Assembly (NCBI GenBank): GCA_028287395.1
Contig: JAQBPR010000003.1
Location: forward strand, 62,001 to 126,000
Length of the DNA stretch: 64,000 bases
Source: Bacilli bacterium
GTDB lineage: Bacteria; Bacillota; Bacilli; Paenibacillales; NBRC-103111
Direction: 5' to 3'
Both the position numbers and the translations under genes were made by a program. The notes below the pieces were generated by a model. It was not told where the DNA came from. It did no database searches and saw only the letters and a program-made list of their open reading frames with translations. Positions 1 to 64,000 of the stretch are shown here, one piece after another (positions within the stretch are counted from its first letter, which is position 1; the number at the start of each line of letters is the position of its first letter).

Positions 1-1815
1 CTCTTCGGCATCAAATATACCCGTATGCATTAAATCATCCATTTGCAGCGAAGAATGTGCCATGATCGCCTGATTCCAATCTCCCAAGATGGTTAACTTA
101 CTGCCCGGAAACAATCTTTTAATAAATTGGTACTGAAAAACGGAATAATCTTGTGCTTCATCGATCATTACATATTTAACAGCAGTATAAGAATGAAAGC
201 CTTCAATCAATTCCTTTAAAAACAATAGCGGTGAAGCATCTTCATAAGGAATTTCAGATTTATTTAGGCGTTCAATGGTTTGTACACAGACCCCTTCCCA
301 ATCTTCTGGCTGTTCCGCTCCATTAGAAACAAGCGAGAACAATTCCTGTTCCGTAAATAATTGTTTATAAATCGCAGTGTAGTCAATAAATTGTAACAAT
401 TTTACTTTTGTCCGCAGCGAACGGAAATGTTCACGCACTACCCTCCGACCAAGCAAATGTTTTTCTTGTGCAAAATCATCGAAGCTTTCATCATCCTTGT
501 TTTTGTGCCTTAAATCGATATGCGCTTGTTGGTAATCGTCTTTGTCTAAAAGCTCTATTTCATCCTCTACCCATGGTTGGTTGACTTCCTCTTTCTCAAG
601 CTGAACAATTAGCTGTGCAAGCCATTTTTGCAGCGACTCCAACCGATTCGTTAGTTTCATCGATAAATCAGCACTATAAAATTGTTTAGCAATTTGTTCT
701 TTGGAGATAAGCACTCTATTACGAAATAGAAAATCTTCAAAAAACATTCCTTGCAGTTCAAGAAACTGCTTATAATTTTCAATCACTCGAAAAAAGGCTA
801 AAGAGGCTTTATAATGTATCCCCTTCATTCTCGAGGCATATCCCTGTATATTATATGAGGTTAAAATATATTCGAGTTGACTATAAGCATCCTCAACTTG
901 CAAGTTAGAGCTTAAACGATAATCCAAATATTCCTGAAAGGTGGTCTGCTGCATGTTTGCTTCCCCAAGCTCAGGTAAAACGGTGGAAATATAGCTGTTA
1001 AATAGGGGATTTGGCGAAAATAAAAGCATTTGATCCGAAGTAAGCCAGTTTCTATGCTTGTAAAGTAAATAAGCAATGCGTTGTAAAGCCGCGGATGTTT
1101 TCCCACTTCCAGCTGCACCCTGAACGAGTAGAACACGACTGCGATCATCGCGAATTAATTTGTTTTGGTCCTTTTGTATGGTCGCAACAATACTTCTCAT
1201 TTGCACATCCGCGGTTTTACCCAAAACCTGCTTTAAGATCTCATCGCCGATTGCCTCACCCGTATCGAACATGGATATCATTTCACCGTTGCGAATCACA
1301 AATTGCCTTTTTAAATGAAGTACCCCTGATACTTGACCTTCGGGTGCAGTGTAAGCAGCAGGACCTGGCGAATGATCATAAAACAAGCTTGAAATCGGCG
1401 CACGCCAATCGTAAACTAAATAATCCAGTGTGGCTTCATCTAAGAAAGAAACGATGCCAATATAGAGCGAATCCGTTGTATTCATATTATTTTCAGAAAA
1501 ATCAATCCTTGCAAAATAAGGGGATTGTTGAAGTCGTCTATAATTCATTAGCAGCTTTTGCTTGCTTTTTTGATTTCTTTCCCGTTCGGCAAGTAAATTA
1601 GATTGCTGTTGAATGCTTGCCTTTGTTTCTAAAACATCATCCTGATGTGAAAAATTAACCGTTACATCATCCCAGAAATGTTTGCGTAATTCAATTACAT
1701 TTTCTGTTATTAGACCCACATCTTCTGCCAAAACATGCAGCTTATCTTCAATACGGGAAACGACAAAATCTAAACGAGTCTCCTCTAATTGCTGTTCGAT
1801 TCCTTCGATTTTCAT
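1..1815 (-). CDS. helD: HelD-type helicase, RNA polymerase recycling factor (3' end beyond window)
   Basis: Superfamily-1 (UvrD/Rep-like) ATPase of the HelD family, which in Firmicutes binds RNA polymerase and removes it from nucleic acid. My translation from the ATG at 1815 gives about 605 residues to the window edge without a stop. A long charged N-terminal region (about the first 110 residues, the HelD coiled-coil arm) comes before the helicase core. Walker A GAAGSGKT is near residue 232 and the Walker B-like DEAQDYS near residue 550. GAGGAGT lies just upstream of the ATG. A sigma-A-like promoter is at 1932-1960. The gene stands where rimP-nusA usually follows polC in Bacillales. The C-terminal part lies outside the window. 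Family assignment rests on the N-terminal arm plus the helicase motifs; a generic UvrD-like helicase is the less likely alternative. Confidence 0.87.
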   Translation of the reverse strand, partial: MKIEGIEQQLEETRLDFVVSRIEDKLHVLAEDVGLITENVIELRKHFWDDVTVNFSHQDDVLETKASIQQQSNLLAERERNQKSKQKLLMNYRRLQQSPYFARIDFSENNMNTTDSLYIGIVSFLDEATLDYLVYDWRAPISSLFYDHSPGPAAYTAPEGQVSGVLHLKRQFVIRNGEMISMFDTGEAIGDEILKQVLGKTADVQMRSIVATIQKDQNKLIRDDRSRVLLVQGAAGSGKTSAALQRIAYLLYKHRNWLTSDQMLLFSPNPLFNSYISTVLPELGEANMQQTTFQEYLDYRLSSNLQVEDAYSQLEYILTSYNIQGYASRMKGIHYKASLAFFRVIENYKQFLELQGMFFEDFLFRNRVLISKEQIAKQFYSADLSMKLTNRLESLQKWLAQLIVQLEKEEVNQPWVEDEIELLDKDDYQQAHIDLRHKNKDDESFDDFAQEKHLLGRRVVREHFRSLRTKVKLLQFIDYTAIYKQLFTEQELFSLVSNGAEQPEDWEGVCVQTIERLNKSEIPYEDASPLLFLKELIEGFHSYTAVKYVMIDEAQDYSVFQYQFIKRLFPGSKLTILGDWNQAIMAHSSLQMDDLMHTGIFDAEE

Positions 1816-1852
1816 GGAGTCACTCCTCTTCAAATAATGAATTACCTATCCT

Positions 1853-1881
1853 TTGACAATCAGAAAAATAAATGATATAAT
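1853..1881 (+). promoter_or_regulatory. Perfect-consensus sigma-A promoter on the plus strand
   Basis: TTGACA (1853-1858), a 17-nt spacer and TATAAT (1876-1881) match the sigma-A consensus at all twelve positions. It points away from helD, into the helD-polC gap, and no plus-strand gene lies downstream. The nearest downstream signal is the terminator at 1967-1998. Confidence 0.6.
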
Positions 1882-1931
1882 AGAATTGGATATATTTATT
1901 CGATTATATATATTTTTCCAACGATCATTTC

Positions 1932-1960
1932 ATTGTACTATGACTTCTTATAGGTTGCAA
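1932..1960 (-). promoter_or_regulatory. Candidate sigma-A promoter of helD
   Basis: On the minus strand TTGCAA (1955-1960) is separated by 17 nt from TACAAT (1932-1937), about 115 nt before the helD start codon. Spacing is ideal and both hexamers are close to consensus. It lies just downstream of the polC terminator, so helD would be transcribed independently of polC. Confidence 0.5.
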
Positions 1961-1966
1961 CATAAA

Positions 1967-1998
1967 CAAAAAACTCTGGATAATTCCAGAGTTTTTTG
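1967..1998. terminator. Bidirectional Rho-independent terminator (polC / predicted sRNA)
   Basis: Perfect 8-bp stem ACTCTGGA / TCCAGAGT with a TAAT loop, flanked by A-runs and T-runs that extend the pairing. It reads as a terminator on both strands: for polC on the minus strand and for the predicted small RNA on the plus strand. Confidence 0.85.
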
Positions 1999-2014
1999 TT
2001 TGTCAGGCACTCTT

Positions 2015-5000
2015 TTAAAATAACGAAAGCTGGTTCGATTCCGGCATTCCACGAAAGCAGCCTAATGAATTTAACAGCTCAATCACGGTCTTTGAAACCT
2101 TCGATTTTTGTTGAAAATCTTCAACGGAAAGAAAGTCTCCTTCGTCCTTGGCAACAGCAATTAATTTGGCTGCATTGTCACCCACACCCTGCACGGCAGA
2201 AAAAGGTGGGATTAAGCAATCACCCTCAATAACAAACTTAAGCGCATCGGATTTATAAATATCGATCGACTTGAAGCTGAGCTTTCGAGCGGTCATTTCC
2301 AAGCCCAATTCTAAAATCGAGATCATCGCTTTTTCTTTCGTCGTTGCTTGGAAGCCTTTTCCTTCAATTTCATTTAATTTTTTAAGAATGGCATCGTAAC
2401 CTTGGCAAAATACCTCAACATCAAAATCTGCGGCCCTCACCGTAAAATAAGTCGCATAGTAAGCAATCGGATGATAGACCTTAAAATAAGCGATCCGCAC
2501 TGCGGAGATAACATAGGCGGCAGCATGCGCTTTTGGAAACATATATTGAATTAAATCACAAGAATCAATATACCATTGCGGCACCTTGTGCTTTTTCATA
2601 TCGTCTCTCCATTCTGCCGTTAACCCTTTCCCTTTACGCACGCTTTCCGTTATTTTAAACGCCAAGCTCGCATCCATTCCGGCTTTGTAAATCAAATAAA
2701 GCATAATATCATCCCGGCAGCCAATCACTGTTTTAATATCGCATGTTCCTTTGCGAATTAGTTCTTGCGCATTGCCCAGCCAAACACCTGTACCATGTGA
2801 GAGTCCAGATATTTGTAATAAATCGGCAAAGGAGGCCGGTTGTGTTTCCTGCAGCATTTGGCGAACAAATTTTGTCCCCATTTCTGGAACACCATAGGTC
2901 GCTACAGGAGTACGAATCTGTTCAGGCTTCACATCAATGGCATCCGTAGAATTGAAAATACTCATGACCTTGCTATCATTCATCGGAATCGTTGTTGGAT
3001 CAATGCCCGTTAAATCCTGAAGCATTCGCATCATGGTTGGATCATCATGACCTAATATATCGAGTTTAAGTAAATTTTCGTCAAAAGCATGATAATCAAA
3101 ATGGGTTGTTTTCCATTCAGAGCTTTGATCGTCCGCCGGGAATTGAACGGGTGTGATTTCTTCCACATCCATATAATCAGGAACAACAACGATTCCGCCG
3201 GGATGCTGACCTGTGCTGCGTTTGACCCCAGTGCAGCCGGAAGCAAGCCGATTTAATTCCGCATTACGCCAGCTTTTCCCTTTATCCTCTTCATACTTTT
3301 TCACAAAGCCAAACGCTGTTTTATCCGCCACTGTGCCAATCGTTCCTGCACGAAATACATTTTTCTCACCAAAAAGCACTTTGGTATAATTATGCGCTTC
3401 AGCTTGATATTCTCCAGAAAAATTCAAATCAATATCGGGAACTTTATCGCCCTTGAAGCCAAGAAAGGTTTCAAAGGGAATATCTTGCCCTTCTCCGCGC
3501 AAATGGTTGCTGCAAACCGGACAAACCTTATTGGGCAAATCGAATCCACTCGGAATACGTCCGTCTGTAAAAAACTCGCTAAATTTACATGAAGCACAAG
3601 TATAATGCGGCGGCAGCGGATTCACCTCAGATATACCCAGCATTGTGGCCACAAAGGAAGACCCTACAGAACCACGTGATCCAACCAGATAGCCATCTTC
3701 ATTTGATTTCTTTACAAGTCGCTCGGAAATAAGATAGTTGGCAGAAAAACCATATTGAATGATCGGATTAAGCTCTTTTTCTAAACGCAGCACGACAATT
3801 TCAGGTAATTCTGAGCCGTAAATTTTTCTAGCCGTTTCATAGCAAGTGTTGCGAATTTCATCATCGGCTCCTTCGATAATCGGTGAAAACAAACCATTAT
3901 CCGTCGGTCCGCCTTTTTTCGGGAATAGAGAGATTTCTTCAAATTGATCGGCTAATTCGTTTGTATTCGTAACCACGACTTCGCGTGCTTTGGTCTCGCC
4001 AAGAAATTGAAATTCGCGGATCATTTCATCTGTAGTGCGAAAATGAACGTCTGGCTTGTTCAACTCTTTTAAGGGACTGAAACCTGTAATTCCAAAAATC
4101 GTAATATCGCGATTCATCTTATCTCGTGGGTTAAGATAATGCACATTGCCCGTAGCGATAACGGGTTTATTATATTTGATACCGATATCACAAATACGAC
4201 GAATGGTCAGTTCAAGATGTTCGCGACTGCTTACCAACCCTTTATCGACAAGATGCATATAAAGTCCGATCGGTTGAATCTCCAAGACATCATAGAATTC
4301 AGCGACCTGCTCAGCCTCTTCCAATGATTTATTTAAGACTGCTTCAAAAAATTCACCCTTCTCACAACCTGAAGCAATGAGCAATCCTTCTCTCATTTGA
4401 ATCAATTTGCTTTTGGGTATCGTTGCCACTTTATTGTAGTGCTCTGTATGAGAGATCGAGATCAGTTTAAATAAATTCTTTTTACCGACGGCATTTTTCG
4501 CATAGATACAACAATGAAAAGGACGCGTATTGCGCAAATCAATCCCTGCATAGTTATTTAATTCACTGAGAAAGCGAATATTGCGATCCGCTGTTTCTTT
4601 AATCAATTGATATAAAATATGGCCTAGTGCTTCTGCATCCGCAATCGCTCGATGGTGGTTATCCAAGCTAATTTTAAACTTGTCTGCAAGCGTATTAAGA
4701 CGATGATTTTTCATACCGGGAAAAAGAAACCGCGCGAGCTCCAGTGTATCCAATACCGGATTTAAACATTCCGGAATACCTAAAGTTTTGCAATTGGCTT
4801 GTATAAAGCCCATATCAAATCTAGCATTATGTGCCACCAATACGGAATCACCGATGAAATCAACAAACTGCGGCAAAACCGTTTCAATATCGGGAGCATC
4901 TTGAACCATATCATCTGTAATGTGTGTAAGCTGCGTAATATTGTAAGGAATGCTTTCATGTGGATTGACGAAGCTGGAAAATTCACCGATCACTTTGCCT

Positions 5001-6346
5001 TCCTGCATTTTCACCCCGGCAATTTCGATTATGCGATTATTCATTACAGAGAGACCCGTAGTCTCTATATCAAATACAATATAGGTTGCGGCCTCTAAAG
5101 CTAGATGCGCTGCATTAAATACGATTGGAATTGAATCGTTTACGACATTGGCTTCCACCCCATAAATCACTTTAATTCCATGCTTTTTGCCTGCTTTATT
5201 CGCGTCCGGAAAAGACTGCACCCCACTGTGATCGGTGATTGCAATTGCTTTGTGACCCCAACGAGCCGCTGTTTTAATATATTCATCCACAGGTGTGATT
5301 CCATCCATCGTACTCATTGTGGTATGTAAATGAAACTCTACCCTCTTCTGCTCGGACTGATCCATACGTTCTTGAGGTGCTGTAACTTCATTAATATCCT
5401 GCGGAATTAACATAAGCTCCGGTGGCTGTCCAAAGCGATCATATTCAACCTTCCCGCGCACTTTAATCCATTTGCCGTTAGCAAGTAAATTATAAATCTT
5501 TAAATCTTCTTTTCCTTTAATGAAAGCTTTAATCATTAGAGAATCACTAAAATCGGTCACATAAAATTGATAGAGTGTTGTTCCGGTTTTTAAAATCTTC
5601 ACTTCAAGTCCAAAGACCATGCCTTGCAATGTGATCTTCTTCTCTTCCTCGACAATCTCTTGAATAGGTACCGGAATATCCTTTATCTCATAACCTACCA
5701 TTAATTTCAAATCTTCGCCCGCAGCTTGTGCAGCTTCTACTTCTTTTTCCATCGATGTGACGATGCTTTGCGATACGATTTTCTCTTCCTGCTCAATTTG
5801 TTGCGCAAAAAGTTCATATTCTGCTTCATTCGACTCGCTGACTGTAAAACGAATTGTAAGCTCCCTTGCGAAAAAATCGCGAAAATAGCGTTGAATCCAT
5901 AGATCCAAGCTTTTTTTCTTTGCAAGATCCATGCCAATTTGATCCAGCATGCTTAATGTCACAGCTTCTCCATTGACCTCAATTTTCGCTTTACTTAGCC
6001 AGCCATTTACGGAAGCTACTTCACCTTGAATCCATTCATTGCACAGCCCCCAATATGCTTCTACCAAAGCCTTTCCGGGAACATCAGCAGAGTCATACTG
6101 CATGACAAAATCAATCTGTGCAATATGCACAAATTTTTCACGAACCTTTTGACAAAATGCTTGGTATATATCCTGCGGAAGGATCTGTTTTTTTGCGATA
6201 AAAAAGCTCCATTGACTATTTTTGCGACTTACCTCGACTCGATCTATATAACCTTCTGCAAAAAATCCATCTATGACATTCAGAGGAATTTCTGCTTGCT
6301 TCAATAACAGTTCAAACCGATGCCTTTTTTCAGTCAACTTACTCAT
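2015..6346 (-). CDS. polC: DNA polymerase III alpha subunit, Gram-positive PolC type
   Basis: Replicative DNA polymerase with built-in 3'-5' proofreading exonuclease; 1443 residues, the usual PolC length. An N-terminal and OB-fold region is followed by a PHP domain (HLHTTMSTMDG near residue 337), which is split by a DEDDh exonuclease starting at VFDIETTGLS near residue 419. A zinc-binding stretch (CASC ... CPVC) lies near residue 917 and the polymerase catalytic region (PDIDLNFSGE) near residue 970. The start at 6346 is chosen because AGGGGGAAG precedes that ATG; an in-frame upstream start at 6388 would lie inside the proS terminator. It follows proS as in B. subtilis and ends at a strong terminator. 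Confidence 0.97.
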   Translation of the reverse strand: MSKLTEKRHRFELLLKQAEIPLNVIDGFFAEGYIDRVEVSRKNSQWSFFIAKKQILPQDIYQAFCQKVREKFVHIAQIDFVMQYDSADVPGKALVEAYWGLCNEWIQGEVASVNGWLSKAKIEVNGEAVTLSMLDQIGMDLAKKKSLDLWIQRYFRDFFARELTIRFTVSESNEAEYELFAQQIEQEEKIVSQSIVTSMEKEVEAAQAAGEDLKLMVGYEIKDIPVPIQEIVEEEKKITLQGMVFGLEVKILKTGTTLYQFYVTDFSDSLMIKAFIKGKEDLKIYNLLANGKWIKVRGKVEYDRFGQPPELMLIPQDINEVTAPQERMDQSEQKRVEFHLHTTMSTMDGITPVDEYIKTAARWGHKAIAITDHSGVQSFPDANKAGKKHGIKVIYGVEANVVNDSIPIVFNAAHLALEAATYIVFDIETTGLSVMNNRIIEIAGVKMQEGKVIGEFSSFVNPHESIPYNITQLTHITDDMVQDAPDIETVLPQFVDFIGDSVLVAHNARFDMGFIQANCKTLGIPECLNPVLDTLELARFLFPGMKNHRLNTLADKFKISLDNHHRAIADAEALGHILYQLIKETADRNIRFLSELNNYAGIDLRNTRPFHCCIYAKNAVGKKNLFKLISISHTEHYNKVATIPKSKLIQMREGLLIASGCEKGEFFEAVLNKSLEEAEQVAEFYDVLEIQPIGLYMHLVDKGLVSSREHLELTIRRICDIGIKYNKPVIATGNVHYLNPRDKMNRDITIFGITGFSPLKELNKPDVHFRTTDEMIREFQFLGETKAREVVVTNTNELADQFEEISLFPKKGGPTDNGLFSPIIEGADDEIRNTCYETARKIYGSELPEIVVLRLEKELNPIIQYGFSANYLISERLVKKSNEDGYLVGSRGSVGSSFVATMLGISEVNPLPPHYTCASCKFSEFFTDGRIPSGFDLPNKVCPVCSNHLRGEGQDIPFETFLGFKGDKVPDIDLNFSGEYQAEAHNYTKVLFGEKNVFRAGTIGTVADKTAFGFVKKYEEDKGKSWRNAELNRLASGCTGVKRSTGQHPGGIVVVPDYMDVEEITPVQFPADDQSSEWKTTHFDYHAFDENLLKLDILGHDDPTMMRMLQDLTGIDPTTIPMNDSKVMSIFNSTDAIDVKPEQIRTPVATYGVPEMGTKFVRQMLQETQPASFADLLQISGLSHGTGVWLGNAQELIRKGTCDIKTVIGCRDDIMLYLIYKAGMDASLAFKITESVRKGKGLTAEWRDDMKKHKVPQWYIDSCDLIQYMFPKAHAAAYVISAVRIAYFKVYHPIAYYATYFTVRAADFDVEVFCQGYDAILKKLNEIEGKGFQATTKEKAMISILELGLEMTARKLSFKSIDIYKSDALKFVIEGDCLIPPFSAVQGVGDNAAKLIAVAKDEGDFLSVEDFQQKSKVSKTVIELLNSLGCFRGMPESNQLSLF

Positions 6347-6371
6347 TGTCTTCCCCCTAAGAAAAACTAAC

Positions 6372-6413
6372 AAAAAATGAAAGGGCAATGGAATTATTCA
6401 TCCGCTGCCCTTC
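6372..6413 (-). terminator. Terminator after proS
   Basis: On the minus strand AAGGGCA pairs with TGCCCTT around an 18-20 nt loop containing a further GGA/TCC pairing, followed by CATTTTTTG. It lies between the proS stop and the polC ribosome binding site. Confidence 0.6.
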
Positions 6414-6471
6414 TATTATACATGGATAAACGGCTTACGTCGTCTATACAAAAACAAATCGAGTTTACTAA

Positions 6472-7929
6472 TTAATAGGCTCTACCAAAAATAACACTAT
6501 GTTCCGAAGCTTCACCGCAAACAAGACAGTGTGTTTTATGCTCCGCAGGTGAGAATGGGATGTTCCGACTTGTAGCACCCGTTTCCTCCTTTACCTGTGC
6601 TTCACAAGCGGCTGAACCACACCAGCCTGCTAAGACAAATCCGCGCCTTTTTTCTAAAAACTGATTCATTTGTTCCAGAGTATCAACAGAGCTATAATTT
6701 TCATCACGGAATTGCTTCGCTTTCGCAAACATATCCTTTTGAATCTCTACCAGCATTTGTTGAACTTCATGGACCAAATTCTCTTGCAGCACGATTTTTT
6801 TCTCTCCGCTGATACGTGAAACAAGGACAATTTGTCCATTTTCCATATCCCTTGGCCCAAGCTCTGCTCGGATAGGAATTCCGCGCATTTCATATTCATT
6901 AAATTTCCAGCCAGGAGTTACATCGGACCGATCATCCGTTTTGACACGAATTCCGGCTTGCTTCAATTGGGCGAATAATTCATTTGTTTTGCCTATAACC
7001 AATTCTCGCGATTTTGGAGGACCGATGGGGATCATCACGATCTGAGTCGGCGCAACCTTGGGCGGTATGACTAGCCCTCTATCGTCTCCATGCACCATGA
7101 TAAGCGCACCTATAAGACGAGTACTAACTCCCCAAGAGGTCGTATGGGCGAATTGATGATGGTTTTCACGATCCAAATATTTAATATCAAAAGCGACAGC
7201 AAATTTCGTGCCTAAATAATGTGATGTACCTGCTTGAACGGCCTTTCCGTCCTTCATCATCGCCTCGATGGAGTAAGTGTCAACGGCTCCCGCAAATCTC
7301 TCTGAAGCTGTTTTTTGTCCAACTATAACTGGAATGGCTAAAAAGTTCTCAACAAAGTCACGATAAATTTCAAGCATCTGCATCGTTTCTTTGCGTGCAT
7401 CCGCCTCATCTTCATGCGCTGTATGTCCTTCTTGCCATAAAAACTCGCTTGTCCGCAAAAAGGGCAGCGTGCGTTTCTCCCAACGAACCACATTTGCCCA
7501 TTGGTTAATTAGCATCGGTAAATCACGGTAGGAATTAATCCACTCTGCGTACATGTGTCCAAACATCGTTTCTGATGTCGGGCGAATAGCAAGACGTTCC
7601 TCTAGCTTCTCACCCGCTGCCTCAGTTACCCAAGGAAGCTCTGGATTAAATCCCTCAATATGATCTTTTTCTTTTTGAAAAAAGCTTTCTGGGATGAAAA
7701 GGGGGAAATAAGCATTCCGATGACCTGTTTCTTTGAAACGAGCATCCAATTCACGTTGAATATTTTCCCAAATTTCATAGCTTTCCGGTTTAAAAACGAT
7801 GCATCCTCTTACTGGCGAATAACTCATTAAATCCGCTTTCTTTATGACATCCAAATACCATTTGGAGAAATCCTCGTGCTGTGGTGTAATCTCTTTTACA
7901 AATTGCTTTTCATCCGCCAACGTAACCAC
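6472..7929 (-). CDS. proS: Prolyl-tRNA synthetase, short (archaeal/eukaryotic-like) form
   Basis: Class II synthetase charging tRNA-Pro; 485 residues. The class II core and anticodon-binding domain are present (motif 2 region with RWEKRTLPFLRTSEFLWQEG; TSETMFGHMYAEW). There is no room for the roughly 180-residue editing insertion of the about 565-residue bacterial form found in B. subtilis. The C-terminus has the extra domain of the short form, with Cys pairs (CGSAAC, CLVC) and a terminal Tyr. It starts at GTG preceded by AGAGGG, 23 nt after rseP. The genomic position is the usual one for bacterial proS, so the short form appears to have replaced the long one in place. Confidence 0.95.
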   Translation of the reverse strand: MVTLADEKQFVKEITPQHEDFSKWYLDVIKKADLMSYSPVRGCIVFKPESYEIWENIQRELDARFKETGHRNAYFPLFIPESFFQKEKDHIEGFNPELPWVTEAAGEKLEERLAIRPTSETMFGHMYAEWINSYRDLPMLINQWANVVRWEKRTLPFLRTSEFLWQEGHTAHEDEADARKETMQMLEIYRDFVENFLAIPVIVGQKTASERFAGAVDTYSIEAMMKDGKAVQAGTSHYLGTKFAVAFDIKYLDRENHHQFAHTTSWGVSTRLIGALIMVHGDDRGLVIPPKVAPTQIVMIPIGPPKSRELVIGKTNELFAQLKQAGIRVKTDDRSDVTPGWKFNEYEMRGIPIRAELGPRDMENGQIVLVSRISGEKKIVLQENLVHEVQQMLVEIQKDMFAKAKQFRDENYSSVDTLEQMNQFLEKRRGFVLAGWCGSAACEAQVKEETGATSRNIPFSPAEHKTHCLVCGEASEHSVIFGRAY

Positions 7930-7952
7930 CCAATCCCTCTATATCCGTTCCA

Positions 7953-9209
7953 CTAACCTTTGATTAAGCGGAGAATATCGTTATATGTTACCGCGATCAT
8001 GATTAACATGAGCATCGCAAAACCGATAAAATGCACCATGCTTTCTCTGTTTGGATCAACAGGTCTGCCTCTAACCGCCTCAAAACCAAGAAAAACAAGT
8101 CTGCTTCCATCCAGTGCAGGAAAAGGCAGAAGATTGAAAATACCTAAATATAAGCTTAAGATGGCTGACCATCTAATCATCGGTCCAATTCCTAAATTAG
8201 CAATTTGCGAAGTGATTTGGATCGTTCCTACAGGTCCGCTAAGTTCATCCATTTTGAATTGTCCCAAAACTAATCTTTTAAAACCGATAAAGATATTTTT
8301 TGTTGTAAAAACCATGTTGTCCCAAGCGCCGCTAACCGTTTCTTTGATCGTTGCACTTCGTGTATCTGATGTAATTTGAATGCCTACAAACGGTACACCA
8401 TTCACAATAGTTGGCGTGATATTGACTTGTTTTTGTTCCTTATTTCGCTCAATAATCCAATTCATCGGTTGATTCAGTGAATTTTTAATCAGCGAAATTA
8501 ATTTATCGTGATCCGCGCCTATTGGTTGATGATTGACTTCCAGAATGACGTCACCGGAAAGCAGTCCAGCTTTGGCGGCCGGTAAATCAGGGGTAATCGC
8601 CTCGAGCTTAACGTTGCTTGGAACGCCGCTGACCACCATAAATATTAAAAATAAAACAAAAGCAAGTAAAAAATTCATAATGGGTCCGGCAAAAATCGCT
8701 AAAGCACGCTGACCCACAGTTTTGCTGCCAAACTGGCGATTTAGCGGAGCAATTTGTGTTTCTCTTCCTTTATTAACCATCATTGCTTGGGGATGAACGG
8801 AGAATCGTACAATTTCACGATCCACATTCAGCTTCACAAATAAATCCTTTTCCAAGTCGATTTGCTCCACAATACCTTGTACAACTGAAGAACGCTGCTC
8901 TAATTGATCGGTATAAAGATGTGTCACTTCATCATGATTCATCCGCAGCGCAATGGTCTGACCTGGCTGAATCAGCACAAACTCCGGATCCTCACCAGCC
9001 ATACGAACAAATCCGCCAATGGGTAACAAACGCAATGTATATTTTGTCTCGTTCTTAATAAACGAAAAGATTTTCGGACCAAAGCCAATCGCAAATTCAC
9101 GAACTAAAATCCCGGCTCTTTTTGCAAAATAATAATGACCCCACTCATGGAGCGATACCAATACCAGGAACATCAGAACGATTTGAAAGCCAATTTGAAT
9201 CGAATGCAA
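7953..9209 (-). CDS. rseP: Site-2 membrane metalloprotease RseP/RasP
   Basis: Intramembrane zinc protease that cleaves anti-sigma factors and signal-peptide remnants. It is 418 residues from a TTG at 9209, chosen because TTAGGAGG sits 7 nt before it; the upstream in-frame ATG at 9230 lacks a site. The zinc motif HEWGH is at about residues 21-25 inside the first membrane helix. A PDZ domain is in the middle (VKLEAITPDLPAAKAGLLSGD), and the second catalytic segment NLLPFPALDG is near the C-terminus, followed by a last membrane helix. It lies between dxr and proS, as in B. subtilis. Confidence 0.95.
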   Translation of the reverse strand: MHSIQIGFQIVLMFLVLVSLHEWGHYYFAKRAGILVREFAIGFGPKIFSFIKNETKYTLRLLPIGGFVRMAGEDPEFVLIQPGQTIALRMNHDEVTHLYTDQLEQRSSVVQGIVEQIDLEKDLFVKLNVDREIVRFSVHPQAMMVNKGRETQIAPLNRQFGSKTVGQRALAIFAGPIMNFLLAFVLFLIFMVVSGVPSNVKLEAITPDLPAAKAGLLSGDVILEVNHQPIGADHDKLISLIKNSLNQPMNWIIERNKEQKQVNITPTIVNGVPFVGIQITSDTRSATIKETVSGAWDNMVFTTKNIFIGFKRLVLGQFKMDELSGPVGTIQITSQIANLGIGPMIRWSAILSLYLGIFNLLPFPALDGSRLVFLGFEAVRGRPVDPNRESMVHFIGFAMLMLIMIAVTYNDILRLIKG

Positions 9210-9311
9210 TGTAGTTCCTCCTAAATGCAAGCTATCATCCTATTTATGATATAAGATTAACATTATTCGTAACAACAATACAAGGCGACCATACACTATA
9301 CTGCATTCACT

Positions 9312-10454
9312 TTAGCATTTACTGGCTTTCTCTCTGGCCCAGCGATCGATGTCCTCCAGTTGCTCCAAATCTGGAAAGGCGACAACTTCATGTTGTTCCA
9401 TCACCTGATATATAATATCTTCAATTTGGAGGAAAGAAATTTCCCCTTGGAGAAATCTAGCTACAGCTATTTCGTTAGCGGCATTATACACCGTTGGTGC
9501 AGATTCCCCTAGCTTCCCTGCTTCAAAAGCCATTTTTAAACAAGGATATCTTGCAAAATCCATAACTTTAAAATGAAGAGCTCCGATTTCTGTTAATTGT
9601 AATGGTTTCGTTGGTGTTGTCTCACGATGTGGGTAAGTCAAAGCATATTGAATCGGTACTCGCATGTCCGGATTACCTAATTGTGCCATAACGCTATGAT
9701 CCACAAATTCAACCATCGAATGGATAATACTTTCTGGATGAAGGATAACTTCAATTTGGCGATACGGGATGTCGAACAACCAATGAGCCTCGATAACTTC
9801 CAAACCTTTATTAACCATGGTTGCCGAATCAATCGTAATCTTGGCGCCCATAGCCCAATTGGGATGTTGTAATGCTTCCGCTACCGTAACCCCAGCTAAT
9901 TGAGCTCTTGTCCGGTCACGAAAAGAGCCTCCAGACGCTGTTAAAACAATTTTCGATATTTGCTCACGAGCTTCGCCATTTAAACATTGAAATATAGCTG
10001 AGTGCTCGCTATCAATCGGAAGCAGCGATACCTTATGTTTTTTCACCATTTCAGTAACGATATGTCCTGCTGTAACAAGCGTCTCTTTATTAGCCAAGCC
10101 AATATTCTTCCCTGCGGCAATCGCTGCCAGTGTCGGACGTAAACCCTGGCTGCCTACTAGAGCGGAAACAACAAAATCAGCATCTGTTCCTGCAGCAATC
10201 TCGATTAGCCCTTCTGGGCCATAAACGACTTGAGTCGAAGACGCTACCTGAAGCTTCAAATCATCCGCGAGCGCTTTCGTTGCAACCGATACTTTTTTGG
10301 GATGAAACCGCTTAATTTGTTGCAATAGTAAAGCCGTATTGGAGCCAGCAGCAAGTCCTTCAACTACATAACTATCCATATCATGCGCGATGACATCCAA
10401 TGTCTGTGTGCCAATAGAGCCCGTAGATCCTAAAATGCTAACTCGCTTTTTCAT
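9312..10454 (-). CDS. dxr: 1-deoxy-D-xylulose 5-phosphate reductoisomerase
   Basis: NADPH-dependent second step of the MEP isoprenoid pathway; 380 residues. The N-terminal nucleotide-binding motif [13 protein letters not shown] is present, along with the metal/substrate region ([40 protein letters not shown]). The start at 10454 is chosen over one four codons upstream because GGGGGT precedes this ATG. It sits 18 nt after cdsA and shares the isoprenoid theme with uppS two genes upstream. Confidence 0.97.
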
Positions 10455-10472
10455 TATGACCCCCATGCAAGC

Positions 10473-11270
10473 TTAATGCGGAATTAATGTAAGTAAATGG
10501 ACAAACGGAAAAACAATCAACCAACTATCTACACGATCCAACACCCCGCCATGACCAGGTAAAAGTGTTCCGGTATCTTTAATTCCTTTAGCCCGTTTGT
10601 AAGCCGATTGAATAAAATCACCCAATTGTCCCACAATGGCAATAACCACAGCCAACAGCAAGGCATGCTTGACTGAAAGCAGTTCAGGCTTCGCATAGGA
10701 AAAGACAAGTGTAACGACAACAGAAAGTATGATGCCACCCAATGCGCCTTCATACGTTTTTTTCGGGCTAATGGCTGGCCATAATAAATGCTTGCCAAAT
10801 AACATCCCGCCAAAATAAGCCCCTGAATCTGCTGACCAAAGACAAATCAATACGAGTAACGTCCAAAATAAACCATGTGGTTCAAGTAAACGAGTGGCAA
10901 TCATATAATGGAAACCAAAACCGAGATAAACAACACCGATAAAAATTAAAGCGGCCTGATCCAGGTTTACTTTATTCTTCGTCCATACCGTAATCGTTAG
11001 GAATAAAAGCATTAAAAGCCAAATCAGCTTATCCCAAGGAACGGCAAGGGTAATACCCCATTGATCCCAAGGAGCCGAAATAACTAGAACGCCAATAAGA
11101 CCGAACAAATAGAGTGTTCGGTTATTTCTAAGCTGAAGCATTCTTAAATATTCATCGTAGCCGACAATGGCCAACCCTATAATCAATCCCGTAAACCAAT
11201 AGCTGCCCAGCCATAATAAAAGCAAAAAAAAGCATCCTGCGATAAGTCCTGTTATAATTCTTTGCTTCAA
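10473..11270 (-). CDS. cdsA: Phosphatidate cytidylyltransferase
   Basis: Makes CDP-diacylglycerol for phospholipid synthesis at the membrane. It is 265 residues, mostly hydrophobic with about eight membrane segments. The C-terminal family signature is clear (SAYKRAKGIKDTGTLLPGHG followed by GVLDRVDS). It starts at TTG with GGAGGAATACGA upstream and lies between uppS and dxr. Confidence 0.96.
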   Translation of the reverse strand: MKQRIITGLIAGCFFLLLLWLGSYWFTGLIIGLAIVGYDEYLRMLQLRNNRTLYLFGLIGVLVISAPWDQWGITLAVPWDKLIWLLMLLFLTITVWTKNKVNLDQAALIFIGVVYLGFGFHYMIATRLLEPHGLFWTLLVLICLWSADSGAYFGGMLFGKHLLWPAISPKKTYEGALGGIILSVVVTLVFSYAKPELLSVKHALLLAVVIAIVGQLGDFIQSAYKRAKGIKDTGTLLPGHGGVLDRVDSWLIVFPFVHLLTLIPH

Positions 11271-11293
11271 TCGTATTCCTCCATCTCACAATA

Positions 11294-12058
11294 CTACAGC
11301 CCGCCATACCTCCGTATACGCTGCTGATATTGTTCAATTGCATCAAAAAAATCGTCTTGGGAAAAATCCGGCCAGTATTGTGGCGTAAACCAGAATTCCG
11401 TATAGGCCAATTGCCAGAGCATAAAATTACTTAAGCGAAGCTCACCACTCGTACGAATTAATAAATCCGGGTCAGGAAGCCCTGACGTTTGCAAATATTC
11501 GGCATACATCATTTCATCGATTTGTTCAAGTTGAATTTCACCTTTTTGAACATCGGTAAACATCGTTTTCATAGCTTCAATCATTTCTTTGCGACTGCCG
11601 TAATTCAAGGCAAAATTGAGGATAAGCCCTGTATTATGCTTTGTTTTTTCAACAGCCTCATCTAATGCACGAAGCGTATAATCCGGCAATCCTTCGCGCC
11701 AACCAATAATACGAACCTGAACATTTTTTTCAATTAATTCTTTTAATTCGAGCGCTAAAAATTGCTGCGGCAATTTCATTAAATAATCCACTTCATCGCG
11801 CGGCCGCGACCAATTTTCCGTCGAGAATGCATACAGTGTTAAGATTTTAACGCCAATTTCATCTGCGGCAATCGTAATTTTCTTGACCGTTTTCATTCCG
11901 GAATGATGCCCAGCGATACGCGGCAAACCTCGCTTTTTGGCCCAGCGTCCGTTACCGTCCATTATAACAGCAACATGATGCGGAACTTTATGCTCCAGAA
12001 TATTCACTTGCCTGCTCGCGGATTTTTTTTTACCAAACCACTTCATCCATTCCATCAT
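11294..12058 (-). CDS. uppS: Undecaprenyl diphosphate synthase (isoprenyl transferase)
   Basis: Cis-prenyltransferase that makes the C55 lipid carrier for cell-wall synthesis; 254 residues. The diphosphate-binding motif IMDGNGRWAKKRGLPRIAGH is near residue 32, and later conserved stretches include YAFSTENWSRP and LLIRTSGELRLSNFMLWQLA. It starts 6 nt after the frr stop. Tandem ATG codons at 12058 and 12055 make the exact start uncertain by one residue. Confidence 0.96.
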   Translation of the reverse strand: MMEWMKWFGKKKSASRQVNILEHKVPHHVAVIMDGNGRWAKKRGLPRIAGHHSGMKTVKKITIAADEIGVKILTLYAFSTENWSRPRDEVDYLMKLPQQFLALELKELIEKNVQVRIIGWREGLPDYTLRALDEAVEKTKHNTGLILNFALNYGSRKEMIEAMKTMFTDVQKGEIQLEQIDEMMYAEYLQTSGLPDPDLLIRTSGELRLSNFMLWQLAYTEFWFTPQYWPDFSQDDFFDAIEQYQQRIRRYGGL

Positions 12059-12064
12059 CCGTTT

Positions 12065-12618
12065 TTACACTTCCATAATTTCTTTTTCTTTAATGACTAA
12101 AGTTTTATCAATTTCAACAATATACTTATCCGTCGTTTTTTGAATATCTTCTTGATGACGCCTCGACTCATCTTCCGAGATACCCAATTTCTCCAACTTT
12201 TTAATATCATCGTTTGCATCTCTGCGTATATTACGGATCGTAACCTTAGCTTCCTCGCCCGATTTTTTCGTTAATTTGACTAAATCTGCGCGTCTTTCTT
12301 CAGTCAAAGCGGGAATACCCAAACGAATGGCAACTCCATCATTAGAAGGAGTCATCCCTAAATCCGACTTCATAATCGCTTTTTCAATTGCGCTCATTGA
12401 CGATTTGTCCCATGGTTGAATAATAAGTGTACGTGAATCGGGTGTATTAATATTCGCAAGCTGACTTAATGGCGTAAGTGCGCCATAATATTCAACTTGA
12501 ATACGATCTAATATGGATGGTGTCGCACGACCCGCTCTTAATGAAGCCAATTCTTTTTTTAAAGCGCCAATCGCCTTTTCCATACGTTCTTCTGCATTTT
12601 TTTTAATCGTTTGAGGCA

Positions 12619-12619
<1 letters not shown>
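12065..12619 (-). CDS. frr: Ribosome recycling factor
   Basis: Splits post-termination ribosomes together with EF-G. It is 184 residues, the standard length, with typical motifs [20 protein letters not shown] and GDVRRDAND-like [15 protein letters not shown]. Its ATG overlaps the pyrH TAA by one base (TAATG), which suggests translational coupling. The pyrH-frr-uppS order is conserved in bacteria. Confidence 0.97.
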
Positions 12620-13395
<776 letters not shown>

Positions 13396-13424
13396 TTAAA
13401 AAAGAAGGAACACAAAGGTGTTCC
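13396..13424 (-). terminator. Terminator after tsf
   Basis: Minus-strand hairpin GGAACAC-CTTT-GTGTTCC followed by TTCTTTTTT, in the tsf-pyrH gap. It should end most rpsB-tsf transcripts. Confidence 0.8.
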
Positions 13425-13442
13425 AACATGGAGTAGTATTCA

Positions 13443-14093
13443 TTATTTTTTCGTTTGCGCCATAACTTCTTCAACAAAATTATCTACTTTTTTCTCTAAG
13501 CCTTCACCAAGCTCAAAACGAACGAAACGACGAATCGAAATGTTTTCGCCAATTTTACTAATTTTTTCATTCAACAAGGAAGAGATGGTCTTATCCGGAT
13601 CTTTAATGAAGGATTGTTCCATTAAACAAAATTCTTCATAATATTTAGCAAGACGACCTTCTACCATTTTATCTACGATATGGGCCGGTTTGCCTTCGTT
13701 TAACGCTTGAGCTTTCAAGATTTCACGTTCTTTGTCCAAATCGCCTTGTGGTACTTCTTCTCTTCTAACATAACGAGGATTAGCAGCAGAGATTTGCATA
13801 GCAATATCTTTAACGAAATCCTTGAATTCGTCTGTTTTTGCAACAAAGTCGGTTTCGCAGTTTACTTCAACCAATACGCCAATACGGCCGCCTGCATGGA
13901 TGTATGAACCTACAGATCCTTCAGTTGCAACACGTCCTGTTTTATTTGCTGCCGCAGCTAATCCTTTTTCGCGAAGAATTTCCATCGCTCTTGTGATGTC
14001 TCCGTTTGTTTCATCCAGTGCTTTTTTGCAATCCAGCATACCTGCGCCTGTTTTTTCACGTATTTCCTTGACCATTGCCGCTGTTACTGCCAT
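13443..14093 (-). CDS. tsf: Translation elongation factor Ts
   Basis: Nucleotide exchange factor for EF-Tu; 216 residues, the short Gram-positive form. The N-terminal UBA-like domain starts [21 protein letters not shown]; the EF-Tu contact motif is [18 protein letters not shown] lies 7 nt before the ATG. It follows rpsB with an attenuator-like hairpin between them. Confidence 0.97.
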
Positions 14094-14166
14094 TGTTATT
14101 CCTCCTAAAGGTTTATCATGATTTTATCCGTCCGTATAATCGTGAAACTTATACCTTCTTATATTT

Positions 14167-14213
14167 TAAAAAAAAGGGCGGTGATAGGTTATTACACCTT
14201 CAACCCACCCTTT
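14167..14213 (-). terminator. Intercistronic terminator/attenuator between rpsB and tsf
   Basis: Minus-strand stem AAAGGGTGG / CCGCCCTTT (one G-T pair) with an inner GGTG/CACC pairing, followed by eight T. Since tsf has no obvious promoter of its own here, this probably gives partial termination that sets the S2:EF-Ts ratio. Confidence 0.7.
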
Positions 14214-14227
14214 CAAGCATTATATGA

Positions 14228-14926
14228 TTAAGCTGTTGTTTGTTCGCCTTGATGTCCTTCAATAATTGCGTCTGCCATTTTAGCAGTCAACAATTTTACG
14301 GCACGGATTGCATCATCGTTACCCGGAATAACATAATCGATCTCATCCGGATCACAGTTGGTATCAACAATACCCACAATTGGGATTCCCAATTTACGCG
14401 CTTCTGCAACAGCGATGCGCTCTTTACGAGGATCAATGATGAATAATGCGCTTGGTAAGCCCTTCATGTTTTTAATTCCGCCCAAGAATTTCTCTAAACG
14501 ATCTTTTTCTTTACGAAGAATAATAACTTCCTTTTTCGGAAGCACTTCAAAAGTGCCATCGGATTCCCATTTTTCCAATTGATGCAAACGATCAATACGT
14601 TTTTGAATGGTTTGGAAATTCGTTAATGTACCACCTAACCAACGTTGGTTAATGTAATACATTCCACAGCGTTCTGCTTCTTCAGCTACTGAATCCTGTG
14701 CTTGCTTTTTCGTACCTACGAATAGAATAGTTCCATTCTCGGCGCCGATCGACTTCACAAAATTGTAAGCCTCATCCACTTTTTTAACTGTTTTTTGCAA
14801 ATCAATAATGTAAATCCCGTTTCTTTCGGTGAAGATGTAACGATCCATTTTAGGGTTCCAGCGACGCGTTTGGTGACCGAAGTGTACCCCGGCTTCCAAA
14901 AGCTGCTTCATGGAGATTACTGCCAT
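14228..14926 (-). CDS. rpsB: 30S ribosomal protein S2
   Basis: Small-subunit protein of 232 residues. N-terminal [20 protein letters not shown] and the later [20 protein letters not shown] and [16 protein letters not shown] are diagnostic. The start at 14926 is chosen because AGGAGG is 7 nt upstream; an ATG two codons earlier is too close. A sigma-A-like promoter and a leader of about 115 nt precede it. Confidence 0.98.
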
Positions 14927-15048
14927 CTTCATACCTCCTCATGTTTTGGTTTTTTTGTTTCCCTCCGCTAAATCGCACTTTCCAATAAGACTTTCAATGA
15001 AAGCACCCTTATCCGAATTGATTAGCGTGTGTGATAACACCGTCAATT

Positions 15049-15078
15049 ACTATATCATAAATAATGTTGGTGATGCAA
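15049..15078 (-). promoter_or_regulatory. Candidate sigma-A promoter of rpsB-tsf
   Basis: On the minus strand TTGCAT (15073-15078), an 18-nt spacer and TATAGT (15049-15054). Transcription would begin near 15042, leaving a leader of about 115 nt that includes a short CTTTC/GAAAG hairpin before the Shine-Dalgarno sequence. Confidence 0.45.
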
Positions 15079-15101
15079 GCTATAAATACAGAATAAGAAA
15101 T

Positions 15102-15135
15102 AAGAGATTCTCGTTTAATTGCACGATAATCCCTT
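15102..15135 (-). terminator. Terminator at the end of the fla/che operon
   Basis: Minus-strand 12-bp stem AAGGGATTATCG / CGAGAATCTCTT with one mismatch and one G-T pair, a 10-nt loop, then a T-rich but broken tract. It starts at the stop codon of the last operon gene and precedes the rpsB promoter. Confidence 0.6.
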
Positions 15136-15659
15136 TATTTTTTCACAGTTGTTATTTTATTAATAATTTCTTGAATACTGTCTTTCGGATTAAACGTGTA
15201 TGTACCGTAATGGATAATTCGGTCTAGTTTCAGCCGATTCAATGCACCCTCAAATGCCACACGATCCGTGATAACAGCCTTGCTTAAAAACAGATCAGCC
15301 ACTTGTGAAGAATCCATTCCTTCATTAATGACTACCGTCGTCATTATTGCATCCTTTGGGCTTGTTGCGGAAGCGGCAGGCGTAGATGGTTCAACTGTTT
15401 TACTGACAATAGGTGTCGATAGGGCAGGAGAACTGGGCGGATTTATTGATTCAACGGGTTTTACTGAAGCGACAGGTTCCGTTGTTGGTTTTACAATAGG
15501 AATTAAAGATGCTGATGGAGTTGGGCTTGGGCTTGCTTTCGTTGTATCGTTTGTTAGGTCTTTCCCCTTAATCACTGCAAAGTTCATTAATTGCAAAAGG
15601 CATGCCCCCAAGATCAGGCCTAATCCCAATCCATATAGGAATCCTTTATTTTTAAACAC
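15135..15659 (-). CDS. Membrane-anchored protein with MltG/YceG-like N-terminal subdomain
   Basis: 174 residues. One membrane helix (about residues 8-28) is followed by a Pro/Ser/Thr-rich linker of about 75 residues and a C-terminal domain of about 65 residues. That domain (VVINEGMDSSQVADLFLSKA ... HYGTYTFNPKDSIQEIINKI) resembles the LysM-like substrate-positioning subdomain of the endolytic transglycosylase MltG, but the catalytic domain is absent. A cell-wall-binding, non-enzymatic role is a guess. It starts at GTG with AGGAGG upstream, overlaps the previous gene by 8 nt, and is the last gene of the fla/che operon. Confidence 0.7.
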   Translation of the reverse strand: MFKNKGFLYGLGLGLILGACLLQLMNFAVIKGKDLTNDTTKASPSPTPSASLIPIVKPTTEPVASVKPVESINPPSSPALSTPIVSKTVEPSTPAASATSPKDAIMTTVVINEGMDSSQVADLFLSKAVITDRVAFEGALNRLKLDRIIHYGTYTFNPKDSIQEIINKITTVKK

Positions 15660-16179
15660 GATTTTGTTCCTCCTGATTCGCTAGTTGAATGATCAGTTGA
15701 ACTTCACCTTTATTTAAATTCAATTTTTTGGCGATATATTCAATTGATTTCCCCTGTTCATGCAATTTAAAAAGGTCTGCATAGCGTTGCTTCATTTGCA
15801 TCGGAGAAGAGTTTTCTTTTTTAACTACTTCTGTTTCTAATATTTCGGTTGAACGTTGAGGCTGATTTAATTTATTGAAAACAATACTTTTTATTTCCTG
15901 TGACAAATCATAATTTTGCTTTTCTAATTGATCTACCTTTGACATAATTCGGTTCATTTGCAAATCATGATCACTTTTAATTTGCGCTACGGAATGCAGA
16001 AGTTGGTTATTCTCTTCTTCAATCTCATTCGCAAAGTGCTCCATCGTTTCTTCTATTTCCTTGACCATATTCGTTTTTTCATTTGATGCAGACCTTGGCG
16101 CAAAAAAAGAAATAACTATGCATACAAGACCTAATAATACGATATACATCCACGGCTGATCCAATCCCAATGTTCTCAC
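15652..16179 (-). CDS. SwrB/DUF6115-like membrane protein
   Basis: 175 residues. An N-terminal membrane helix (about residues 10-28) is followed by a coiled coil (about 40-95) and a C-terminal helix-turn-helix-like segment (YADLFKLHEQGKSIEYIAKK and on). The layout and position between sigD and rpsB match B. subtilis SwrB (YlxL), which activates flagellar export assembly. Sequence similarity was not tested. It starts at GTG 16179; a TTG four codons later has an equally good ribosome binding site. Confidence 0.65.
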   Translation of the reverse strand: MRTLGLDQPWMYIVLLGLVCIVISFFAPRSASNEKTNMVKEIEETMEHFANEIEEENNQLLHSVAQIKSDHDLQMNRIMSKVDQLEKQNYDLSQEIKSIVFNKLNQPQRSTEILETEVVKKENSSPMQMKQRYADLFKLHEQGKSIEYIAKKLNLNKGEVQLIIQLANQEEQNRV

Positions 16180-16197
16180 CTTTTCACTTTGATCGAC

Positions 16198-16527
16198 TTA
16201 AAGCGACAGATCAATATGTCTTCCTTTAAAGGGATGTTCTAGGCTGACTTCCTCTTGCCTATGAGCCCCTATTACAGTTTTATCCTGCTGCTTTTTTGTT
16301 GATTTTAATCCTTTATTTTTCTCCTTTTGTTGTTCCTCGCGTATTCGATGGTTTGTAGTTTCATCTACTTTACTGCTTTTATGGCGTGCTGCTTCCGCAC
16401 TTTTTTCCGTATTACTAGCTATTAAGGATTGATCAATCACCGTTTTTTGCATAAGCTGATTTTGCTTATATCCTGTTTCATTGCTTTTTTGAACGGCAAT
16501 CTGCATATCAATCGTCTTAAAGCTCAT
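16198..16527 (-). CDS. Hypothetical soluble charged protein in the fla/che operon
   Basis: 109 residues, not recognised. It is hydrophilic and rich in Gln, Lys and Glu, with no signal or membrane segment. The middle (about residues 55-90) is highly charged and probably helical or disordered (EEQQKEKNKGLKSTKKQQDK). GGGGTGATTCC precedes the ATG. It is translated in the same direction between the FapA-like gene and the SwrB-like gene with short gaps, so it probably belongs to the flagellar regulon. Confidence 0.65.
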   Translation of the reverse strand: MSFKTIDMQIAVQKSNETGYKQNQLMQKTVIDQSLIASNTEKSAEAARHKSSKVDETTNHRIREEQQKEKNKGLKSTKKQQDKTVIGAHRQEEVSLEHPFKGRHIDLSL

Positions 16528-16571
16528 GGAATCACCCCATTTAAGCGTCCTAGGAACAAGCTTTTATCTTC

Positions 16572-17981
16572 TTATCGGGTTGCAGACATTGTAATATCAC
16601 CATCAAGCAATCTAAAAGATACTTTTGCTGTTGGATCCTTAATAAACTTAGTGTAACGTCCAATTACAATTTTTGTACCACCATACATCATGGCAGTAAC
16701 CTCAACTTTAGCTTTTTCCGTATCTTCCAATGATTTCTCGATTTCTAAAATCCGTTCCTTAATATGGCTTTGTTCATCAAATGATATTTTTTTAGAATTA
16801 GCTAATTTTATTTTCATAGCAACTTTTTCTGGAGTAAGTAAACCTGCAGCAGCCATTTGATCTAAAAGATTAAGTGCTTTATCTGTCTTCTCTAACGTTT
16901 CCATATGTATTTTTAATTGCCCACGTAAAGATAACAATTCGTTGCGCAATTCTGGTAGAACACCAACTTCAATATTCGTATTCGTTGCCATTATATTGCC
17001 TATTGTTCTTGCTAAAACCTTTTCACCTGCTTGAATAGTTCCGCCGACAATAAGTCCCTTCACCCCTTGGCAAATCACATTCTTGCCTGCACGTATCGTG
17101 GAATGCATGATACTTTGTGATACTAAGACATCTTCCCCAGCTTCAACAACTCCTTCTTGAATAAAGGATGTCTTTATATTTTTCCCCGCTTTTACAAGAC
17201 CTTTATTTTGTCCGATAATACCTGCACTAATTTCGATTGAACCGGCTGCATCCAATTCAGCACCTTCGACGCTTCCAATAATGCGAATATCACCTTCGGC
17301 TTTGATTTTAAATCCCGTTCTAACATTACCGCGAATAACAATAGTTCCCACAAAATCTATATTGCCTGTATTGTAATCCACATCCCCATTCACTTCAAAA
17401 ATTGGAAATACGTTTATTTTTTCACGGTCCGTCATAGCAATCATTCCGTCTATAGCTGCAAACAAAAATGTTTTTTCTGCATCCACTACTACATTTTTCC
17501 CAATTTTAAATCGGTCCTCTTTCCCCGCTTTGGCGAAAACTACTTCTCCAGTTACGGCTTTGCCATGCGTACCTTCTTTAGCAGGAATCCGTTCCGCGAT
17601 CAATTCACCTTTACGTACATTATTAATCGACGCAACCTCTTTATAATCAACTGTCCCATCTTCCATTTCCAAAGGTTTACTGCCTTGGTGTTTCATTTCA
17701 TACATATACTTAATGTATCCGTTTTCTCCATCAATCGGAGCATCGCCTGTTGCTATTATTGTTTTCGAAAGTAAAAACTCTTTCGGATTATTTGCAATTT
17801 TAGATAAAACATCGTAATGAATTCCATGTATAATCAGATTCTTTTTTAAGGATTCTTCTAGCTGCACTCTCGAACAAGAAAAAGTTTCATCACAATTCGT
17901 AAAATGAATCGACGCGGAAAGCTTATCATTAGCTACAGTCACATTCACATAAAAATCAATGGGTAATATTTGATCACTCAT
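16572..17981 (-). CDS. FapA-family (DUF342) protein
   Basis: 469 residues of the Flagellar Assembly Protein A family. An N-terminal domain leads into a repetitive beta-helix-like core (about residues 170-330) where short Gly-rich turns recur (GNVRTGFKIKAEGDIRIIGS, then GAELDAAGSIEISAGIIGQN). A helical segment (about 350-430) follows, then a short C-terminal strand domain. Some relatives affect flagellar placement or act as polymer-binding scaffolds, but the function in Bacillales is not established. It directly follows sigD in the operon. Confidence 0.85.
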   Translation of the reverse strand: MSDQILPIDFYVNVTVANDKLSASIHFTNCDETFSCSRVQLEESLKKNLIIHGIHYDVLSKIANNPKEFLLSKTIIATGDAPIDGENGYIKYMYEMKHQGSKPLEMEDGTVDYKEVASINNVRKGELIAERIPAKEGTHGKAVTGEVVFAKAGKEDRFKIGKNVVVDAEKTFLFAAIDGMIAMTDREKINVFPIFEVNGDVDYNTGNIDFVGTIVIRGNVRTGFKIKAEGDIRIIGSVEGAELDAAGSIEISAGIIGQNKGLVKAGKNIKTSFIQEGVVEAGEDVLVSQSIMHSTIRAGKNVICQGVKGLIVGGTIQAGEKVLARTIGNIMATNTNIEVGVLPELRNELLSLRGQLKIHMETLEKTDKALNLLDQMAAAGLLTPEKVAMKIKLANSKKISFDEQSHIKERILEIEKSLEDTEKAKVEVTAMMYGGTKIVIGRYTKFIKDPTAKVSFRLLDGDITMSATR

Positions 17982-18002
17982 TTTAATTCACTCTCCTTTC
18001 AC

Positions 18003-18791
18003 TTACTGCTCATGAAATAGCTGCACTTTAAATCTATTTAACGATCCTCGTAATCTTAGGACTGCTTTGGAATGCAATTGAGAAATGCGTGAAGGCGATA
18101 AAGACATAACCTCGGCTATTTCACTTAAAGAAAGCTCTTCAAAATAGAAAAGAGATACAACAATTCGTTCTTTTTCTGTTAACCGTTCAATGGCTTTCGC
18201 TAACGTTTCTTTTAGAAAAAACTCATTTACTTTATACTCCGGATTTTTTGCTTTTTCATCTATAAGAAGTGACAATCTGGTTTCTGATTCTTCTTCTCGA
18301 ATGGGCTCATCAACCGAGCATATCGTTGTAATAGCAACATCTTGCAGCATTTGTTGAAATTCACTTTGTGTAATTTGCAGGTAAGCGCTGATCTCAGCAT
18401 CCGTAACAGATCGTAAATGCTGTTGTTCTAATTTTTGATAAGCATCTTCAATTTTTTTGGCTTTTTCGCGAACGGAACGAGGAACCCAATCCCCTTGTCG
18501 AAGACCGTCGATTATTGCACCACGAATTCTCCACGATGCATAGGTTTCAAACTGTAAACCTCTTTGATGATCAAATTTTTCTATAGCATCTATTAAACCC
18601 ATTATACCATAACTTACTAGATCCTCTTTAAAAATATTTTTCGGAAGACCAATTGCTAATCGATTTGAAACAAAATCTACTAAAGGAATATATTGCTCAA
18701 TCAAGGTCTTTTTGGCCTCAACCAATCCTTCATCCTTCCACTGTTTCCACAAATCCATATTGGATAAATGAGATTGCTTTGGAGTAATCAT
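18003..18791 (-). CDS. sigD: RNA polymerase sigma-D (FliA/WhiG family)
   Basis: Motility sigma factor for late flagellar, chemotaxis and autolysin genes; 262 residues. Region 2 (DLVSYGIMGLIDAIEKFDHQ, then ETYASWRIRGAIIDGLRQGD), region 3 and region 4 (LTEKERIVVSLFYFEELSLS, then EIAEVMSLSPSRISQLHSKA) are all complete. Lying late in the fla/che operon, as in B. subtilis, its level depends on how far transcription runs. The anti-sigma factor FlgM is not in this window. Confidence 0.96.
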   Translation of the reverse strand: MITPKQSHLSNMDLWKQWKDEGLVEAKKTLIEQYIPLVDFVSNRLAIGLPKNIFKEDLVSYGIMGLIDAIEKFDHQRGLQFETYASWRIRGAIIDGLRQGDWVPRSVREKAKKIEDAYQKLEQQHLRSVTDAEISAYLQITQSEFQQMLQDVAITTICSVDEPIREEESETRLSLLIDEKAKNPEYKVNEFFLKETLAKAIERLTEKERIVVSLFYFEELSLSEIAEVMSLSPSRISQLHSKAVLRLRGSLNRFKVQLFHEQ

Positions 18792-18806
18792 GAACGATCA
18801 CCGTCC

Positions 18807-19196
18807 TTAATCTTCTGACATATGGCGAAGTGCTTTAACCATTTCTTCTGGATCCATATTATGCTTGGATACTAATTTGGGCGGATTCAGCGGTGCAAAG
18901 GATGGTTCATCTGCAGCAGTCTCGCTATCAGTTCGCATAAGTTGATGAATTTCAATAGATTCATCAGGTGTAACAAAATCAATTTTTTTACCCATATCAT
19001 TTTCTATAATAGAGGAAGGGAAAATAATCGTTCCCATAATCCATCTAAATAAAAATATAATAAAGAATAAGATTAATCCACTCAAAAAACTTCTCACAAG
19101 CGCTGTCGAAAATACATTATTCGCAAAAGATAGCATAAAAGTAAAAATAAAACTAAATCCACCTATCACTATATTCCAGCGAATCGTTCCAATCAT
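18807..19196 (-). CDS. Hypothetical two-helix membrane protein between cheD and sigD
   Basis: 129 residues, not recognised. Two hydrophobic segments (about residues 8-24 and 31-56) form a membrane hairpin, followed by a soluble C-terminal tail of about 70 residues ending in an acidic/Met-rich helix (NMDPEEMVKALRHMSED). It starts 3 nt after the cheD stop, with AAGGAA upstream, and ends just before the sigD ribosome binding site. Co-transcription suggests a role in motility or its regulation, but nothing in the sequence gives a mechanism. Confidence 0.7.
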   Translation of the reverse strand: MIGTIRWNIVIGGFSFIFTFMLSFANNVFSTALVRSFLSGLILFFIIFLFRWIMGTIIFPSSIIENDMGKKIDFVTPDESIEIHQLMRTDSETAADEPSFAPLNPPKLVSKHNMDPEEMVKALRHMSED

Positions 19197-19199
19197 CGG

Positions 19200-19697
19200 T
19201 TACATTTCCTTAATTCCATTTTGAACGCTCCGAATAAGAAGAATCCCTGTTTCGCAGTTAAATTCAATTGTTCTACCATAACTACCACCCGTATCTTCAG
19301 CTTTTAATGGTATTGCAAATTTTTGTAGCATTCCTTTGCAGGATTCTGTATTTCTCGGACCGATTCTCATCGTATCGCTTTGACCTGTTGAAAAAGCAAA
19401 CATCTGAGCTCCTCCGGCCATTTTAGCTTCCATTCTCTGTAGGGAAGCGCCCAAAGCTTTCATTTTATCAATCATATCCGGAATCGCTGTATCTGCATAT
19501 TTCGCAATATTAAGCGTCCCTTCCTTAGCAATTTCTGAAGACGGAAGCATTACATGAGCCATACCTGCTATCTTGGTTATTGGATCATACAATGTAACGC
19601 CTACACAAGAACCTAATCCTGTTGTTTTCAATATCCCCTTTTTATGAACAACATTCAGATCAGCCATAGCAACTTTAATGAAATTTTCTTGAATCAT
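19200..19697 (-). CDS. cheD: Chemoreceptor glutamine deamidase CheD
   Basis: Deamidates chemoreceptor Gln residues and interacts with CheC; 165 residues. The catalytic Cys-His-Thr region is visible (TTGLGSCVGVTLYDP, then GMAHVMLPSS), followed by the AKMAGGAQMF segment of the family. The ATG overlaps the cheC stop by 4 nt, which couples the two partners translationally. Confidence 0.96.
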   Translation of the reverse strand: MIQENFIKVAMADLNVVHKKGILKTTGLGSCVGVTLYDPITKIAGMAHVMLPSSEIAKEGTLNIAKYADTAIPDMIDKMKALGASLQRMEAKMAGGAQMFAFSTGQSDTMRIGPRNTESCKGMLQKFAIPLKAEDTGGSYGRTIEFNCETGILLIRSVQNGIKEM

Positions 19698-20314
19698 TGT
19701 GGGGATACTCCTAAAGCTGAAAATATTTTCTGGAAAGACTCTGGATCCGGGATCAAAAAGAAATGTCCTTCAATTTCATCCACACCATCGAGAAATTTGG
19801 TATCAATAAAGAGCGCTTGATCTCCCATTTCTCCGAATTGAAGTAATCCATAGCTTAAAATAGCACCTGCCATATCAATAGCTAATGATGGAACAGTTGG
19901 TGTCATAGATAAGTTTGTAAAATCAGCTAATGAAGTTAAATATGATCCAGCGAGAATATTTCCAATTTCATTTAATGCAGATATTTCCATTTCCGAATAT
20001 TGACCTTCATTTTGAACATCGATACCGACTAAGTTTTTCAGCATTTTTTTTGCGGATTCTTGAGATAATATAAAAAATATGTTTCCAGGTGTTTCTCCTT
20101 CGACCCTAAGAAAGATAGCAATGACGACTTGTTCTGAACCACCTACACTATTCGAAATTTCTTCAAAAGGAACCATTCTCACAGTCGGTACAAGCATATC
20201 CACAGGCTTATTCAGAAGTCTCGATAAAGCGGTTGCGGCATGTCCAGCACCAATATTACCCACTTCCTTAAGAACGTCCATGTGAAAATCAGCAAATGGT
20301 TTCATTTCACTCAC
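19694..20314 (-). CDS. cheC: CheY-P phosphatase CheC
   Basis: Removes phosphate from CheY-P and binds CheD; 206 residues. The two phosphatase signature helices are present: LKEVGNIGAGHAATALSRLL near residue 15 and ISALNEIGNILAGSYLTSLA near residue 110, each with the paired acidic and Asn residues. It starts at GTG with GAGGAG upstream, 5 nt after cheW. Confidence 0.96.
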   Translation of the reverse strand: MSEMKPFADFHMDVLKEVGNIGAGHAATALSRLLNKPVDMLVPTVRMVPFEEISNSVGGSEQVVIAIFLRVEGETPGNIFFILSQESAKKMLKNLVGIDVQNEGQYSEMEISALNEIGNILAGSYLTSLADFTNLSMTPTVPSLAIDMAGAILSYGLLQFGEMGDQALFIDTKFLDGVDEIEGHFFLIPDPESFQKIFSALGVSPQ

Positions 20315-20319
20315 AGGTT

Positions 20320-20781
20320 CTACTCCTCAATTTTTTCTAATTGGCTAATCTCACTTTTACTTAAGACTTCGCTTAGATTTAATAAGACTAGCAAACGACT
20401 CTCGGATACTTTTGCTACTCCGCGCAAATACTTGGCTTTAATCCCGCCAACAATTTCAGGTGGATCATTAATGGCATCTGAATCTACGTCAATGACATCA
20501 TTTGCCGAATCAACGATCAAACCAACTTCAAGATCATTTGCAGCAACAATTATAATTCGCGTATTTTCAGAATACTCTTTTTGCGGCATGCCAAAGCGTT
20601 CCCTTAAATCAATAATAGGAATAACGATACCTCTTAAATTAATTACCCCCCTAATAAAAGATAACGTTTTAGGTACACGTGTAATCGGCTGCATTCTTTC
20701 AATCGTTCTTACTTTCTCCACTTCTACACCATACTCTTCACTTCCAAGTGCAAAAACGATTACTTTGATTTCTTCGCCCAT
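20320..20781 (-). CDS. cheW: Chemotaxis coupling protein CheW
   Basis: Links receptors to the CheA kinase; 153 residues, one CheW domain (ALGSEEYGVEVEKVRTIERM; RGVINLRGIVIPIIDLRERF). The start at 20781 is chosen because GGAGG lies 8 nt upstream of this ATG; an ATG five codons earlier overlaps that site. It follows cheA. Confidence 0.96.
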   Translation of the reverse strand: MGEEIKVIVFALGSEEYGVEVEKVRTIERMQPITRVPKTLSFIRGVINLRGIVIPIIDLRERFGMPQKEYSENTRIIIVAANDLEVGLIVDSANDVIDVDSDAINDPPEIVGGIKAKYLRGVAKVSESRLLVLLNLSEVLSKSEISQLEKIEE

Positions 20782-20810
20782 ATTAAGTACCTCCATTAAG
20801 TAAAATATAA

Positions 20811-22880
20811 TTATTTAATCAATGCATTCGTATCAATAATTAAAGCAACTTGTCCATCTCCCAATATAGTAGCGCCAGAAACAGCAAAAACATTGGATAA
20901 ATATTTCCCAAGCGTTTTCAAAACAATTTCTTGCTGACCAATAAACTCGTTTACAACTAGCGCAGCAAGTTTTTCACCTTTTTTGACCACAACGATTTCT
21001 GTTTCCTTTGTTTCCTCGCTATCATCCTTAGGTACATTAAATATTGTGCTAAGGGCAATTAACGGAATAATACTATTGCGATAATCAATATAAATATTTC
21101 CCTGAACGTGACGAATTTGATCCTTTTGAATGACCGCTGTTTCCACGATTGAAGATAGTGGAATGGCATATTTCTCATTTTCCACTCTAAGCAGCATTGC
21201 AGAAATGATCGATAGTGTAAGGGGTAATTGCACTGAAAACTTCGTTCCAGAACCAAGTTTGGATTCAATGCTAACATGTCCACCCAAAGAATGAATCTTC
21301 GTCTTGACTACATCAAGACCAACACCACGTCCAGAAATGTCGGATATTTTATCCGCTGTGCTGAACCCTGAAGCAAAAAGCAATTGATATACTTCTTCAT
21401 CAGACATCTTATTCGCTTGATCTGCAGTAACAACACCGTTTTTAACAGCGGTTTTCAGCACTTTCTCGCGATTGATTCCTCTGCCATCTTCCTCAATTTC
21501 AATAAATACATGATTTCCACTATGAAAAGCACGAAGATTAATCGTGCCTGTTTCTTTTTTACCAGCAGCGATCCGATCTGTAATTGGTTCAACGCCATGA
21601 TCAACTGCATTACGTAATAAATGCACCAAGGGATCTCCAATTTCATCGATTACCGTTCTATCTAATTCAGTGTCCGCACCTGTTATGACCAAATCTACTT
21701 TTTTATCCAACGACTTGGCAATATCTCGTATCATTCTTGGAAAGCGATTGAATACGGTATCTACTGGAACCATCCGTAATTTGAGAACAATGTTTTGCAA
21801 GTCACTGCTTACTCTAGACATATGCTCAACAGTTTCTATTAAATCATTCCTGCGAATTTCGCTTGATAGCTGTTCCAATCGCACACGATCAATGAGCAGC
21901 TCGCTAAATAAATTCATTAATGAATCCAATCGTTCAATATCGACACGTATGGTTCTGTTTGAAACAGGAGCGTTAGCATTCGCTGCAGCACCCGTTTGGA
22001 TAGCAGCATCTTTCGAAGGAGCAGCTGTCATCAATTCTTTTACGCTCGAAGCAGCTGTCTCTTCTTTTGCTTTACCGATATTTTCATTAGCATTAAAGTT
22101 TTCTCTTGTTACTTGCTTCAAGCTTTCTTTATCAATAGCTGTTGCATTCACACTCTCAATTTCTGAAACATTAGCAATGGTTTTTTCCAATTCTTCTTGT
22201 GAGATATTCGAAATAAAGTATACAGAAAAAACTTTTTCAAATTTTTCTTGTTCAATTTCTTCAACAGAAGGTGTCGATTTAATTACTTCACCATTACGTT
22301 CAAAAACATCAAAAACCATGTAGGCTCTTGCAGCTTTTAAAACACAATCATCTCGAACGGCGACTTCCACATAAAATACTTGATGACCTGAAGAAATGGC
22401 TTGCTCCAATACTGAATACTGATATTCATCGATGACAATAGCAGGTAAACTTTCATTTACAGCTTCTTTGACAGAAGGAGTGCCTTTCAAGTGATCGCCT
22501 GAAACTATGGATTTCAGTATTGTAACAATATGCGAAACATCCGCTCTCCCTGTACCCCCTTGCACAATATCTTCAACCATTGCTTCTAATGCGTCAGTAC
22601 TTTTGAACAAGCAATCAAAAATCACAGGATCCATTTGTAATTTCAAATTACGCAGTAAATCAAGTACATTCTCCATTTGATGAGTCAATGAAGCAATATC
22701 CTCAAACCCCATTGTTGCTGACATTCCTTTTAACGTATGGGCAGAGCGGAAAATATTATGAACAATAGCGACATCATTTGGATTTTGTTCCAAATTTAAA
22801 AGATTTTCATTCAAAGCCTGCAAATGCTCTTTCGATTCATCAATAAACATTGAAAGGTATTGATTTAATTCCAATTGCAT
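20811..22880 (-). CDS. cheA: Chemotaxis sensor histidine kinase CheA
   Basis: Phosphorylates CheY and CheB in response to receptors; 689 residues. The P1 domain carries the phospho-His at about residue 48 (RSAHTLKGMSATMGF). A P2 CheY/CheB-docking region follows a linker, then P3 dimerisation, P4 kinase (DPLVHLLRNAVDHGVEP and EIEEDGRGIN) and a C-terminal CheW-like P5. GGAGGTGT precedes the ATG at a tight spacing; a TTG two codons later is an alternative start. Confidence 0.97.
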   Translation of the reverse strand: MQLELNQYLSMFIDESKEHLQALNENLLNLEQNPNDVAIVHNIFRSAHTLKGMSATMGFEDIASLTHQMENVLDLLRNLKLQMDPVIFDCLFKSTDALEAMVEDIVQGGTGRADVSHIVTILKSIVSGDHLKGTPSVKEAVNESLPAIVIDEYQYSVLEQAISSGHQVFYVEVAVRDDCVLKAARAYMVFDVFERNGEVIKSTPSVEEIEQEKFEKVFSVYFISNISQEELEKTIANVSEIESVNATAIDKESLKQVTRENFNANENIGKAKEETAASSVKELMTAAPSKDAAIQTGAAANANAPVSNRTIRVDIERLDSLMNLFSELLIDRVRLEQLSSEIRRNDLIETVEHMSRVSSDLQNIVLKLRMVPVDTVFNRFPRMIRDIAKSLDKKVDLVITGADTELDRTVIDEIGDPLVHLLRNAVDHGVEPITDRIAAGKKETGTINLRAFHSGNHVFIEIEEDGRGINREKVLKTAVKNGVVTADQANKMSDEEVYQLLFASGFSTADKISDISGRGVGLDVVKTKIHSLGGHVSIESKLGSGTKFSVQLPLTLSIISAMLLRVENEKYAIPLSSIVETAVIQKDQIRHVQGNIYIDYRNSIIPLIALSTIFNVPKDDSEETKETEIVVVKKGEKLAALVVNEFIGQQEIVLKTLGKYLSNVFAVSGATILGDGQVALIIDTNALIK

Positions 22881-22909
22881 ACACCTCCGTAAGTTTCAAT
22901 AAATGCCGT

Positions 22910-23965
22910 TTATTTCATAACCTCCAAAACCAATTGTTCAGCAATTTTTTGTTGTGGCAAGATGTATTTCACACATTGCAGTTCAATTGCTGCTCTTGGC
23001 ATTCCAAACACAACACAAGTTTCTTCGGATTCAGCAATGGTCGACATTGCTCCAGCATTTTTTAATGCCAACATTCCTTTTGCTCCATCACTTCCCATCC
23101 CTGTCATAAGAATTACATGTCTCTTCAGTTCTGTAAAGGGAACTAGTGATTCAAAAAGAATATCTACCGATGGTCGATGCCCAGAACGAGGATCTTCCTT
23201 TGAGGTGCGGAGACAATAGTTTTTCGTCCCGTCTTTATAAACCCTCATATGAAATCCGCCAGGCGCTAAATATGCTGTACTTGCTTCTAAAGGTAGGCCG
23301 TCTTCAGCTTCAACCACATTTATATTCGATATCGTATCCAGTCTTTGCGCCAACGATTTTGTGAAATTAGGCGGCATGTGCTGGACGATTACGATCGGAG
23401 CCGGAAAAGCTTCGGGAATCCCACTTAATAATTGCTGCAATGCTCTCGGTCCACCTGTAGATGTTCCAACGGCAACAATATGATTAAATCCAAAAGCAGG
23501 AGTTCTTTTTATATAGGAAGCGTTACGCTGGATAGCACCGGTTAGTGAAGTGTTCTTACTCACTTTTGAAGAAACGGCTATTTCTAACTTTTCAAAAAGT
23601 AAGGATTTCACTTTATGTAAGTCTAAAGATATAGATCCCGAAGGTTTTTTAACAAAATCAATGGCTCCCCATTCAAGTGCTTGGATCGTTTCGTTCGCAC
23701 CAGCTTTTGTTAAATTACTCAACATAATAACAGGCGTTGGATTTTCCTTCATGATTATTTTCAAAGCTTGCAATCCATCCATTTCAGGCATTTCAACATC
23801 CATTGTAATAACATCCGGTTTATGCGTTATTGTTTTCTCTACCGCTTCTCGACCATTTTTAGCTGTGGCTATGACTTGATAAAGCGGATTTTCCGAAATT
23901 ATATCTGAGATTAATTTCCGCATAAATATTGAATCATCCACAACGAGTACTGTATAGGGCGGCAT
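22910..23965 (-). CDS. cheB: Chemoreceptor methylesterase/deamidase CheB
   Basis: Response-regulator-controlled enzyme that removes methyl groups from receptors; 351 residues. The receiver domain has Asp at 10, 11 and the phospho-acceptor at 56 (ITMDVEMPEMDG). The C-terminal esterase has the Ser of AVGTSTGGPRAL, the His of VQHMPPNFTKSLA and the Asp of LMTGMGSDGAKGM. The partner methyltransferase CheR is not in this window. AGGAGG precedes the ATG. Confidence 0.97.
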   Translation of the reverse strand: MPPYTVLVVDDSIFMRKLISDIISENPLYQVIATAKNGREAVEKTITHKPDVITMDVEMPEMDGLQALKIIMKENPTPVIMLSNLTKAGANETIQALEWGAIDFVKKPSGSISLDLHKVKSLLFEKLEIAVSSKVSKNTSLTGAIQRNASYIKRTPAFGFNHIVAVGTSTGGPRALQQLLSGIPEAFPAPIVIVQHMPPNFTKSLAQRLDTISNINVVEAEDGLPLEASTAYLAPGGFHMRVYKDGTKNYCLRTSKEDPRSGHRPSVDILFESLVPFTELKRHVILMTGMGSDGAKGMLALKNAGAMSTIAESEETCVVFGMPRAAIELQCVKYILPQQKIAEQLVLEVMK

Positions 23966-24019
23966 GTACTCTCCCCTCCTTCATGATGTAAGAAACCATT
24001 TTGTCCAGAAAGCTGCTTG

Positions 24020-24898
24020 CTATTTGAGAAGTTTAATCATTTTACTTAAAAACCCTTTCACACCAGAAACCTCTTGATTCTCTGACACATTTTGACCATT
24101 AATAAAATGATCAGCAAGCTCATGAATACTTTTAGAAGCAAGGCTATTTGGAAATGCGATTGTAAACGGTACTTGTTTTTTTACTGCCTTAGAAACTTGA
24201 ATATCATCTGGAACATAACCAAGCGTTGGAATTTCCAATTGTAGAAATCTTTTTGCAACTAAACTGATTTTATCAGCTGTATATTTGCCTTCTTTATCGT
24301 CTGTAACACGATTAACTACTAGACGAAAAGGGACTTGATAATCCATATTGTGAACCATTTTTATGATTGCATAAGCATCTGTTATCGATGTCGGTTCAGG
24401 TGTTGTCACAACTATTGTTTCCTGTGCCGCTAAAATGAACTTTAACGTTTCTTTCGACAATCCGGCACCCGTATCAAAAATGATGAAATCAACATGACCA
24501 TTTAACTCGCTAACTTGTTGAGCAAAATATTCTAACTCTTGTTCAGATAATCGCAATAGGTCACTAAAGCCAGACCCCCCAGCAATAAATTCTAAATCAT
24601 GATATCCCTTATGAATAATTTCCCAAATTGTCTTTTCCCGTTTAAGTAAATGATACAAATTAAATTTTGGTGAAATTCCCATGAGTACATCAATATTAGC
24701 TAAACCTATATCAGCATCAAATACAAGAACTTTATATCCTCTTGTTTGCAGTGTTAAGGCAAAATTAAGTGTAAAGTTCGATTTGCCTACCCCACCTTTG
24801 CCGCTAGTAACTGTAATTACCTTTGTTGTTCTTACGCGTCCATCCTTTTGCGATTGAACCATCATCAAATCTCTTAAGCTTTGTGCCTGATCATTCAT
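24020..24898 (-). CDS. flhG: MinD-like ATPase FlhG (YlxH)
   Basis: ATPase that controls flagellar number and placement with FlhF; 292 residues. The N-terminal DQAQSLR motif (activator of the FlhF GTPase in the family) comes before the deviant Walker A TSGKGGVGKSN. Later motifs are DADIGLANIDVLMGI and IIFDTGAGLS. Overlaps the flhF stop by 8 nt. Confidence 0.95.
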   Translation of the reverse strand: MNDQAQSLRDLMMVQSQKDGRVRTTKVITVTSGKGGVGKSNFTLNFALTLQTRGYKVLVFDADIGLANIDVLMGISPKFNLYHLLKREKTIWEIIHKGYHDLEFIAGGSGFSDLLRLSEQELEYFAQQVSELNGHVDFIIFDTGAGLSKETLKFILAAQETIVVTTPEPTSITDAYAIIKMVHNMDYQVPFRLVVNRVTDDKEGKYTADKISLVAKRFLQLEIPTLGYVPDDIQVSKAVKKQVPFTIAFPNSLASKSIHELADHFINGQNVSENQEVSGVKGFLSKMIKLLK

Positions 24899-26144
24899 CG
24901 CTGGTTGCCCCCATTATCAGGCCAATGATCGTATTCTCATCTGCCGCGGAAATATCGTCCGGTACGTTCTGTCCATTCGTAACATAAGAAAGCTGAAGTG
25001 GGAAGTCATTCAATAAATTAACAATGGCGCCATAAGAATCTGTCTCGTCCAATTTAGTAAATAATACTTTATCTAAATTGAACTTTGAAAAATTATCCGT
25101 AATGACTTTCATATCCTTATATTTAGTTGTTAAACTTAATACCAAGAAGGTTTCACTTTTACCTTTATTTTGAATTAGGGCATGCAATTCAGAAACATAC
25201 ATTTCATTTCGGAAATTACGACCCGCTGTGTCCATAAAAATAACATCTCGATCATGCAATTGCTGAAATGCTTTATTTAAATCCTGGGGTGAAAAAACAA
25301 CTTCTAAAGGTATATTTAATATTGTTGCATAGGTCTTTAATTGTTCTACTGCCGCAATCCGGTATGTATCGGAAGTAATAAAACCAACTTTTCGATGATG
25401 CTTTAACACTTGTTCAGCGGCTAATTTAGCGATTGTTGTTGTTTTCCCTACACCAGTAGGCCCTACAAAATGAACGACTTTCGTATCTAAACCAATATTC
25501 TTGGGAATATCCGATTTAATCGTTTGTAATAAATGTTTTTTGGCAATTGCGTACGCATTTTCTCGATTCATTTCTTCATTAGAAGCTTCTAATTCTTCTT
25601 GAATACGGAATAGTGTTTGCTGTATCAGGTTTGGATCCACTTCTTGAGAAAGCAATTGATCTTCCAATTCTATCAATACGGGATGACGTTCTTCAACTAA
25701 TATTTGTGAACGTGATGAAAGTTTATTCATCATATCTTTCATTTGCCGTAATTCGGCTAAAATCGTTGTTTCATCTTTTGCCATTGGTGTTTCTTTAATA
25801 ACAGGCGGAGTAGGCGCATTTGCAAATATAACATCTGGTACGTAAGGTAATGGCTCTTCCAATACTGCAACAGATGAAATTTGATTTAATATCGTTGTAG
25901 CGGCTAGCTGCGAATGACCGATATTTGCTTCATTCCTAATAATAGGTTTGGTTTTCGCAGTTGACAGTGGTGATCCGGTATCCGTAGCAGCAATCACTTC
26001 AATTTTCTTTTTTGAAAAAAAACCTAAAAATCCACCGATGCGAATTTCCTTTGTATTCAAAATTACGGCATCTTTTCCAAGATCATTGCGAATTTTTTGC
26101 AATGCGTCCGGCATGGAATCCACGATATATTTTTTCACTCTCAT
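24891..26144 (-). CDS. flhF: SRP-type GTPase FlhF
   Basis: Flagellar placement GTPase related to Ffh/FtsY; 417 residues. A basic N-terminal segment and linker lead to the NG domain: P-loop [17 protein letters not shown] near residue 225, then TSDTYRIAAVEQLKTYA, DTAGRN and the TKLDET specificity motif. The ATG overlaps the flhA stop (ATGA), and GGGGGT is upstream. Partner flhG follows with an overlap. Confidence 0.96.
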   Translation of the reverse strand: MRVKKYIVDSMPDALQKIRNDLGKDAVILNTKEIRIGGFLGFFSKKKIEVIAATDTGSPLSTAKTKPIIRNEANIGHSQLAATTILNQISSVAVLEEPLPYVPDVIFANAPTPPVIKETPMAKDETTILAELRQMKDMMNKLSSRSQILVEERHPVLIELEDQLLSQEVDPNLIQQTLFRIQEELEASNEEMNRENAYAIAKKHLLQTIKSDIPKNIGLDTKVVHFVGPTGVGKTTTIAKLAAEQVLKHHRKVGFITSDTYRIAAVEQLKTYATILNIPLEVVFSPQDLNKAFQQLHDRDVIFMDTAGRNFRNEMYVSELHALIQNKGKSETFLVLSLTTKYKDMKVITDNFSKFNLDKVLFTKLDETDSYGAIVNLLNDFPLQLSYVTNGQNVPDDISAADENTIIGLIMGATSDE

Positions 26145-28174
26145 AAATTCACTACCCCCATGCTTTGAATTTCAACGCTTGGCTCTAACTCACTATAGGA
26201 TAGTACAGGAATATCCTGCATTGAGCGTTCCAACAATTGCCTTAAGTACATGCGTATCGTTGGCGAGGTAAGAATGACTGGCTGCTGTCCTGCTTGAATC
26301 GCTTTATTGACTTGTTCGTTTAAACGATGGTAAATCATTTGTGAAGAAGAAGGATCCAGAGCTAGATAAGAGCCTTGATCCGATTGTTGTACTGCTTCAG
26401 CTATTCGCTTTTCTAAAGTAGGACCCACAGTAATTACTTTTAAAGGATTCCCCGTCGATGCATATTGCTGTGTAATCTGTCGTGAAAGAGATTGGCGAAC
26501 ATATTCTGTTAAAATTTCCGGGTCTTTAGTATAGCCGCCATTATCGGCCAATGTTTCCAAAATAGTCACTAAATCGCGAACGGAAATTTTTTCGCGCAAT
26601 AGTTTAGCTAATACTTTTTGAACATCACCAATCGACAGCATATTCGGAATCAAATCATCAACCAATGCAGGATATGTCTCTTTGATGCTCTCGACCAAAG
26701 TCTTTGTTTCTTGACGTCCTACAAGCTCGTGCGCATGTCTCTTAATAATTTCGGTTAAATGTGTAGCTACAACCGAAGGCGGATCAACGACTGTATATCC
26801 TGATAGTTCAGCTCGCTCTTTCATAGCTTCATCAATCCATATAGCAGGCAGTCCAAACGCTGGTTCCGTTGTTTCAATTCCGGAAATGGAATCATCGTCT
26901 ATTCCTGGACTCATCGCCAAATAGTGATTAAGTAATAATTCACCACGAGCTACCATATTTCCTTTAATTTTTATGACATATTCATTCGGTTTTAGTTGAA
27001 TATTGTCGCGAATACGGATAACGGGTACAACTACTCCCAATTCAAGTGCACATTGTCTTCGAATCAAGATAATTCGGTCTAACAAATCTCCGCCTTGCTG
27101 CGTATCTGCTAATGGAATTAAACCGTATCCGAACTCAAATTCGATCGGATCAACCTGTAACAAACTAATCACACTTTCCGGGCTGCGAACTTCTTCAATT
27201 TGCTGTTCTTCTTCTTTTTGGTAGTCCTCTACTTCTTTTCGATTTAATTTCTTTTGCATATTTCTTGCTGAAATATACAGAATTATCGCAATGGGATACG
27301 CTGTGAAATATGAAATAGGTGTGAAAGTACCTAATAAAAAGATCGTTCCAGAAACAATATATAATAGTCGAGGGTACGAAAAAAGCTGTTCTGTCAAATC
27401 CGATGCCAAATTCCCTTCAGAAGCAGATCTTGTAACAATTAAACCCGCAGCGGTTGAGATAAGCAAAGCGGGAATTTGACTAACGAGTCCATCCCCTATT
27501 GTAAGCACAGAAAATGTGGAAGCCGCGTCTGCAAAAGACATCCCACCCATAGTCATTCCGATAATAAGTCCACCGATTAAGTTGATAACGAGAATTATAA
27601 TACCTGCAATAGCATCGCCTTTAACAAATTTACTGGCACCGTCCATGGCTCCGTAAAAATCTGCTTCTTTTTCAATTTTCTTGCGGCGTTCTCTCGCTTG
27701 CTGTTCGTTGATTAAGCCAGAATTCAAGTCAGCATCAATACTCATCTGTTTCCCCGGCATTGCATCCAAAGTAAATCTGGCGCCAACCTCCGCTACCCGT
27801 TCCGCACCTTTAGTAATAACAATAAATTGTACAATCACGAGAATAAGAAACACAACTAATCCTACGACAATATTACCTTCAGAAACGAAAGATCCAAAGG
27901 TAGAAACGACATTTCCTGCTTCATGCTTCGCCAAAATATTACGTGTTGTCGAAATGTTTAACGCCAAACGAAAAAGGGTAGTAATAAGTAGTAAAGAAGG
28001 AAAGATAGAGAACTGTAAAGCTTCTTGTGTATTCATCGAAACCAATAAAATAACTAAGGCTAATGAAATATTGATTATAAGAAGAAAACTCAACAATGGA
28101 ATCGGAATGGGAACTACCATCATTAAAACGATACCAATAATTCCGATCAAAATGGATAAGTCCCTGATTCGCAT
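26141..28174 (-). CDS. flhA: Flagellar export gate protein FlhA
   Basis: Nonameric component of the type III export gate; 677 residues. About eight N-terminal membrane helices are present, with the conserved RLALNISTTRNIL and the proton-channel loop GAERVAEVGARFTLDAMPGK. The cytoplasmic C-terminal half (from about residue 330) docks chaperone-substrate complexes. AAAGGGG precedes the ATG. Follows flhB. Confidence 0.97.
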   Translation of the reverse strand: MRIRDLSILIGIIGIVLMMVVPIPIPLLSFLLIINISLALVILLVSMNTQEALQFSIFPSLLLITTLFRLALNISTTRNILAKHEAGNVVSTFGSFVSEGNIVVGLVVFLILVIVQFIVITKGAERVAEVGARFTLDAMPGKQMSIDADLNSGLINEQQARERRKKIEKEADFYGAMDGASKFVKGDAIAGIIILVINLIGGLIIGMTMGGMSFADAASTFSVLTIGDGLVSQIPALLISTAAGLIVTRSASEGNLASDLTEQLFSYPRLLYIVSGTIFLLGTFTPISYFTAYPIAIILYISARNMQKKLNRKEVEDYQKEEEQQIEEVRSPESVISLLQVDPIEFEFGYGLIPLADTQQGGDLLDRIILIRRQCALELGVVVPVIRIRDNIQLKPNEYVIKIKGNMVARGELLLNHYLAMSPGIDDDSISGIETTEPAFGLPAIWIDEAMKERAELSGYTVVDPPSVVATHLTEIIKRHAHELVGRQETKTLVESIKETYPALVDDLIPNMLSIGDVQKVLAKLLREKISVRDLVTILETLADNGGYTKDPEILTEYVRQSLSRQITQQYASTGNPLKVITVGPTLEKRIAEAVQQSDQGSYLALDPSSSQMIYHRLNEQVNKAIQAGQQPVILTSPTIRMYLRQLLERSMQDIPVLSYSELEPSVEIQSMGVVNL

Positions 28175-28192
28175 TGTTTGAGGCCCCTTTCT

Positions 28193-29287
28193 TTACGATT
28201 TGGTTTTGCCCTTAATTTTATATACATAAGCTAATACTTCTGCAACCGCTTGAAACAAATCCGCTGGAATCGACTGTCCTAATTCGACTTGGTCATATAA
28301 AGCTCTTGCCAGAGGTTTATTTTCCATCATTATTATACCATTATCTTTGGCAATCTCTTTTATCTTAAGAGCAATATAATCCTTACCTTTTGCGATTACT
28401 TTTGGAGCTTCCATCGCCTGCGCATTATACTTTAATGCTATCGCAAAATGAGTTGGGTTTGTGATTACTACATCTGCTTTAGGTATTTCCTGCATCATAC
28501 GCTGCATCGCTAATTTTCTTTGTCTTTCTTTTATTTTCCCTTTAATTAAGGGATCGCCTTCTGACTTCTTATATTCATCTTTAATATCCTGCTTTGACAT
28601 CTTCAAACTTTTTTCATGCTCGTATTTTTGAAATACATAATCAAAAATCGCCAATATAACAAGAATAAGCCCTATTTCAATACCAAGCTTTACAGTGATA
28701 GAAGAAATGTAGCTTAACGAATTTTCTAATGAATAATGAGATAACTTCATAAGCTCTTCTTTTTGTCCAGATATCGTGAAATAAACGACTATTGCGACTA
28801 TACTTACTTTTAACAAAGATTTTAAAAAGTCAACCAATGTCTTCACACTAAATATTCTCTTTGCGCCTTCGAGAGGATTGATTTTACTAAATTTCATCAA
28901 AAGCGGATCTCCAGTAAAAAGAAATCCTATTTGCAAATAATTAGCTAGAAGGGCAATTACGACTGTCCCGACAAAAATGGGAGACAACATAATAAAACCT
29001 TCCCACATTAATTTTCCAAAGAGCGAAGTTACATTATCAATGGATACTCCCGATAGCAAGTAATCATTAAAAGTAACTGTAAACAATTTCACAAAATGTT
29101 GTTTTAAAAAGCCGCCAAACATTAAAAAAGAAAGAAATGTAAAAAACAATATTAATGCGCCCGGTAAATCCATACTTTTGGCAACTTGCCCTTTTTTTCT
29201 TGCGTCTTCTCTTTTCTTAGGTGTAGCAGATTCCGTCTTCTCTTGGGCAAACAACTGAAGATCGAGTTGCAATTGAAACTGCGACAC
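28193..29287 (-). CDS. flhB: Flagellar export switch protein FlhB
   Basis: Export gate component that switches from hook to filament substrates after self-cleavage; 364 residues. Four membrane helices are followed by a cytoplasmic domain with the autocleavage motif NPTH (VVITNPTHFAIALKY, near residue 275). It starts at GTG with AGGAGG upstream. A shorter protein resembling only the C-terminal part is encoded at 58846-59139. Confidence 0.97.
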   Translation of the reverse strand: MSQFQLQLDLQLFAQEKTESATPKKREDARKKGQVAKSMDLPGALILFFTFLSFLMFGGFLKQHFVKLFTVTFNDYLLSGVSIDNVTSLFGKLMWEGFIMLSPIFVGTVVIALLANYLQIGFLFTGDPLLMKFSKINPLEGAKRIFSVKTLVDFLKSLLKVSIVAIVVYFTISGQKEELMKLSHYSLENSLSYISSITVKLGIEIGLILVILAIFDYVFQKYEHEKSLKMSKQDIKDEYKKSEGDPLIKGKIKERQRKLAMQRMMQEIPKADVVITNPTHFAIALKYNAQAMEAPKVIAKGKDYIALKIKEIAKDNGIIMMENKPLARALYDQVELGQSIPADLFQAVAEVLAYVYKIKGKTKS

Positions 29288-29326
29288 GGATTAACCTCCT
29301 ACATGTACTGCGGCTTTAAATGAAAA

Positions 29327-30112
29327 TTACGAGCTAGAACCTGCTAATAATTCCAAAAGCTTTTGCATTGAGCTAAACATGGAAGCAAACAAATCGGAAA
29401 AAAGCACTAAGAATCCTTGAATAAATAATGTTAATAAAACAAAACCAATTAATACTTTCAATGGCATTCCAATGACAAATACGTTAAATTGCGGCGCTGT
29501 TTTAGCTAAAATCCCCAACCCAACGTCAACTAAAAATAATGCCGCTATCATGGGAGCTGCCATCTGAAAAGCTAAAGAAAAAACGGTTGAAAACGTCTTC
29601 AACAGGAAATCGGATACTTGCCCATTATAGATATGGGCAAATGCATCATTAGAAATAGGTACCCATTTATAACTATCGATAATGGCATGAATCAAATAAT
29701 GGTGCCCATCCATAGTTAGAAATAACAGAACAGCGAGCATAAATTTTAAATTACCAAGTATTGGGGTTTGCGCTCCAGTCATTGGATCAATAATATTTGC
29801 CATGCTGAAACCCATTTGCATATCTATGAAAGACCCGGAAATTTGTACGACTGTAAAAAAAAGATAGCCGACAAATCCAAGTAGCAATCCAATTACAATT
29901 TCTTTCATAAGCGAAACCAAAAAGAAACCATCAATAGAAATACTCGCTTTATCCATTGCAGAAAAGGCAATTAATGTAATGAAAAAAGATAAGCCTATTT
30001 TAAATTGGTTCGGTACATTTTTAGAAGAAAAAACAGGAGCGACGACAAAAAATGATGTAATTCGACAAAAAACTAACAAAAGATTAGGCAAATATTGCAG
30101 AATATACCCCAT
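29327..30112 (-). CDS. fliR: Flagellar export gate protein FliR
   Basis: Integral membrane part of the FliPQR export channel; 261 residues with about six membrane helices (VFCRITSFFVVAPVFSSKNV near the N-terminus; GFSMANIIDPMTGAQTPILG in a loop). It follows fliQ by 11 nt and comes before flhB. Confidence 0.96.
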   Translation of the reverse strand: MGYILQYLPNLLLVFCRITSFFVVAPVFSSKNVPNQFKIGLSFFITLIAFSAMDKASISIDGFFLVSLMKEIVIGLLLGFVGYLFFTVVQISGSFIDMQMGFSMANIIDPMTGAQTPILGNLKFMLAVLLFLTMDGHHYLIHAIIDSYKWVPISNDAFAHIYNGQVSDFLLKTFSTVFSLAFQMAAPMIAALFLVDVGLGILAKTAPQFNVFVIGMPLKVLIGFVLLTLFIQGFLVLFSDLFASMFSSMQKLLELLAGSSS

Positions 30113-30123
30113 CTATTCACAGC

Positions 30124-30393
30124 CTACCCAATATATTTGTAAAGGTTATTCATGATGTTATAAGTAAAATCAACTAAAGTGTTTAATATCCATGGACCAA
30201 ATATAAGAATGGAGAATAATACAGCTACGATCTTTGGCACAAATGCTAACGTTTGCTCTTGAATTTGTGTTGTTGCTTGAAATATACTGATAATCAATCC
30301 AACGACTAAACCAACAATGAGCATAGGTGCACTCGCTTTAAGCACCGTATAAACGGCTTGCCCTGCCAATTGAATGACAAACTCTGATCCCAT
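30124..30393 (-). CDS. fliQ: Flagellar export gate protein FliQ
   Basis: Small export-channel subunit, 89 residues with two membrane helices (PMLIVGLVVGLIISIFQATT; TLAFVPKIVAVLFSILIFGP). Standard length and position between fliP and fliR. Confidence 0.96.
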   Translation of the reverse strand: MGSEFVIQLAGQAVYTVLKASAPMLIVGLVVGLIISIFQATTQIQEQTLAFVPKIVAVLFSILIFGPWILNTLVDFTYNIMNNLYKYIG

Positions 30394-30415
30394 TGCATTC
30401 CCCTCTTTATCCGGT

Positions 30416-31228
30416 TCACGTTTTAAAGCTTAACAACAAGGATTTAACTACCAAATACCAACCATCTACGAGGATAAATAATAATATTTTGAAAGGAAGT
30501 GAAATCATAACGGGTGGAAGCATCATCATTCCCATCGCCATCAGGGTACTGGAAATGACCATATCAATCACTAAAAAAGGAATAAATATCATGAAGCCCA
30601 TCTCAAAAGCAGTTTTTAATTCACTTATCGCATATGCGGGAATTAAGGCCGTCAATGGAGTATCATCAATTCCTGTTGGCTTCTGAGCCTTCGAATAGTC
30701 TAAAAAAAGCTTTAGATCTTTTTCTCTAACCTGTTTCCCCATAAATTGCTTCATTGGTATTGCTGCTTTTTCTAAGGCAGTTGTTTGCGTTATTGTTCCT
30801 TTTAGATAAGGCTGCAGTGCTACCTTATTAATATCGCTTAAAGTCGGCGACATGACGAAAAGTGTCATAAACAAAGCTAAACCGATAATAACCTGATTCG
30901 GCGGCATCTGCTGAGTAGCCAGAGAAGTTCTCACAAAACCTAATACGATCACAATTCGCGTAAAACTAGTCATCAGAACTAATATGGCTGGTGCAATACT
31001 CAGTACTGTAATTAATAAAATAATCGAGATTGTACTTGAGGAATTACCAGTTCCCGTAGTTCCCGTAGTTCCCGTAGTTCCTGTGGTCCCTGTAGTATTA
31101 TTTCCAATATCGATATGAATGTCTGGTAATACATTTGTATTCGGTTGATCTGCCGCAAAAACAACGGATGCTGAAACAAAAGTGAATAAAAAAGTTAAAA
31201 CCAACATAAGAAGAAGTTTATTTTTCAT
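30416..31228 (-). CDS. fliP: Flagellar export gate protein FliP
   Basis: Export-channel subunit, 270 residues. A cleavable signal peptide (about residues 1-25, ending VFA-AD) is followed by a low-complexity periplasmic stretch containing repeated Gly-Thr-Thr triplets. Then come four membrane helices with family motifs MTSFTRIVIVLGFVRTSLAT, QQMPPNQVIIGLALFMTLF and IPFLVIDMVISSTLMAMGMM. The ATG overlaps the fliO stop by one base. The Gly-Thr-Thr repeat matches a 9-bp tandem DNA repeat at 31049-31093. Confidence 0.96.
   Translation of the reverse strand: MKNKLLLMLVLTFLFTFVSASVVFAADQPNTNVLPDIHIDIGNNTTGTTGTTGTTGTTGTGNSSSTISIILLITVLSIAPAILVLMTSFTRIVIVLGFVRTSLATQQMPPNQVIIGLALFMTLFVMSPTLSDINKVALQPYLKGTITQTTALEKAAIPMKQFMGKQVREKDLKLFLDYSKAQKPTGIDDTPLTALIPAYAISELKTAFEMGFMIFIPFLVIDMVISSTLMAMGMMMLPPVMISLPFKILLFILVDGWYLVVKSLLLSFKT
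31049..31093. repeat. 9-bp tandem repeat inside fliP
   Basis: About five copies of a 9-bp unit (AGTTCCCGT on the plus strand), three exact and two diverged. They encode Gly-Thr-Thr triplets just after the FliP signal peptide. Changes in copy number would keep the reading frame. Confidence 0.8.
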
Positions 31229-31845
31229 TATTTATCATTCAACCGATCATCATCATTATCATTCTGAAATAATTCATCTACTCTTTGCTTGCGATTCGAA
31301 ATACGTTCCATTTTTTCTTGAAATACATGTTGAAAGGAATTTGATAGATCTTCTTCTTCTTCGATAATTTGTTGATTTCTTAGCCCTTTAAACCATTTAC
31401 CTATTGATTGAAATGCTGGAAATTCATTAGTGCCGCGTGATTGTATATGATCTCGAATATACTCAACCTCATCCTCATCGTCTATCTTTGATATAAGCTG
31501 AATATTATTGCCTACTCCAACCACATAAAGCGAATGACCTATTTCCACGACCTGTACTGATTTATTTTGACCCAATGATACTCCGCCAATCGTTTTAATT
31601 GAACGACCGGACATCATCATTTTATTTTTCTGAGCAACCATCTTAATGATCAAAAAGAATAAGCCGATAATAAGGATAAGGCAAAATATGACCCACATCA
31701 CCATTCTAATAGAATCCCAGCTGCTACTAACTGTTTTAAAACCTGGTGTGGGTTCGTCTGCGAAACTAGTAGGAATAAAACTGAACCAACCCATTGCGCA
31801 CAAAAGTGATATGAGAATGAAACGTGATTTAAATCGTCTTTTCAA
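31228..31845 (-). CDS. fliO: Flagellar biosynthetic protein FliO/FliZ
   Basis: Single-pass membrane protein that helps assemble the FliP ring; 205 residues. A signal peptide (about residues 1-29, ending SFA-DE), a membrane helix (about 50-70) and a cytoplasmic FliO domain (SGRSIKTIGGVSLGQNKSVQ and on) are followed by an acidic tail. It starts at TTG with AAAGGAA upstream. The long tail is typical of the B. subtilis form also called FliZ. Confidence 0.92.
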   Translation of the reverse strand: MKRRFKSRFILISLLCAMGWFSFIPTSFADEPTPGFKTVSSSWDSIRMVMWVIFCLILIIGLFFLIIKMVAQKNKMMMSGRSIKTIGGVSLGQNKSVQVVEIGHSLYVVGVGNNIQLISKIDDEDEVEYIRDHIQSRGTNEFPAFQSIGKWFKGLRNQQIIEEEEDLSNSFQHVFQEKMERISNRKQRVDELFQNDNDDDRLNDK

Positions 31846-31889
31846 TCTTTACATTCCTTTCGGTTTACGCTAAGTTCCAAACTCTATTA

Positions 31890-32252
31890 TTATCCCAAAG
31901 TCTTTTTAATCGCCTCAATAACACGGTCTGGCTGAAAGGGCTTAACTATAAAATCCTTTGCTCCTGCTTGTATTGCATCAATAACCATCGCTTGCTGTCC
32001 CATAGCCGAACACATAACTACCTTTGCATTGGGGTCTAGTTTTTTTATTTCTTTCAAAGCGGCGATGCCATCCATCTCCGGCATTGTAATATCCATTGTA
32101 ATCAAGTCAGGTTTAACTTCTTTGAACTTTTCAATTGCTTGTGCACCATCATTTGCTTCTCCACATACTTCATAACCATTCTTTGTCAAAATATCTCGGA
32201 TCATCATTCTCATAAATGCTGCATCGTCTACAACTAAAATTCTGTTAGCCAT
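31890..32252 (-). CDS. cheY: Chemotaxis response regulator CheY
   Basis: Single receiver domain of 120 residues. Acidic pair Asp9-Asp10, phospho-acceptor Asp54 (LITMDITMPEMDG), the conserved Ser/Ala switch (MCSAMG) and Lys in FIVKPF are all present. CheY-P binds FliM and FliY, encoded immediately upstream. AGGAGG precedes the ATG. Confidence 0.97.
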   Translation of the reverse strand: MANRILVVDDAAFMRMMIRDILTKNGYEVCGEANDGAQAIEKFKEVKPDLITMDITMPEMDGIAALKEIKKLDPNAKVVMCSAMGQQAMVIDAIQAGAKDFIVKPFQPDRVIEAIKKTLG

Positions 32253-32278
32253 TAATAAACAATCCTCCTAGAATATAA

Positions 32279-33499
32279 TTATTGTAACTTTTGAATTCGA
32301 TCCCACTGGTTAATTATATCCGTGACACGAACCCCAAAGTTTTCATCAATAACAACTACTTCACCTTTTGCAATAAGCTTGTTATTTACCAATATGTCTA
32401 CAGGTTCACCAGCAAGCTTGTCCAATTCGATAATCGAGCCTTGGGACAGCTCTAGAATATCCTTGATCACCTTCTGCGTTCTTCCAAGCTCAACCGTAAC
32501 TTTTAACGGGATATCCAAAAGCAGCCCCAGATTAGTATCATCCGCTTGCATTCCAGGTCCAGAAGTTAGATTACTAAACTGAACTGGTTGAACATTTACA
32601 TTCCGATTCATCATATTCCCATATGCAGCAGGAGCTTGAGGCTGTTGATACATCGGTTGTTGCTGCATGGGTTGTTGATACATTGGTTGTTGCTGCATGG
32701 GTTGTTGCTGCATGGGTTGTTGATACATTGGTTGTTCGTATATTGGTTGTGGTTGAGCTGTTGGCGGTTGTTGAACAGTCGGCGCCTTTACAGGAGGTTC
32801 TTCCACCATTTCACTATCACCCATTAATATGGAAACCATATCTTTTGCAAAAGAAATTGGTAAAAGCTGCATGAGCGTTGAATCAATTAAATCACCTATA
32901 ATTAAACGAAAGGAAATTTTAACAAAAACATCTTCCGCTGCGATTTCTTGGTTACCCTGTCCGCCTGACAAATTAAGAATATTAATTCCAGGAGGTGAAA
33001 TGTTTACAAAACGGTTAAAAATGGTTGACATCGAAGTAGCGGAAGATCCCATCATTTGGTTCATTGCTTCTTGAACCGCGCTAATATGTATATCGCTTAA
33101 TTCTCCAAGTTGTCCAGTACCATCACCGCCCATCATTAAATCGGCAATAACTTGTGCGTCCTGAGTTTTAATCACTAATAAATTCGTACCATGGAAACCG
33201 TCAATATAATTCACATGTACAGCTACATGCGGAACCGGAAATTCATCTTGCAATTCTTCCTGCGTAATCATGGAAACTTTAGGCGTTGTAATATCTACCT
33301 TTTTGCCAAGCAAAGTTGAAAGTGCGGTTGCTGCACTACCGAAAGTAATATTCCCAATCTCACCCAATGCATCTTGTTCTAAAGAGGATAAATAACTATC
33401 TAGACCCGCTGCTGGTTGACCCGCTGCTGAATCATCTGATGATTGATTCAGCAATGCGTCAATCTCCTCTTGAGACAAATAATCTTTATTATTCGTCAT
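32279..33499 (-). CDS. fliY: Flagellar switch protein and CheY-P phosphatase FliY
   Basis: C-ring protein that also dephosphorylates CheY-P; 406 residues. The N-terminal CheY-P binding helix (YLSQEEIDALLNQ) leads to a CheC-like phosphatase domain (LEQDALGEIGNITFGSAATA near residue 45, AVQEAMNQMMGSSATSM near 140). A Gln/Pro/Met/Tyr-rich repeat linker (about 225-285) and a C-terminal FliN domain (LLDIPLKVTVELGRTQKVIK) follow. The start at 33499 lies inside the fliM end (11-nt overlap), with GGGGTGG upstream. Confidence 0.96.
   Translation of the reverse strand: MTNNKDYLSQEEIDALLNQSSDDSAAGQPAAGLDSYLSSLEQDALGEIGNITFGSAATALSTLLGKKVDITTPKVSMITQEELQDEFPVPHVAVHVNYIDGFHGTNLLVIKTQDAQVIADLMMGGDGTGQLGELSDIHISAVQEAMNQMMGSSATSMSTIFNRFVNISPPGINILNLSGGQGNQEIAAEDVFVKISFRLIIGDLIDSTLMQLLPISFAKDMVSILMGDSEMVEEPPVKAPTVQQPPTAQPQPIYEQPMYQQPMQQQPMQQQPMYQQPMQQQPMYQQPQAPAAYGNMMNRNVNVQPVQFSNLTSGPGMQADDTNLGLLLDIPLKVTVELGRTQKVIKDILELSQGSIIELDKLAGEPVDILVNNKLIAKGEVVVIDENFGVRVTDIINQWDRIQKLQ
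32638..32748. repeat. Tandem QQPM/YQQPM-coding repeat inside fliY
   Basis: About seven imperfect copies of a roughly 15-bp unit (variants of GGTTGTTGCTGCAT and GGTTGTTGATACAT on the plus strand). They encode the flexible linker between the phosphatase and FliN domains of FliY. It is in frame, so copy-number change alters only linker length. Confidence 0.8.
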
Positions 33500-34487
33500 C
33501 TTCTTCCACCCCTTCATTTACAATCTCATTAATTTGAAGTGCAACCCTACCTTTTACCGTACCAGGACTTCCGATGAACTTTAATTTATCACCAATTTTA
33601 ACATGCAAACCTTCGTCAACCTTTGTATCTAAGCTGATTACATCCCCGACAGTTAGACCAAGAAACTCCCTAATCGAAATCTGAGAATTTCCCAACTCAG
33701 CAATAATGGACAGCTTAGCTTTATTAACTCTTGTTTGTAATGCTTCAGTTTCTTCAGTAGATTTAATTTTCTTGTGAGTTACAAACATATGATGCACCGA
33801 TAAACGCGGCATAATCGGTTCAATTACAACATGCGGAATACATAAATTAATCATCCCTGTTGTATCGCCAATTTTGGTACTTAAGGAAATCAATGCGATC
33901 GTGTCATTAGCAGAAGCGATTTGCATAAATTGCGGATTAGTCTCCAATGCTTCCAAACTAGGAAAAACATCAGCAACCGTTTTCCAAGCTTCTTGCAAAG
34001 TTTCTAATGCTCTACTAAAGATTCTTTCCATAATAATCGTTTCGATTTCGGTCAACGCATTAATTTTGGTAGGAGAGGTCCCATTACCACCTAATAATCG
34101 ATCCAACATCGCATAAGCTACATTGGGATGAACCTCCAAAACCATTCTTCCCTCCAAAGGATCCGCCTCGAAAATATTCAAGATTGTCATTTTGGGAATC
34201 GAACGAATGAATTCATCATAAGGGAGCTGCTCAACCTGTACAACATTAATTTGTACAAATGTTCTTAATTGTGTAGAAAAATAGGTCGTTAATAAACGAG
34301 CAAAATTTTCATGGATACGTGTCAAACTGCGAAGATGATCTTTAGAGAATCTCGTAGCCCTCTTAAAATCATAAGATCGCACTTTCTTCTGCGTTTCTTC
34401 TTTTTTTAATTCTTCTGCATCCATCTCACCAGATGAAAGCGCCGCAAGCAAGGCATCAATCTCATTTTGCGAGAGTACGTCAACCAA
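33489..34487 (-). CDS. fliM: Flagellar motor switch protein FliM
   Basis: C-ring protein that binds CheY-P and FliG; 332 residues. The N-terminal CheY-P peptide (DVLSQNEIDALLAALSSGE), the middle CheC-like domain without catalytic residues and the C-terminal FliN-like domain (LGNSQISIREFLGLTVGDVI) are present. TTG at 34487 is chosen because AAAGGAGGTGA lies at proper spacing; a GTG three codons earlier overlaps that site. Confidence 0.96.
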   Translation of the reverse strand: MVDVLSQNEIDALLAALSSGEMDAEELKKEETQKKVRSYDFKRATRFSKDHLRSLTRIHENFARLLTTYFSTQLRTFVQINVVQVEQLPYDEFIRSIPKMTILNIFEADPLEGRMVLEVHPNVAYAMLDRLLGGNGTSPTKINALTEIETIIMERIFSRALETLQEAWKTVADVFPSLEALETNPQFMQIASANDTIALISLSTKIGDTTGMINLCIPHVVIEPIMPRLSVHHMFVTHKKIKSTEETEALQTRVNKAKLSIIAELGNSQISIREFLGLTVGDVISLDTKVDEGLHVKIGDKLKFIGSPGTVKGRVALQINEIVNEGVEEDDE

Positions 34488-34524
34488 TAGAGTCACCTCC
34501 TTTAAATAAATCGTAAACCCGTAA

Positions 34525-35001
34525 TTATTGAGTAATTATATTGGGAATATTAATTTCAGTTACTTTTCCATCTTTCATGATGGCATTAATTTTGTTCATC
34601 AGCATAGAGGTTAAATTATCTTGACCTTTAGCTCCACTGACTTCTTCTACTGTCAAATCAGCTAAGGTTTGATTAATAATCGATTTGACTTTCACGTCCA
34701 AATTATTAAACTCATCCATCGCTTTCGTGCTATCCAGAACAAATGCAAACCCAACGACAATCATCTTATCTTTTGTGGCCAGATTCGTCGTTATATCCTT
34801 CAATACGACAGTTAATGCTTTAGCCTTTGCAGCAGTCAATGGCTTAGGAGAGACATTTTTCACGGAACTGACAGCTTTTGCTGTCGGATCATCTGTCGTC
34901 TTATTCTTATTAAGCATATCCCACAAAAAGAAAGTTGCAGTAAGAATCAAGGTAATCACAATAAGTATAGCGATGATAAAAGGCAACAATTTTTTAAACA
35001 C
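34525..35001 (-). CDS. fliL: Flagellar basal-body associated protein FliL
   Basis: 158 residues. An N-terminal membrane helix (about residues 7-28) is followed by a periplasmic domain that in the family surrounds the stator. It starts at GTG directly after the flbD stop; AGGAGG lies inside the end of flbD. No stator genes are in this window. Confidence 0.9.
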   Translation of the reverse strand: MFKKLLPFIIAILIVITLILTATFFLWDMLNKNKTTDDPTAKAVSSVKNVSPKPLTAAKAKALTVVLKDITTNLATKDKMIVVGFAFVLDSTKAMDEFNNLDVKVKSIINQTLADLTVEEVSGAKGQDNLTSMLMNKINAIMKDGKVTEINIPNIITQ

Positions 35002-35226
35002 CTATGATTCCTCCTCTATGTATAAACTTTTGATCGATCCATTTACCAAACCGATCAATTGCAAATAGCTTTGCACTAAGCTTACCACATCTGTTACCTT
35101 CTCGAGAACCATAATTTTTTTCCCTGTAGTTAATGTAAGCATGGTATCTGGAGTATCTTCAATTGTTTCAATCAATAGTGCATTAATCGTGATTGTTTTT
35201 CCATTTAAGCGTGTAACAGAAATCAA
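35002..35226 (-). CDS. flbD: FlbD/SwrD family flagellar protein
   Basis: Small 74-residue protein (MISVTRLNGKTITINALLIE). In B. subtilis the equivalent protein (SwrD, YlzI) increases motor torque. It starts at TTG with GGAGGG upstream and lies between the hook protein gene and fliL, its conserved position. A strong hairpin stands just upstream. Confidence 0.93.
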   Translation of the reverse strand: MISVTRLNGKTITINALLIETIEDTPDTMLTLTTGKKIMVLEKVTDVVSLVQSYLQLIGLVNGSIKSLYIEEES

Positions 35227-35242
35227 CTTTTTCCCTCCATTA

Positions 35243-35281
35243 TGAAATGGGCGGGGTGAAGATTTTCACCCCGTCATTTCA
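35243..35281 (-). other. Strong intra-operon RNA hairpin between flgG and flbD
   Basis: Perfect stem CGGGGTGAA-AATC-TTCACCCCG, extended by further GAAATG/CATTTC pairing around small internal mismatches. No T-tract follows on the minus strand, so it is not a standard terminator. It may be a processing or stability element. Confidence 0.65.
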
Positions 35282-35290
35282 TGTCAAATC

Positions 35291-36115
35291 TTAGTGTTTA
35301 AGATTCACAATTTCTTGTAAAATTTCATCAGAAGTCGTAATAATACGCGAATTAGATTGAAATCCACGCTGCGCAATAATCATTTCAGTAAATTCAGAAG
35401 TTAAGTCAACATTTGACATTTCCAATTGACCTGAAATAATTGCACCTGTACCAAGCGTTGTATCATTAGGAGCGATTGTTGCTGGAGTAGCATTTGCATC
35501 AGCATTTGAGTTTGTACGGTACAAATTCCCACCAATTTTCTCTAAAGCAGACGGATTTGTCACTTTAAGAAGACCGATTTGTAATCCTGTATCCGTCGAA
35601 GTTCCTGTATTATCAACGCCAATAATTTTACCATCTTGTCCGATTGTAAAAGCGGTTACTGTGTCTGGTAAGGTTATTTTACCTGAATCATTGGCACCCA
35701 TAACAAACATACCATCAGCAGTCACAAGATCTCTATTTGCATCGATTTTAAAATTACCGTCTCTTGTTAAAAAAGGTACAGTTGCGTCAAGGTTTGACTT
35801 AATTGCGAAAAATCCATCTCCATCAATCCGCAAATCTGTTGGATTATTGGTTGTTTGCGCACTACCCGGAGTGAAGATAGTATCGACCGAGCCTATCGCA
35901 GAGCCTAATCCAATCTGTTTAGCATTGACGCCACCTTGATTTAAACCATCAGGGGCAGTAACTCCGCCAACTGTTTGGCTTAAAATATCTTTAAACATAA
36001 CGCGACCCATTTTAAAACCCGTTGTATTTACATTGGCAATATTATTGCCGATAACATCTAGTTTCGTTTGAAAACCGCGCATTCCTGAAACGCCTGAATA
36101 TAAAGATCTTAACAT
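35291..36115 (-). CDS. flgG: Flagellar hook protein (FlgE of B. subtilis; FlgG/FlgE family)
   Basis: 274 residues. The N-terminus MLRSLYSGVSGMRGFQTKLD with GNNIANVNTTGFK and a C-terminal LTSEFTEMIIAQRGFQSNSR motif define the hook/rod family. Databases often name this short form FlgG, but the place between flgD and flbD and the size match the B. subtilis hook protein FlgE. The start at 36115 follows GAGGAGG; the longer frame to 36181 lacks a site. Confidence 0.92.
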   Translation of the reverse strand: MLRSLYSGVSGMRGFQTKLDVIGNNIANVNTTGFKMGRVMFKDILSQTVGGVTAPDGLNQGGVNAKQIGLGSAIGSVDTIFTPGSAQTTNNPTDLRIDGDGFFAIKSNLDATVPFLTRDGNFKIDANRDLVTADGMFVMGANDSGKITLPDTVTAFTIGQDGKIIGVDNTGTSTDTGLQIGLLKVTNPSALEKIGGNLYRTNSNADANATPATIAPNDTTLGTGAIISGQLEMSNVDLTSEFTEMIIAQRGFQSNSRIITTSDEILQEIVNLKH

Positions 36116-36215
36116 ATTTTTGTCCTCCTCAACGTATTGTGAATATTGGTCTTTAATTAACGGTTGCTTCTGTCGATCCACAACCTAGGCTTCCAATAAA
36201 GGTCCAGCCTATTCT

Positions 36216-36602
36216 TTAGGAAATAACTACTGCACTGTCAATCTGCGTGAATACATTGTCCTTCATAGAAGAGCCATCCATTGCGGTTACGATTGTTCTA
36301 TTCTTGACATTCACGATCAATGCCATGTCTTTGAATAAAATGAGTGAATCTTTCGAACCCTTTGCTGCCGCTTTATCAATCGCAGATTCAATTTTTGCCA
36401 TTTGATCCGGTTGAATTTGAATACCGCGTTGTTGAAGCCTTTGCTCTGCATGTTGACTCAGACGCACTATTTTATCTTGGAAAATTTGCTGAAAAGATTT
36501 ACCGTTTGTTTGATCAAGATCAACCGTCGACTTCGTTTGACGCAAAGATGCAGGAGATACAGCAGTAGGATAAAGCTGCCCAATAGAAATTTTATCAGTC
36601 AT
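36216..36602 (-). CDS. TIGR02530-type flagellar operon protein
   Basis: 128 residues with the family pattern: a Gln/Lys-rich helix (FQDKIVRLSQHAEQRLQQRG), then DQMAKIESAIDKAAAKGSKD and a strand-rich end (ALIVNVKNRTIVTAMDG). The family lies beside flgD and the hook gene in many Firmicutes; its role is unknown. It starts 5 nt after the flgD stop without a clear Shine-Dalgarno sequence, so translation is probably coupled to flgD. Confidence 0.85.
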   Translation of the reverse strand: MTDKISIGQLYPTAVSPASLRQTKSTVDLDQTNGKSFQQIFQDKIVRLSQHAEQRLQQRGIQIQPDQMAKIESAIDKAAAKGSKDSLILFKDMALIVNVKNRTIVTAMDGSSMKDNVFTQIDSAVVIS

Positions 36603-36607
36603 TTTTT

Positions 36608-37039
36608 TTACTCTGGATTCTTAATTTCCGTAATTTGATCCAAAGTAACCTCCTCTCCATTCACACCAGCGTACTGCATACCATTTTTAAAGCTTAATGC
36701 ATCAACAACTCCGCTTTTAATCGTGCTCGTACCCGTTGAATCTGTACTGTTCCAACTAATCTCTTTGCCAATAAGCCCTGGCGATAAACCAAGCGATTGA
36801 CGAAGCGCTGTAAGTTGAGTTGTCATGTTGGTTAGTTGTTCCACTGACGTAAATTGAGCCATCTGAGCGATAAATTCTTTATCCTCAAGTGGATGAGATG
36901 GATCTTGATTTTGCAGCTGCGTAATCAAAATTTTCAAGAAATCATCTTTTCCCAATGTGCTGTTTGCGGGTTTTGTGGAAGTGCCACTTGTCGAGTTTGA
37001 AATAAGTTGTGAAACATTCCCTGTGGGGGCGGTTGACAT
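36608..37039 (-). CDS. flgD: Hook assembly scaffold FlgD
   Basis: Hook-capping protein of 143 residues. The N-terminal signature is clear (LGKDDFLKILITQLQNQDPS, HPLEDKEFIAQMAQFTSVEQ). The C-terminal part is short, as in B. subtilis. GAGGAGG precedes the ATG. Follows fliK, the hook-length ruler. Confidence 0.95.
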   Translation of the reverse strand: MSTAPTGNVSQLISNSTSGTSTKPANSTLGKDDFLKILITQLQNQDPSHPLEDKEFIAQMAQFTSVEQLTNMTTQLTALRQSLGLSPGLIGKEISWNSTDSTGTSTIKSGVVDALSFKNGMQYAGVNGEEVTLDQITEIKNPE

Positions 37040-37073
37040 TGTTTCACCTCCTCAAGATGGAATAAATACCTTT

Positions 37074-38681
37074 TTAAGCTGTTACATCAAAACCGCTTCC
37101 ATAAGCACTGCTGAGTTTAGCCACATTTGCCATCTCAACGGAAAAGCTGTCTTCGCTAACGTCCAAACCATTGTATTTGCCTTTATTCTGATTGGCAAAT
37201 TGTTGTGCAAATTGCTGCTGCCTTTGATCTTGAAATAAACTTGATTGTAGGCTGCTATTTTGCGTAACTTCAAGTCGTTCAACTTGCAAACCTTGGTTTT
37301 GTAAAGATAGCTTCAACTGTGATAACTGTCCTTCTAACATATCTTTTCCCAATGCAGTTTGTGCCGCGAAATGTGCCACTAATTGACCATTATGCATGGT
37401 AAGCTTGACGTCAACTTGACCCAAATTCTCTGGCGATAAGGACAACCGGACTTCTGAGAAGTTTTCTGGTCCACTTTTCATGTTTTTCAAAACAAATTGG
37501 CTCATATCTTGCACGAAGCTCTGCGAAGTAACTGTGGGTAAAGTTTTTACGTATTCATTTTGCGCCATTTGGATTAGATTTTGTAAAGGCAATGTTGTGT
37601 TTGCAACAGGCTCCTGTACATCGGAAATTGGAGAATCGTCAATACTGATTCCAGCTTCCAAAGCCGTTTGCATCATTCTGTCAGCAATTCCGCTTTTAGC
37701 TGTTAAAGATTCGAATTTAGAAAATGGCTTATTCGTTTGCAACATCTGCACTTTAAAAGCCAAATCAGAAGCTGCTTCTTTTAAAGTTGATGCAGACACT
37801 GGCGAATTAGAGCTTATTCCCGAGGTCAATACCTTTAATTCACTAATGACCGTTGCTTTGGATACTTCCTTTGTACCCTTAATTTCATCTGGTCCTTTTG
37901 TCGAATTAGAGCTTAGTCCCGAAGTCGGTACCTTTAATTCACTAATGACCGTTGCTTTGGATACATCCTTTGCACCCTTAATTCCATCTGATCCTTTTGT
38001 CGAATTTCCCGCTGTTGTCGGAGCCAATTGTTTGGAAAACAAAGGACTGACGATTTCTTGGAAGTTTTCGACTAATTGCTGAAATAAAAGGCTTTGTTTA
38101 TTCTGATCCAATGCTGACATGAATTGATTCATAATTGCTTTCGCTTGCACAGCATTTTTCGGTAAAGCTTGTTCAGTAGAGGATGGCGCAGAAAGGATAC
38201 TGTTTAACGATTTCTCTGTATCCGTCGTTGCATCTTTACCGGAATTCATCGAGGATAACAAATCACTTACTTTTAACAGCCATTGTTGAAAAGCACCGCT
38301 TCCAAGTAATTGATTTAAAGCATCATCCGATTGATTTCCTAAGTCTTGTAGTGCTTTTACGGCTAAAGCATCCACATTATCCGTTTTGTTCTCGCCAGTT
38401 TTCCCTGCATCAGTTAATTGCACTTGCGAGAGCAGTGCCATGATTAAAGCCGGGGATAGACCCTTAAGCAATGCCTCAATGCTTGCTGCCGCATCGCCTT
38501 GTTGATTCGTCTTGTCACTGGTTTGCGTTTGGCCTAATATGTCCGTAAAAGATTTTGTTGCTTTCCCGTTTGCTGTCAATGAGGATTGAACTGTATTCTT
38601 GCTAGAACCTGCGGTTGTCGCTCCAACAATTGCAGCAGGGGCTTGCGGTGAAACAATAGCTATTGCATTTGCATTTCCCAT
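37074..38681 (-). CDS. fliK: Flagellar hook-length control protein FliK
   Basis: Secreted ruler that measures the hook and triggers the FlhB switch; 535 residues. A long low-complexity Ser/Thr/Ala-rich N-terminal region contains a tandem 33-residue duplication. The conserved C-terminal Flg_hook domain follows (about residues 405-490: EVRLSLSPENLGQVDVKLTM, LSQLKLSLQNQGLQVERLEV). AAAGGAGG precedes the ATG. A FliK-like protein at 59136-60968 is a possible paralogue. Confidence 0.92.
   Translation of the reverse strand: MGNANAIAIVSPQAPAAIVGATTAGSSKNTVQSSLTANGKATKSFTDILGQTQTSDKTNQQGDAAASIEALLKGLSPALIMALLSQVQLTDAGKTGENKTDNVDALAVKALQDLGNQSDDALNQLLGSGAFQQWLLKVSDLLSSMNSGKDATTDTEKSLNSILSAPSSTEQALPKNAVQAKAIMNQFMSALDQNKQSLLFQQLVENFQEIVSPLFSKQLAPTTAGNSTKGSDGIKGAKDVSKATVISELKVPTSGLSSNSTKGPDEIKGTKEVSKATVISELKVLTSGISSNSPVSASTLKEAASDLAFKVQMLQTNKPFSKFESLTAKSGIADRMMQTALEAGISIDDSPISDVQEPVANTTLPLQNLIQMAQNEYVKTLPTVTSQSFVQDMSQFVLKNMKSGPENFSEVRLSLSPENLGQVDVKLTMHNGQLVAHFAAQTALGKDMLEGQLSQLKLSLQNQGLQVERLEVTQNSSLQSSLFQDQRQQQFAQQFANQNKGKYNGLDVSEDSFSVEMANVAKLSSAYGSGFDVTA
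37801..37998. repeat. 99-bp tandem duplication inside fliK
   Basis: Two adjacent copies with a 99-bp period share long identical stretches (for example the TTTAATTCACTAATGACCGT core). They encode two copies of a 33-residue segment (STKGxDxIKGxK ... SELKV). It is in frame and lengthens FliK without breaking it. Confidence 0.85.
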
Positions 38682-38712
38682 TTTTTTTCACCTCCTTTCA
38701 ATAGCTTATAAT

Positions 38713-39612
38713 TTACGGCGCCAATTTGGCCGATATCGATGCTGCCGTTTCTTTGGAAAGATCCGCTAGGGCAGACAATACTTTTGAACGATTTGCCGTG
38801 TCCATCGCATTAAAAATATCCAACACTTTGTTAGGTGTAATGGATTGCATTTGCAAAAGTACAGTGGCTGCACTTTTTGGAGTCATATTAGCAAAGGTTT
38901 TACCTAAATCACTTTTGGTGATTTTCCCCGGACTTTGTGTATCTGCATTTAGTTTTAAGCGATCCTGAAGAGCGGCAATTTCTCTGTCCTTCGCTCCCAC
39001 AACATCCTTTAAAGCAATAGATGCTTCAGCGGCTTTGACCGGGTCCATTTTCTCTAATATTTTTACTTGATCGGCTTGCTGCATTTGACTGAGAATAAGG
39101 ACTCTTTCTTGAAGAGTGAGATTTTCCATAATAGGTGCAGATTTACTTGCATTCATACCGGCATACATATCTGCAGTCTTTTTTATTTGAGTATGATATT
39201 CTTCATCACTAAGCGTTTTCGCTTTTAATTGTTCCTCTAAAGCTGTACTTTTCGCTTGCAAATCCTTAATGGTCTGATCTTTTGCAAGGGCAGCATCATC
39301 TGCACTTTTCACAGCGGTTTCTTGATCTGCAATTTTTTTATTCAGATCCGTTATCTTTTGATCTTGATTTTTTATTTTTTCCTGTGGAACATCTTTTGTG
39401 CTATCCGTTTTTATTTCTGCTTTCGGTTGTGGCAAAATACTGCCGATAATTGGAATTTTATCCGCTTGTCGTAAAATATCGTTGTAAATGTTGGTATCGA
39501 ACAAAGAAAGCAATACGCCGATTAGAATAATCGCAAAAATGATCGGAATGATAAAAATATAAAGCAATCGTTCAAAACCGCTTAATCCTGCTTCTTCCAT
39601 TTCTGCTTTCAT
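38713..39612 (-). CDS. YlxF/MotE-like membrane protein
   Basis: 299 residues. A membrane helix (about residues 17-40) is followed by a long coiled coil (about 70-150) and a C-terminal MgtE N-domain-like helical repeat (SAPIMENLTLQERVLILSQM; MTPKSAATVLLQMQSITPNK). The family is found between fliJ and fliK and resembles MotE, a chaperone of the stator in Campylobacter-type flagella. The function in Bacillales is not settled. AAGGAGG precedes the ATG. Confidence 0.85.
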   Translation of the reverse strand: MKAEMEEAGLSGFERLLYIFIIPIIFAIILIGVLLSLFDTNIYNDILRQADKIPIIGSILPQPKAEIKTDSTKDVPQEKIKNQDQKITDLNKKIADQETAVKSADDAALAKDQTIKDLQAKSTALEEQLKAKTLSDEEYHTQIKKTADMYAGMNASKSAPIMENLTLQERVLILSQMQQADQVKILEKMDPVKAAEASIALKDVVGAKDREIAALQDRLKLNADTQSPGKITKSDLGKTFANMTPKSAATVLLQMQSITPNKVLDIFNAMDTANRSKVLSALADLSKETAASISAKLAP

Positions 39613-39644
39613 CTAAGTCTACCTCCTTCCATTGCCCTACATTC

Positions 39645-40085
39645 TCAAGATGAATGTTTATGCCGGTTCGTAGCCATTTCATCTAAAATTTGTTGTTCTT
39701 TGGTTCGCTGTATCGCTTCAAAATTCCACTTTGCTTTATCTTTAGCATTGGACCATACTTTTTCATCGATCATTTTATCTGTTAAATGTACTTTTTTTAC
39801 CATTACATTTTGTTCCGCATGATGGATATCTAATTTTTTTTTCGAAATTTGACTCTCCAGATGATTCATATAACTTTGATAAAGGCGAAGCTGCGAGATA
39901 TTAGCGCTAATTTCGACGGTTGAACTGATATCTTCATGTAATTCGCTTCGTTCAGAATTCAAGGAATTTAATTGATGCTCCTCGTCCTGCAATATGCTTA
40001 CGGCGTGGGATAAGATCCATTCAGCCTGTGTTTTCTCATTTGCTTTCAGGTCAACTATTTTTTGGAGTGAATAGTGAAATCCCAA
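39645..40085 (-). CDS. fliJ: Flagellar export protein FliJ
   Basis: Central stalk of the export ATPase; 146 residues, nearly all coiled coil (LQKIVDLKANEKTQAEWILS; KKLDIHHAEQNVMVKKVHLT). It starts at TTG; the ribosome binding site GGGGGG is formed by the last Gly codons of fliI. Assignment rests on coiled-coil pattern, length and position. Confidence 0.9.
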   Translation of the reverse strand: MGFHYSLQKIVDLKANEKTQAEWILSHAVSILQDEEHQLNSLNSERSELHEDISSTVEISANISQLRLYQSYMNHLESQISKKKLDIHHAEQNVMVKKVHLTDKMIDEKVWSNAKDKAKWNFEAIQRTKEQQILDEMATNRHKHSS

Positions 40086-40090
40086 AATGT

Positions 40091-41413
40091 TTACCCCCCA
40101 TTAAATTCAGTAATCAATTTTTCTTGAGCTTCCTGATAGTTCACTTTTTCGTTCGTCTTTTGACGAGTAAAATTCCAAATCGATTGAATGTATTGAAGCG
40201 ATGTATCAATATCCGCATTTGAACCTCTTTGATAGGCGCCAATATTGATCAAATCCTCTGAATCTTTATAAACAGAGAGTTGTTTTTTTAAAAACTCCGC
40301 AGCGTTTTGCTGTTCTTCGGAAACAATTTCATTCATTACTCTACTTACACTGGATAGCACATCGATCGCTGGATAATGACCTCGGTTAGCTAAGTTTCGA
40401 TCGAGAACAATGTGGCCGTCTAATATACCTCTAACTGCATCTGCTATCGGCTCATTCATGTCATCCCCTTCGACTAGCACTGTGTAAAAGGCGGTGATGG
40501 ACCCTTTTTGACCTGTACCAGATCGTTCTAACAATTTAGGTAAACCAGCAAAAACTGAAGGCGTATAACCTCTTGTTGCAGGCGGCTCTCCTACGGCAAG
40601 TCCCACTTCACGCTGTGCCATGGCATAGCGGGTTACCGAATCCATCATCAGCATCACATTTAACCCATGATCACGAAAAAATTCAGCAATGCTAGTGGCA
40701 ATCATTGCACCTTTGATGCGAATTAGCGCAGGCTGGTCGGATGTTGCGACAATAACAACTGATCTTGCCAAACCCTCAGGTCCCAAATCTCTTTCAATAA
40801 AATCTAAAACTTCTCTTCCTCGTTCGCCAATTAGAGCAATAACATTTACATCAGCTGACGTATTACGGGCTACCATTCCAAGCAGTGTACTTTTCCCAAC
40901 GCCTGAACCGGCGAAGATTCCAATACGCTGTCCTTTACCGATAGTCAGCAATCCATCAATGCAGCGAATGCCGACACTAAGCGGTTCACACACTCTCGGG
41001 CGTTTCAAAGGATTACTAGGCGTGCTGTACGTCGAATACTGTGTCATCCTCGAAGGTAAGAATGAACCGTCCAAGGGCTGACCTAAACCGTCTAACACCT
41101 TACCTAGCAGTTCATGTCCCACAGCTACTGTTAGTGGCTTGCCTGTAGCTACGACATCACAGCCTGGACCAATCGAATGCAATTCACCAAGCGGCATTAA
41201 TATCACTCTATTGTTACGAAATCCAACAACCTCCGCTTTTAAAGGTTCTTTGGATTTCAAGGGATAAATGTGACAAACATCGCCGATACTTGCATCGGGC
41301 CCTTCCGATTCTACGGTAAGGCCAATAACTTGGATGACTTTACCATTGACACGAACAGGATCGATCTGACGAAGGTGCTCGATATATTTAGCAGCTTGTG
41401 GTGGCTTACTCAT
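40091..41413 (-). CDS. fliI: Flagellar export ATPase FliI
   Basis: F1-beta-like ATPase that powers unfolding of export substrates; 440 residues. Walker A is GIFAGSGVGKSTLL near residue 160. Other motifs are VIALIGERGREVLDFI, MLMMDSVTRYAMAQREVGLA and GEPPATRGYTPSVFAGLPKL. The ATG at 41413 overlaps the fliH stop by 8 nt; an in-frame ATG at 41431 is an alternative start with no better site. Confidence 0.96.
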   Translation of the reverse strand: MSKPPQAAKYIEHLRQIDPVRVNGKVIQVIGLTVESEGPDASIGDVCHIYPLKSKEPLKAEVVGFRNNRVILMPLGELHSIGPGCDVVATGKPLTVAVGHELLGKVLDGLGQPLDGSFLPSRMTQYSTYSTPSNPLKRPRVCEPLSVGIRCIDGLLTIGKGQRIGIFAGSGVGKSTLLGMVARNTSADVNVIALIGERGREVLDFIERDLGPEGLARSVVIVATSDQPALIRIKGAMIATSIAEFFRDHGLNVMLMMDSVTRYAMAQREVGLAVGEPPATRGYTPSVFAGLPKLLERSGTGQKGSITAFYTVLVEGDDMNEPIADAVRGILDGHIVLDRNLANRGHYPAIDVLSSVSRVMNEIVSEEQQNAAEFLKKQLSVYKDSEDLINIGAYQRGSNADIDTSLQYIQSIWNFTRQKTNEKVNYQEAQEKLITEFNGG

Positions 41414-42245
41414 GATCGAAAGCACTCTCATTTCTTTTCGCTATGAGTTGTAAAGCTTTTTTAATTTCTGTGAGCTGTGTATCAATTCTTGCATCTACAC
41501 TCATAAATGGTGATCTTATCACACAACCCTGATCTGAGACTGTAGCATCAGGTAAAATTTGAAGCTCTGCTTGTGAGTCGATATGCAGCATGAATTCATC
41601 TTTTGCATCCTGGATGAAGGTGAAATGCTGTGGTGCCACACAAATCGAGATGAGGCCCTTTTCTCTTCTTCGCGCTAAGATCCCTTGCACATATTCGACA
41701 ATCCATCCAGGCTCCAAATTCAATTGACGCTGAATTACTTTTTCAGCAACCGCACAGCTTAATTCGATCAAAAAAGGCTCGGATTCCTGGATGATTTGCT
41801 CCTTGAGCCGATAAGCTTGCTCTAGGATGGTTTGAGATTCTGTTATCATATCGGTATAGGAAGCTTTAGTTACCTTTTCTGCTTCTATAGCCCCTTCCTG
41901 ATAACCAACTTCATAACCAGAACTTTTAGCATCAGAAATATAATGTTCATCTTGCTGTCGCCGCTCTAACCACCAGTTTTCAATTTCAGTTTGCGTTTGT
42001 TCTTTCAGCAAGTCTGTTTCATCCATGGCTTGTCGAATATGTTTTTCGGCAAATTCTTCTGCGTCTAACAAAATTTGCGATTTGGTTGAATGGATCAATG
42101 CTAATTCCTGTTGTTCTTCTTCACTCAAAAGCTCACTATGTTCATCTTCACCCGATAAACCTAAAAAATTTTTCGGGATTGTTGTTTCAATTAACTTTAA
42201 CTGGTTTAAAGGAATATAACGGTCCGATTTAAATAAATTAGACAA
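41406..42245 (-). CDS. fliH: Flagellar assembly protein FliH
   Basis: Negative regulator and stator-like partner of FliI; 279 residues. Glu/Gln-rich N-terminal coiled coil (about residues 30-150) and C-terminal V-ATPase-E-like domain (LSCAVAEKVIQRQLNLEPGW; DARIDTQLTEIKKAL). TTG at 42245 is chosen because GGGGGAG lies upstream and it gives an 8-nt overlap with fliG; the frame stays open to 42272. Confidence 0.9.
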   Translation of the reverse strand: MSNLFKSDRYIPLNQLKLIETTIPKNFLGLSGEDEHSELLSEEEQQELALIHSTKSQILLDAEEFAEKHIRQAMDETDLLKEQTQTEIENWWLERRQQDEHYISDAKSSGYEVGYQEGAIEAEKVTKASYTDMITESQTILEQAYRLKEQIIQESEPFLIELSCAVAEKVIQRQLNLEPGWIVEYVQGILARRREKGLISICVAPQHFTFIQDAKDEFMLHIDSQAELQILPDATVSDQGCVIRSPFMSVDARIDTQLTEIKKALQLIAKRNESAFDHE

Positions 42246-43254
42246 TAATATCGTCTCCCCCACCACGAGCAATGATGATTTCGCCGGCTTCTTCTAAACG
42301 ACGAATCGTAGCAACGATACGCGTCTGTGCTTCTTCCACATCACGCAAGCGGACAGGACCCATATATTCCATTTCTTCTCTGAATGTTTCCGACATCCGT
42401 TTGGACATATTCTTGAATATAGCTTCTCGTACTTCTTCGCTTGCCACTTTAAGTGCAAGCTGTAGATCTGCATTTTCAATATCCCGAATGATACGTTGGA
42501 TCGAACGATTGTCCACATTGACAATATCTTCGAATACAAACATTCTCTTTTTGATTTCTTCCGCTAATTCTGGATCTTGAATTTCAAGTGCATCCAAAAT
42601 AGTTCTTTCTGTACCACGGTCAACACCGTTCAAAATTTGTACAATCGCTTCAATACCACCTGCAGATGTATAATCTTGAGTCACTGTTGCCGATAGCTTT
42701 TGTTCTAAAACCCGCTCCACCTGACTCACAACTTCAGGAGACGTACTGTCCATCAAGGCAATTCTCTTCGCTACTTCAGCTTGTTTATCTTGCGGTAAAG
42801 CAGATAAAATAATCGATGACTGCTCTGCTTGTAAATAAGATAAGACTAAAGCAATGGTTTGCGAGTTCTCATTCTGAATAAAGTTTAAAATTTGTGCAGG
42901 ATCTGCTTTTCTTGCAAAATCAAAGGGTCTTACTTGCAGTGTTGCAGTCAGTCGATTGATAATATCCAACGCTTTCTGCGAACCTAAAGCTTTTTCCAAA
43001 ATCTCCTTGGCATATGATATACCACCTTGTGAAATGTATTCCTGAGCCATACAAATTTGATGGAATTCAGATAAAATCGATTCTTTCTCTGATGAATCCA
43101 CTTTTCGGACGTTGGCGATTTCTAACGTTAATTGTTCAATTTCTTCATCTCTTAAATGTTTAAATATTTGCGCAGAAACTTCAGGACCTAAACTGATTAG
43201 AAGAAGTGCGGCTTTTTGTCTACCTGATAAACCTGTCTGAACTGCTTTTGCCAA
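42238..43254 (-). CDS. fliG: Flagellar motor switch protein FliG
   Basis: Rotor protein that contacts the stator; 338 residues. Three armadillo-like domains are visible: N-terminal GRQKAALLLISLGPEVSAQI, middle with the EHPQ-like segment NENSQTIALVLSYLQAEQSS, and C-terminal with torque-ring charges (DIVNVDNRSIQRIIRDIENA). It starts at TTG with GAGGTGG upstream. Follows fliF, its binding partner. Confidence 0.97.
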   Translation of the reverse strand: MAKAVQTGLSGRQKAALLLISLGPEVSAQIFKHLRDEEIEQLTLEIANVRKVDSSEKESILSEFHQICMAQEYISQGGISYAKEILEKALGSQKALDIINRLTATLQVRPFDFARKADPAQILNFIQNENSQTIALVLSYLQAEQSSIILSALPQDKQAEVAKRIALMDSTSPEVVSQVERVLEQKLSATVTQDYTSAGGIEAIVQILNGVDRGTERTILDALEIQDPELAEEIKKRMFVFEDIVNVDNRSIQRIIRDIENADLQLALKVASEEVREAIFKNMSKRMSETFREEMEYMGPVRLRDVEEAQTRIVATIRRLEEAGEIIIARGGGDDIIV

Positions 43255-43269
43255 CTGTTTACACCACCT

Positions 43270-44859
43270 CTACTCATCAACTAACCAAGTCCTTAAAAGA
43301 TTTACAAATTCATCAGGCTTTTTCTTAGCCAGCTGCTCTAATTGTTTGCGTACCTGACTGTCGTTGCCTACTTGTTCAAAATCAAGTGTTGGAAACTCTG
43401 GTTTGGTTGCAACAGCTAATTCCGCTAAAGCTTGTGCTTCTGCATTTTTTCTTCTTCTTGAGAATAAATACCCAGCTAAGGCAGCTACAATGACAGCTAA
43501 AAGTGCAATGCCCGCATAAATATATCCATTCTTAATTGAAGCCGCAGTACCTGTTTGAACATCTGCAAAAGAATGGGCAAACACTGAAACCTTTTTAGCT
43601 AATTCAGCGTCAGTATAAGTCTTACCACTGTTACCGAGCGATGCACTTACAACACTGGTTAGAATTTTTTGAATATCATCCTTCGTTTGTTGAGTAAGGG
43701 ATGCAGGATCACTTTTATTAGGAGGTTCAATCCCAACACTTAATGATAGATCCGTAACGATAAAAGGCATTGATTTGATTTCATTGGTAATATGGTTCAC
43801 TTCAAGATTAACCGTCTTTGTGCTGTCTTCCTCACTGCTTTTACCTGTAGAACCATTGCTTCCTGGATAGCCCGGAACGTCTGTTGATCCAGTGCCTGCC
43901 ACACCACCTGTTGTGGCACCACCATCAGAACTATACGATTTCGTGATGTCTTGAACGCTAATTTCTATTCCTTTTTGATCAACTACAGGCGTGACTAATT
44001 TTTGTTCACTTGTTTTTTCATCGAAATTCAGATTGGCCACAACTAACGGTATCACTTTGCGTTGACCCATCATCGTGCCTAACATTTTGACGATTTTAGC
44101 TTGGATATCTTGTTCAAAGGTTTTCTGAATGGCAAATTGTGAAGTTGCTCCAGTAGCGGAAAGCTGAGATCCGTTTGATTTGGAATAAGGCATCGTATCG
44201 CCATTCGAGTCGGAAATCGTTATGTTTTCAATCGGTAAATCTTTGATACTCTTGGAAACCAAATTATACATCGTATCCACTTGTTGTGAGTTTAAAGTGT
44301 AACCATCCTTCAGTTGAACGATAACTGAAGCAGTTGCAAGCTCTTTTTTACCATCTGCAGGAAGAAAAAGTGTTTCTTCGGGCAAATTAATCAATACTTT
44401 TGAACTTGCTACAGCTCCAATGGAATTAATTAACTGCTGTAATTCACCTTGCAAAGCATCAAGATGTTTAATTTTAAATTCATTATCCGTCGTTCCGAAG
44501 GTGTTACTTACCCTAAATGCCTCGTAACCAATGGAACCATTTTTGTTGATGCCTAATGATTCGACATCCAGTTTCACCTGTGAAGCTTTAGTTCTTGGAA
44601 CTTGAATGCTCTTGTTGTCATCACTGATCCGATAGGGGATTTTTTGATCCTTTAAATATTTAGTAATTGCAGCTGCGTCATTTGTCTGTAAATCCGTATA
44701 TGCAATAGCATATTCTGTTTGAGACGAACTATAAATAACTACGACAATGACTAAAATAAGAAACAAAATAGAAACACCAATCGAAATTTTTTTATTCCTG
44801 CTAAGCTGATTCCAATACTGAGTCGTTCGATTCCAATACTGGAGTAGAGTTTCGTTCAC
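43270..44859 (-). CDS. fliF: Flagellar MS-ring protein FliF
   Basis: Forms the membrane ring on which the motor is built; 529 residues. Two membrane helices (about residues 25-45 and 447-467) flank a periplasmic part with ring-building motifs (EYAIAYTDLQTNDAAAITKY) and a Gly/Ser-rich loop near residue 320. The cytoplasmic C-terminal end binds FliG. It starts at GTG with GGGGTGA upstream. Confidence 0.96.
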   Translation of the reverse strand: MNETLLQYWNRTTQYWNQLSRNKKISIGVSILFLILVIVVVIYSSSQTEYAIAYTDLQTNDAAAITKYLKDQKIPYRISDDNKSIQVPRTKASQVKLDVESLGINKNGSIGYEAFRVSNTFGTTDNEFKIKHLDALQGELQQLINSIGAVASSKVLINLPEETLFLPADGKKELATASVIVQLKDGYTLNSQQVDTMYNLVSKSIKDLPIENITISDSNGDTMPYSKSNGSQLSATGATSQFAIQKTFEQDIQAKIVKMLGTMMGQRKVIPLVVANLNFDEKTSEQKLVTPVVDQKGIEISVQDITKSYSSDGGATTGGVAGTGSTDVPGYPGSNGSTGKSSEEDSTKTVNLEVNHITNEIKSMPFIVTDLSLSVGIEPPNKSDPASLTQQTKDDIQKILTSVVSASLGNSGKTYTDAELAKKVSVFAHSFADVQTGTAASIKNGYIYAGIALLAVIVAALAGYLFSRRRKNAEAQALAELAVATKPEFPTLDFEQVGNDSQVRKQLEQLAKKKPDEFVNLLRTWLVDE

Positions 44860-44903
44860 TTTGTCACCCCATCTGAAAACGTTGGTTATGATGAACTGCT
44901 AGA

Positions 44904-45212
44904 TTACATTTGCATTCTCATAACATCTTGGTATGCTTCAATCACTTTATTGCGTACTTGCACAGTTAACTCTAATCCAAGTGACGCTTTTTCAGAGGCT
45001 ATCGTTAATTGATGAACATCAGCTAGATTTCCTGAAATAAATTGATTATTTAACTGGTCTACCTGCGTTTCTTGATTTGATAAATTAGTAATCGCACTGT
45101 TAAGAAAGGAACTAAACTGCTGAGCAAGATCAGTTGCTCCTGTTTGCTCTGGTTTTACTTGTGATTGTGAAGTAAGCATACTTAGCGGTTTAACAACGAT
45201 TGAATCGATCAA
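44904..45212 (-). CDS. fliE: Hook-basal body protein FliE
   Basis: Joins the MS ring to the rod; 102 residues with the family end ASLGLELTVQVRNKVIEAYQ followed by DVMRMQM. It starts at TTG with AGGGGGG upstream. Between flgC and fliF as usual. Confidence 0.95.
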   Translation of the reverse strand: MIDSIVVKPLSMLTSQSQVKPEQTGATDLAQQFSSFLNSAITNLSNQETQVDQLNNQFISGNLADVHQLTIASEKASLGLELTVQVRNKVIEAYQDVMRMQM

Positions 45213-45230
45213 GTAAATTCCCCCCTTAGT

Positions 45231-45680
45231 TTATTTGCCAATATCCAATGCTTTTGTAATCATTGACTTGGATGCATTCAACGCGGTTACATTGGCCTCA
45301 TAAGACCGTGTAGCGGAAATCATATCAACCATTTCCTTCAATATATCCACATTCGGCATCATTACGAAACCATTCTCATCCGCATCTGGGTGGCTTGGAT
45401 TATAAACCTGCTTAAAAGGAGCGGTATCATCCGTAATCCTGGTAACTTTAACTCCCTCACCTGTAGAATCGCGCATGGTAGAATTTAATATTTGCGAAAA
45501 CGGCGAGTTAGCTTTCGGTTCTAGTGTAACGATTTTACGCGAATAAGGGACCCATTTACCGTTGACTAACTTAGTTCGAGTCGTATCCGCATTCGCAATA
45601 TTAGATGATATGACATCCATACGTAATCTGTTTGCAGTCAATGCGGATGAACTGATATCAAAGCTATTCGTTAATTTCAT
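45231..45680 (-). CDS. flgC: Proximal rod protein FlgC
   Basis: 149 residues. The N-terminal rod/hook motif (ALTANRLRMDVISSNIANAD) and C-terminal EMVDMISATRSYEANVTALN are typical. Starts 3 nt after flgB. Confidence 0.96.
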   Translation of the reverse strand: MKLTNSFDISSSALTANRLRMDVISSNIANADTTRTKLVNGKWVPYSRKIVTLEPKANSPFSQILNSTMRDSTGEGVKVTRITDDTAPFKQVYNPSHPDADENGFVMMPNVDILKEMVDMISATRSYEANVTALNASKSMITKALDIGK

Positions 45681-45683
45681 TGG

Positions 45684-46091
45684 TTATTTCCCCCCGCTTA
45701 TTGCTGTTCGCATTTGTTTGATATCATGAGTCACTTGCTGAATTTCCGTGTTATAAGTCAATTGATTTTTAGCCATCTCTGACATTTCCGTGTCAATGTC
45801 GACATTATTTAAGTTGTTGTTCATAATAGAGCTCTGATCTACCGTAATTTGTGGTTCTATTTGCTGCGAGGAAGTACCAAAGACAAAATGTCTTGGATCT
45901 GAACGTTTACCTTGAATCTGCATTGGTTCGCTCATTTGCTGCTGCAGCAAACTTTCAAAGTTTACCGTCGATCTTTTGAAATAGGGAGTATCCACATTAG
46001 CTATGTTGTTGGCAATCACGCGTTGACGCATACTTGATGCATCTAGCGACTTTTCCAGCAACTGAAAGCTTGGTTTATTGATTGAAAACAT
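45684..46091 (-). CDS. flgB: Proximal rod protein FlgB
   Basis: 135 residues, first gene of the fla/che operon. The N-terminal DASSMRQRVIANNIANVDTP motif and C-terminal AKNQLTYNTEIQQVTHDIKQ motif are typical. GAGGGG precedes the ATG. In many Bacillales codY lies just upstream; here the upstream neighbour is hslU. Confidence 0.96.
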   Translation of the reverse strand: MFSINKPSFQLLEKSLDASSMRQRVIANNIANVDTPYFKRSTVNFESLLQQQMSEPMQIQGKRSDPRHFVFGTSSQQIEPQITVDQSSIMNNNLNNVDIDTEMSEMAKNQLTYNTEIQQVTHDIKQMRTAISGGK

Positions 46092-46156
46092 ACTTTTCCC
46101 CTCTTCACATTATGATTAAGTATTCATATTCAACAAAGCTTTACTAATTCCTTCTT

Positions 46157-46183
46157 CAATCGACAGCTTTTCTAAAAATATTA
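46157..46183 (-). promoter_or_regulatory. Possible sigma-D-like promoter upstream of flgB
   Basis: On the minus strand TAAT (46180-46183), a 15-nt spacer and GTCGATTG (46157-46164) resemble the sigma-D consensus TAAA-N15-GCCGATAT at 3 of 4 and 5 of 8 positions. It would give sigma-D feedback on its own operon, as in B. subtilis. The match is partial. Confidence 0.3.
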
Positions 46184-46197
46184 GCTATTTTTGTCAA
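46169..46197 (-). promoter_or_regulatory. Candidate sigma-A promoter of the fla/che operon
   Basis: TTGACA (46192-46197) has the perfect -35 sequence; at 17-nt spacing the -10 is a weak TAGAAA (46169-46174). It lies after the hslU terminator and about 80-100 nt before flgB. A weak -10 would fit a regulated promoter. Confidence 0.4.
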
Positions 46198-46255
46198 ATA
46201 ACATAAATTCGCAAAACAAACTTAATCATGCATAAAAGAATGAATCATTACAATG

Positions 46256-46296
46256 AGAAAAAAGCCCCATTTTTAAAGCTTTAGGGGCTTTTTAAA
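46256..46296 (-). terminator. Terminator after hslU
   Basis: Minus-strand stem AAAGCCCC / GGGGCTTT with a 15-nt loop that itself contains AAAGCTTT, followed by TTTTTTCTC. It separates the hslVU transcript from the fla/che operon. Confidence 0.85.
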
Positions 46297-46322
46297 TAAA
46301 TAAATTACTTATTTTCAATATT

Positions 46323-47717
46323 TCACAAAATATATTGACTTAAATCACGATTTTGTGAAATGTCGGACAGCTTTTCTTTCACATACTCAGGTGAAATCGT
46401 GAATTGTTCCAGTGTAATTTCTGATGCTTCAAAAGAAAGATCTTCTAAAAGTTTTTCCAGAATGGTATGCAATCTCCTCGCACCAATATTTTCAGTGCTT
46501 TGGTTTACATCTACTGCAATACGTGCTATTTCCTCGATTGCCAAAACAGAAAAATCAATCTGAATACCTTCTGTTTCCAAAAGCGCAATATATTGTTTAG
46601 TCAACGCGTTTTGGGGTTCCTGCAGGATACGTACAAAGTCTTCATGCGTTAAACTGCTTAGCTCTACCCTAACCGGGAAACGTCCTTGTAATTCAGGGAT
46701 GAGATCTGATGGCTTAGACAAATGGAATGCGCCCGCAGCAATAAATAAAATATAATCTGTTCGCACAGGGCCATATTTAGTTATTACAGTTGTTCCTTCA
46801 ACAATAGGTAAAATATCGCGTTGAACGCCTTCTCGCGAAACGTCGGGTCCATTTCCTTTTCCAACACTAGCTATCTTGTCGATTTCGTCAATGAAGATGA
46901 TGCCCGATTGTTCCGCTCTTTTAATTGATTCCTGGATAACTTCATCTTGATCCAGCAAACGATTTGCTTCTTCTTGGCTCAACACTTTTCTCGCTTCTTT
47001 AACGGACAGTTTACGTTTTTTTGTTTTTTTAGGCATCATATTACCGAGTAATTCTTGCATATTTAAACCTATTTGTTCATTTCCTTGCCCAGCTAACATA
47101 TCCATCATCGATGGTGCATTGTCTTCGACTTCAATTTCAATCCACTCGTTTTCCAATTCGCCATTGATCAAACGTTTCTTAACTTCATTTCGTTGGGCAA
47201 AAACAGCTGGATCAAGCGTTTCTTCTTCTTTAATGGTTTGATTCTGTTGATTAAAAAGCATTTCAAATGGATTTTTATATGTTTTGGATGGTTCAGCATT
47301 CGGTACTAATGACATAATAATACGTTCTTCCGCTAATTTTTCCGCTTTGTCTTTAAGTCTCTCCGCTTTTTCTGCTTTGACAATCCGGATTGAAGTCTCG
47401 ATTAAGTCACGTACCATCGACTCTACATCTCTTCCAACATAACCAACTTCGGTAAATTTGGTCGCTTCAACTTTTATGAATGGAGCATTGACCAATTTCG
47501 CAAGCCTTCTGGCAATTTCTGTTTTCCCTACCCCGGTGGGGCCAATCATTAGAATGTTTTTCGGAATGATTTCGTCACGAATAGATTCGTCCAGCAAACT
47601 CCGACGATAACGATTCCTTAACGCTACTGCAACTGATTTTTTGGCTGATTTTTGACCAATAATATATTTATCTAACTCCATAACAATTTGTTTAGGTGTT
47701 AAAGATTGATTTGTCAT
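46323..47717 (-). CDS. hslU: ATP-dependent protease ATPase subunit HslU (ClpY)
   Basis: AAA+ unfoldase that feeds HslV; 464 residues. Walker [21 protein letters not shown] near residue 55, a central I-domain, Walker [12 protein letters not shown] and a C-terminal end that docks into HslV (DLSQYIL). The start at 47717 is chosen because TAGGAGGG precedes it; an upstream frame to 47765 has no site. A hairpin and a 12-bp direct repeat lie in the 97-nt gap before it. Confidence 0.97.
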
Positions 47718-47731
47718 TCGAGCCCTCCTAA

Positions 47732-47802
47732 AAGTTTTGCTTTGCAAAACTAACATCGTAAGCATAAACCAAGGTTTTGTTAGAAACTTGCATCGTAAGC
47801 AT
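47732..47802 (-). repeat. Hairpin and 12-bp direct repeat upstream of hslU
   Basis: CATCGTAAGCAT occurs twice, at 47754-47765 and 47791-47802. A perfect hairpin AGTTTTGC-TTT-GCAAAACT (47732-47750) lies directly before the hslU ribosome binding site. The purpose is unknown; control of hslU translation is possible. Confidence 0.6.
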
Positions 47803-47814
47803 CATCGGTATTGT

Positions 47815-48357
47815 TTATTCGATTTCTTCAACAATGATATTTTGATTTGTAAAGACACAAATCTCCGCCGCAGTTTCCAGAGCAGCTTTAGCAATTTCTT
47901 TTGCAGTCATTTGGGGTGCATAACGATGCAAAGCCCTGCCTGCGGCAAGCGCAAAGCTGCCGCCTGAACCAATCGCCAATATCCCATCGTCAGGCTCGAT
48001 GATTTCTCCGTTCCCGGAAATGAGTAACAAACCTGTTGCATCCATAACAAGCATCATCGCTTCTAGCCTGCGTAAAACGCGATCCTGACGCCAATCTTTG
48101 GCTAATTCAACTGCAGCTCGTTGTAAATTCCCATGATGCTCTTCAAGCTTTCCTTCAAACTTTTCAAACAAAGTGATTGCATCAGCCACTGAACCTGCAA
48201 ACCCTGCAATTACTTTTCCTCGATGTAGTCTTCTTACTTTTTTTGCATGACTTTTCATCACCATGCTGTTGCCAAAAGTTACTTGACCATCTCCGGAAAT
48301 TGCACCCTTTCCTTGATGACGAATTGCAAAAATCGTTGTAGCATGAAATTGTTCCAT
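47815..48357 (-). CDS. hslV: ATP-dependent protease peptidase subunit HslV (ClpQ)
   Basis: Proteasome-like N-terminal-nucleophile peptidase; 180 residues. The core motifs [20 protein letters not shown] and [20 protein letters not shown] are present. The Thr that is residue 1 in E. coli HslV is here preceded by six residues (MEQFHA). B. subtilis ClpQ uses a Ser exposed after Met removal, but this protein has Glu at position 2. It would need processing before Thr7 or a different nucleophile. AAGGAGGG precedes the ATG. Confidence 0.95.
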
Positions 48358-48378
48358 CGGAACCCTCCTTAAAGTAAA

Positions 48379-49272
48379 TTAAGCACGTGGATGCGCTTTG
48401 TTATAGATGGATTGCAAATGATCTTTGGTTACATGCGTATAAATTTGTGTTGTCGATAGATTTACATGACCTAATAACTCTTGCACGGAACGTAAATCTG
48501 CTCCAGCTTCAAGCATATGCGTGGCAAAGGTATGCCGAAATGTATGGGGGCTGACATGATTGATATTGGCCAATTGTTCTATATATTTATCCAGTACCCT
48601 TCTAACGCTTCGATCCGTTAGTCTCCCGCCAACATAATTTAAGAATAAAGCTTGCTCTTCTTTTCCATGCAGTAATGATTTGCGCCCGCCTTGTAAATAA
48701 GCTTCAATCGCTTGAACCGCGTGTTCCCCTAGGGGTACGTAACGTTCCTTCGAACCTTTTCCAAAGACAAGTGCAATACCGTTAGCCAGATCGGCAGAAG
48801 CAATATTCAATTGCACGAGTTCACTTACACGCATTCCGCTGGCATACAAGGTTTCCATTAATGCTTGATCTCTTTTTCCAATAGGAGTTGAGGTATCAGG
48901 TGCATTAAGCATGGATTGTATTTGTTCCATATACATAAATTGCGGCAGCTTTTTATCTTGCTTCGGTGTGCGGATGTAGCTAAAAGGACTTACTTTTACA
49001 ATACCCTCACGAAGCATGTAAAGATAAAATGATCGCATGGCGGATAATTTACGCGCAACGCTTCTTTTGGCATATTGCTGTCCATTTAAATGGGCTAAAT
49101 ACGTTCTTACGTTTAAATAAGTAACCTCAACAAAGTCGTCAATTTGCTGATTCTCAACAAAATCCATAAATTGCAAAATATCCTTGGAATAATTTTGCAG
49201 TGTATGCTCCGAACTATTCTTTTCAGCACGAAGGTATTGAAGAAAGCCTTCTACTAAAAATTCATTTTTCAT
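48379..49272 (-). CDS. xerC: Tyrosine recombinase XerC (CodV type)
   Basis: Chromosome-dimer-resolution recombinase; 297 residues. SAM-like N-terminal DNA-binding domain ([20 protein letters not shown]) and catalytic domain with Arg ([12 protein letters not shown]), Lys ([13 protein letters not shown]), HxxR ([20 protein letters not shown]), His ([13 protein letters not shown]) and the nucleophile Tyr in IYTHVT. Overlaps the trmFO stop by 4 nt. The trmFO-xerC-hslV-hslU order is conserved. Confidence 0.95.
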
Positions 49273-50594
49273 CCAATCTCCACCTTAAGCCCATTTGCAA
49301 AGCTTTGGATACTTTGAATAGCTCTTTCAGCCAGCATTTCATTTTTCAGTTTTTTACTGCGTATGCGCTCCTCTAATGGCGGGAAAAGCCCAAAATTAGC
49401 ATTCATGGGTTGAAAATGATCGGGGTCTGCGGAAGTAATATAGGCAGCCATTCCACCCAATGCCGTTTCCACAGGGAAAAGAAGACATTCTAATCCTTTT
49501 GCAAGACGTCCCGCATTAATCCCGGCTATCAATCCAGAAGCAGCCGATTCAACATATCCTTCTACTCCAGTCATTTGACCGGCAAAAAACAATTGATCCT
49601 TACCAATAAATTGATACGTAGGACGGAGCTTGCGCGGCGAATTAATAAAAGTATTGCGATGCATGACACCATATCGCACAAACTCTGCGTTTTCCAACCC
49701 CGGAATCAATCCGAACACCTTTTTCTGTTCACCCCATTTGAGATGAGTTTGAAAACCGACTAAATTAAATAAAGTTCCTGCGGCGTTATCCTGCCTAAGC
49801 TGAACTACAGCATAGGGGATTTTACCCGTATGCGGATTGAGCAGCCCTACAGGCTTCATAGGACCAAACAAAACCGTTTGTTTGCCTCTGCTTGCCATCA
49901 CCTCAATCGGCATACAGCCTTCAAAATAAATTTCTTTTTCGAATTCTTTGATCGGTGCTACCTCTGCGGAAATTAAAGCATCATGAAAGGCATTGAACTC
50001 TTCTTCCGTCATCGGACAATTAATATATGCGGCCTCTCCTTTATCATATCGCGAAGCAAGGTAAACCTTGCTCATATTTATAGAATCTTTTTCAACTATC
50101 GGCGCTGCTGCATCATAAAAATACAAATATTGTTCACCCATCAACGTTTGTAAATGTGCGGACAAATCCGGCGAGGTTAAGGGTCCTGAGGCTACTACGG
50201 TAATACCTTCAGGCAAACTGCAGATTTCCTCGTTTCTTACTTCGACTAATGGATGATTACGTAACGCAGAAGTAACTCCGGAAGAGAATCCGTCACGATC
50301 CACTGCTAAAGCACCCCCAGCGGGTACTGCATGTTTATCTGCACATGACATGATCAATGAATCCATGCGGCGCATTTCTTCTTTTAGAACGCCTACTGCA
50401 TTCGTTAATCCATTAGCACGCAGAGAATTACTGCATACTAGCTCAGCAAAATGTTCCGTTATATGCGCAGGTGTTTTACGAACAGGACGCATTTCATATA
50501 AAATAACCGGAACACCTTGATTCGCAATTTGCCACGCGGCTTCACTTCCTGCAAGTCCTGCCCCGATTACCGTTACTTTCTTTACTTCTGACAA
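49269..50594 (-). CDS. trmFO: Folate-dependent tRNA (uracil-54 C5)-methyltransferase TrmFO
   Basis: Flavoenzyme making ribothymidine 54 in tRNA; 441 residues. FAD-binding [20 protein letters not shown] at the N-terminus; [20 protein letters not shown] and [20 protein letters not shown] are family motifs. TTG at 50594 is chosen because TGGGAGG lies 7 nt upstream; an ATG 9 codons earlier overlaps that site. A palindromic element lies just upstream. Confidence 0.95.
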
Positions 50595-50636
50595 GAAAAA
50601 ACCTCCCAAAATTTGTTTCATAGAAATTACATTGTA

Positions 50637-50750
50637 AGAGTGTGTTTAAATTAGTAGGGTTGCGGCATATGAGGGATGTGCCTTCGGCTGCACTTGAACT
50701 CTCCGGTCACATTCCCGCATACGCTCTCCACCACTTATTAAACACACTCT
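50637..50750. repeat. Long imperfect palindrome (MITE-like or structured RNA) between topA and trmFO
   Basis: The ends are perfect 13-bp inverted repeats, AGAGTGTGTTTAA (50637-50649) and TTAAACACACTCT (50738-50750). Pairing continues imperfectly for about 44 bp per arm, including GGGATGTG near 50673-50680 against CACATTCCC near 50708-50716. A small apical hairpin GTGC-CTTCGGCT-GCAC lies in the middle. There is no ORF. It may be a miniature mobile element or a structured RNA; no family was recognised. Confidence 0.6.
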
Positions 50751-50786
50751 GCAAGTATGTCATTAGTATACACTTTTCTTTATAAA

Positions 50787-50820
50787 ACAAAAAACTAAGC
50801 TCCCGAAAGAACTTAGTTTT
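50787..50820 (-). terminator. Terminator after topA
   Basis: Minus-strand stem AAAACTAAG / CTTAGTTTT with a 12-nt loop, followed by TTTTTTG. It starts about 10 nt after the topA stop. Confidence 0.85.
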
Positions 50821-50830
50821 GGAAATAGGC

Positions 50831-52927
50831 CTATTCAGCTGCTTCTTCGCTGTCCTCTTTTTCTTCTTTAAAATCACATTCGATACATTGGATATGAGTT
50901 CCGCTTTTGTTTGTCTTCTGAATGAGCATGGAATTACATTGCGGACACGGTTTCTCAACTGGACGATCCCAAGATACAAAATCGCAGCCAGGATATTGGT
51001 CGCAACCGAAAAATACTCTGCCCTTTTTACTGCGTCTCTCCACAATTCGCCCAGCTTTACAGGTTGGACAAATCACACCGATATCTTTAATGATCGGTTT
51101 CGTATTCCGGCAGTTAGGAAACCCGGAGCAGGCAAGAAATTTGCCAAAGCGCCCCATTTTATAAACCATCGGCATGCTGCATTTTTCACATAGCTCGTCA
51201 GAAACTTCATCTTTAATTTCAATTTCTTTCATTTCTTCTTCGGCAAACTCCAACCGCTTTTCAAAAGTCTCATAAAATGTTTCGAGTACTTTCACCCAAT
51301 TTTCTTTACCGTCACCGACATGATCTAATTCTTCTTCCATATGAGCTGTAAATTCAACATCCAAAATTTCCGGAAAAAATTCAACCATTAATTCGATGAC
51401 TAAATCGCCCAACTCCGTAGGAATAAACTTCTTCTCTTCTAAAGCGACATACCCGCGTTTTTGGATGGTTTCCAAGGTAGGCGCATAGGTACTCGGACGT
51501 CCAATTCCCAATTCTTCCAGAGCACGAACCAATCTTGCTTCGGTATATCTTGGCGGTGGTTGCGTGAAATGTTGTTTAGGAGCGATCTCTGTCTTTTTTA
51601 CTTTATTTCCTTCTTTTAAAGGTGGCAGCAACCGGTCTTCCTCGGTAGTTCCATCGTCATTGCCTTCAACGTATATTTTCATAAATCCAGGGAATTTCAT
51701 TTTGGAGCCAACGGAACGAAAAGTTGCATCTCCCACTGCAAAATCAACCGTCATCGTGTCTAATACTGCTGAGGTCATTTGACTGGAAACAAAACGATCC
51801 CAAACCAGCTTATACAATCTAAATTGATCCTTGCTTAAAAACTCTTTCACTTGATCCGGCTCTCTTAAAACCGAGCTTGGACGGATAGCTTCATGCGCTT
51901 CTTGGGCGTTGGTTGCTTTTTTAGTGTAAACACGCGGTGTTTCCGGAGCATAACTAGCGCCATATTTCTGAATAATGAATTCTTTGGCTTCTTCTTGTGC
52001 GATCGGGGAAATGCGTGTTGAATCCGTACGCATGTAAGTGATTAAACCGACCGTACCTTCTTTGCCCAAGTCAATCCCTTCATATAACTGCTGTGCAACA
52101 GACATTGTTTTGGCAGCACGGAAATTCAATTTTCTTGCAGCTTCTTGTTGTAACGTACTGGTGATAAATGGTGCGGAAGGATTGCGTAGACGCTCTTTCT
52201 CTTTGACTTCGCTGACGATAAATTCTGCTTTATCAATGGCTTTGAGAATTTCCTGAACATCTGCCTCGCTGTGCAATTCTTTCTTTTCTTTGTAAATTCC
52301 ATGAAATTTAGCTTCAAACGGACTAGATCCTGCCAATAGCTGAGCCGTAATCGACCAATATTCCTCGGGAATAAATTCATTAATTTCATTTTCGCGGTCG
52401 TGGATCATTTTGACCGTAACAGATTGTACTCTACCTGCGGAAAGTCCTTTTTTAACCTTTTTCCATAAAAGCGGGCTGATTTTATAACCCACTAAACGAT
52501 CCAAAATTCGTCTTGCTTGTTGTGCGTTCACCAAATCCAGGTTGATGGGACGCGGCGTTTTAAACGCATCTTTCACAGCCTGTTTCGTAATTTCATTAAA
52601 TACCACTCTGCAAGCATCTGTTTCATTCAGATCCAAGTAATGCGCCAAATGCCAAGCAATGGCTTCCCCTTCACGATCCGGATCGGCTGCGAGATAGACG
52701 TTTTTCACTTTTTTACTTGCATCTTTAATTTCTTTAAGCACAGAACCTTTACCGCGAATGGTAATATATTTGGGTTCGAAGTTGTTCTTCACTTCAACGC
52801 CGATTTGACTTTTCGGAAGATCACGAATATGACCCATCGAAGCTTTAACAATGTATTTGCTGCCTAAATATTTAGCAATCGTTTTGGCTTTAGCGGGTGA
52901 TTCCACAATGACTAGCGAGTCGGCCAT
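50831..52927 (-). CDS. topA: DNA topoisomerase I
   Basis: Relaxes negative supercoils; 698 residues. TOPRIM domain at the N-terminus ([36 protein letters not shown]), catalytic Tyr in [14 protein letters not shown] near residue 300, and three C-terminal zinc fingers (CEKCSMPM ... [15 protein letters not shown] ... [15 protein letters not shown] ... CIEC). The start at 52927 is chosen because GGGAGGAAGG precedes it. Follows dprA. Confidence 0.97.
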
Positions 52928-52971
52928 AGTGTACCTTCCTCCCTTCGAGTATAGAAATAAGTTCAATTAAT

Positions 52972-54069
52972 CTAGTGAATACTGTAAGTTGCACCAGGAA
53001 GTTGATTGATCTTTTTTTTCATTAGTAAAGATAACAGAATTGTATGCAAATGTCCAAAATTTGTTTGACTTTGTTCTATTAGCTGATCAAATGTCAACGA
53101 TTCTAAAGTTAATAAGTCGAATATTCTCTGTTCATCTCCATTTAATTCGTATCTGGAAGTGTCGTCAATAGCCTTTATATTAGTATGCTCTGTAACATAA
53201 AGCAAATGTTTATATTCCTCGATAATGTCTTCGGCACAAATTACTACCTTGGCACCCTGTTTAATTAAAGCGAGTGTACCTTGACTTTTGGGCGAATTAA
53301 TCTGCCCAGGAACGGCAAATACATCTCGCGATTCGTCCATGGCTTGGTCTGCTGTAATTAACGAACCGCTCTTTAATGCGGCTTCGACAACAACGGTTCC
53401 TAAGCTTAATCCAGCAATGATGCGATTTCTCAACGGAAATAAACCCGGATGCGATTTCATTCCCAAAGGATACTCACTAATAATTAGACCTTTCAGTGCA
53501 ATCTCACGATATAAAAAGCTATTCTCTAACGGATAAATCACGTCGATTCCACATCCTAATACAGCAATCGTACCTCCTATTTCATTCAATGCACCTAAAT
53601 GAGCTGAGCTGTCTATCCCTCTAGCTAAACCGCTTACTACACCAAAACCATTACGAGCAAGCGAGACAGCAAGCTGCTGAGCGACATTTTTTCCATAAAC
53701 AGTCGGAACCCGCGTACCTACGATTGCGATTAACGGCAGCTGCATCAATTGGATATTGCCTTTACAGTAAAGCACCCAAGGCGGTTGCGAGGTTTGCTTG
53801 AGCAATGTAGGATATGCCTCGTCATATATGGTGACAATTTCAACATTATGCTCTTTATAAGCTGCCATTTTACTGTTTATGAAATTTTCCGTTAAATGTT
53901 CACGAATCACTTGTGCTTTCGTAGTTGGAATACCCCATTGTTCCATTTCAAGCTGTGTTGCCTTCATTAATTCACCTAAATCAGCGAATTGCTGCAGCAA
54001 TTTAAAAATCGTTTTCCAACCAATTTCCTTCATCTCATGCAAAGCTATCATAATCATCCGTGGATCCAT
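52972..54069 (-). CDS. dprA: DNA processing protein DprA (Smf)
   Basis: Loads RecA on incoming single-stranded DNA during transformation; 365 residues. A helical N-terminal region is followed by the Rossmann-like core (IVGTRVPTVYGKNVAQQLAV; GLARGIDSSAHLGALNEIGG; FPLRNRIIAGLS) and a C-terminal winged-helix (EQRIFDLLTLESLTFDQLIE). It lies between sucD and topA as in B. subtilis; comM in the same window is another transformation-associated gene. Confidence 0.95.
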   Translation of the reverse strand: MDPRMIMIALHEMKEIGWKTIFKLLQQFADLGELMKATQLEMEQWGIPTTKAQVIREHLTENFINSKMAAYKEHNVEIVTIYDEAYPTLLKQTSQPPWVLYCKGNIQLMQLPLIAIVGTRVPTVYGKNVAQQLAVSLARNGFGVVSGLARGIDSSAHLGALNEIGGTIAVLGCGIDVIYPLENSFLYREIALKGLIISEYPLGMKSHPGLFPLRNRIIAGLSLGTVVVEAALKSGSLITADQAMDESRDVFAVPGQINSPKSQGTLALIKQGAKVVICAEDIIEEYKHLLYVTEHTNIKAIDDTSRYELNGDEQRIFDLLTLESLTFDQLIEQSQTNFGHLHTILLSLLMKKKINQLPGATYSIH

Positions 54070-54105
54070 ATACCAACCATCTCCTTATAATGAGTCTATG
54101 AAAAC

Positions 54106-54146
54106 AAAAAAACCTTTCAAATCCGTTAAACGGAAATGAAAGGTTG
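54106..54146 (-). terminator. Terminator after sucD
   Basis: Minus-strand stem AACCTTTCA / TGAAAGGTT, continued inside by TCCGTT/AACGGA, followed by TTTTTTTG. Lies between sucD and dprA. Confidence 0.85.
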
Positions 54147-54165
54147 CTTACCTTTTCAGGATTTA

Positions 54166-55110
54166 TTAAATGTTTGAAGTTGTAACTGTAATACATTTTT
54201 GCAATAAACCTTTTTCTTCTAATACGGAAACTAAGGTAGATCCCATTTCTGAAGGTGTAGCCGCGACTTTGATGCCGCAAGCTTCCAGTGTAGAAATCTT
54301 CTCTGCAGCGGTTCCCTTGCCCCCAGAGATGATTGCGCCTGCATGACCCATACGTTTGCCTTCCGGAGCCGTTTTACCGCCAATAAAGCCAACCACAGGT
54401 TTAGTCATATTGGCTTTAACCCATTCCGCCGCTTCTTCTTCAGCGGTTCCGCCGATTTCACCAATCATAATGACTGCATAGGTGTCCGGATCATCATTAA
54501 ATCTTTGCAAAATATCGATGAACTCAGATCCTTTTACTGGATCTCCGCCAATGCCTACTGCCGAAGACTGACCAATTCCGCGGGTTGTAAGCTGATGAAC
54601 CGCTTCGTAAGTCAATGTTCCGCTGCGCGAAACAACACCGACATGACCTGGTGTATGAATATAACCTGGCATGATACCGATTTTACACTCACCTGGCGTG
54701 ATGACACCCGGACAGTTCGGACCGATTAAAACCGTGCGTTTGCCTTCCATATAACGTTTTACTTTGACCATATCCAGAACAGGAATACCTTCTGTAATAC
54801 AGATAACCAAATCCAGATCCGCGTCTACAGCTTCCAAAATGGCGTCCGCAGCAAAGGGAGGCGCTACATAAATGACTGATGCGTTAGCGCCTGTACCTGC
54901 AACAGCTTCTAAAACGGAATTGAATACGGGAAGCTTAGCAACAGAACCGTTCTCCAATGTAATCTCCAATGTTGTTCCGCCCTTACCAGGCGTAACGCCT
55001 CCTACCATTTGCGTTCCGTAGTCCAGACCTCCCTTGGTATGAAACAATCCTGTCGCACCTGTAATTCCCTGCGTGATGACTTTTGTATTTTTGTTGACTA
55101 ATATACTCAT
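54166..55110 (-). CDS. sucD: Succinyl-CoA synthetase alpha subunit
   Basis: TCA-cycle step making ATP/GTP from succinyl-CoA; 314 residues. CoA-binding Rossmann domain ([20 protein letters not shown]), [18 protein letters not shown] and the phospho-His loop ([20 protein letters not shown]) are present. It starts about 30 nt after sucC with a weaker GGGTG-type site. Confidence 0.97.
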
Positions 55111-55139
55111 GAGTTATTTCACACCCTTTACTGGTTTCA

Positions 55140-56309
55140 TTAACCGACTTTTTTAACCTGCTCAACAATTTTTTTCGCACCGTCAGCCATAGAGTCAGCT
55201 GCAATGATATTAAGACCGGATTCATTTAATATTTTCTTACCTAATTGTACATTCGTTCCTTCCAAACGGACAACCAACGGACGATCTAGGCCAATTTGCT
55301 TGGCAGCTTCTACAACACCGTTCGCAATCACATCACAACGCATGATTCCACCGAAAATGTTAACAAAAATACCTTTAACCTTCTCATCAGATAAAATAAT
55401 TTTGAATGCTTCCGTAACTTTCTCCGTAGTAGCACCGCCCCCAACATCAAGAAAGTTAGCGGGATCTCCGCCATAGTGCTTAATAATATCCATAGTAGCC
55501 ATCGCTAGACCAGCGCCATTCACCATACAGCCAATGTTGCCATCTAAAGCAATGTAGCTTAAATCAAATTTAGATGCTTCGATTTCTTTCGCATCTTCTT
55601 CTTCCAAATCGCGCAGCTCAACAATATCTTTATGACGATATAACGCGTTAGAATCAAAGTTCAGCTTAGCATCTAAAGCCATAACATCGCCTGATCCCGT
55701 TACAACAAGCGGATTAATTTCTGCGATTGAGCAATCTTTTTCAACAAAAGCAGTATAAAGTGAAAGCATAAATTTCACTGCTTTATTGACCAATTCATTC
55801 GGTATATTAATTGCATAGGCTAATCTGCGAGCTTGAAAAGTTTGCAAGCCAATAGCAGGATCGACAATTTCCTTAATGATTTTTTCCGGGCTGTGCGCAG
55901 CAACTTCTTCAATATCCATGCCGCCTTCTTCCGAACCCATCATGACAACAGATCCTGTGCCGCGGTCGACAACAACACCGATATAATATTCTTTCTTGAT
56001 ATCGCAGCCTTCTTCAATTAATAAACGTTTTACTTCTTTACCTTCAGGACCTGTTTGATGTGTAACGAGTACTTTACCAAGAATTTGTTCCGCGTATGTA
56101 CGGACTTCGTCCAAGTTTTTCGCAACTTTTACGCCACCTGCTTTACCTCTACCGCCTGCATGAATTTGTGCCTTAACTACAACGACCGATGTACCCAATT
56201 GTTTGGCAGCTTCCACAGCTTCATCAACTGTAAAAGCGACTTTTCCATTCGGTACGTTGACTCCATATTGTTTGAGGACTGCTTTTCCTTGATACTCATG
56301 GATGTTCAT
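55140..56309 (-). CDS. sucC: Succinyl-CoA synthetase beta subunit
   Basis: 389 residues. N-terminal ATP-grasp ([60 protein letters not shown]) and C-terminal ligase domain ([40 protein letters not shown]). It forms an operon with sucD. A TGATACAAT extended -10 sequence lies about 85 nt upstream. Confidence 0.97.
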
Positions 56310-56388
56310 TCTATACTTCCTCCAATCAAATATTTTCTTTCTATCCCGTACAAAAAGCGGAATTATTCGTTCCGCTCCATAAACCTTT

Positions 56389-56400
56389 ATAATTGTATCA
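56389..56400 (-). promoter_or_regulatory. Possible extended -10 promoter of sucCD
   Basis: On the minus strand TGATACAAT fits the extended -10 pattern TGnTATAAT with one mismatch. No good -35 hexamer lies 16-18 nt upstream. The rest of the 56310-56515 gap shows only an A/T-rich tract. Confidence 0.3.
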
Positions 56401-56515
56401 TGTTTATTCGACAGTTTCCTCTTTTTTTATAAAAAATTCAACATTTTTCCCTATAGAATTGTGTCCATTTTGTAGACTGGTGCCATTTAATCTTATTGTT
56501 CAGGAAATAGATTGA

Positions 56516-56755
56516 TTAAGTGATACTCCGTGGTTCTCTGGCAGCTTGTTTGATAAAACGCATTTCATTTCCAATAAAGGAGCAAACTCTGCATTGAATA
56601 TCTGGCTCGTGATCCGGCATAACTTCATCTACCGCCATTTCAGTTATTAAACCACTGACCGCATCTTTCATAAATTTCTGCGAATGAGTGGTAATTAAGT
56701 TGAATTTAACACGATTTGAACGGCAGTTTGGACAATAATACGGATGTTCATTCAT
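56516..56755 (-). CDS. Small zinc-ribbon protein of unknown function
   Basis: 79 residues, no family recognised. Two Cys pairs (YYCPNCRSN near residue 8 and IQCRVCSFIGN near residue 54) would bind one zinc ion. The segment between them is acidic and may be helical (MKDAVSGLITEMAVDEVMPD). The ATG is preceded by GAGGTGAG. It stands alone between comM (divergent) and sucC. RNA or protein binding is possible, but only the zinc ribbon is visible. Confidence 0.75.
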   Translation of the reverse strand: MNEHPYYCPNCRSNRVKFNLITTHSQKFMKDAVSGLITEMAVDEVMPDHEPDIQCRVCSFIGNEMRFIKQAAREPRSIT

Positions 56756-56915
56756 TTATCTCACCTCAGCATTATTATCTCCAGTTCATCTTTTTTTTAT
56801 AAAGGCTGGCAGGAAATGAGCTTGATTCATAGAATATGTTCTTTACAAAAACATTTTTGGTAAAAAGGAAGCACCTTTTCCATTCGTTAATTAACTATGG
56901 GGAGTGTGCTTTTTT

Positions 56916-58478
56916 ATGTTTGGAAAAGTGTATAGCGCGTGTATTCAAGGGATCGATGCGCAAATGATAGCAGTAGAAGTGGATATCAGCAATGGTTTGC
57001 CGCAAATTAATTTGGTCGGATTGCCAGACTTGGCTGTAAGGGAATCCGTCGAACGGGTCAGAGCAGCAATCAAAAACTGCGGATATTCGTTTCCCATGGA
57101 GCGAATCACCGTCAATTTGGCTCCGGCAGACGTCCGAAAGGAAGGAGCTTCCTTTGATTTAGCGATCGCTTTAGGTATTTTATTAGCAAGCGGTCAAATC
57201 GATGCAGAAAGCTTAGAAAATACTTTAATCATAGGCGAATTATCGCTAGATGGAACCTTACGACCGGTACCTGGGGTGCTTTCGATGGTGCATGAAGCCA
57301 AAACAAGAGAAATCACACGTATATTATTACCGCACGAAAATGCTAAAGAAGCCTTGCTTATTGAGGGAGTAAACGTTTTTCCACTGCACAATCTGAAGGA
57401 TATGAAGCAGCGGCAGCAGGATCTAATTAATGGGATTAATTATTTGGATCATTCAGAAAATATCAGTGATCATAAAGGAATAATAACGGAGGAGCATAAA
57501 TCAAAGCAACAGCATCTTGACTTTGGAGATGTAAGTGGTCAGCACCATGCCAAAAGAGCGCTGACAATTGCTGCGTCTGGGATGCATAATATTCTGCTTA
57601 TTGGTCCGCCCGGCTCGGGAAAAACGATGCTCATTCGTAGACTGCCTTCTATCCTCCCAAGTATGCTCGATCAGGAAGCACTGGAAGTGACTAAAATCTA
57701 CTCTGTCGCTGGACAGCTAAACGAGCATAATCAATTCATTCGCGATCGACCATTTCGTTCACCACATCATACGATTTCTTCCGGCGGTTTGATTGGCGGG
57801 GGCTCAATTCCTAAACCTGGCGAAGTTAGCTTAGCTCATCGCGGCATCCTCTTTCTCGATGAACTGCCGGAATTTTCACGTCATGTTTTAGAGGTGCTTC
57901 GTCAACCGTTAGAGGATCGACGAGTAACAATAGCACGCGCAAGAGCCGTGTACAGCTTTCCAGCTGATTTTATCTTCGCCGCTTCGATGAACCCCTGTCC
58001 TTGCGGTTATTCCGGTTCAGAAACACTTGCCCACAGCTGCTCCTGCAGTCCATTAAAAATCCTCCAATATCGCGCGAAAATTTCCGGTCCCTTATTGGAT
58101 CGGATTGATTTGCATGTCGAGGTTCCGAGAATGGATTATGCTGCTTTAACGACGAAAGAAAATCAGTTATCCTCAGCTCAAATGATTGAAGCGGTGTTAA
58201 ATTCGCATCAGCGGCAGCAGAAACGCTATGCGAAACGTGGAATCTGTTTCAATGGGGAGCTGTCGGGGCGTATGCTGCGCGAATTCTGCTCGCTAAAACC
58301 CGAAGCAGAGCAATTACTTCTCCAAGCATTTGACGCGTTAGGATTAAGCGTAAGAGCCCACGATCGTATCCTCAAAATAGCGTTGACTATTGCTGATTTG
58401 GAAGAAAGTGACTCGATTGAGTGTACTCACCTGGCAGAAGCGATCCAATACCGCCAGCTTGATCGCAAACCGCTTTAA
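56916..58478 (+). CDS. comM: ComM/YifB family AAA+ protein (Mg-chelatase-like)
   Basis: 520 residues. In Gram-negative naturally competent bacteria ComM is a hexameric helicase promoting branch migration during transformation. An N-terminal Lon-like S5 domain (LVGLPDLAVRESVERVRAAI) comes before the AAA+ module: Walker A LLIGPPGSGKTMLIRRLPSI near residue 230, Walker B LFLDELPEF, and a Cys-rich segment (MNPCPCGYSG ... CSCSP). It is the only protein gene on the plus strand here. The ATG at 56916 has GGGGAG 11 nt upstream. Its stop overlaps the end of yraN by 4 nt on the other strand. Confidence 0.95.
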   Translation: MFGKVYSACIQGIDAQMIAVEVDISNGLPQINLVGLPDLAVRESVERVRAAIKNCGYSFPMERITVNLAPADVRKEGASFDLAIALGILLASGQIDAESLENTLIIGELSLDGTLRPVPGVLSMVHEAKTREITRILLPHENAKEALLIEGVNVFPLHNLKDMKQRQQDLINGINYLDHSENISDHKGIITEEHKSKQQHLDFGDVSGQHHAKRALTIAASGMHNILLIGPPGSGKTMLIRRLPSILPSMLDQEALEVTKIYSVAGQLNEHNQFIRDRPFRSPHHTISSGGLIGGGSIPKPGEVSLAHRGILFLDELPEFSRHVLEVLRQPLEDRRVTIARARAVYSFPADFIFAASMNPCPCGYSGSETLAHSCSCSPLKILQYRAKISGPLLDRIDLHVEVPRMDYAALTTKENQLSSAQMIEAVLNSHQRQQKRYAKRGICFNGELSGRMLREFCSLKPEAEQLLLQAFDALGLSVRAHDRILKIALTIADLEESDSIECTHLAEAIQYRQLDRKPL

Positions 58479-58849
58479 AATGCATGCCGCAAATGATCGA
58501 TGCGAACCAGTTCAGTCTGTAAGCTCATTATTACCGAAATGAGATCAAATCTTACTTTACATTCATATTTACGTTGGTGGTGAAGATATACTTGCGCTGT
58601 TTCACGGACTTGCTTCTGTTTGCGGGTGTCAACCGATTCCTGGGGTGTGCCGAAAGTACCTGTCTGTCTCCGCGTACGTACTTCAATAAAAACAAGTGTT
58701 TCTTCATCCTGCGCTACAATATCTAATTCACCTGTCCGACAGCGCCAATTGCAATGAAGGATCGCGTAATTTAAGTCAATTAAATGCTGCAGTGCGAGCT
58801 TCTCACCCAGTTCCCCCAGCTTTTTCCGATTATCTTTAATTTCACTCAT
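58475..58849 (-). CDS. YraN family (UPF0102) endonuclease-like protein
   Basis: 124 residues with the UPF0102 restriction-endonuclease-like core: GELGEKLALQHLIDLNYAIL, CRTGELDIVAQDEETLVFIE and VRTRR give the Glu/Asp-Glu-Lys-type metal site. The ATG overlaps the ylqH-like stop by 4 nt. The function in Firmicutes is unproven; a DNA-processing role is suggested by the fold. Confidence 0.9.
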   Translation of the reverse strand: MSEIKDNRKKLGELGEKLALQHLIDLNYAILHCNWRCRTGELDIVAQDEETLVFIEVRTRRQTGTFGTPQESVDTRKQKQVRETAQVYLHHQRKYECKVRFDLISVIMSLQTELVRIDHLRHAF

Positions 58850-59139
58850 AAATGATTAATCATTCCTGTAGCACGTTTATCAGAGCGGTAAATAAAGCTG
58901 AGTATTTCTGCAACAAGCTGATACAGCTCTGCCGGAATCTCTTGATTTAAATCCAGCTTGGACAATACTTCTACAAGGGAAGCGTCCTCTTGCATAGGAA
59001 TTCCATGTTCCTTGGCTTTTTTCATAATGATTTCGGCAATTTGACCCTTCCCTTTGGCAACAACAACCGGTGCTTGTTGTTTATCTGAGGAATAGCGCAG
59101 TGCTACCGCTTTTTTGATTTGATCCTTTTTTTCGGTCAT
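58846..59139 (-). CDS. FlhB C-terminal-domain-like protein (YlqH type)
   Basis: 97 residues, similar to the cytoplasmic switch domain of FlhB/YscU (KKAVALRYSSDKQQAPVVVA, KGKGQIAEIIMKKAKEHGIP, EIPAELYQLVAEILSFIYRS). There are no membrane helices and the NPTH autocleavage motif is missing (YSSDKQQAPVV replaces it). It overlaps the FliK-like gene before it and yraN after it by 4 nt each. A soluble FlhB-like partner of the FliK-like protein is the natural inference; the role is unknown. Confidence 0.88.
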   Translation of the reverse strand: MTEKKDQIKKAVALRYSSDKQQAPVVVAKGKGQIAEIIMKKAKEHGIPMQEDASLVEVLSKLDLNQEIPAELYQLVAEILSFIYRSDKRATGMINHL

Positions 59140-60968
59140 ACGCGAATATCCACACCTTTATATGGTTTCGATACATAATGCATTGCATTAACGTTTTTAC
59201 TTGAATCCTGAGTTGGTGCCGACGAATCATTCTCATCTGAGGGAAATGGTGTACATTTCAAAGAGAGAAACTGGTAGCCGATATTGTGCAGGCTTGAAGC
59301 AATTTCATCTCGCGACTTTTCGAGTAAGCTGGAAACAAAATCATGATCATTATGCACTTGTAAACTAACGATGCGATTATAAACCTGTACATCCACTAAA
59401 GTGTCACCGATCGATTTCATCCTTAGATCAAAAAGTAAACGACAGTTGTTCGCATCGATTTCACCGCGACTGCCTTTTTGCGATTGAATGTGAACCGCTG
59501 CCGTTTGCTCACCAGCAGCATTATTCATAGGTATCATTAAAGTAATATGTGTAAACATAGCAGAACGATCCGGCGAAAGTAACAGCTGTTGTCCGGTTAT
59601 TTGCTGAAGAAGCTTCTCTGAGCTTTCTTTAATAGCAGAAGGTGTATCATCCATGGCATTCAATTGCAATAATGCGGCTTTTAAAGTATCGGCAATCGTC
59701 TGTTTTACGACCTCATTCGCTTCTCCAGAAGTTGGACTCGCGGCTGTAAGTTGTGCTGTTAAGGGCTCTAACGGTTTATGAAATATTTTATCAAGGCCAG
59801 ATGCTTTATCTAAAACTTTAAAAAGCTGCTGCTCATGCTCCACACCAAGTGATTTGAGCCATTTACTAATCCATTGAGCAGGGTCTGTTTCAGCAGTTTG
59901 TATTGCAGCAGGTGCATTCGTGCTGGTTAATTGAGTAGATAATGTTTCATTTAACCCTGCTTGTTTCGTCTCTTTATTCACTTGCGTCAAATTCTCATTC
60001 ACAGCGCTAGCTTTAACTATATTCTCCGGTAAATTATCGTTAATATCGCTAGCTTTAACTGTTTTCTCCGGTAAATTATCGTTAATAGGAGTTCCCGGTT
60101 TCCCTTGATCCCTATTAATGGGTTGATTCGTTGTTGTACCCGTTGCTGCAACAGATGAGGGATCTGGTAATGTACGATTCAGTATATTCACATTCGGGTC
60201 CAGTTTGTCTGAAGCTGGGTTCACCATACGAGCCGAAGTCGTTACTTGAGCGTTTTTGTTATTCATTTCAATGCCAGCTTCAACATCCTTAAAAGCTTGC
60301 GAAGCTAATCCCTGTAAGTTCACCAACAACTGTTTCACTTGTGTCAATGTTTCATGAACAGGATTTGATTGCGGTGTGTGATTTAAAGTATCGCTAATTT
60401 GGTGAGTTAGTTGATCCAAATTCGTTTCGATCGGAGAGCCGTTCAACACCTGATGCAATGAACTAACCGTTTCGGTAGTAATGGGAAGCCCGCGTTTAAC
60501 GGCAAGCAGCGCGGCCTGCTGCCAATTCTCTGGCTGTACATTAGCAGGAATTTGCGCCAAAACCTTAGCAAAGGACTGAACTTTGTCTGGAGTTAAGGGG
60601 ATATTCTCTTGATGTAATGTTTGAATGATTTGGCGATTAGTCGGATTATCCTTCAAGCCCATATTCTTCAAAACATCGCCTATGGATTCGTCTGCAATTT
60701 CAACTGTTGAATTAGCAAGAGGCTTAAACACAATTTGTCCGTTGGCAGACTCGGGCTGTACCTGCAATAAGGTAACTTGGCCTTGCTTTAAAGGGATTTC
60801 TAAATGTGCTTTCATTTGCACGCCGCCAATATTTATTAAAGCATCCTGATCTGCGAGTAATTGCAGCACCATACCTTTGACGATTTGACCTACTTTAAGT
60901 TCTAATGTCTTCGCATCACCCGGCTGAGCTTCACTTATTAGACTGCGCATCAGCTGCCCTATGTTCAT
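59136..60968 (-). CDS. FliK-like large protein (YlqG type)
   Basis: 610 residues. An N-terminal domain (about 1-80, MNIGQLMRSLISEAQPGDAK) and a long low-complexity Asn/Thr/Pro-rich middle with a 14-residue tandem repeat near residue 300 lead to a C-terminal region (about 475-590) resembling the Flg_hook domain of FliK. The position, rnhB - this gene - FlhB-like gene, matches ylqG-ylqH of B. subtilis. The function is unknown; a ruler or switch-type role is inferred. AGGAGGGG precedes the ATG. Confidence 0.82.
   Translation of the reverse strand: MNIGQLMRSLISEAQPGDAKTLELKVGQIVKGMVLQLLADQDALINIGGVQMKAHLEIPLKQGQVTLLQVQPESANGQIVFKPLANSTVEIADESIGDVLKNMGLKDNPTNRQIIQTLHQENIPLTPDKVQSFAKVLAQIPANVQPENWQQAALLAVKRGLPITTETVSSLHQVLNGSPIETNLDQLTHQISDTLNHTPQSNPVHETLTQVKQLLVNLQGLASQAFKDVEAGIEMNNKNAQVTTSARMVNPASDKLDPNVNILNRTLPDPSSVAATGTTTNQPINRDQGKPGTPINDNLPEKTVKASDINDNLPENIVKASAVNENLTQVNKETKQAGLNETLSTQLTSTNAPAAIQTAETDPAQWISKWLKSLGVEHEQQLFKVLDKASGLDKIFHKPLEPLTAQLTAASPTSGEANEVVKQTIADTLKAALLQLNAMDDTPSAIKESSEKLLQQITGQQLLLSPDRSAMFTHITLMIPMNNAAGEQTAAVHIQSQKGSRGEIDANNCRLLFDLRMKSIGDTLVDVQVYNRIVSLQVHNDHDFVSSLLEKSRDEIASSLHNIGYQFLSLKCTPFPSDENDSSAPTQDSSKNVNAMHYVSKPYKGVDIRV
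60003..60086. repeat. 42-bp tandem duplication inside the FliK-like gene
   Basis: Two adjacent copies with a 42-bp period (shared core GCTAGCTTTAACT and TTCTCCGGTAAATTATCGTT) encode two 14-residue units of the type INDNLPExxVKAS, with a third diverged unit next to them. It is in frame. Confidence 0.8.
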
Positions 60969-61039
60969 CGTAACCCCTCCTAACCCTTATATCGGCTTTA
61001 AAAGCAGTTTTGCATACAGAAACATTTAAACCCTGAGCG

Positions 61040-61648
61040 TCAAAATAATTGCTGCTGCACGTGCAGCAGTTTACTTAAAAAAGATACGCGATGAAGTGGA
61101 CAAGGACCATATTCTTTTATTTTGTCACGATGAAATGATGTCGCATATCCTTTGTGGCTCGCAATACCATATTGCGGATACTGCCGATCCCATTGTAAGC
61201 ACATACGATCTCTTGTTACTTTGGCAATAATCGAAGCAGCTGCAATAGATTGACTTAAAGCGTCTCCATGAATGATCGCTGTTTGGGGTATGCTGCTGTC
61301 TACTTTTTCAGCATCGACCAACATATAATCAGGCTTAATGATTAATTGTTCCAAGGCCAGCTTCATCGCTAATCGCGAAGCTTGTTTTATATTTATTTGG
61401 TCTATGATTAAACAATCTACATATCCGATCCCAATGGTTAAAGCTTGTTCCATTATAATTTCATAAAGCATGTCCCGTTTTTTTTCAGAAAGCTTCTTGG
61501 AATCGTTAATTCCATCGATGCTTAAGCCCGCAGGAAGAACAACCGCTGCAGCAACAACATCACCGAATAAACAGCCTCGTCCCACTTCATCTATTCCAGC
61601 AATATGCATGATTTGACGATCCCATAGAGATTGTTCGTACTGCAGCAT
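61040..61648 (-). CDS. rnhB: Ribonuclease HII
   Basis: Cuts RNA in RNA-DNA hybrids and single ribonucleotides in DNA; 202 residues. Catalytic Asp-Glu pair in GIDEVGRGCLFG, then DSKKLSEKKRDML, Asp in MLVDAEKV and Asp-containing ASIIAKVTRDRM. The start at 61648 is chosen because AAGGAG lies 9 nt upstream; an ATG 8 codons earlier overlaps that site. Confidence 0.96.
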   Translation of the reverse strand: MLQYEQSLWDRQIMHIAGIDEVGRGCLFGDVVAAAVVLPAGLSIDGINDSKKLSEKKRDMLYEIIMEQALTIGIGYVDCLIIDQINIKQASRLAMKLALEQLIIKPDYMLVDAEKVDSSIPQTAIIHGDALSQSIAAASIIAKVTRDRMCLQWDRQYPQYGIASHKGYATSFHRDKIKEYGPCPLHRVSFLSKLLHVQQQLF

Positions 61649-61721
61649 GAGCCACCACTCCTTTTGCTTCATTATACTGCAATGCGGATGAACGCAGCTA
61701 TATAAAAGCTTTATCCAACTT

Positions 61722-61777
61722 CAAAAATAACTAAAAAGCCACTTTGTTGATAAAGCTTCAAAGTGACAGTTATTTTT
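61722..61777 (-). terminator. Terminator after rbgA
   Basis: Minus-strand inverted repeat: outer AAATAACT / AGTTATTT and inner GTCACTTTG / CAAAGTGGC around a 12-nt loop, with TTTTT inside the 3' arm and a T-rich end. Lies between rbgA and rnhB. Confidence 0.8.
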
Positions 61778-61795
61778 GTATAAATAATAAAAATA

Positions 61796-62659
61796 TTATT
61801 GTGGCGCTTCCAAGCTCACGCGTCCCATCTTACCCGCACGCAGTTCTCTTAAAATTATCATCGATACCTTATCTAAATCGATTCGGCCACCGCTAAGCAC
61901 ACATCCTCTTTTTCGGCCAATGGTTTCCATTACTTTCACAACTTCGTTCGGATCGGATAAATCCGTAGGAATCGATTCAATAGCAAACCTTTCCGTCAAA
62001 TAATCCGCATAGTGCTCCGACAAATAACGAATGACAAAAAAAGCGATTTCATCTGCGTGGAGCAATTCTTCCTTAATCGCACCAGTAGCCGCCAAGCGGA
62101 GACCCACATTCTGATCTTCAAATTTCGGCCATAAAATGCCTGGGGTATCCAATAATTCCATTTCTGTGCCCATCTTAATCCATTGCTGTCCTTTAGTTAC
62201 ACCAGGACGGTCTCCTGTTGCTGCAATCTTCTTGCCTGCTAAACGGTTAATCAATGTCGACTTACCCACGTTCGGTATGCCAACGATTAAAGCTCTTACA
62301 GACCTTGGAATGATCCCTTTACGGATTTGCTGTTCGATTTTATGCTGAACCAAAACTTTGCAGCGAGGTACAATTTCGCGAATTTGATTGCCGGAAACAG
62401 CATCAATAGGCAGAGCATCGAGCTCGGATTCTTTGAAATAAGCCACCCATGCAGCCGTTACAATTGGATCTGCTAAATCAGCTTTGTTCAACAAAACTAA
62501 ACGCGGTTTCCCCTGCAAAATTTCGTCAATCATCGGATTACGGCTGGATAAAGGAATCCGCGCATCCAGCAATTCGATCACGACATCAATCAGCTTCAGC
62601 TTCTCTTGAATTTGTCGCCGCGCCTTGGTCATATGGCCAGGAAACCAATTAATTGTCAT
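61796..62659 (-). CDS. rbgA: Ribosome biogenesis GTPase RbgA (YlqF)
   Basis: Needed for a late step of 50S subunit assembly; 287 residues. The GTPase motifs are circularly permuted: G4 (LLNKADLAD near residue 58) comes before G1 ([20 protein letters not shown] near residue 125) and G3 (DTPGILWPK). The N-terminal [13 protein letters not shown] is diagnostic. Lies between lepB and rnhB. Confidence 0.97.
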
Positions 62660-62675
62660 TACTTCACCTCAAAAT

Positions 62676-63233
62676 CTACTGGTGCACAAATTTTATTTTA
62701 TCCAGCGGCCAAAAAATAAAATCCGCTCTTCCCACAATTCTTGAAAACTCCATGGGGCCAATCATTCTGCTATCGTTGCTGTTCTTGCGATTGTCGCCCA
62801 TAGCAAAAAATGTACCCGCCGGAATCGTGATTTCGTTGAAAGGTTGATTGTAGTTCGGGTCTGCGGTAACTTGGTCGCGTATATAATCTTCATCCAATAC
62901 TTTACCGTTTAAGTATACTTTGTTGTTTGCAATCTTTATTGTATCCCCCGGCAAGCCGATTACTCTTTTAATATAATCTTTCCCTTCGGGTGCATGAAAG
63001 ACTACGACTTCACCTCGATGGGGCTTACGGATCGAGTATATAATTTCGTTCACTATCAAACGTTCGCCTGTAACAAAGTTCGGCTGCATCGAAGGGCCGT
63101 CCACAATGAATGGTGCGAAAATAAACATGCGGATGACAACAACGAGAATTCCAGCTATGGCAAGTGCTTTAATCCACTCCCATATTTCATTTTTTGCGGG
63201 AATCGGCTGCTGCGCTGTGTTTTCTTGTTCCAA
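62676..63233 (-). CDS. lepB: Type I signal peptidase
   Basis: Removes signal peptides at the outer face of the membrane; 185 residues, the short Sip form. One membrane helix (about residues 19-40), catalytic Ser48 (VDGPSMQP), Lys89 (DYIKRVIGLPGD) and the GDNRKNSNDSR box. TTG at 63233 is chosen because GGAAGG lies 8 nt upstream; the frame stays open to 63284 but that would run into the rplS terminator. Confidence 0.95.
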   Translation of the reverse strand: MEQENTAQQPIPAKNEIWEWIKALAIAGILVVVIRMFIFAPFIVDGPSMQPNFVTGERLIVNEIIYSIRKPHRGEVVVFHAPEGKDYIKRVIGLPGDTIKIANNKVYLNGKVLDEDYIRDQVTADPNYNQPFNEITIPAGTFFAMGDNRKNSNDSRMIGPMEFSRIVGRADFIFWPLDKIKFVHQ

Positions 63234-63260
63234 TCGTTGCACCTTCCTTTCTATTTGGGA

Positions 63261-63290
63261 AAACGAAAAGGAGCCTGCTAACAAGCCCCC
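63261..63290 (-). terminator. Probable terminator after rplS
   Basis: Minus-strand 8-bp stem GGGGCTTG / CAGGCTCC with two G-T pairs, a TTAG loop and TTTTCGTTTT after it. Lies between rplS and lepB. Confidence 0.55.
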
Positions 63291-63298
63291 CGTTAAAA

Positions 63299-63640
63299 CT
63301 ATCGAATTTCTTTAATTCTCGCTGCCTTACCACGAAGTTCACGTAAGTAGTACAGTTTAGCGCGGCGCACTTTACCTCTGCGAGCCACTTCGATTCTTTC
63401 TATTTTTGGCGAATGCAATGGAAATGTTCTTTCCACGCCAACGCCATACGAAATTTTGCGTACGGTAAATGTTTTGCTGATTCCTGCACCATGGCGTTTA
63501 ATAACCACACCTTCGAACATTTGAATCCGCTCGCGCGTACCCTCGATTACTTTCACGTGTACCTTCAATGTATCGCCGGGGCGAAAACTTGGAAGATCTT
63601 GGCGCAATTGTTCCTTCGTAATTTCTTGAATTAAACTCAT
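63299..63640 (-). CDS. rplS: 50S ribosomal protein L19
   Basis: 113 residues with the L19 core ([60 protein letters not shown]). GGAGGAAG precedes the ATG. Follows trmD, as in most bacteria, but has its own promoter and leader. Confidence 0.98.
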
Positions 63641-63740
63641 ATTGACTTCCTCCTTCCACTCAGGTGTTCATACCGCCGTCATCGTTTTGTTCTAAGCTGT
63701 CATGCGTAGCGGACCACCGAATTAAACAAAAATTCACAAC
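63641..63740 (-). ncRNA. Candidate L19 leader RNA upstream of rplS
   Basis: A 5' leader of about 100 nt lies between the promoter at 63747-63775 and rplS. It contains GGTGGTCCGCTACGC and GGCGGTATGAACACC segments that could pair. L19 autoregulatory leaders are known at this position in Firmicutes. The structure was not folded and the match to that family was not tested. Confidence 0.4.
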
Positions 63741-63746
63741 AGACTT

Positions 63747-63775
63747 ATGTTACCATAGAGAACGGTGAAAAACAA
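63747..63775 (-). promoter_or_regulatory. Candidate sigma-A promoter of rplS
   Basis: On the minus strand TTGTTT (63770-63775), a 17-nt spacer and TAACAT (63747-63752) with an extended TGG before the -10. It lies in the trmD-rplS gap. Confidence 0.5.
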
Positions 63776-63795
63776 CACAAAAATCATTTAAAACG

Positions 63796-64000
63796 CTATG
63801 CTTTCGTTTCCTGATCCCAAGCTTTAATCCATTGTTGTTCTTCTTTGCTCAACTTAACTTGCGCTAAAAGTTCTGGCCGACGTTCCCAAGTTCTGCGTAA
63901 AGATTGCTGCCTCCGCCATTTGCCCACATTTTCATGGTGACCTGAGATAAGTACATCCGGAACATCCCATTCACGAAATCTAGCTGGTCTAGTGTAATGC
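63796..64000 (-). CDS. trmD: tRNA (guanine-37 N1)-methyltransferase, C-terminal end (5' end beyond window)
   Basis: My translation of the minus strand gives 67 residues ending in [23 protein letters not shown], then [20 protein letters not shown] and RPELLAQVK. This is the C-terminal domain of TrmD, with the usual TRP and SGHH-type motif. It comes directly before rplS, the standard order. Confidence 0.9.

Follow-up and report, generated by a model that had tools for sequence, protein, structure and literature searches.

A conserved convergent promoter pair upstream of helD probably extends a rifampicin-relieved interference arrangement known from Bacillus subtilis

The stretch of DNA analysed here (hereafter the window; 64,000 nucleotides of a Bacilli genome) opens with helD on the minus strand (1-1815, ATG at 1815), which runs past the window edge and encodes a Class I, B. 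subtilis type RNA polymerase recycling factor. The product of the full gene matches NCBIfam NF041464 (HelD_BACSU) at 1082 bits against a cut-off of 419, and its best solved structure is 6wvk. Upstream on the same strand lies polC, encoding a PolC-type DNA polymerase III (2015-6388; NCBIfam NF001688, 1945 bits). The 199-bp gap between the two genes (1816-2014) holds a pair of facing promoters that overlap no other gene.

The plus-strand member of the pair, an antisense promoter of the Panti-helD type, occupies 1853-1881 and reads TTGACA-17-TATAAT, with its -35 element at 1853-1858, an extended -10 TG at 1873-1874 and its -10 element at 1876-1881. An earlier, sequence-only reading of this DNA had described a rare, perfect sigma-A promoter with a 17-nt spacer, pointing along the plus strand to no gene, and that description holds: the match is exact at 12 of 12 positions with the TG in addition, it is the sole such site in the window against 0.09 expected from shuffles, and the gene ahead of it, polC, is encoded on the minus strand. 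Across the genome, 19 sites match at 12 of 12 positions compared with 3 for a reversed-pattern control. Because two of the other perfect promoters (L133 and L150) adjoin T-box leaders, we consider these enriched sites to be mostly real and, in the main, working promoters; for the one at 1853 we infer plus-strand transcription.

The helD sense promoter faces it from the minus strand (1932-1960), with a -35 element TTGCAA at 1960-1955, a -10 element TACAAT at 1937-1932 and a spacer that is likewise 17 bp. It matches the consensus at 9 of 12 positions and has no extended TG. Taking sequence as a proxy, the antisense promoter would be the stronger of the two (12/12 vs 9/12; 17.0 vs 9.7 by position weight matrix). 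The predicted helD 5' leader of about 110 nt (1816-1926, minus strand), placed by promoter position and sequence, carries a Shine-Dalgarno element, AAGAGGAG, at 1830-1823.

Start sites predicted from the -10 positions fall at G1888 or G1889 on the plus strand and at G1926 or A1925 on the minus strand, 38-39 bp apart; the stretch 1888-1926 measures 39 bp inclusive. Downstream of the antisense promoter, a hairpin at 1962-2003 combines a 19-pair stem and a TAAT loop with T-runs in both directions, and would serve as a bidirectional intrinsic terminator for both the antisense RNA and polC. The terminator-scan listing does not include this hairpin, though the fold (z = -7.0 for 1888-2003) and the T-runs are present there. 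From promoter to terminator, the predicted antisense RNA would span about 116 nt (1888-2003, plus strand) and overlap the helD leader by 38-39 nt, close to the transcript of roughly 110 nt, ending at a bidirectional terminator, and the overlap of 35-40 nt proposed earlier.

Two other identities for this RNA were considered. The sole listed reading frame across it starts at a TTG within the -35 element, so the start of such a small protein would lie outside the predicted RNA. An Rfam search of the region returned sub-threshold matches only, none close to its gathering score. One of these, the Bacillus sRNA ncr1015 (RF02449), aligns end to end on the plus strand (1896-2002), but weakly, scoring 28.7 bits where the gathering score is 60. 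The weak E-values stem mostly from the terminator hairpin, and the ncr1015 likeness probably arose by chance from the terminator and the AT content.

A DNA-level search of relatives for an orthologous polC-helD intergenic region found none, since intergenic DNA of this kind diverges and polC is seldom next to helD; conservation was therefore tested at helD itself. HelD relatives came from two sources, 80 named genome contigs and 30 loci taken from related genomes, and together gave 103 distinct upstream regions, the window's included. They derive mostly from Paenibacillus and Brevibacillus, and also from Aneurinibacillus, Tumebacillus, Ectobacillus, Fictibacillus, Priestia, Bacillus and Paenactinomyces. 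Both strands were scored with a simple sigma-A matrix, and a convergent pair was defined by a score of at least 22 with starts 30-60 bp apart. Such a pair precedes helD in 89 of the 103 regions compared with 2 of 2060 shuffles, a count that overstates the number of independent events since related sequences are not independent. Among 246 control genes only two have a pair, and both represent one site (in L138) read from either flanking gene; this is the clean control set, an earlier one (14/283 over threshold) having been contaminated by alternative helD starts. Other geometries are less frequent in the helD regions (tandem, 8; divergent, 12). When the best sense and best antisense promoters are chosen independently, they lie 33-52 bp apart in 90 of 103 regions, with about 7 expected by chance. 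Loss of the promoter hexamers and terminator in relatives, which the sequence-only reading had named as evidence against itself, is thus the opposite of what was found.

These results bear directly on the simplest alternative, a spurious promoter in AT-rich DNA with the polC terminator incidentally downstream. The intergenic DNA is indeed rich in AT, and its several 9/12 sites are about as frequent as chance predicts; a perfect site is expected only 0.09 times per window, however, and 5000 dinucleotide shuffles of the region never produced a convergent pair scoring as high as the window's. Together with the geometry retained at helD, this makes coincidence extremely improbable, and the spread of that geometry across genera and helD regions is hard to explain otherwise. 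We regard it as quantitative evidence that selection keeps the antisense promoter in Paenibacillus- and Brevibacillus-type bacteria.

The conserved pairs share a common build. Their start sites are separated by a median of 41 bp (range 33-52), and the predicted starts of both promoters are enriched in G, in keeping with the B. subtilis pair, which starts with GTP. The antisense promoter outscores the sense promoter in 82 of 89 pairs; its -35 element is exactly TTGACA in 85, and it matches the consensus at 11-12 of 12 positions in 63 (all 12 in 23), compared with 7-10 of 12 for sense promoters. An extended TG is found in about 98% for both promoters, and an antisense-strand intrinsic terminator lies within the searched 260 nt in 85 of 89. 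Cultured carriers of the pair include Brevibacillus borstelensis (L020) and Paenibacillus lautus (L057). The remaining 14 of the 103 helD regions fall below threshold, including second helD copies and two borderline cases, and the device is therefore not universal.

Second copies are instructive in their own right. A second genome of the genus (G001) encodes several HelD relatives, and of the two examined, one has the pair (L195; score 23.2, 49 bp) and the other does not (L187). The same combination of one copy with and one without a pair was seen in G010 (L196 and L197). Paired and unpaired copies within one genome provide a natural contrast between helD with and without this control. Gene order varies as well: polC and rimP-nusA flank helD in the window's genome (L182; G000:C51:50001-63900), whereas in G001 rimP directly follows polC (L183), so either helD was relocated to this operon or the relative's operon has lost it.

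A separate convergent site was observed elsewhere in the window's genome, in L138 at about 1300-1660 (G000:C76, near 25176). Here the perfect promoter of an ammonium-transporter-like gene faces a promoter of similar score (9.9-10.0) 37 bp away, in the interval between that gene and a divergent one. Among the 19 perfect promoters this is the best convergent site besides that of helD; the next is in L143 (8.2).

The arrangement at helD has a precedent. Sudzinova et al. (NAR, January 2026; PMC12802891) used Northern blots, promoter mutation and in vitro transcription to show that B. subtilis helD is preceded by two opposing promoters, the antisense one stronger than the sense one, whose starts are separated by 39 bp. 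The antisense promoter represses helD by transcriptional interference, and rifampicin relieves it; mutation of the antisense -10 element leaves helD highly active and no longer inducible (PMC12802891). Induction is likewise abolished by swapping the promoters, by shortening the distance between them by 17 bp, or by a rifampicin-resistant polymerase (PMC12802891). In vivo, the antisense transcript, ashelD, runs to a proximal terminator and forms one species of about 90 nt; a further terminator is probably common to the upstream gene (PMC12802891). In the mechanism proposed there, the busier antisense promoter interferes with helD until rifampicin-bound polymerase jams it (PMC12802891).

By analogy, we propose that the site in the window is a helD convergent-promoter rifampicin alarm, and assign this reading a probability of roughly 0.83; transcription, the relative strength of the promoters in the cell and induction by rifampicin are here carried over from B. 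subtilis. The strong plus-strand promoter would fire continuously, and the short antisense RNA made from it would stop at the terminator shared with polC. Polymerases leaving it would dislodge polymerase from the weaker, slower helD promoter and thereby keep helD low. Were rifampicin, or another block to promoter escape, to act on some polymerases, the busier antisense promoter would be the one to jam, interference would cease, and polymerase could leave the helD promoter to make HelD, which would rescue and protect RNA polymerase. That the two promoters might interfere had been suggested from sequence, and the shared anatomy with B. subtilis makes it probable. Several features count against the full proposal. 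At 17 bp, the antisense spacer is shorter than that of helD and pps in B. subtilis (19 bp); the TG present in 98% of pairs is missing from the sense promoter; and some helD regions (14/103) are under threshold. The acidic tip of HelD is also only partly matched, D56, D57 and E60 of B. subtilis corresponding to S56, H57 and D60 in the window's protein, which has D59 in addition.

A different reading places the regulation in the plus-strand RNA itself, as a cis-antisense or trans-acting sRNA that would regulate the translation or stability of HelD by pairing to the helD leader or to other targets. The 38-39 nt shared with the leader would permit such pairing, and several relatives have a sequence-conserved 3' hairpin, ACGGAG(A/G)CG..CTCCGT, that occurs only upstream of helD in the loci searched. 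The overlap, however, leaves over 50 nt between its end and the helD ribosome site downstream, and the body of the RNA is unconserved, averaging 0.28 bits per column from +3 to +35 where most columns of the promoter boxes carry about 1-2 bits. Nor does any Rfam family score as high as its gathering threshold. Moreover, promoter swaps and promoter-escape measurements account for control in B. subtilis without a role for the RNA (PMC12802891). Since the RNA body is unconserved and fits no RNA family, the act of transcription is favoured over an sRNA regulator, in agreement with B. subtilis, and we consider a regulatory RNA unlikely. The earlier proposal of a small RNA controlling helD thus stands in part: a short antisense RNA is predicted, but the active principle is probably transcriptional interference.

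The conserved hairpin deserves mention apart from this question. It lies about 170-256 nt upstream of helD in several genera (L005, L012, L017, L018, L020, L022, L030-L032, L037, L038, L040, L042, L046, L054, L060 and L065), was seen nowhere else in the approximately 1.06 Mb of fetched loci, and forms the terminator of the relatives' predicted antisense RNA; the window's own hairpin differs. Terminators need not keep their sequence, and a second role, as a protein site or in the function of the RNA 3' end, is therefore possible.

Returning to the interference reading, the signal that relieves repression may not be rifampicin in particular, but a drop in GTP, sporulation or a shortage of working polymerase from any cause. 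In B. subtilis the antisense promoter needs more initiating GTP, helD rises in sporulation, and the authors themselves raise the sensing of other polymerase inhibitors as a possibility (PMC12802891). A rifampicin-resistant polymerase mutation nevertheless abolishes induction by rifampicin there (PMC12802891), and we hold this broader input to be rather doubtful as a replacement for the rifampicin alarm.

The spacers speak to a related idea. The antisense promoters of B. subtilis helD and pps both have 19-bp spacers, and the authors speculate that this length may matter (PMC12802891). Across all 89 pairs, antisense spacers measure 15-18 bp, and 17 or 18 bp in 87 of them; the matrix scoring penalised 19-bp spacers, but that penalty has no bearing on the finding that nearly every pair combines an exact TTGACA with 17-18 bp. 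We tentatively raise the possibility that the pair senses the state of polymerase in general and not rifampicin specifically, that in these Bacillales it is built around an antisense promoter with an almost invariant TTGACA and a spacer of 17-18 bp, and that it is kept when Class I helD relocates, as between polC and rimP. If so, the 19-bp spacer would be dispensable. The natural variants described here, namely the 17-18 bp spacers, the start distances of 33-52 bp and the helD paralogues with and without a pair, provide tests of which features the published model needs.

Finally, we compare the locus with known systems. It resembles PhelD/Panti-helD of B. subtilis in having a Class I helD downstream, a convergent pair upstream with starts 39 bp apart, an antisense promoter that is stronger (in the window, as judged from its sequence), a short terminated antisense RNA (in the window, predicted) and a terminator common to the upstream gene. 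Both promoters also have spacers within the 16-20 bp of this type, their predicted start distance would allow both to be bound, and the pair sits less than 300 bp from helD. It differs in its antisense spacer (17 bp, not 19) with a full 12/12 match, in its sense promoter without TG, in its upstream gene (polC, not yvgT), in having one terminator seen rather than two, and in the length of the predicted RNA (116 nt, not about 90). Ppps/Panti-pps of B. subtilis is likewise a convergent pair at a rifampicin-protection gene, although the gene is a different one. In the window's genome the sole PPDK_N match is an ORF of 915 aa, which we take to be, probably, pyruvate phosphate dikinase, and no pps counterpart was found there. 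The rifampicin-associated element (RAE) of actinobacterial helD likewise controls a HelD-type gene from upstream and has a link to rifampicin. The RAE is a palindrome of 19 bp within the leader, to which some factor may bind (as described in PMC12802891), whereas the window has a convergent promoter pair and its palindrome is a terminator. Overall, a small RNA at an RNA polymerase recycling factor, put forward as new in the sequence-only reading, was anticipated by the arrangement and the ashelD of about 90 nt already shown in B. subtilis (PMC12802891), and the locus is well supported as a further example of that known device, extended here to Paenibacillus- and Brevibacillus-type bacteria.

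Follow-up and report, generated by a model that had tools for sequence, protein, structure and literature searches.

How the flagellar rod crosses the thick Gram-positive wall is an open question. In the published work, which is cited here and below from the portions consulted, a 2025 study of B. subtilis proposed that the rod searches the wall for pores and reported that basal bodies become more mobile in a swrB mutant, as they do in mutants of the early rod (PMC12153297), and SwrB was described as conserved only in Bacillus (PMC4526659). FipA, a partner of FlhF in gamma-proteobacteria, has the invariant residues G110, E126, and L129 and recruits FlhF through G110 and L129, with E126A having no effect on FlhF binding; its homologues are stated to be absent from peritrichous Bacillus (PMC11620751). 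SweD and SweC (YqzD and YqzC of Bacillus subtilis) are essential FtsEX-CwlO cofactors needed for CwlO activity, and D104 and V105 are the residues altered in SweD (PMC6705773). Type-1 FlgV is characterized by two transmembrane (TM) segments, an Arg in the second, and a polar tail with a conserved C-terminal peptide; its neighbors are given as sigma-28, FapA, and a "TM + HTH" protein, and a submodule sigma28-FapA-YjfB-"TM+HTH" is described (PMC11607428). The main text of PMC6705773, in the part consulted, makes no mention of MltG, SwrB, or flagella, and PMC12090709 goes no further than citing the SweDC paper. At the level of titles and abstract openings we found no printed link between SwrB and FipA; the text portion of PMC11620751 that was searched does not mention SwrB, and a remark on the two may exist elsewhere in that paper.

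The window (the whole 64,000-nucleotide stretch of DNA analyzed here) carries relatives of several of these proteins in the gene order cheD-flgV-sigD-fapA-p109-swrB-like-mltG-like-rpsB, of which the four genes after sigD close a conserved sigma-28 submodule. A preliminary description of this DNA had listed these four as a FapA-like gene, a gene for a charged 109-residue protein, a SwrB-like gene, and an MltG-like gene, following sigD with short gaps or overlaps; their coordinates and order were confirmed, all four on the minus strand (Table 1). From cheD to the MltG-like gene the intergenic gaps are 3, 15, 21 (sigD to fapA), 44 (fapA to p109), 18 (p109 to the SwrB-like gene), and −8 nt, the last being an 8-nt overlap of the MltG-like gene with the SwrB-like gene. 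Relatives of all four genes stand in the same order between sigD and rpsB in 20/20 loci from 20 of the family's 22 genera (p109 was missed in L045, and rpsB in L037, whose contig ends early), and therefore the arrangement is not due to chance. A consensus terminator scan found no minus-strand terminator within 14850-20000, and neither promoter nor terminator scans gave an excess over shuffles.

Table 1. Features of the locus downstream of cheD in the window
Feature	Position	Strand	Remarks
rpsB	14228..14932		next gene, 202 nt beyond the MltG-like gene
MltG-like / SweC-type protein	15135..15659	-	174 aa, GTG start
LysM-like (YceG/MltG N-terminal) subdomain, residues 107-171	15147..15341	-	Pfam YceG, AF2, Foldseek
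SwrB-like protein (DUF6115)	15652..16179	-	175 aa
HTH-like / DUF2802 head of SwrB-like protein, with G143, E159, L162	15658..15795	-	FipA residues from PMC11620751 (consulted in part)
p109	16198..16527	-	109 aa, charged small protein, no family match
FapA (FapA_N + beta-solenoid domain)	16572..17981	-	469 aa
sigD (sigma-28, FliA/WhiG family)	18003..18791	-	
FlgV-like (type 1) membrane protein	18807..19196	-	129 aa, between cheD and sigD

The first of the four products has both domains of FapA membership in Pfam, FapA_N (1.7e-40) and the FapA beta-solenoid (6.7e-73), and FapA turned up in all family genomes but G001 (103 of 104). The p109 proteins share a conserved N-terminal block and a C-terminal HPYKGxxID motif, and p109 of the window has no Pfam family match. 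When 20 p109 proteins were searched against Pfam at E<=10, at least one of them matched each of 18 families, and the motility model YjfB (PF14070) was not one of these; the reading of p109 as YjfB was rejected for want of this match, and hhalign gave 0.1% for a relationship of p109 to the SwrB-like or MltG-like families. The 129-aa ORF before sigD lies outside the range of the finding that opened this analysis. Its product, judged from the alignment by eye and from hydropathy, has two hydrophobic segments, of which the second contains the residues RS, plus a polar tail with a conserved C-terminal peptide; by these features, and by its place next to sigma-28, the gene looks like a type-1 FlgV.

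The MltG-like protein consists of an N-terminal Gly-rich TM segment (residues 6-30), a disordered linker, and a C-terminal LysM-like MltG subdomain. It matches Pfam YceG at positions 1-63 of 275 (E 1.1e-4, below the Pfam cut-off), and its length, the confined match, and the predicted structure reveal no catalytic domain; the complete YceG domain with catalytic Glu that defines MltG is absent, in agreement with the earlier view of an MltG-type subdomain lacking the catalytic part. The LysM-like domain is predicted with a pLDDT of about 95-97 (AF2 model, 77 sequences), and Foldseek superposes it on Listeria MltG 4IIW (rmsd 1.0 A over 67 columns) and also on MltG 8YOA. Domain searches, which the preliminary description had proposed as a check, agree: the MltG-like sequence profile retrieves 4IIW at 2.8e-13 and 8YOA at 1.4e-5, and the SwrB-like protein matches DUF6115. 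A weak match of the MltG-like profile to FlgM (1rp3; E 0.0086) was set aside. The window's genome encodes one short MltG-like copy and, elsewhere (L001), a true full-length MltG. Positive-inside charge counts favor a C-out orientation in 62 of 77 flagellar MltG-like proteins and in 15 of 16 SweC-type proteins, whereas a protease protection assay puts the SweC LysM-like domain in the cytosol (PMC6705773).

The SwrB-like protein has a TM segment (residues 9-26), a helix (29-104), a linker, and an HTH-like head (129-174), and its structure model (75 sequences, mean pLDDT 88) likewise has the TM helix, then a helix of 76 residues, and at the C terminus a compact HTH-like head. Its match to DUF6115 (2.6e-8; 34.8 bits against a curated cut-off of 27) extends to 75/75 aligned relatives, Bacillus SwrB included. 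DUF2802 scores 24.1 bits with the window protein, under its curated cut-off of 33.5, and is matched by 66 of the 75 relatives at E<=0.1 (best, 3e-10). The window protein has G143, E159, and L162 at the FipA intervals of 16 and 3, and these residues are conserved in 74, 75, and 72 of the 75 relatives, respectively, again with Bacillus SwrB included. With FipA compared through the DUF2802 profile and residue spacing, both published limits, no FipA in Bacillus and no SwrB outside it, look too narrow. Binding of DNA by the head was considered and rejected: Foldseek gave generic HTH matches, none at E<=0.001, and ChIP-seq of SweD found no sites (PMC6705773).

This head also bears on a different interpretation, in which the pair of membrane proteins would form a landmark of the FipA/HubP type: the head would recruit FlhF, and the LysM-like partner would tie it to old or new wall, setting flagellar place and number without a hydrolase. 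The DUF2802 match and the G/E/L spacing agree with it, as do FlhF recruitment by FipA through two of these residues (PMC11620751), the position of the pair genes after flhF-flhG-sigD, and the periplasmic LysM-like domain of HubP and FimV (PMC12918733); but FipA homologues are stated to be absent from peritrichous Bacillus, the likeness to FipA comes from a profile and residue spacing and not from a direct FipA sequence alignment, and in B. subtilis an flhF mutation, unlike a swrB mutation, did not raise basal-body mobility (PMC12153297), which speaks against FlhF as the only route. We regard a landmark of this kind as unlikely.

The SwrB-like and MltG-like genes are one conserved two-gene unit, spread widely among flagellated Bacillota. 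In a phylum scan of 299 genomes with the MltG-like profile, 67 genomes had a short matching ORF at E<=1.6e-6, and inspection of every locus placed a SwrB/SweD-like gene directly upstream in 65 of the 67; the unpaired loci are those of G300 (L077) and G129 (L179), and the G129 match is an unpaired tandem-domain protein. Together with 20 family loci and 29 further loci from a class-level scan (best 30 loci and 5 chosen ones inspected), this makes 116 unique-genome loci, reduced from 122 by dropping five genome repeats (L053, L190, L188, L185, and L184) and L214, where a profile (A5) had spuriously matched the SwrB ORF. Pairs occur in 114/116 loci (113 by adjacency count plus L048, whose overlap is above the limit of that count); these counts leave out longer second matches of 279-297 aa in one family, and absences of pair members depend on profile sensitivity. 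The commonest spacings between the two genes are −4 and −8 nt. What follows the pair varies: rpsB in 63/116 loci, an FlgF/FlgG-type rod gene in 19/116, and none of the listed neighbors in 34/116, often because the locus is short. All nine rod genes tested with NCBIfam belong to the FlgEFG subfamily, with FlgF or FlgG as best match. Since these neighbors differ, the MltG-like gene keeps company with the SwrB-like gene and not with rpsB. One might instead count the MltG-like gene with rpsB or with general wall metabolism and take its place beside swrB as incidental. In favor are rpsB as the commonest next gene and the MltG-type domain, yet the gene stays with its SwrB-like neighbor where rpsB is absent and rod genes follow, as well as in pairs unlinked to flagellar loci, and it is gone from the flagella-less G001. 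Linkage to rpsB is thus rejected as the reason for its position, and this housekeeping reading is already disfavored as highly improbable.

Across the scanned genomes, members of the submodule track flagella. In Fisher tests that ignore phylogeny, SwrB-like matches occur in 135/246 FlhA-positive and 0/53 FlhA-negative genomes (p 2e-16), short MltG-like matches in 66/246 and 1/53, and p109 in 63/246 and 2/53. The two p109-positive FlhA-negative genomes have flagellar contigs ending just after p109 (L181, L182) and are therefore probably incomplete assemblies. At the thresholds used, 111/246 FlhA-positive genomes gave no SwrB-like match and 180/246 no short MltG-like match, so either the pair is less than universal or members escape the profiles. 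The family member G001 (2.4 Mb, 99% complete) is without FlhA, FapA, and a short MltG-like copy and keeps FtsX and a full-length true MltG.

In Bacillus-like genomes the MltG-like match lies elsewhere, beside pst/phoU and behind a protein of 115-129 aa with a TM segment, a coiled coil, and an HTH (a Bacillus-type scan by name returned 32 loci). We identified this pair as SweDC because the B. spizizenii protein (117 aa, adjoining pst genes) has D104 and V105, the residues mutated in PMC6705773. Alignment with hhalign gave 99.8% for the MltG-like protein against SweC, full length over 151 columns (A7/A9), and 97.8% for the SwrB-like protein against SweD, over the head only (A8/A10), compared with 9.4% and 5.6% for SigD as an unrelated HTH control and 39.8% and 15.7% in cross-comparisons; moreover, YceG is matched by 16/16 SweC-type proteins. 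On these profile alignments, the window pair is homologous to Bacillus SweD-SweC. At the positions of the FipA residues, SweD has G in 16/16 proteins and an acidic residue (D or E) at the E159 position in 14/16 (Q in 2/16), and the L is not conserved. The preliminary description had noted that B. subtilis has SwrB alone at this place; loci L212-L219 and L229 of Bacillus-like genomes bear this out with sigD-swrB-rpsB, and SwrB stands without the MltG-like gene in 14/14 readable flagellar loci fetched from genomes with an unlinked copy (of 15 fetched, L230 did not reach the region). For G423, the unlinked copy is known as a profile match only.

In a two-protein tree, 19 of 20 unlinked pairs fall in one clade (support, 1.0), and these pairs are also taxonomically related; linkage labels change 2 times on it, compared with 18.6 changes after shuffling. 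When the tree is rooted at its midpoint, the root state is flagellar linkage. A direction from flagellar pair to SweDC is only suggested, because the C-protein tree taken by itself does not fix the root and the unlinked pairs share taxonomy. The homology itself would also suit a general SweDC of these species, serving FtsEX and an elongation hydrolase and merely sited in a flagellar operon, and the presence of FtsX and of a single short copy in the window's genome points the same way, as does the FlhA-negative genome G472, which keeps an unlinked pair; the mere occurrence of FtsX, though, does not speak for a complex with it. Against this, FtsX is present in all 19 FlhA-negative genomes checked (20 individually listed, minus G128, whose contig is flagellar), among which the only short match is the unpaired one of G129, and G001 lost the pair yet kept FtsX; of 58 chosen genomes, some carrying the pair and some lacking it, 55 have FtsX. 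We consider so general a role decidedly unlikely.

The reading we prefer, with a probability of roughly one half, is that the pair is a flagellar complex of the SweDC/FipA type, tying the maturation of the basal body to peptidoglycan while the rod passes through. It draws on the pairing across the phylum, the homology of both proteins to SweD-SweC, the bias toward flagellated genomes, the rod genes that follow in 19/116 loci, the FipA-like residues, and the published swrB phenotype and CwlO dependence; the mechanism itself is an inference. As has been proposed for SweD-SweC, the two proteins would make contact by way of their TM segments. On the cytoplasmic side, the SwrB-like protein would use its coiled coil and HTH-like head to act on the assembling basal body and its FlhF/export machinery, as FipA and SwrB do, and the LysM-like head of the partner would bind glycan strands or a wall-enzyme complex. 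The pair could then give clearance for exporting the rod, or for opening the wall locally, at sites where the basal body has met suitable peptidoglycan; maturation of the basal body would thereby be tied to passage of the rod through the thick wall. Bacillus-like genomes keep SwrB in the operon, and the related pair elsewhere, SweDC, serves FtsEX-CwlO. A SwrB/FipA-type adaptor with a glycan-binding-type MltG relative, sometimes encoded directly before distal rod genes, would fit such a wall checkpoint. Counted against coupling to rod passage are the cytosolic placement of the SweC LysM-like domain by protease assay, at odds with the charge bias for the outside; the missing L position in SweD and the normal FlhF binding of FipA E126A; the B. 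subtilis flhF mutation, which did not make basal bodies more mobile; the FlhA-positive genomes that gave no match for the pair; the Fisher tests, which take no account of phylogeny; and the DUF2802 and YceG scores of the window proteins, which are below Pfam cut-offs. The preliminary description had suggested that the MltG-like protein localizes to or senses peptidoglycan where flagella penetrate the wall; a wall-related flagellar role survives as the best reading, and wall-hydrolase control is as likely as passive localization, because the pair is homologous to SweD-SweC. Its gene set and operon position stood, and it missed the two-gene unit, the SweDC homology, the FipA/DUF2802 head, the adjacency to flgF/flgG (19/116), and the FlgV-like gene.

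More tentatively, SwrB, FipA, and SweD may form one membrane-adaptor superfamily that in Bacillota is usually partnered by an MltG relative devoid of catalysis, and the pair may be an ancestral flagellar wall checkpoint that was later duplicated and reused by FtsEX-CwlO for cell elongation; this is possible, and somewhat more doubtful than it is probable. If true, three proteins described apart would become connected and an origin of SweDC would be suggested. For the question of how the rod crosses the wall, the pair supplies named genes and residues.

The locus can be compared with several described systems. The FlgV-paper submodule and the window share a FlgV-like protein, sigma-28, FapA, and a TM+HTH protein; they differ in that p109 has no YjfB match and that the consulted text of PMC11607428 does not name the MltG-like gene. 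MltG (YceG) and the MltG-like protein have in common a TM segment followed by the LysM-like subdomain (4IIW, 8YOA), and only MltG has the catalytic domain. AgmT of Myxococcus, which belongs to the MltG family and links a motility machine with peptidoglycan, is a precedent for such coupling; unlike the MltG-like protein, it needs catalysis, its catalytic residue being required for connecting the machine to the wall (from partly consulted text). FipA, a DUF2802 protein, shares with the SwrB-like protein a TM segment, a coiled coil, a DUF2802 head with the same residue spacing, and a gene position downstream in flhF-flhG-sigma28 operons, whereas FipA works with FlhF at cell poles and is described, in the text consulted, as absent from Bacillus. 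SwrB of Bacillus occupies the same place after sigD, with a TM segment, an acidic/coiled region, and the same HTH-like head, and the Pfam DUF6115 model matches in B. subtilis also; the Bacillus-type operons lack the MltG-like partner in all 14 loci where the stretch from sigD to rpsB could be read, each from a genome carrying an unlinked copy. SweD-SweC, finally, are encoded by adjacent genes in the same order as the window pair, with TM, coiled coil, and HTH-like head followed by TM and LysM-like (YceG N-terminal) domain, but they lie beside pst genes and not in a flagellar operon, SweD (115-129 aa) is shorter than the SwrB-like protein (175 aa), and their partner is FtsEX-CwlO.

The SwrB-like/MltG-like gene pair that closes the flagellar operon in the window also occurs as a unit unlinked to that operon, at loci L159, L223, L224, L225 and L227 (table), and some of these pairs therefore function without flagella. 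A tandem LysM-like protein from a genome without a FlhA match has no SwrB-like partner. In one family, the class scan returned second, longer MltG/SweC-like proteins (279 to 297 aa) adjoining the flagellar pair (genomes G508, G541, G552, G573, G519, G530, and G486).

Features of the flagellar operon and of related loci in other genomes
Feature	Location	Remarks
p109	window 16198-16527	conserved block at N-terminus, HPYKGxxID motif at C-terminus
FlgV-like gene, 129 aa	window 18807-19196	between cheD and sigD, outside the range of the four-gene finding
Unlinked pair	L159 3312-4234 (G227)	adjoins cwlD-like gene
Unlinked pairs	L223, L225, L227	all from one family
Unlinked pair	L224 (G472)	FlhA-negative genome
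Tandem LysM-like protein, 209 aa	L179 4025-4654 (G129)	two MltG-type repeats, read by eye

Within the operon, p109 belongs to no known family and is present in 65 of the 299 genomes of the phylum scan; its L050 counterpart carries a different sequence in place of the C-terminal motif, perhaps through a frameshift. The FlgV-like protein matched neither a Pfam nor an NCBIfam family, and its gene is therefore likely annotated as hypothetical. The window's genome holds at least five additional FapA-like matches away from the operon (contigs C28, C148, C107, C204, and C218), which sit within longer open frames of 550 to 695 aa.

Positive charge is greater before the transmembrane segment in 15 of 16 aligned SweC-type proteins, a bias that conflicts with the published cytosolic location of the LysM-like domain.
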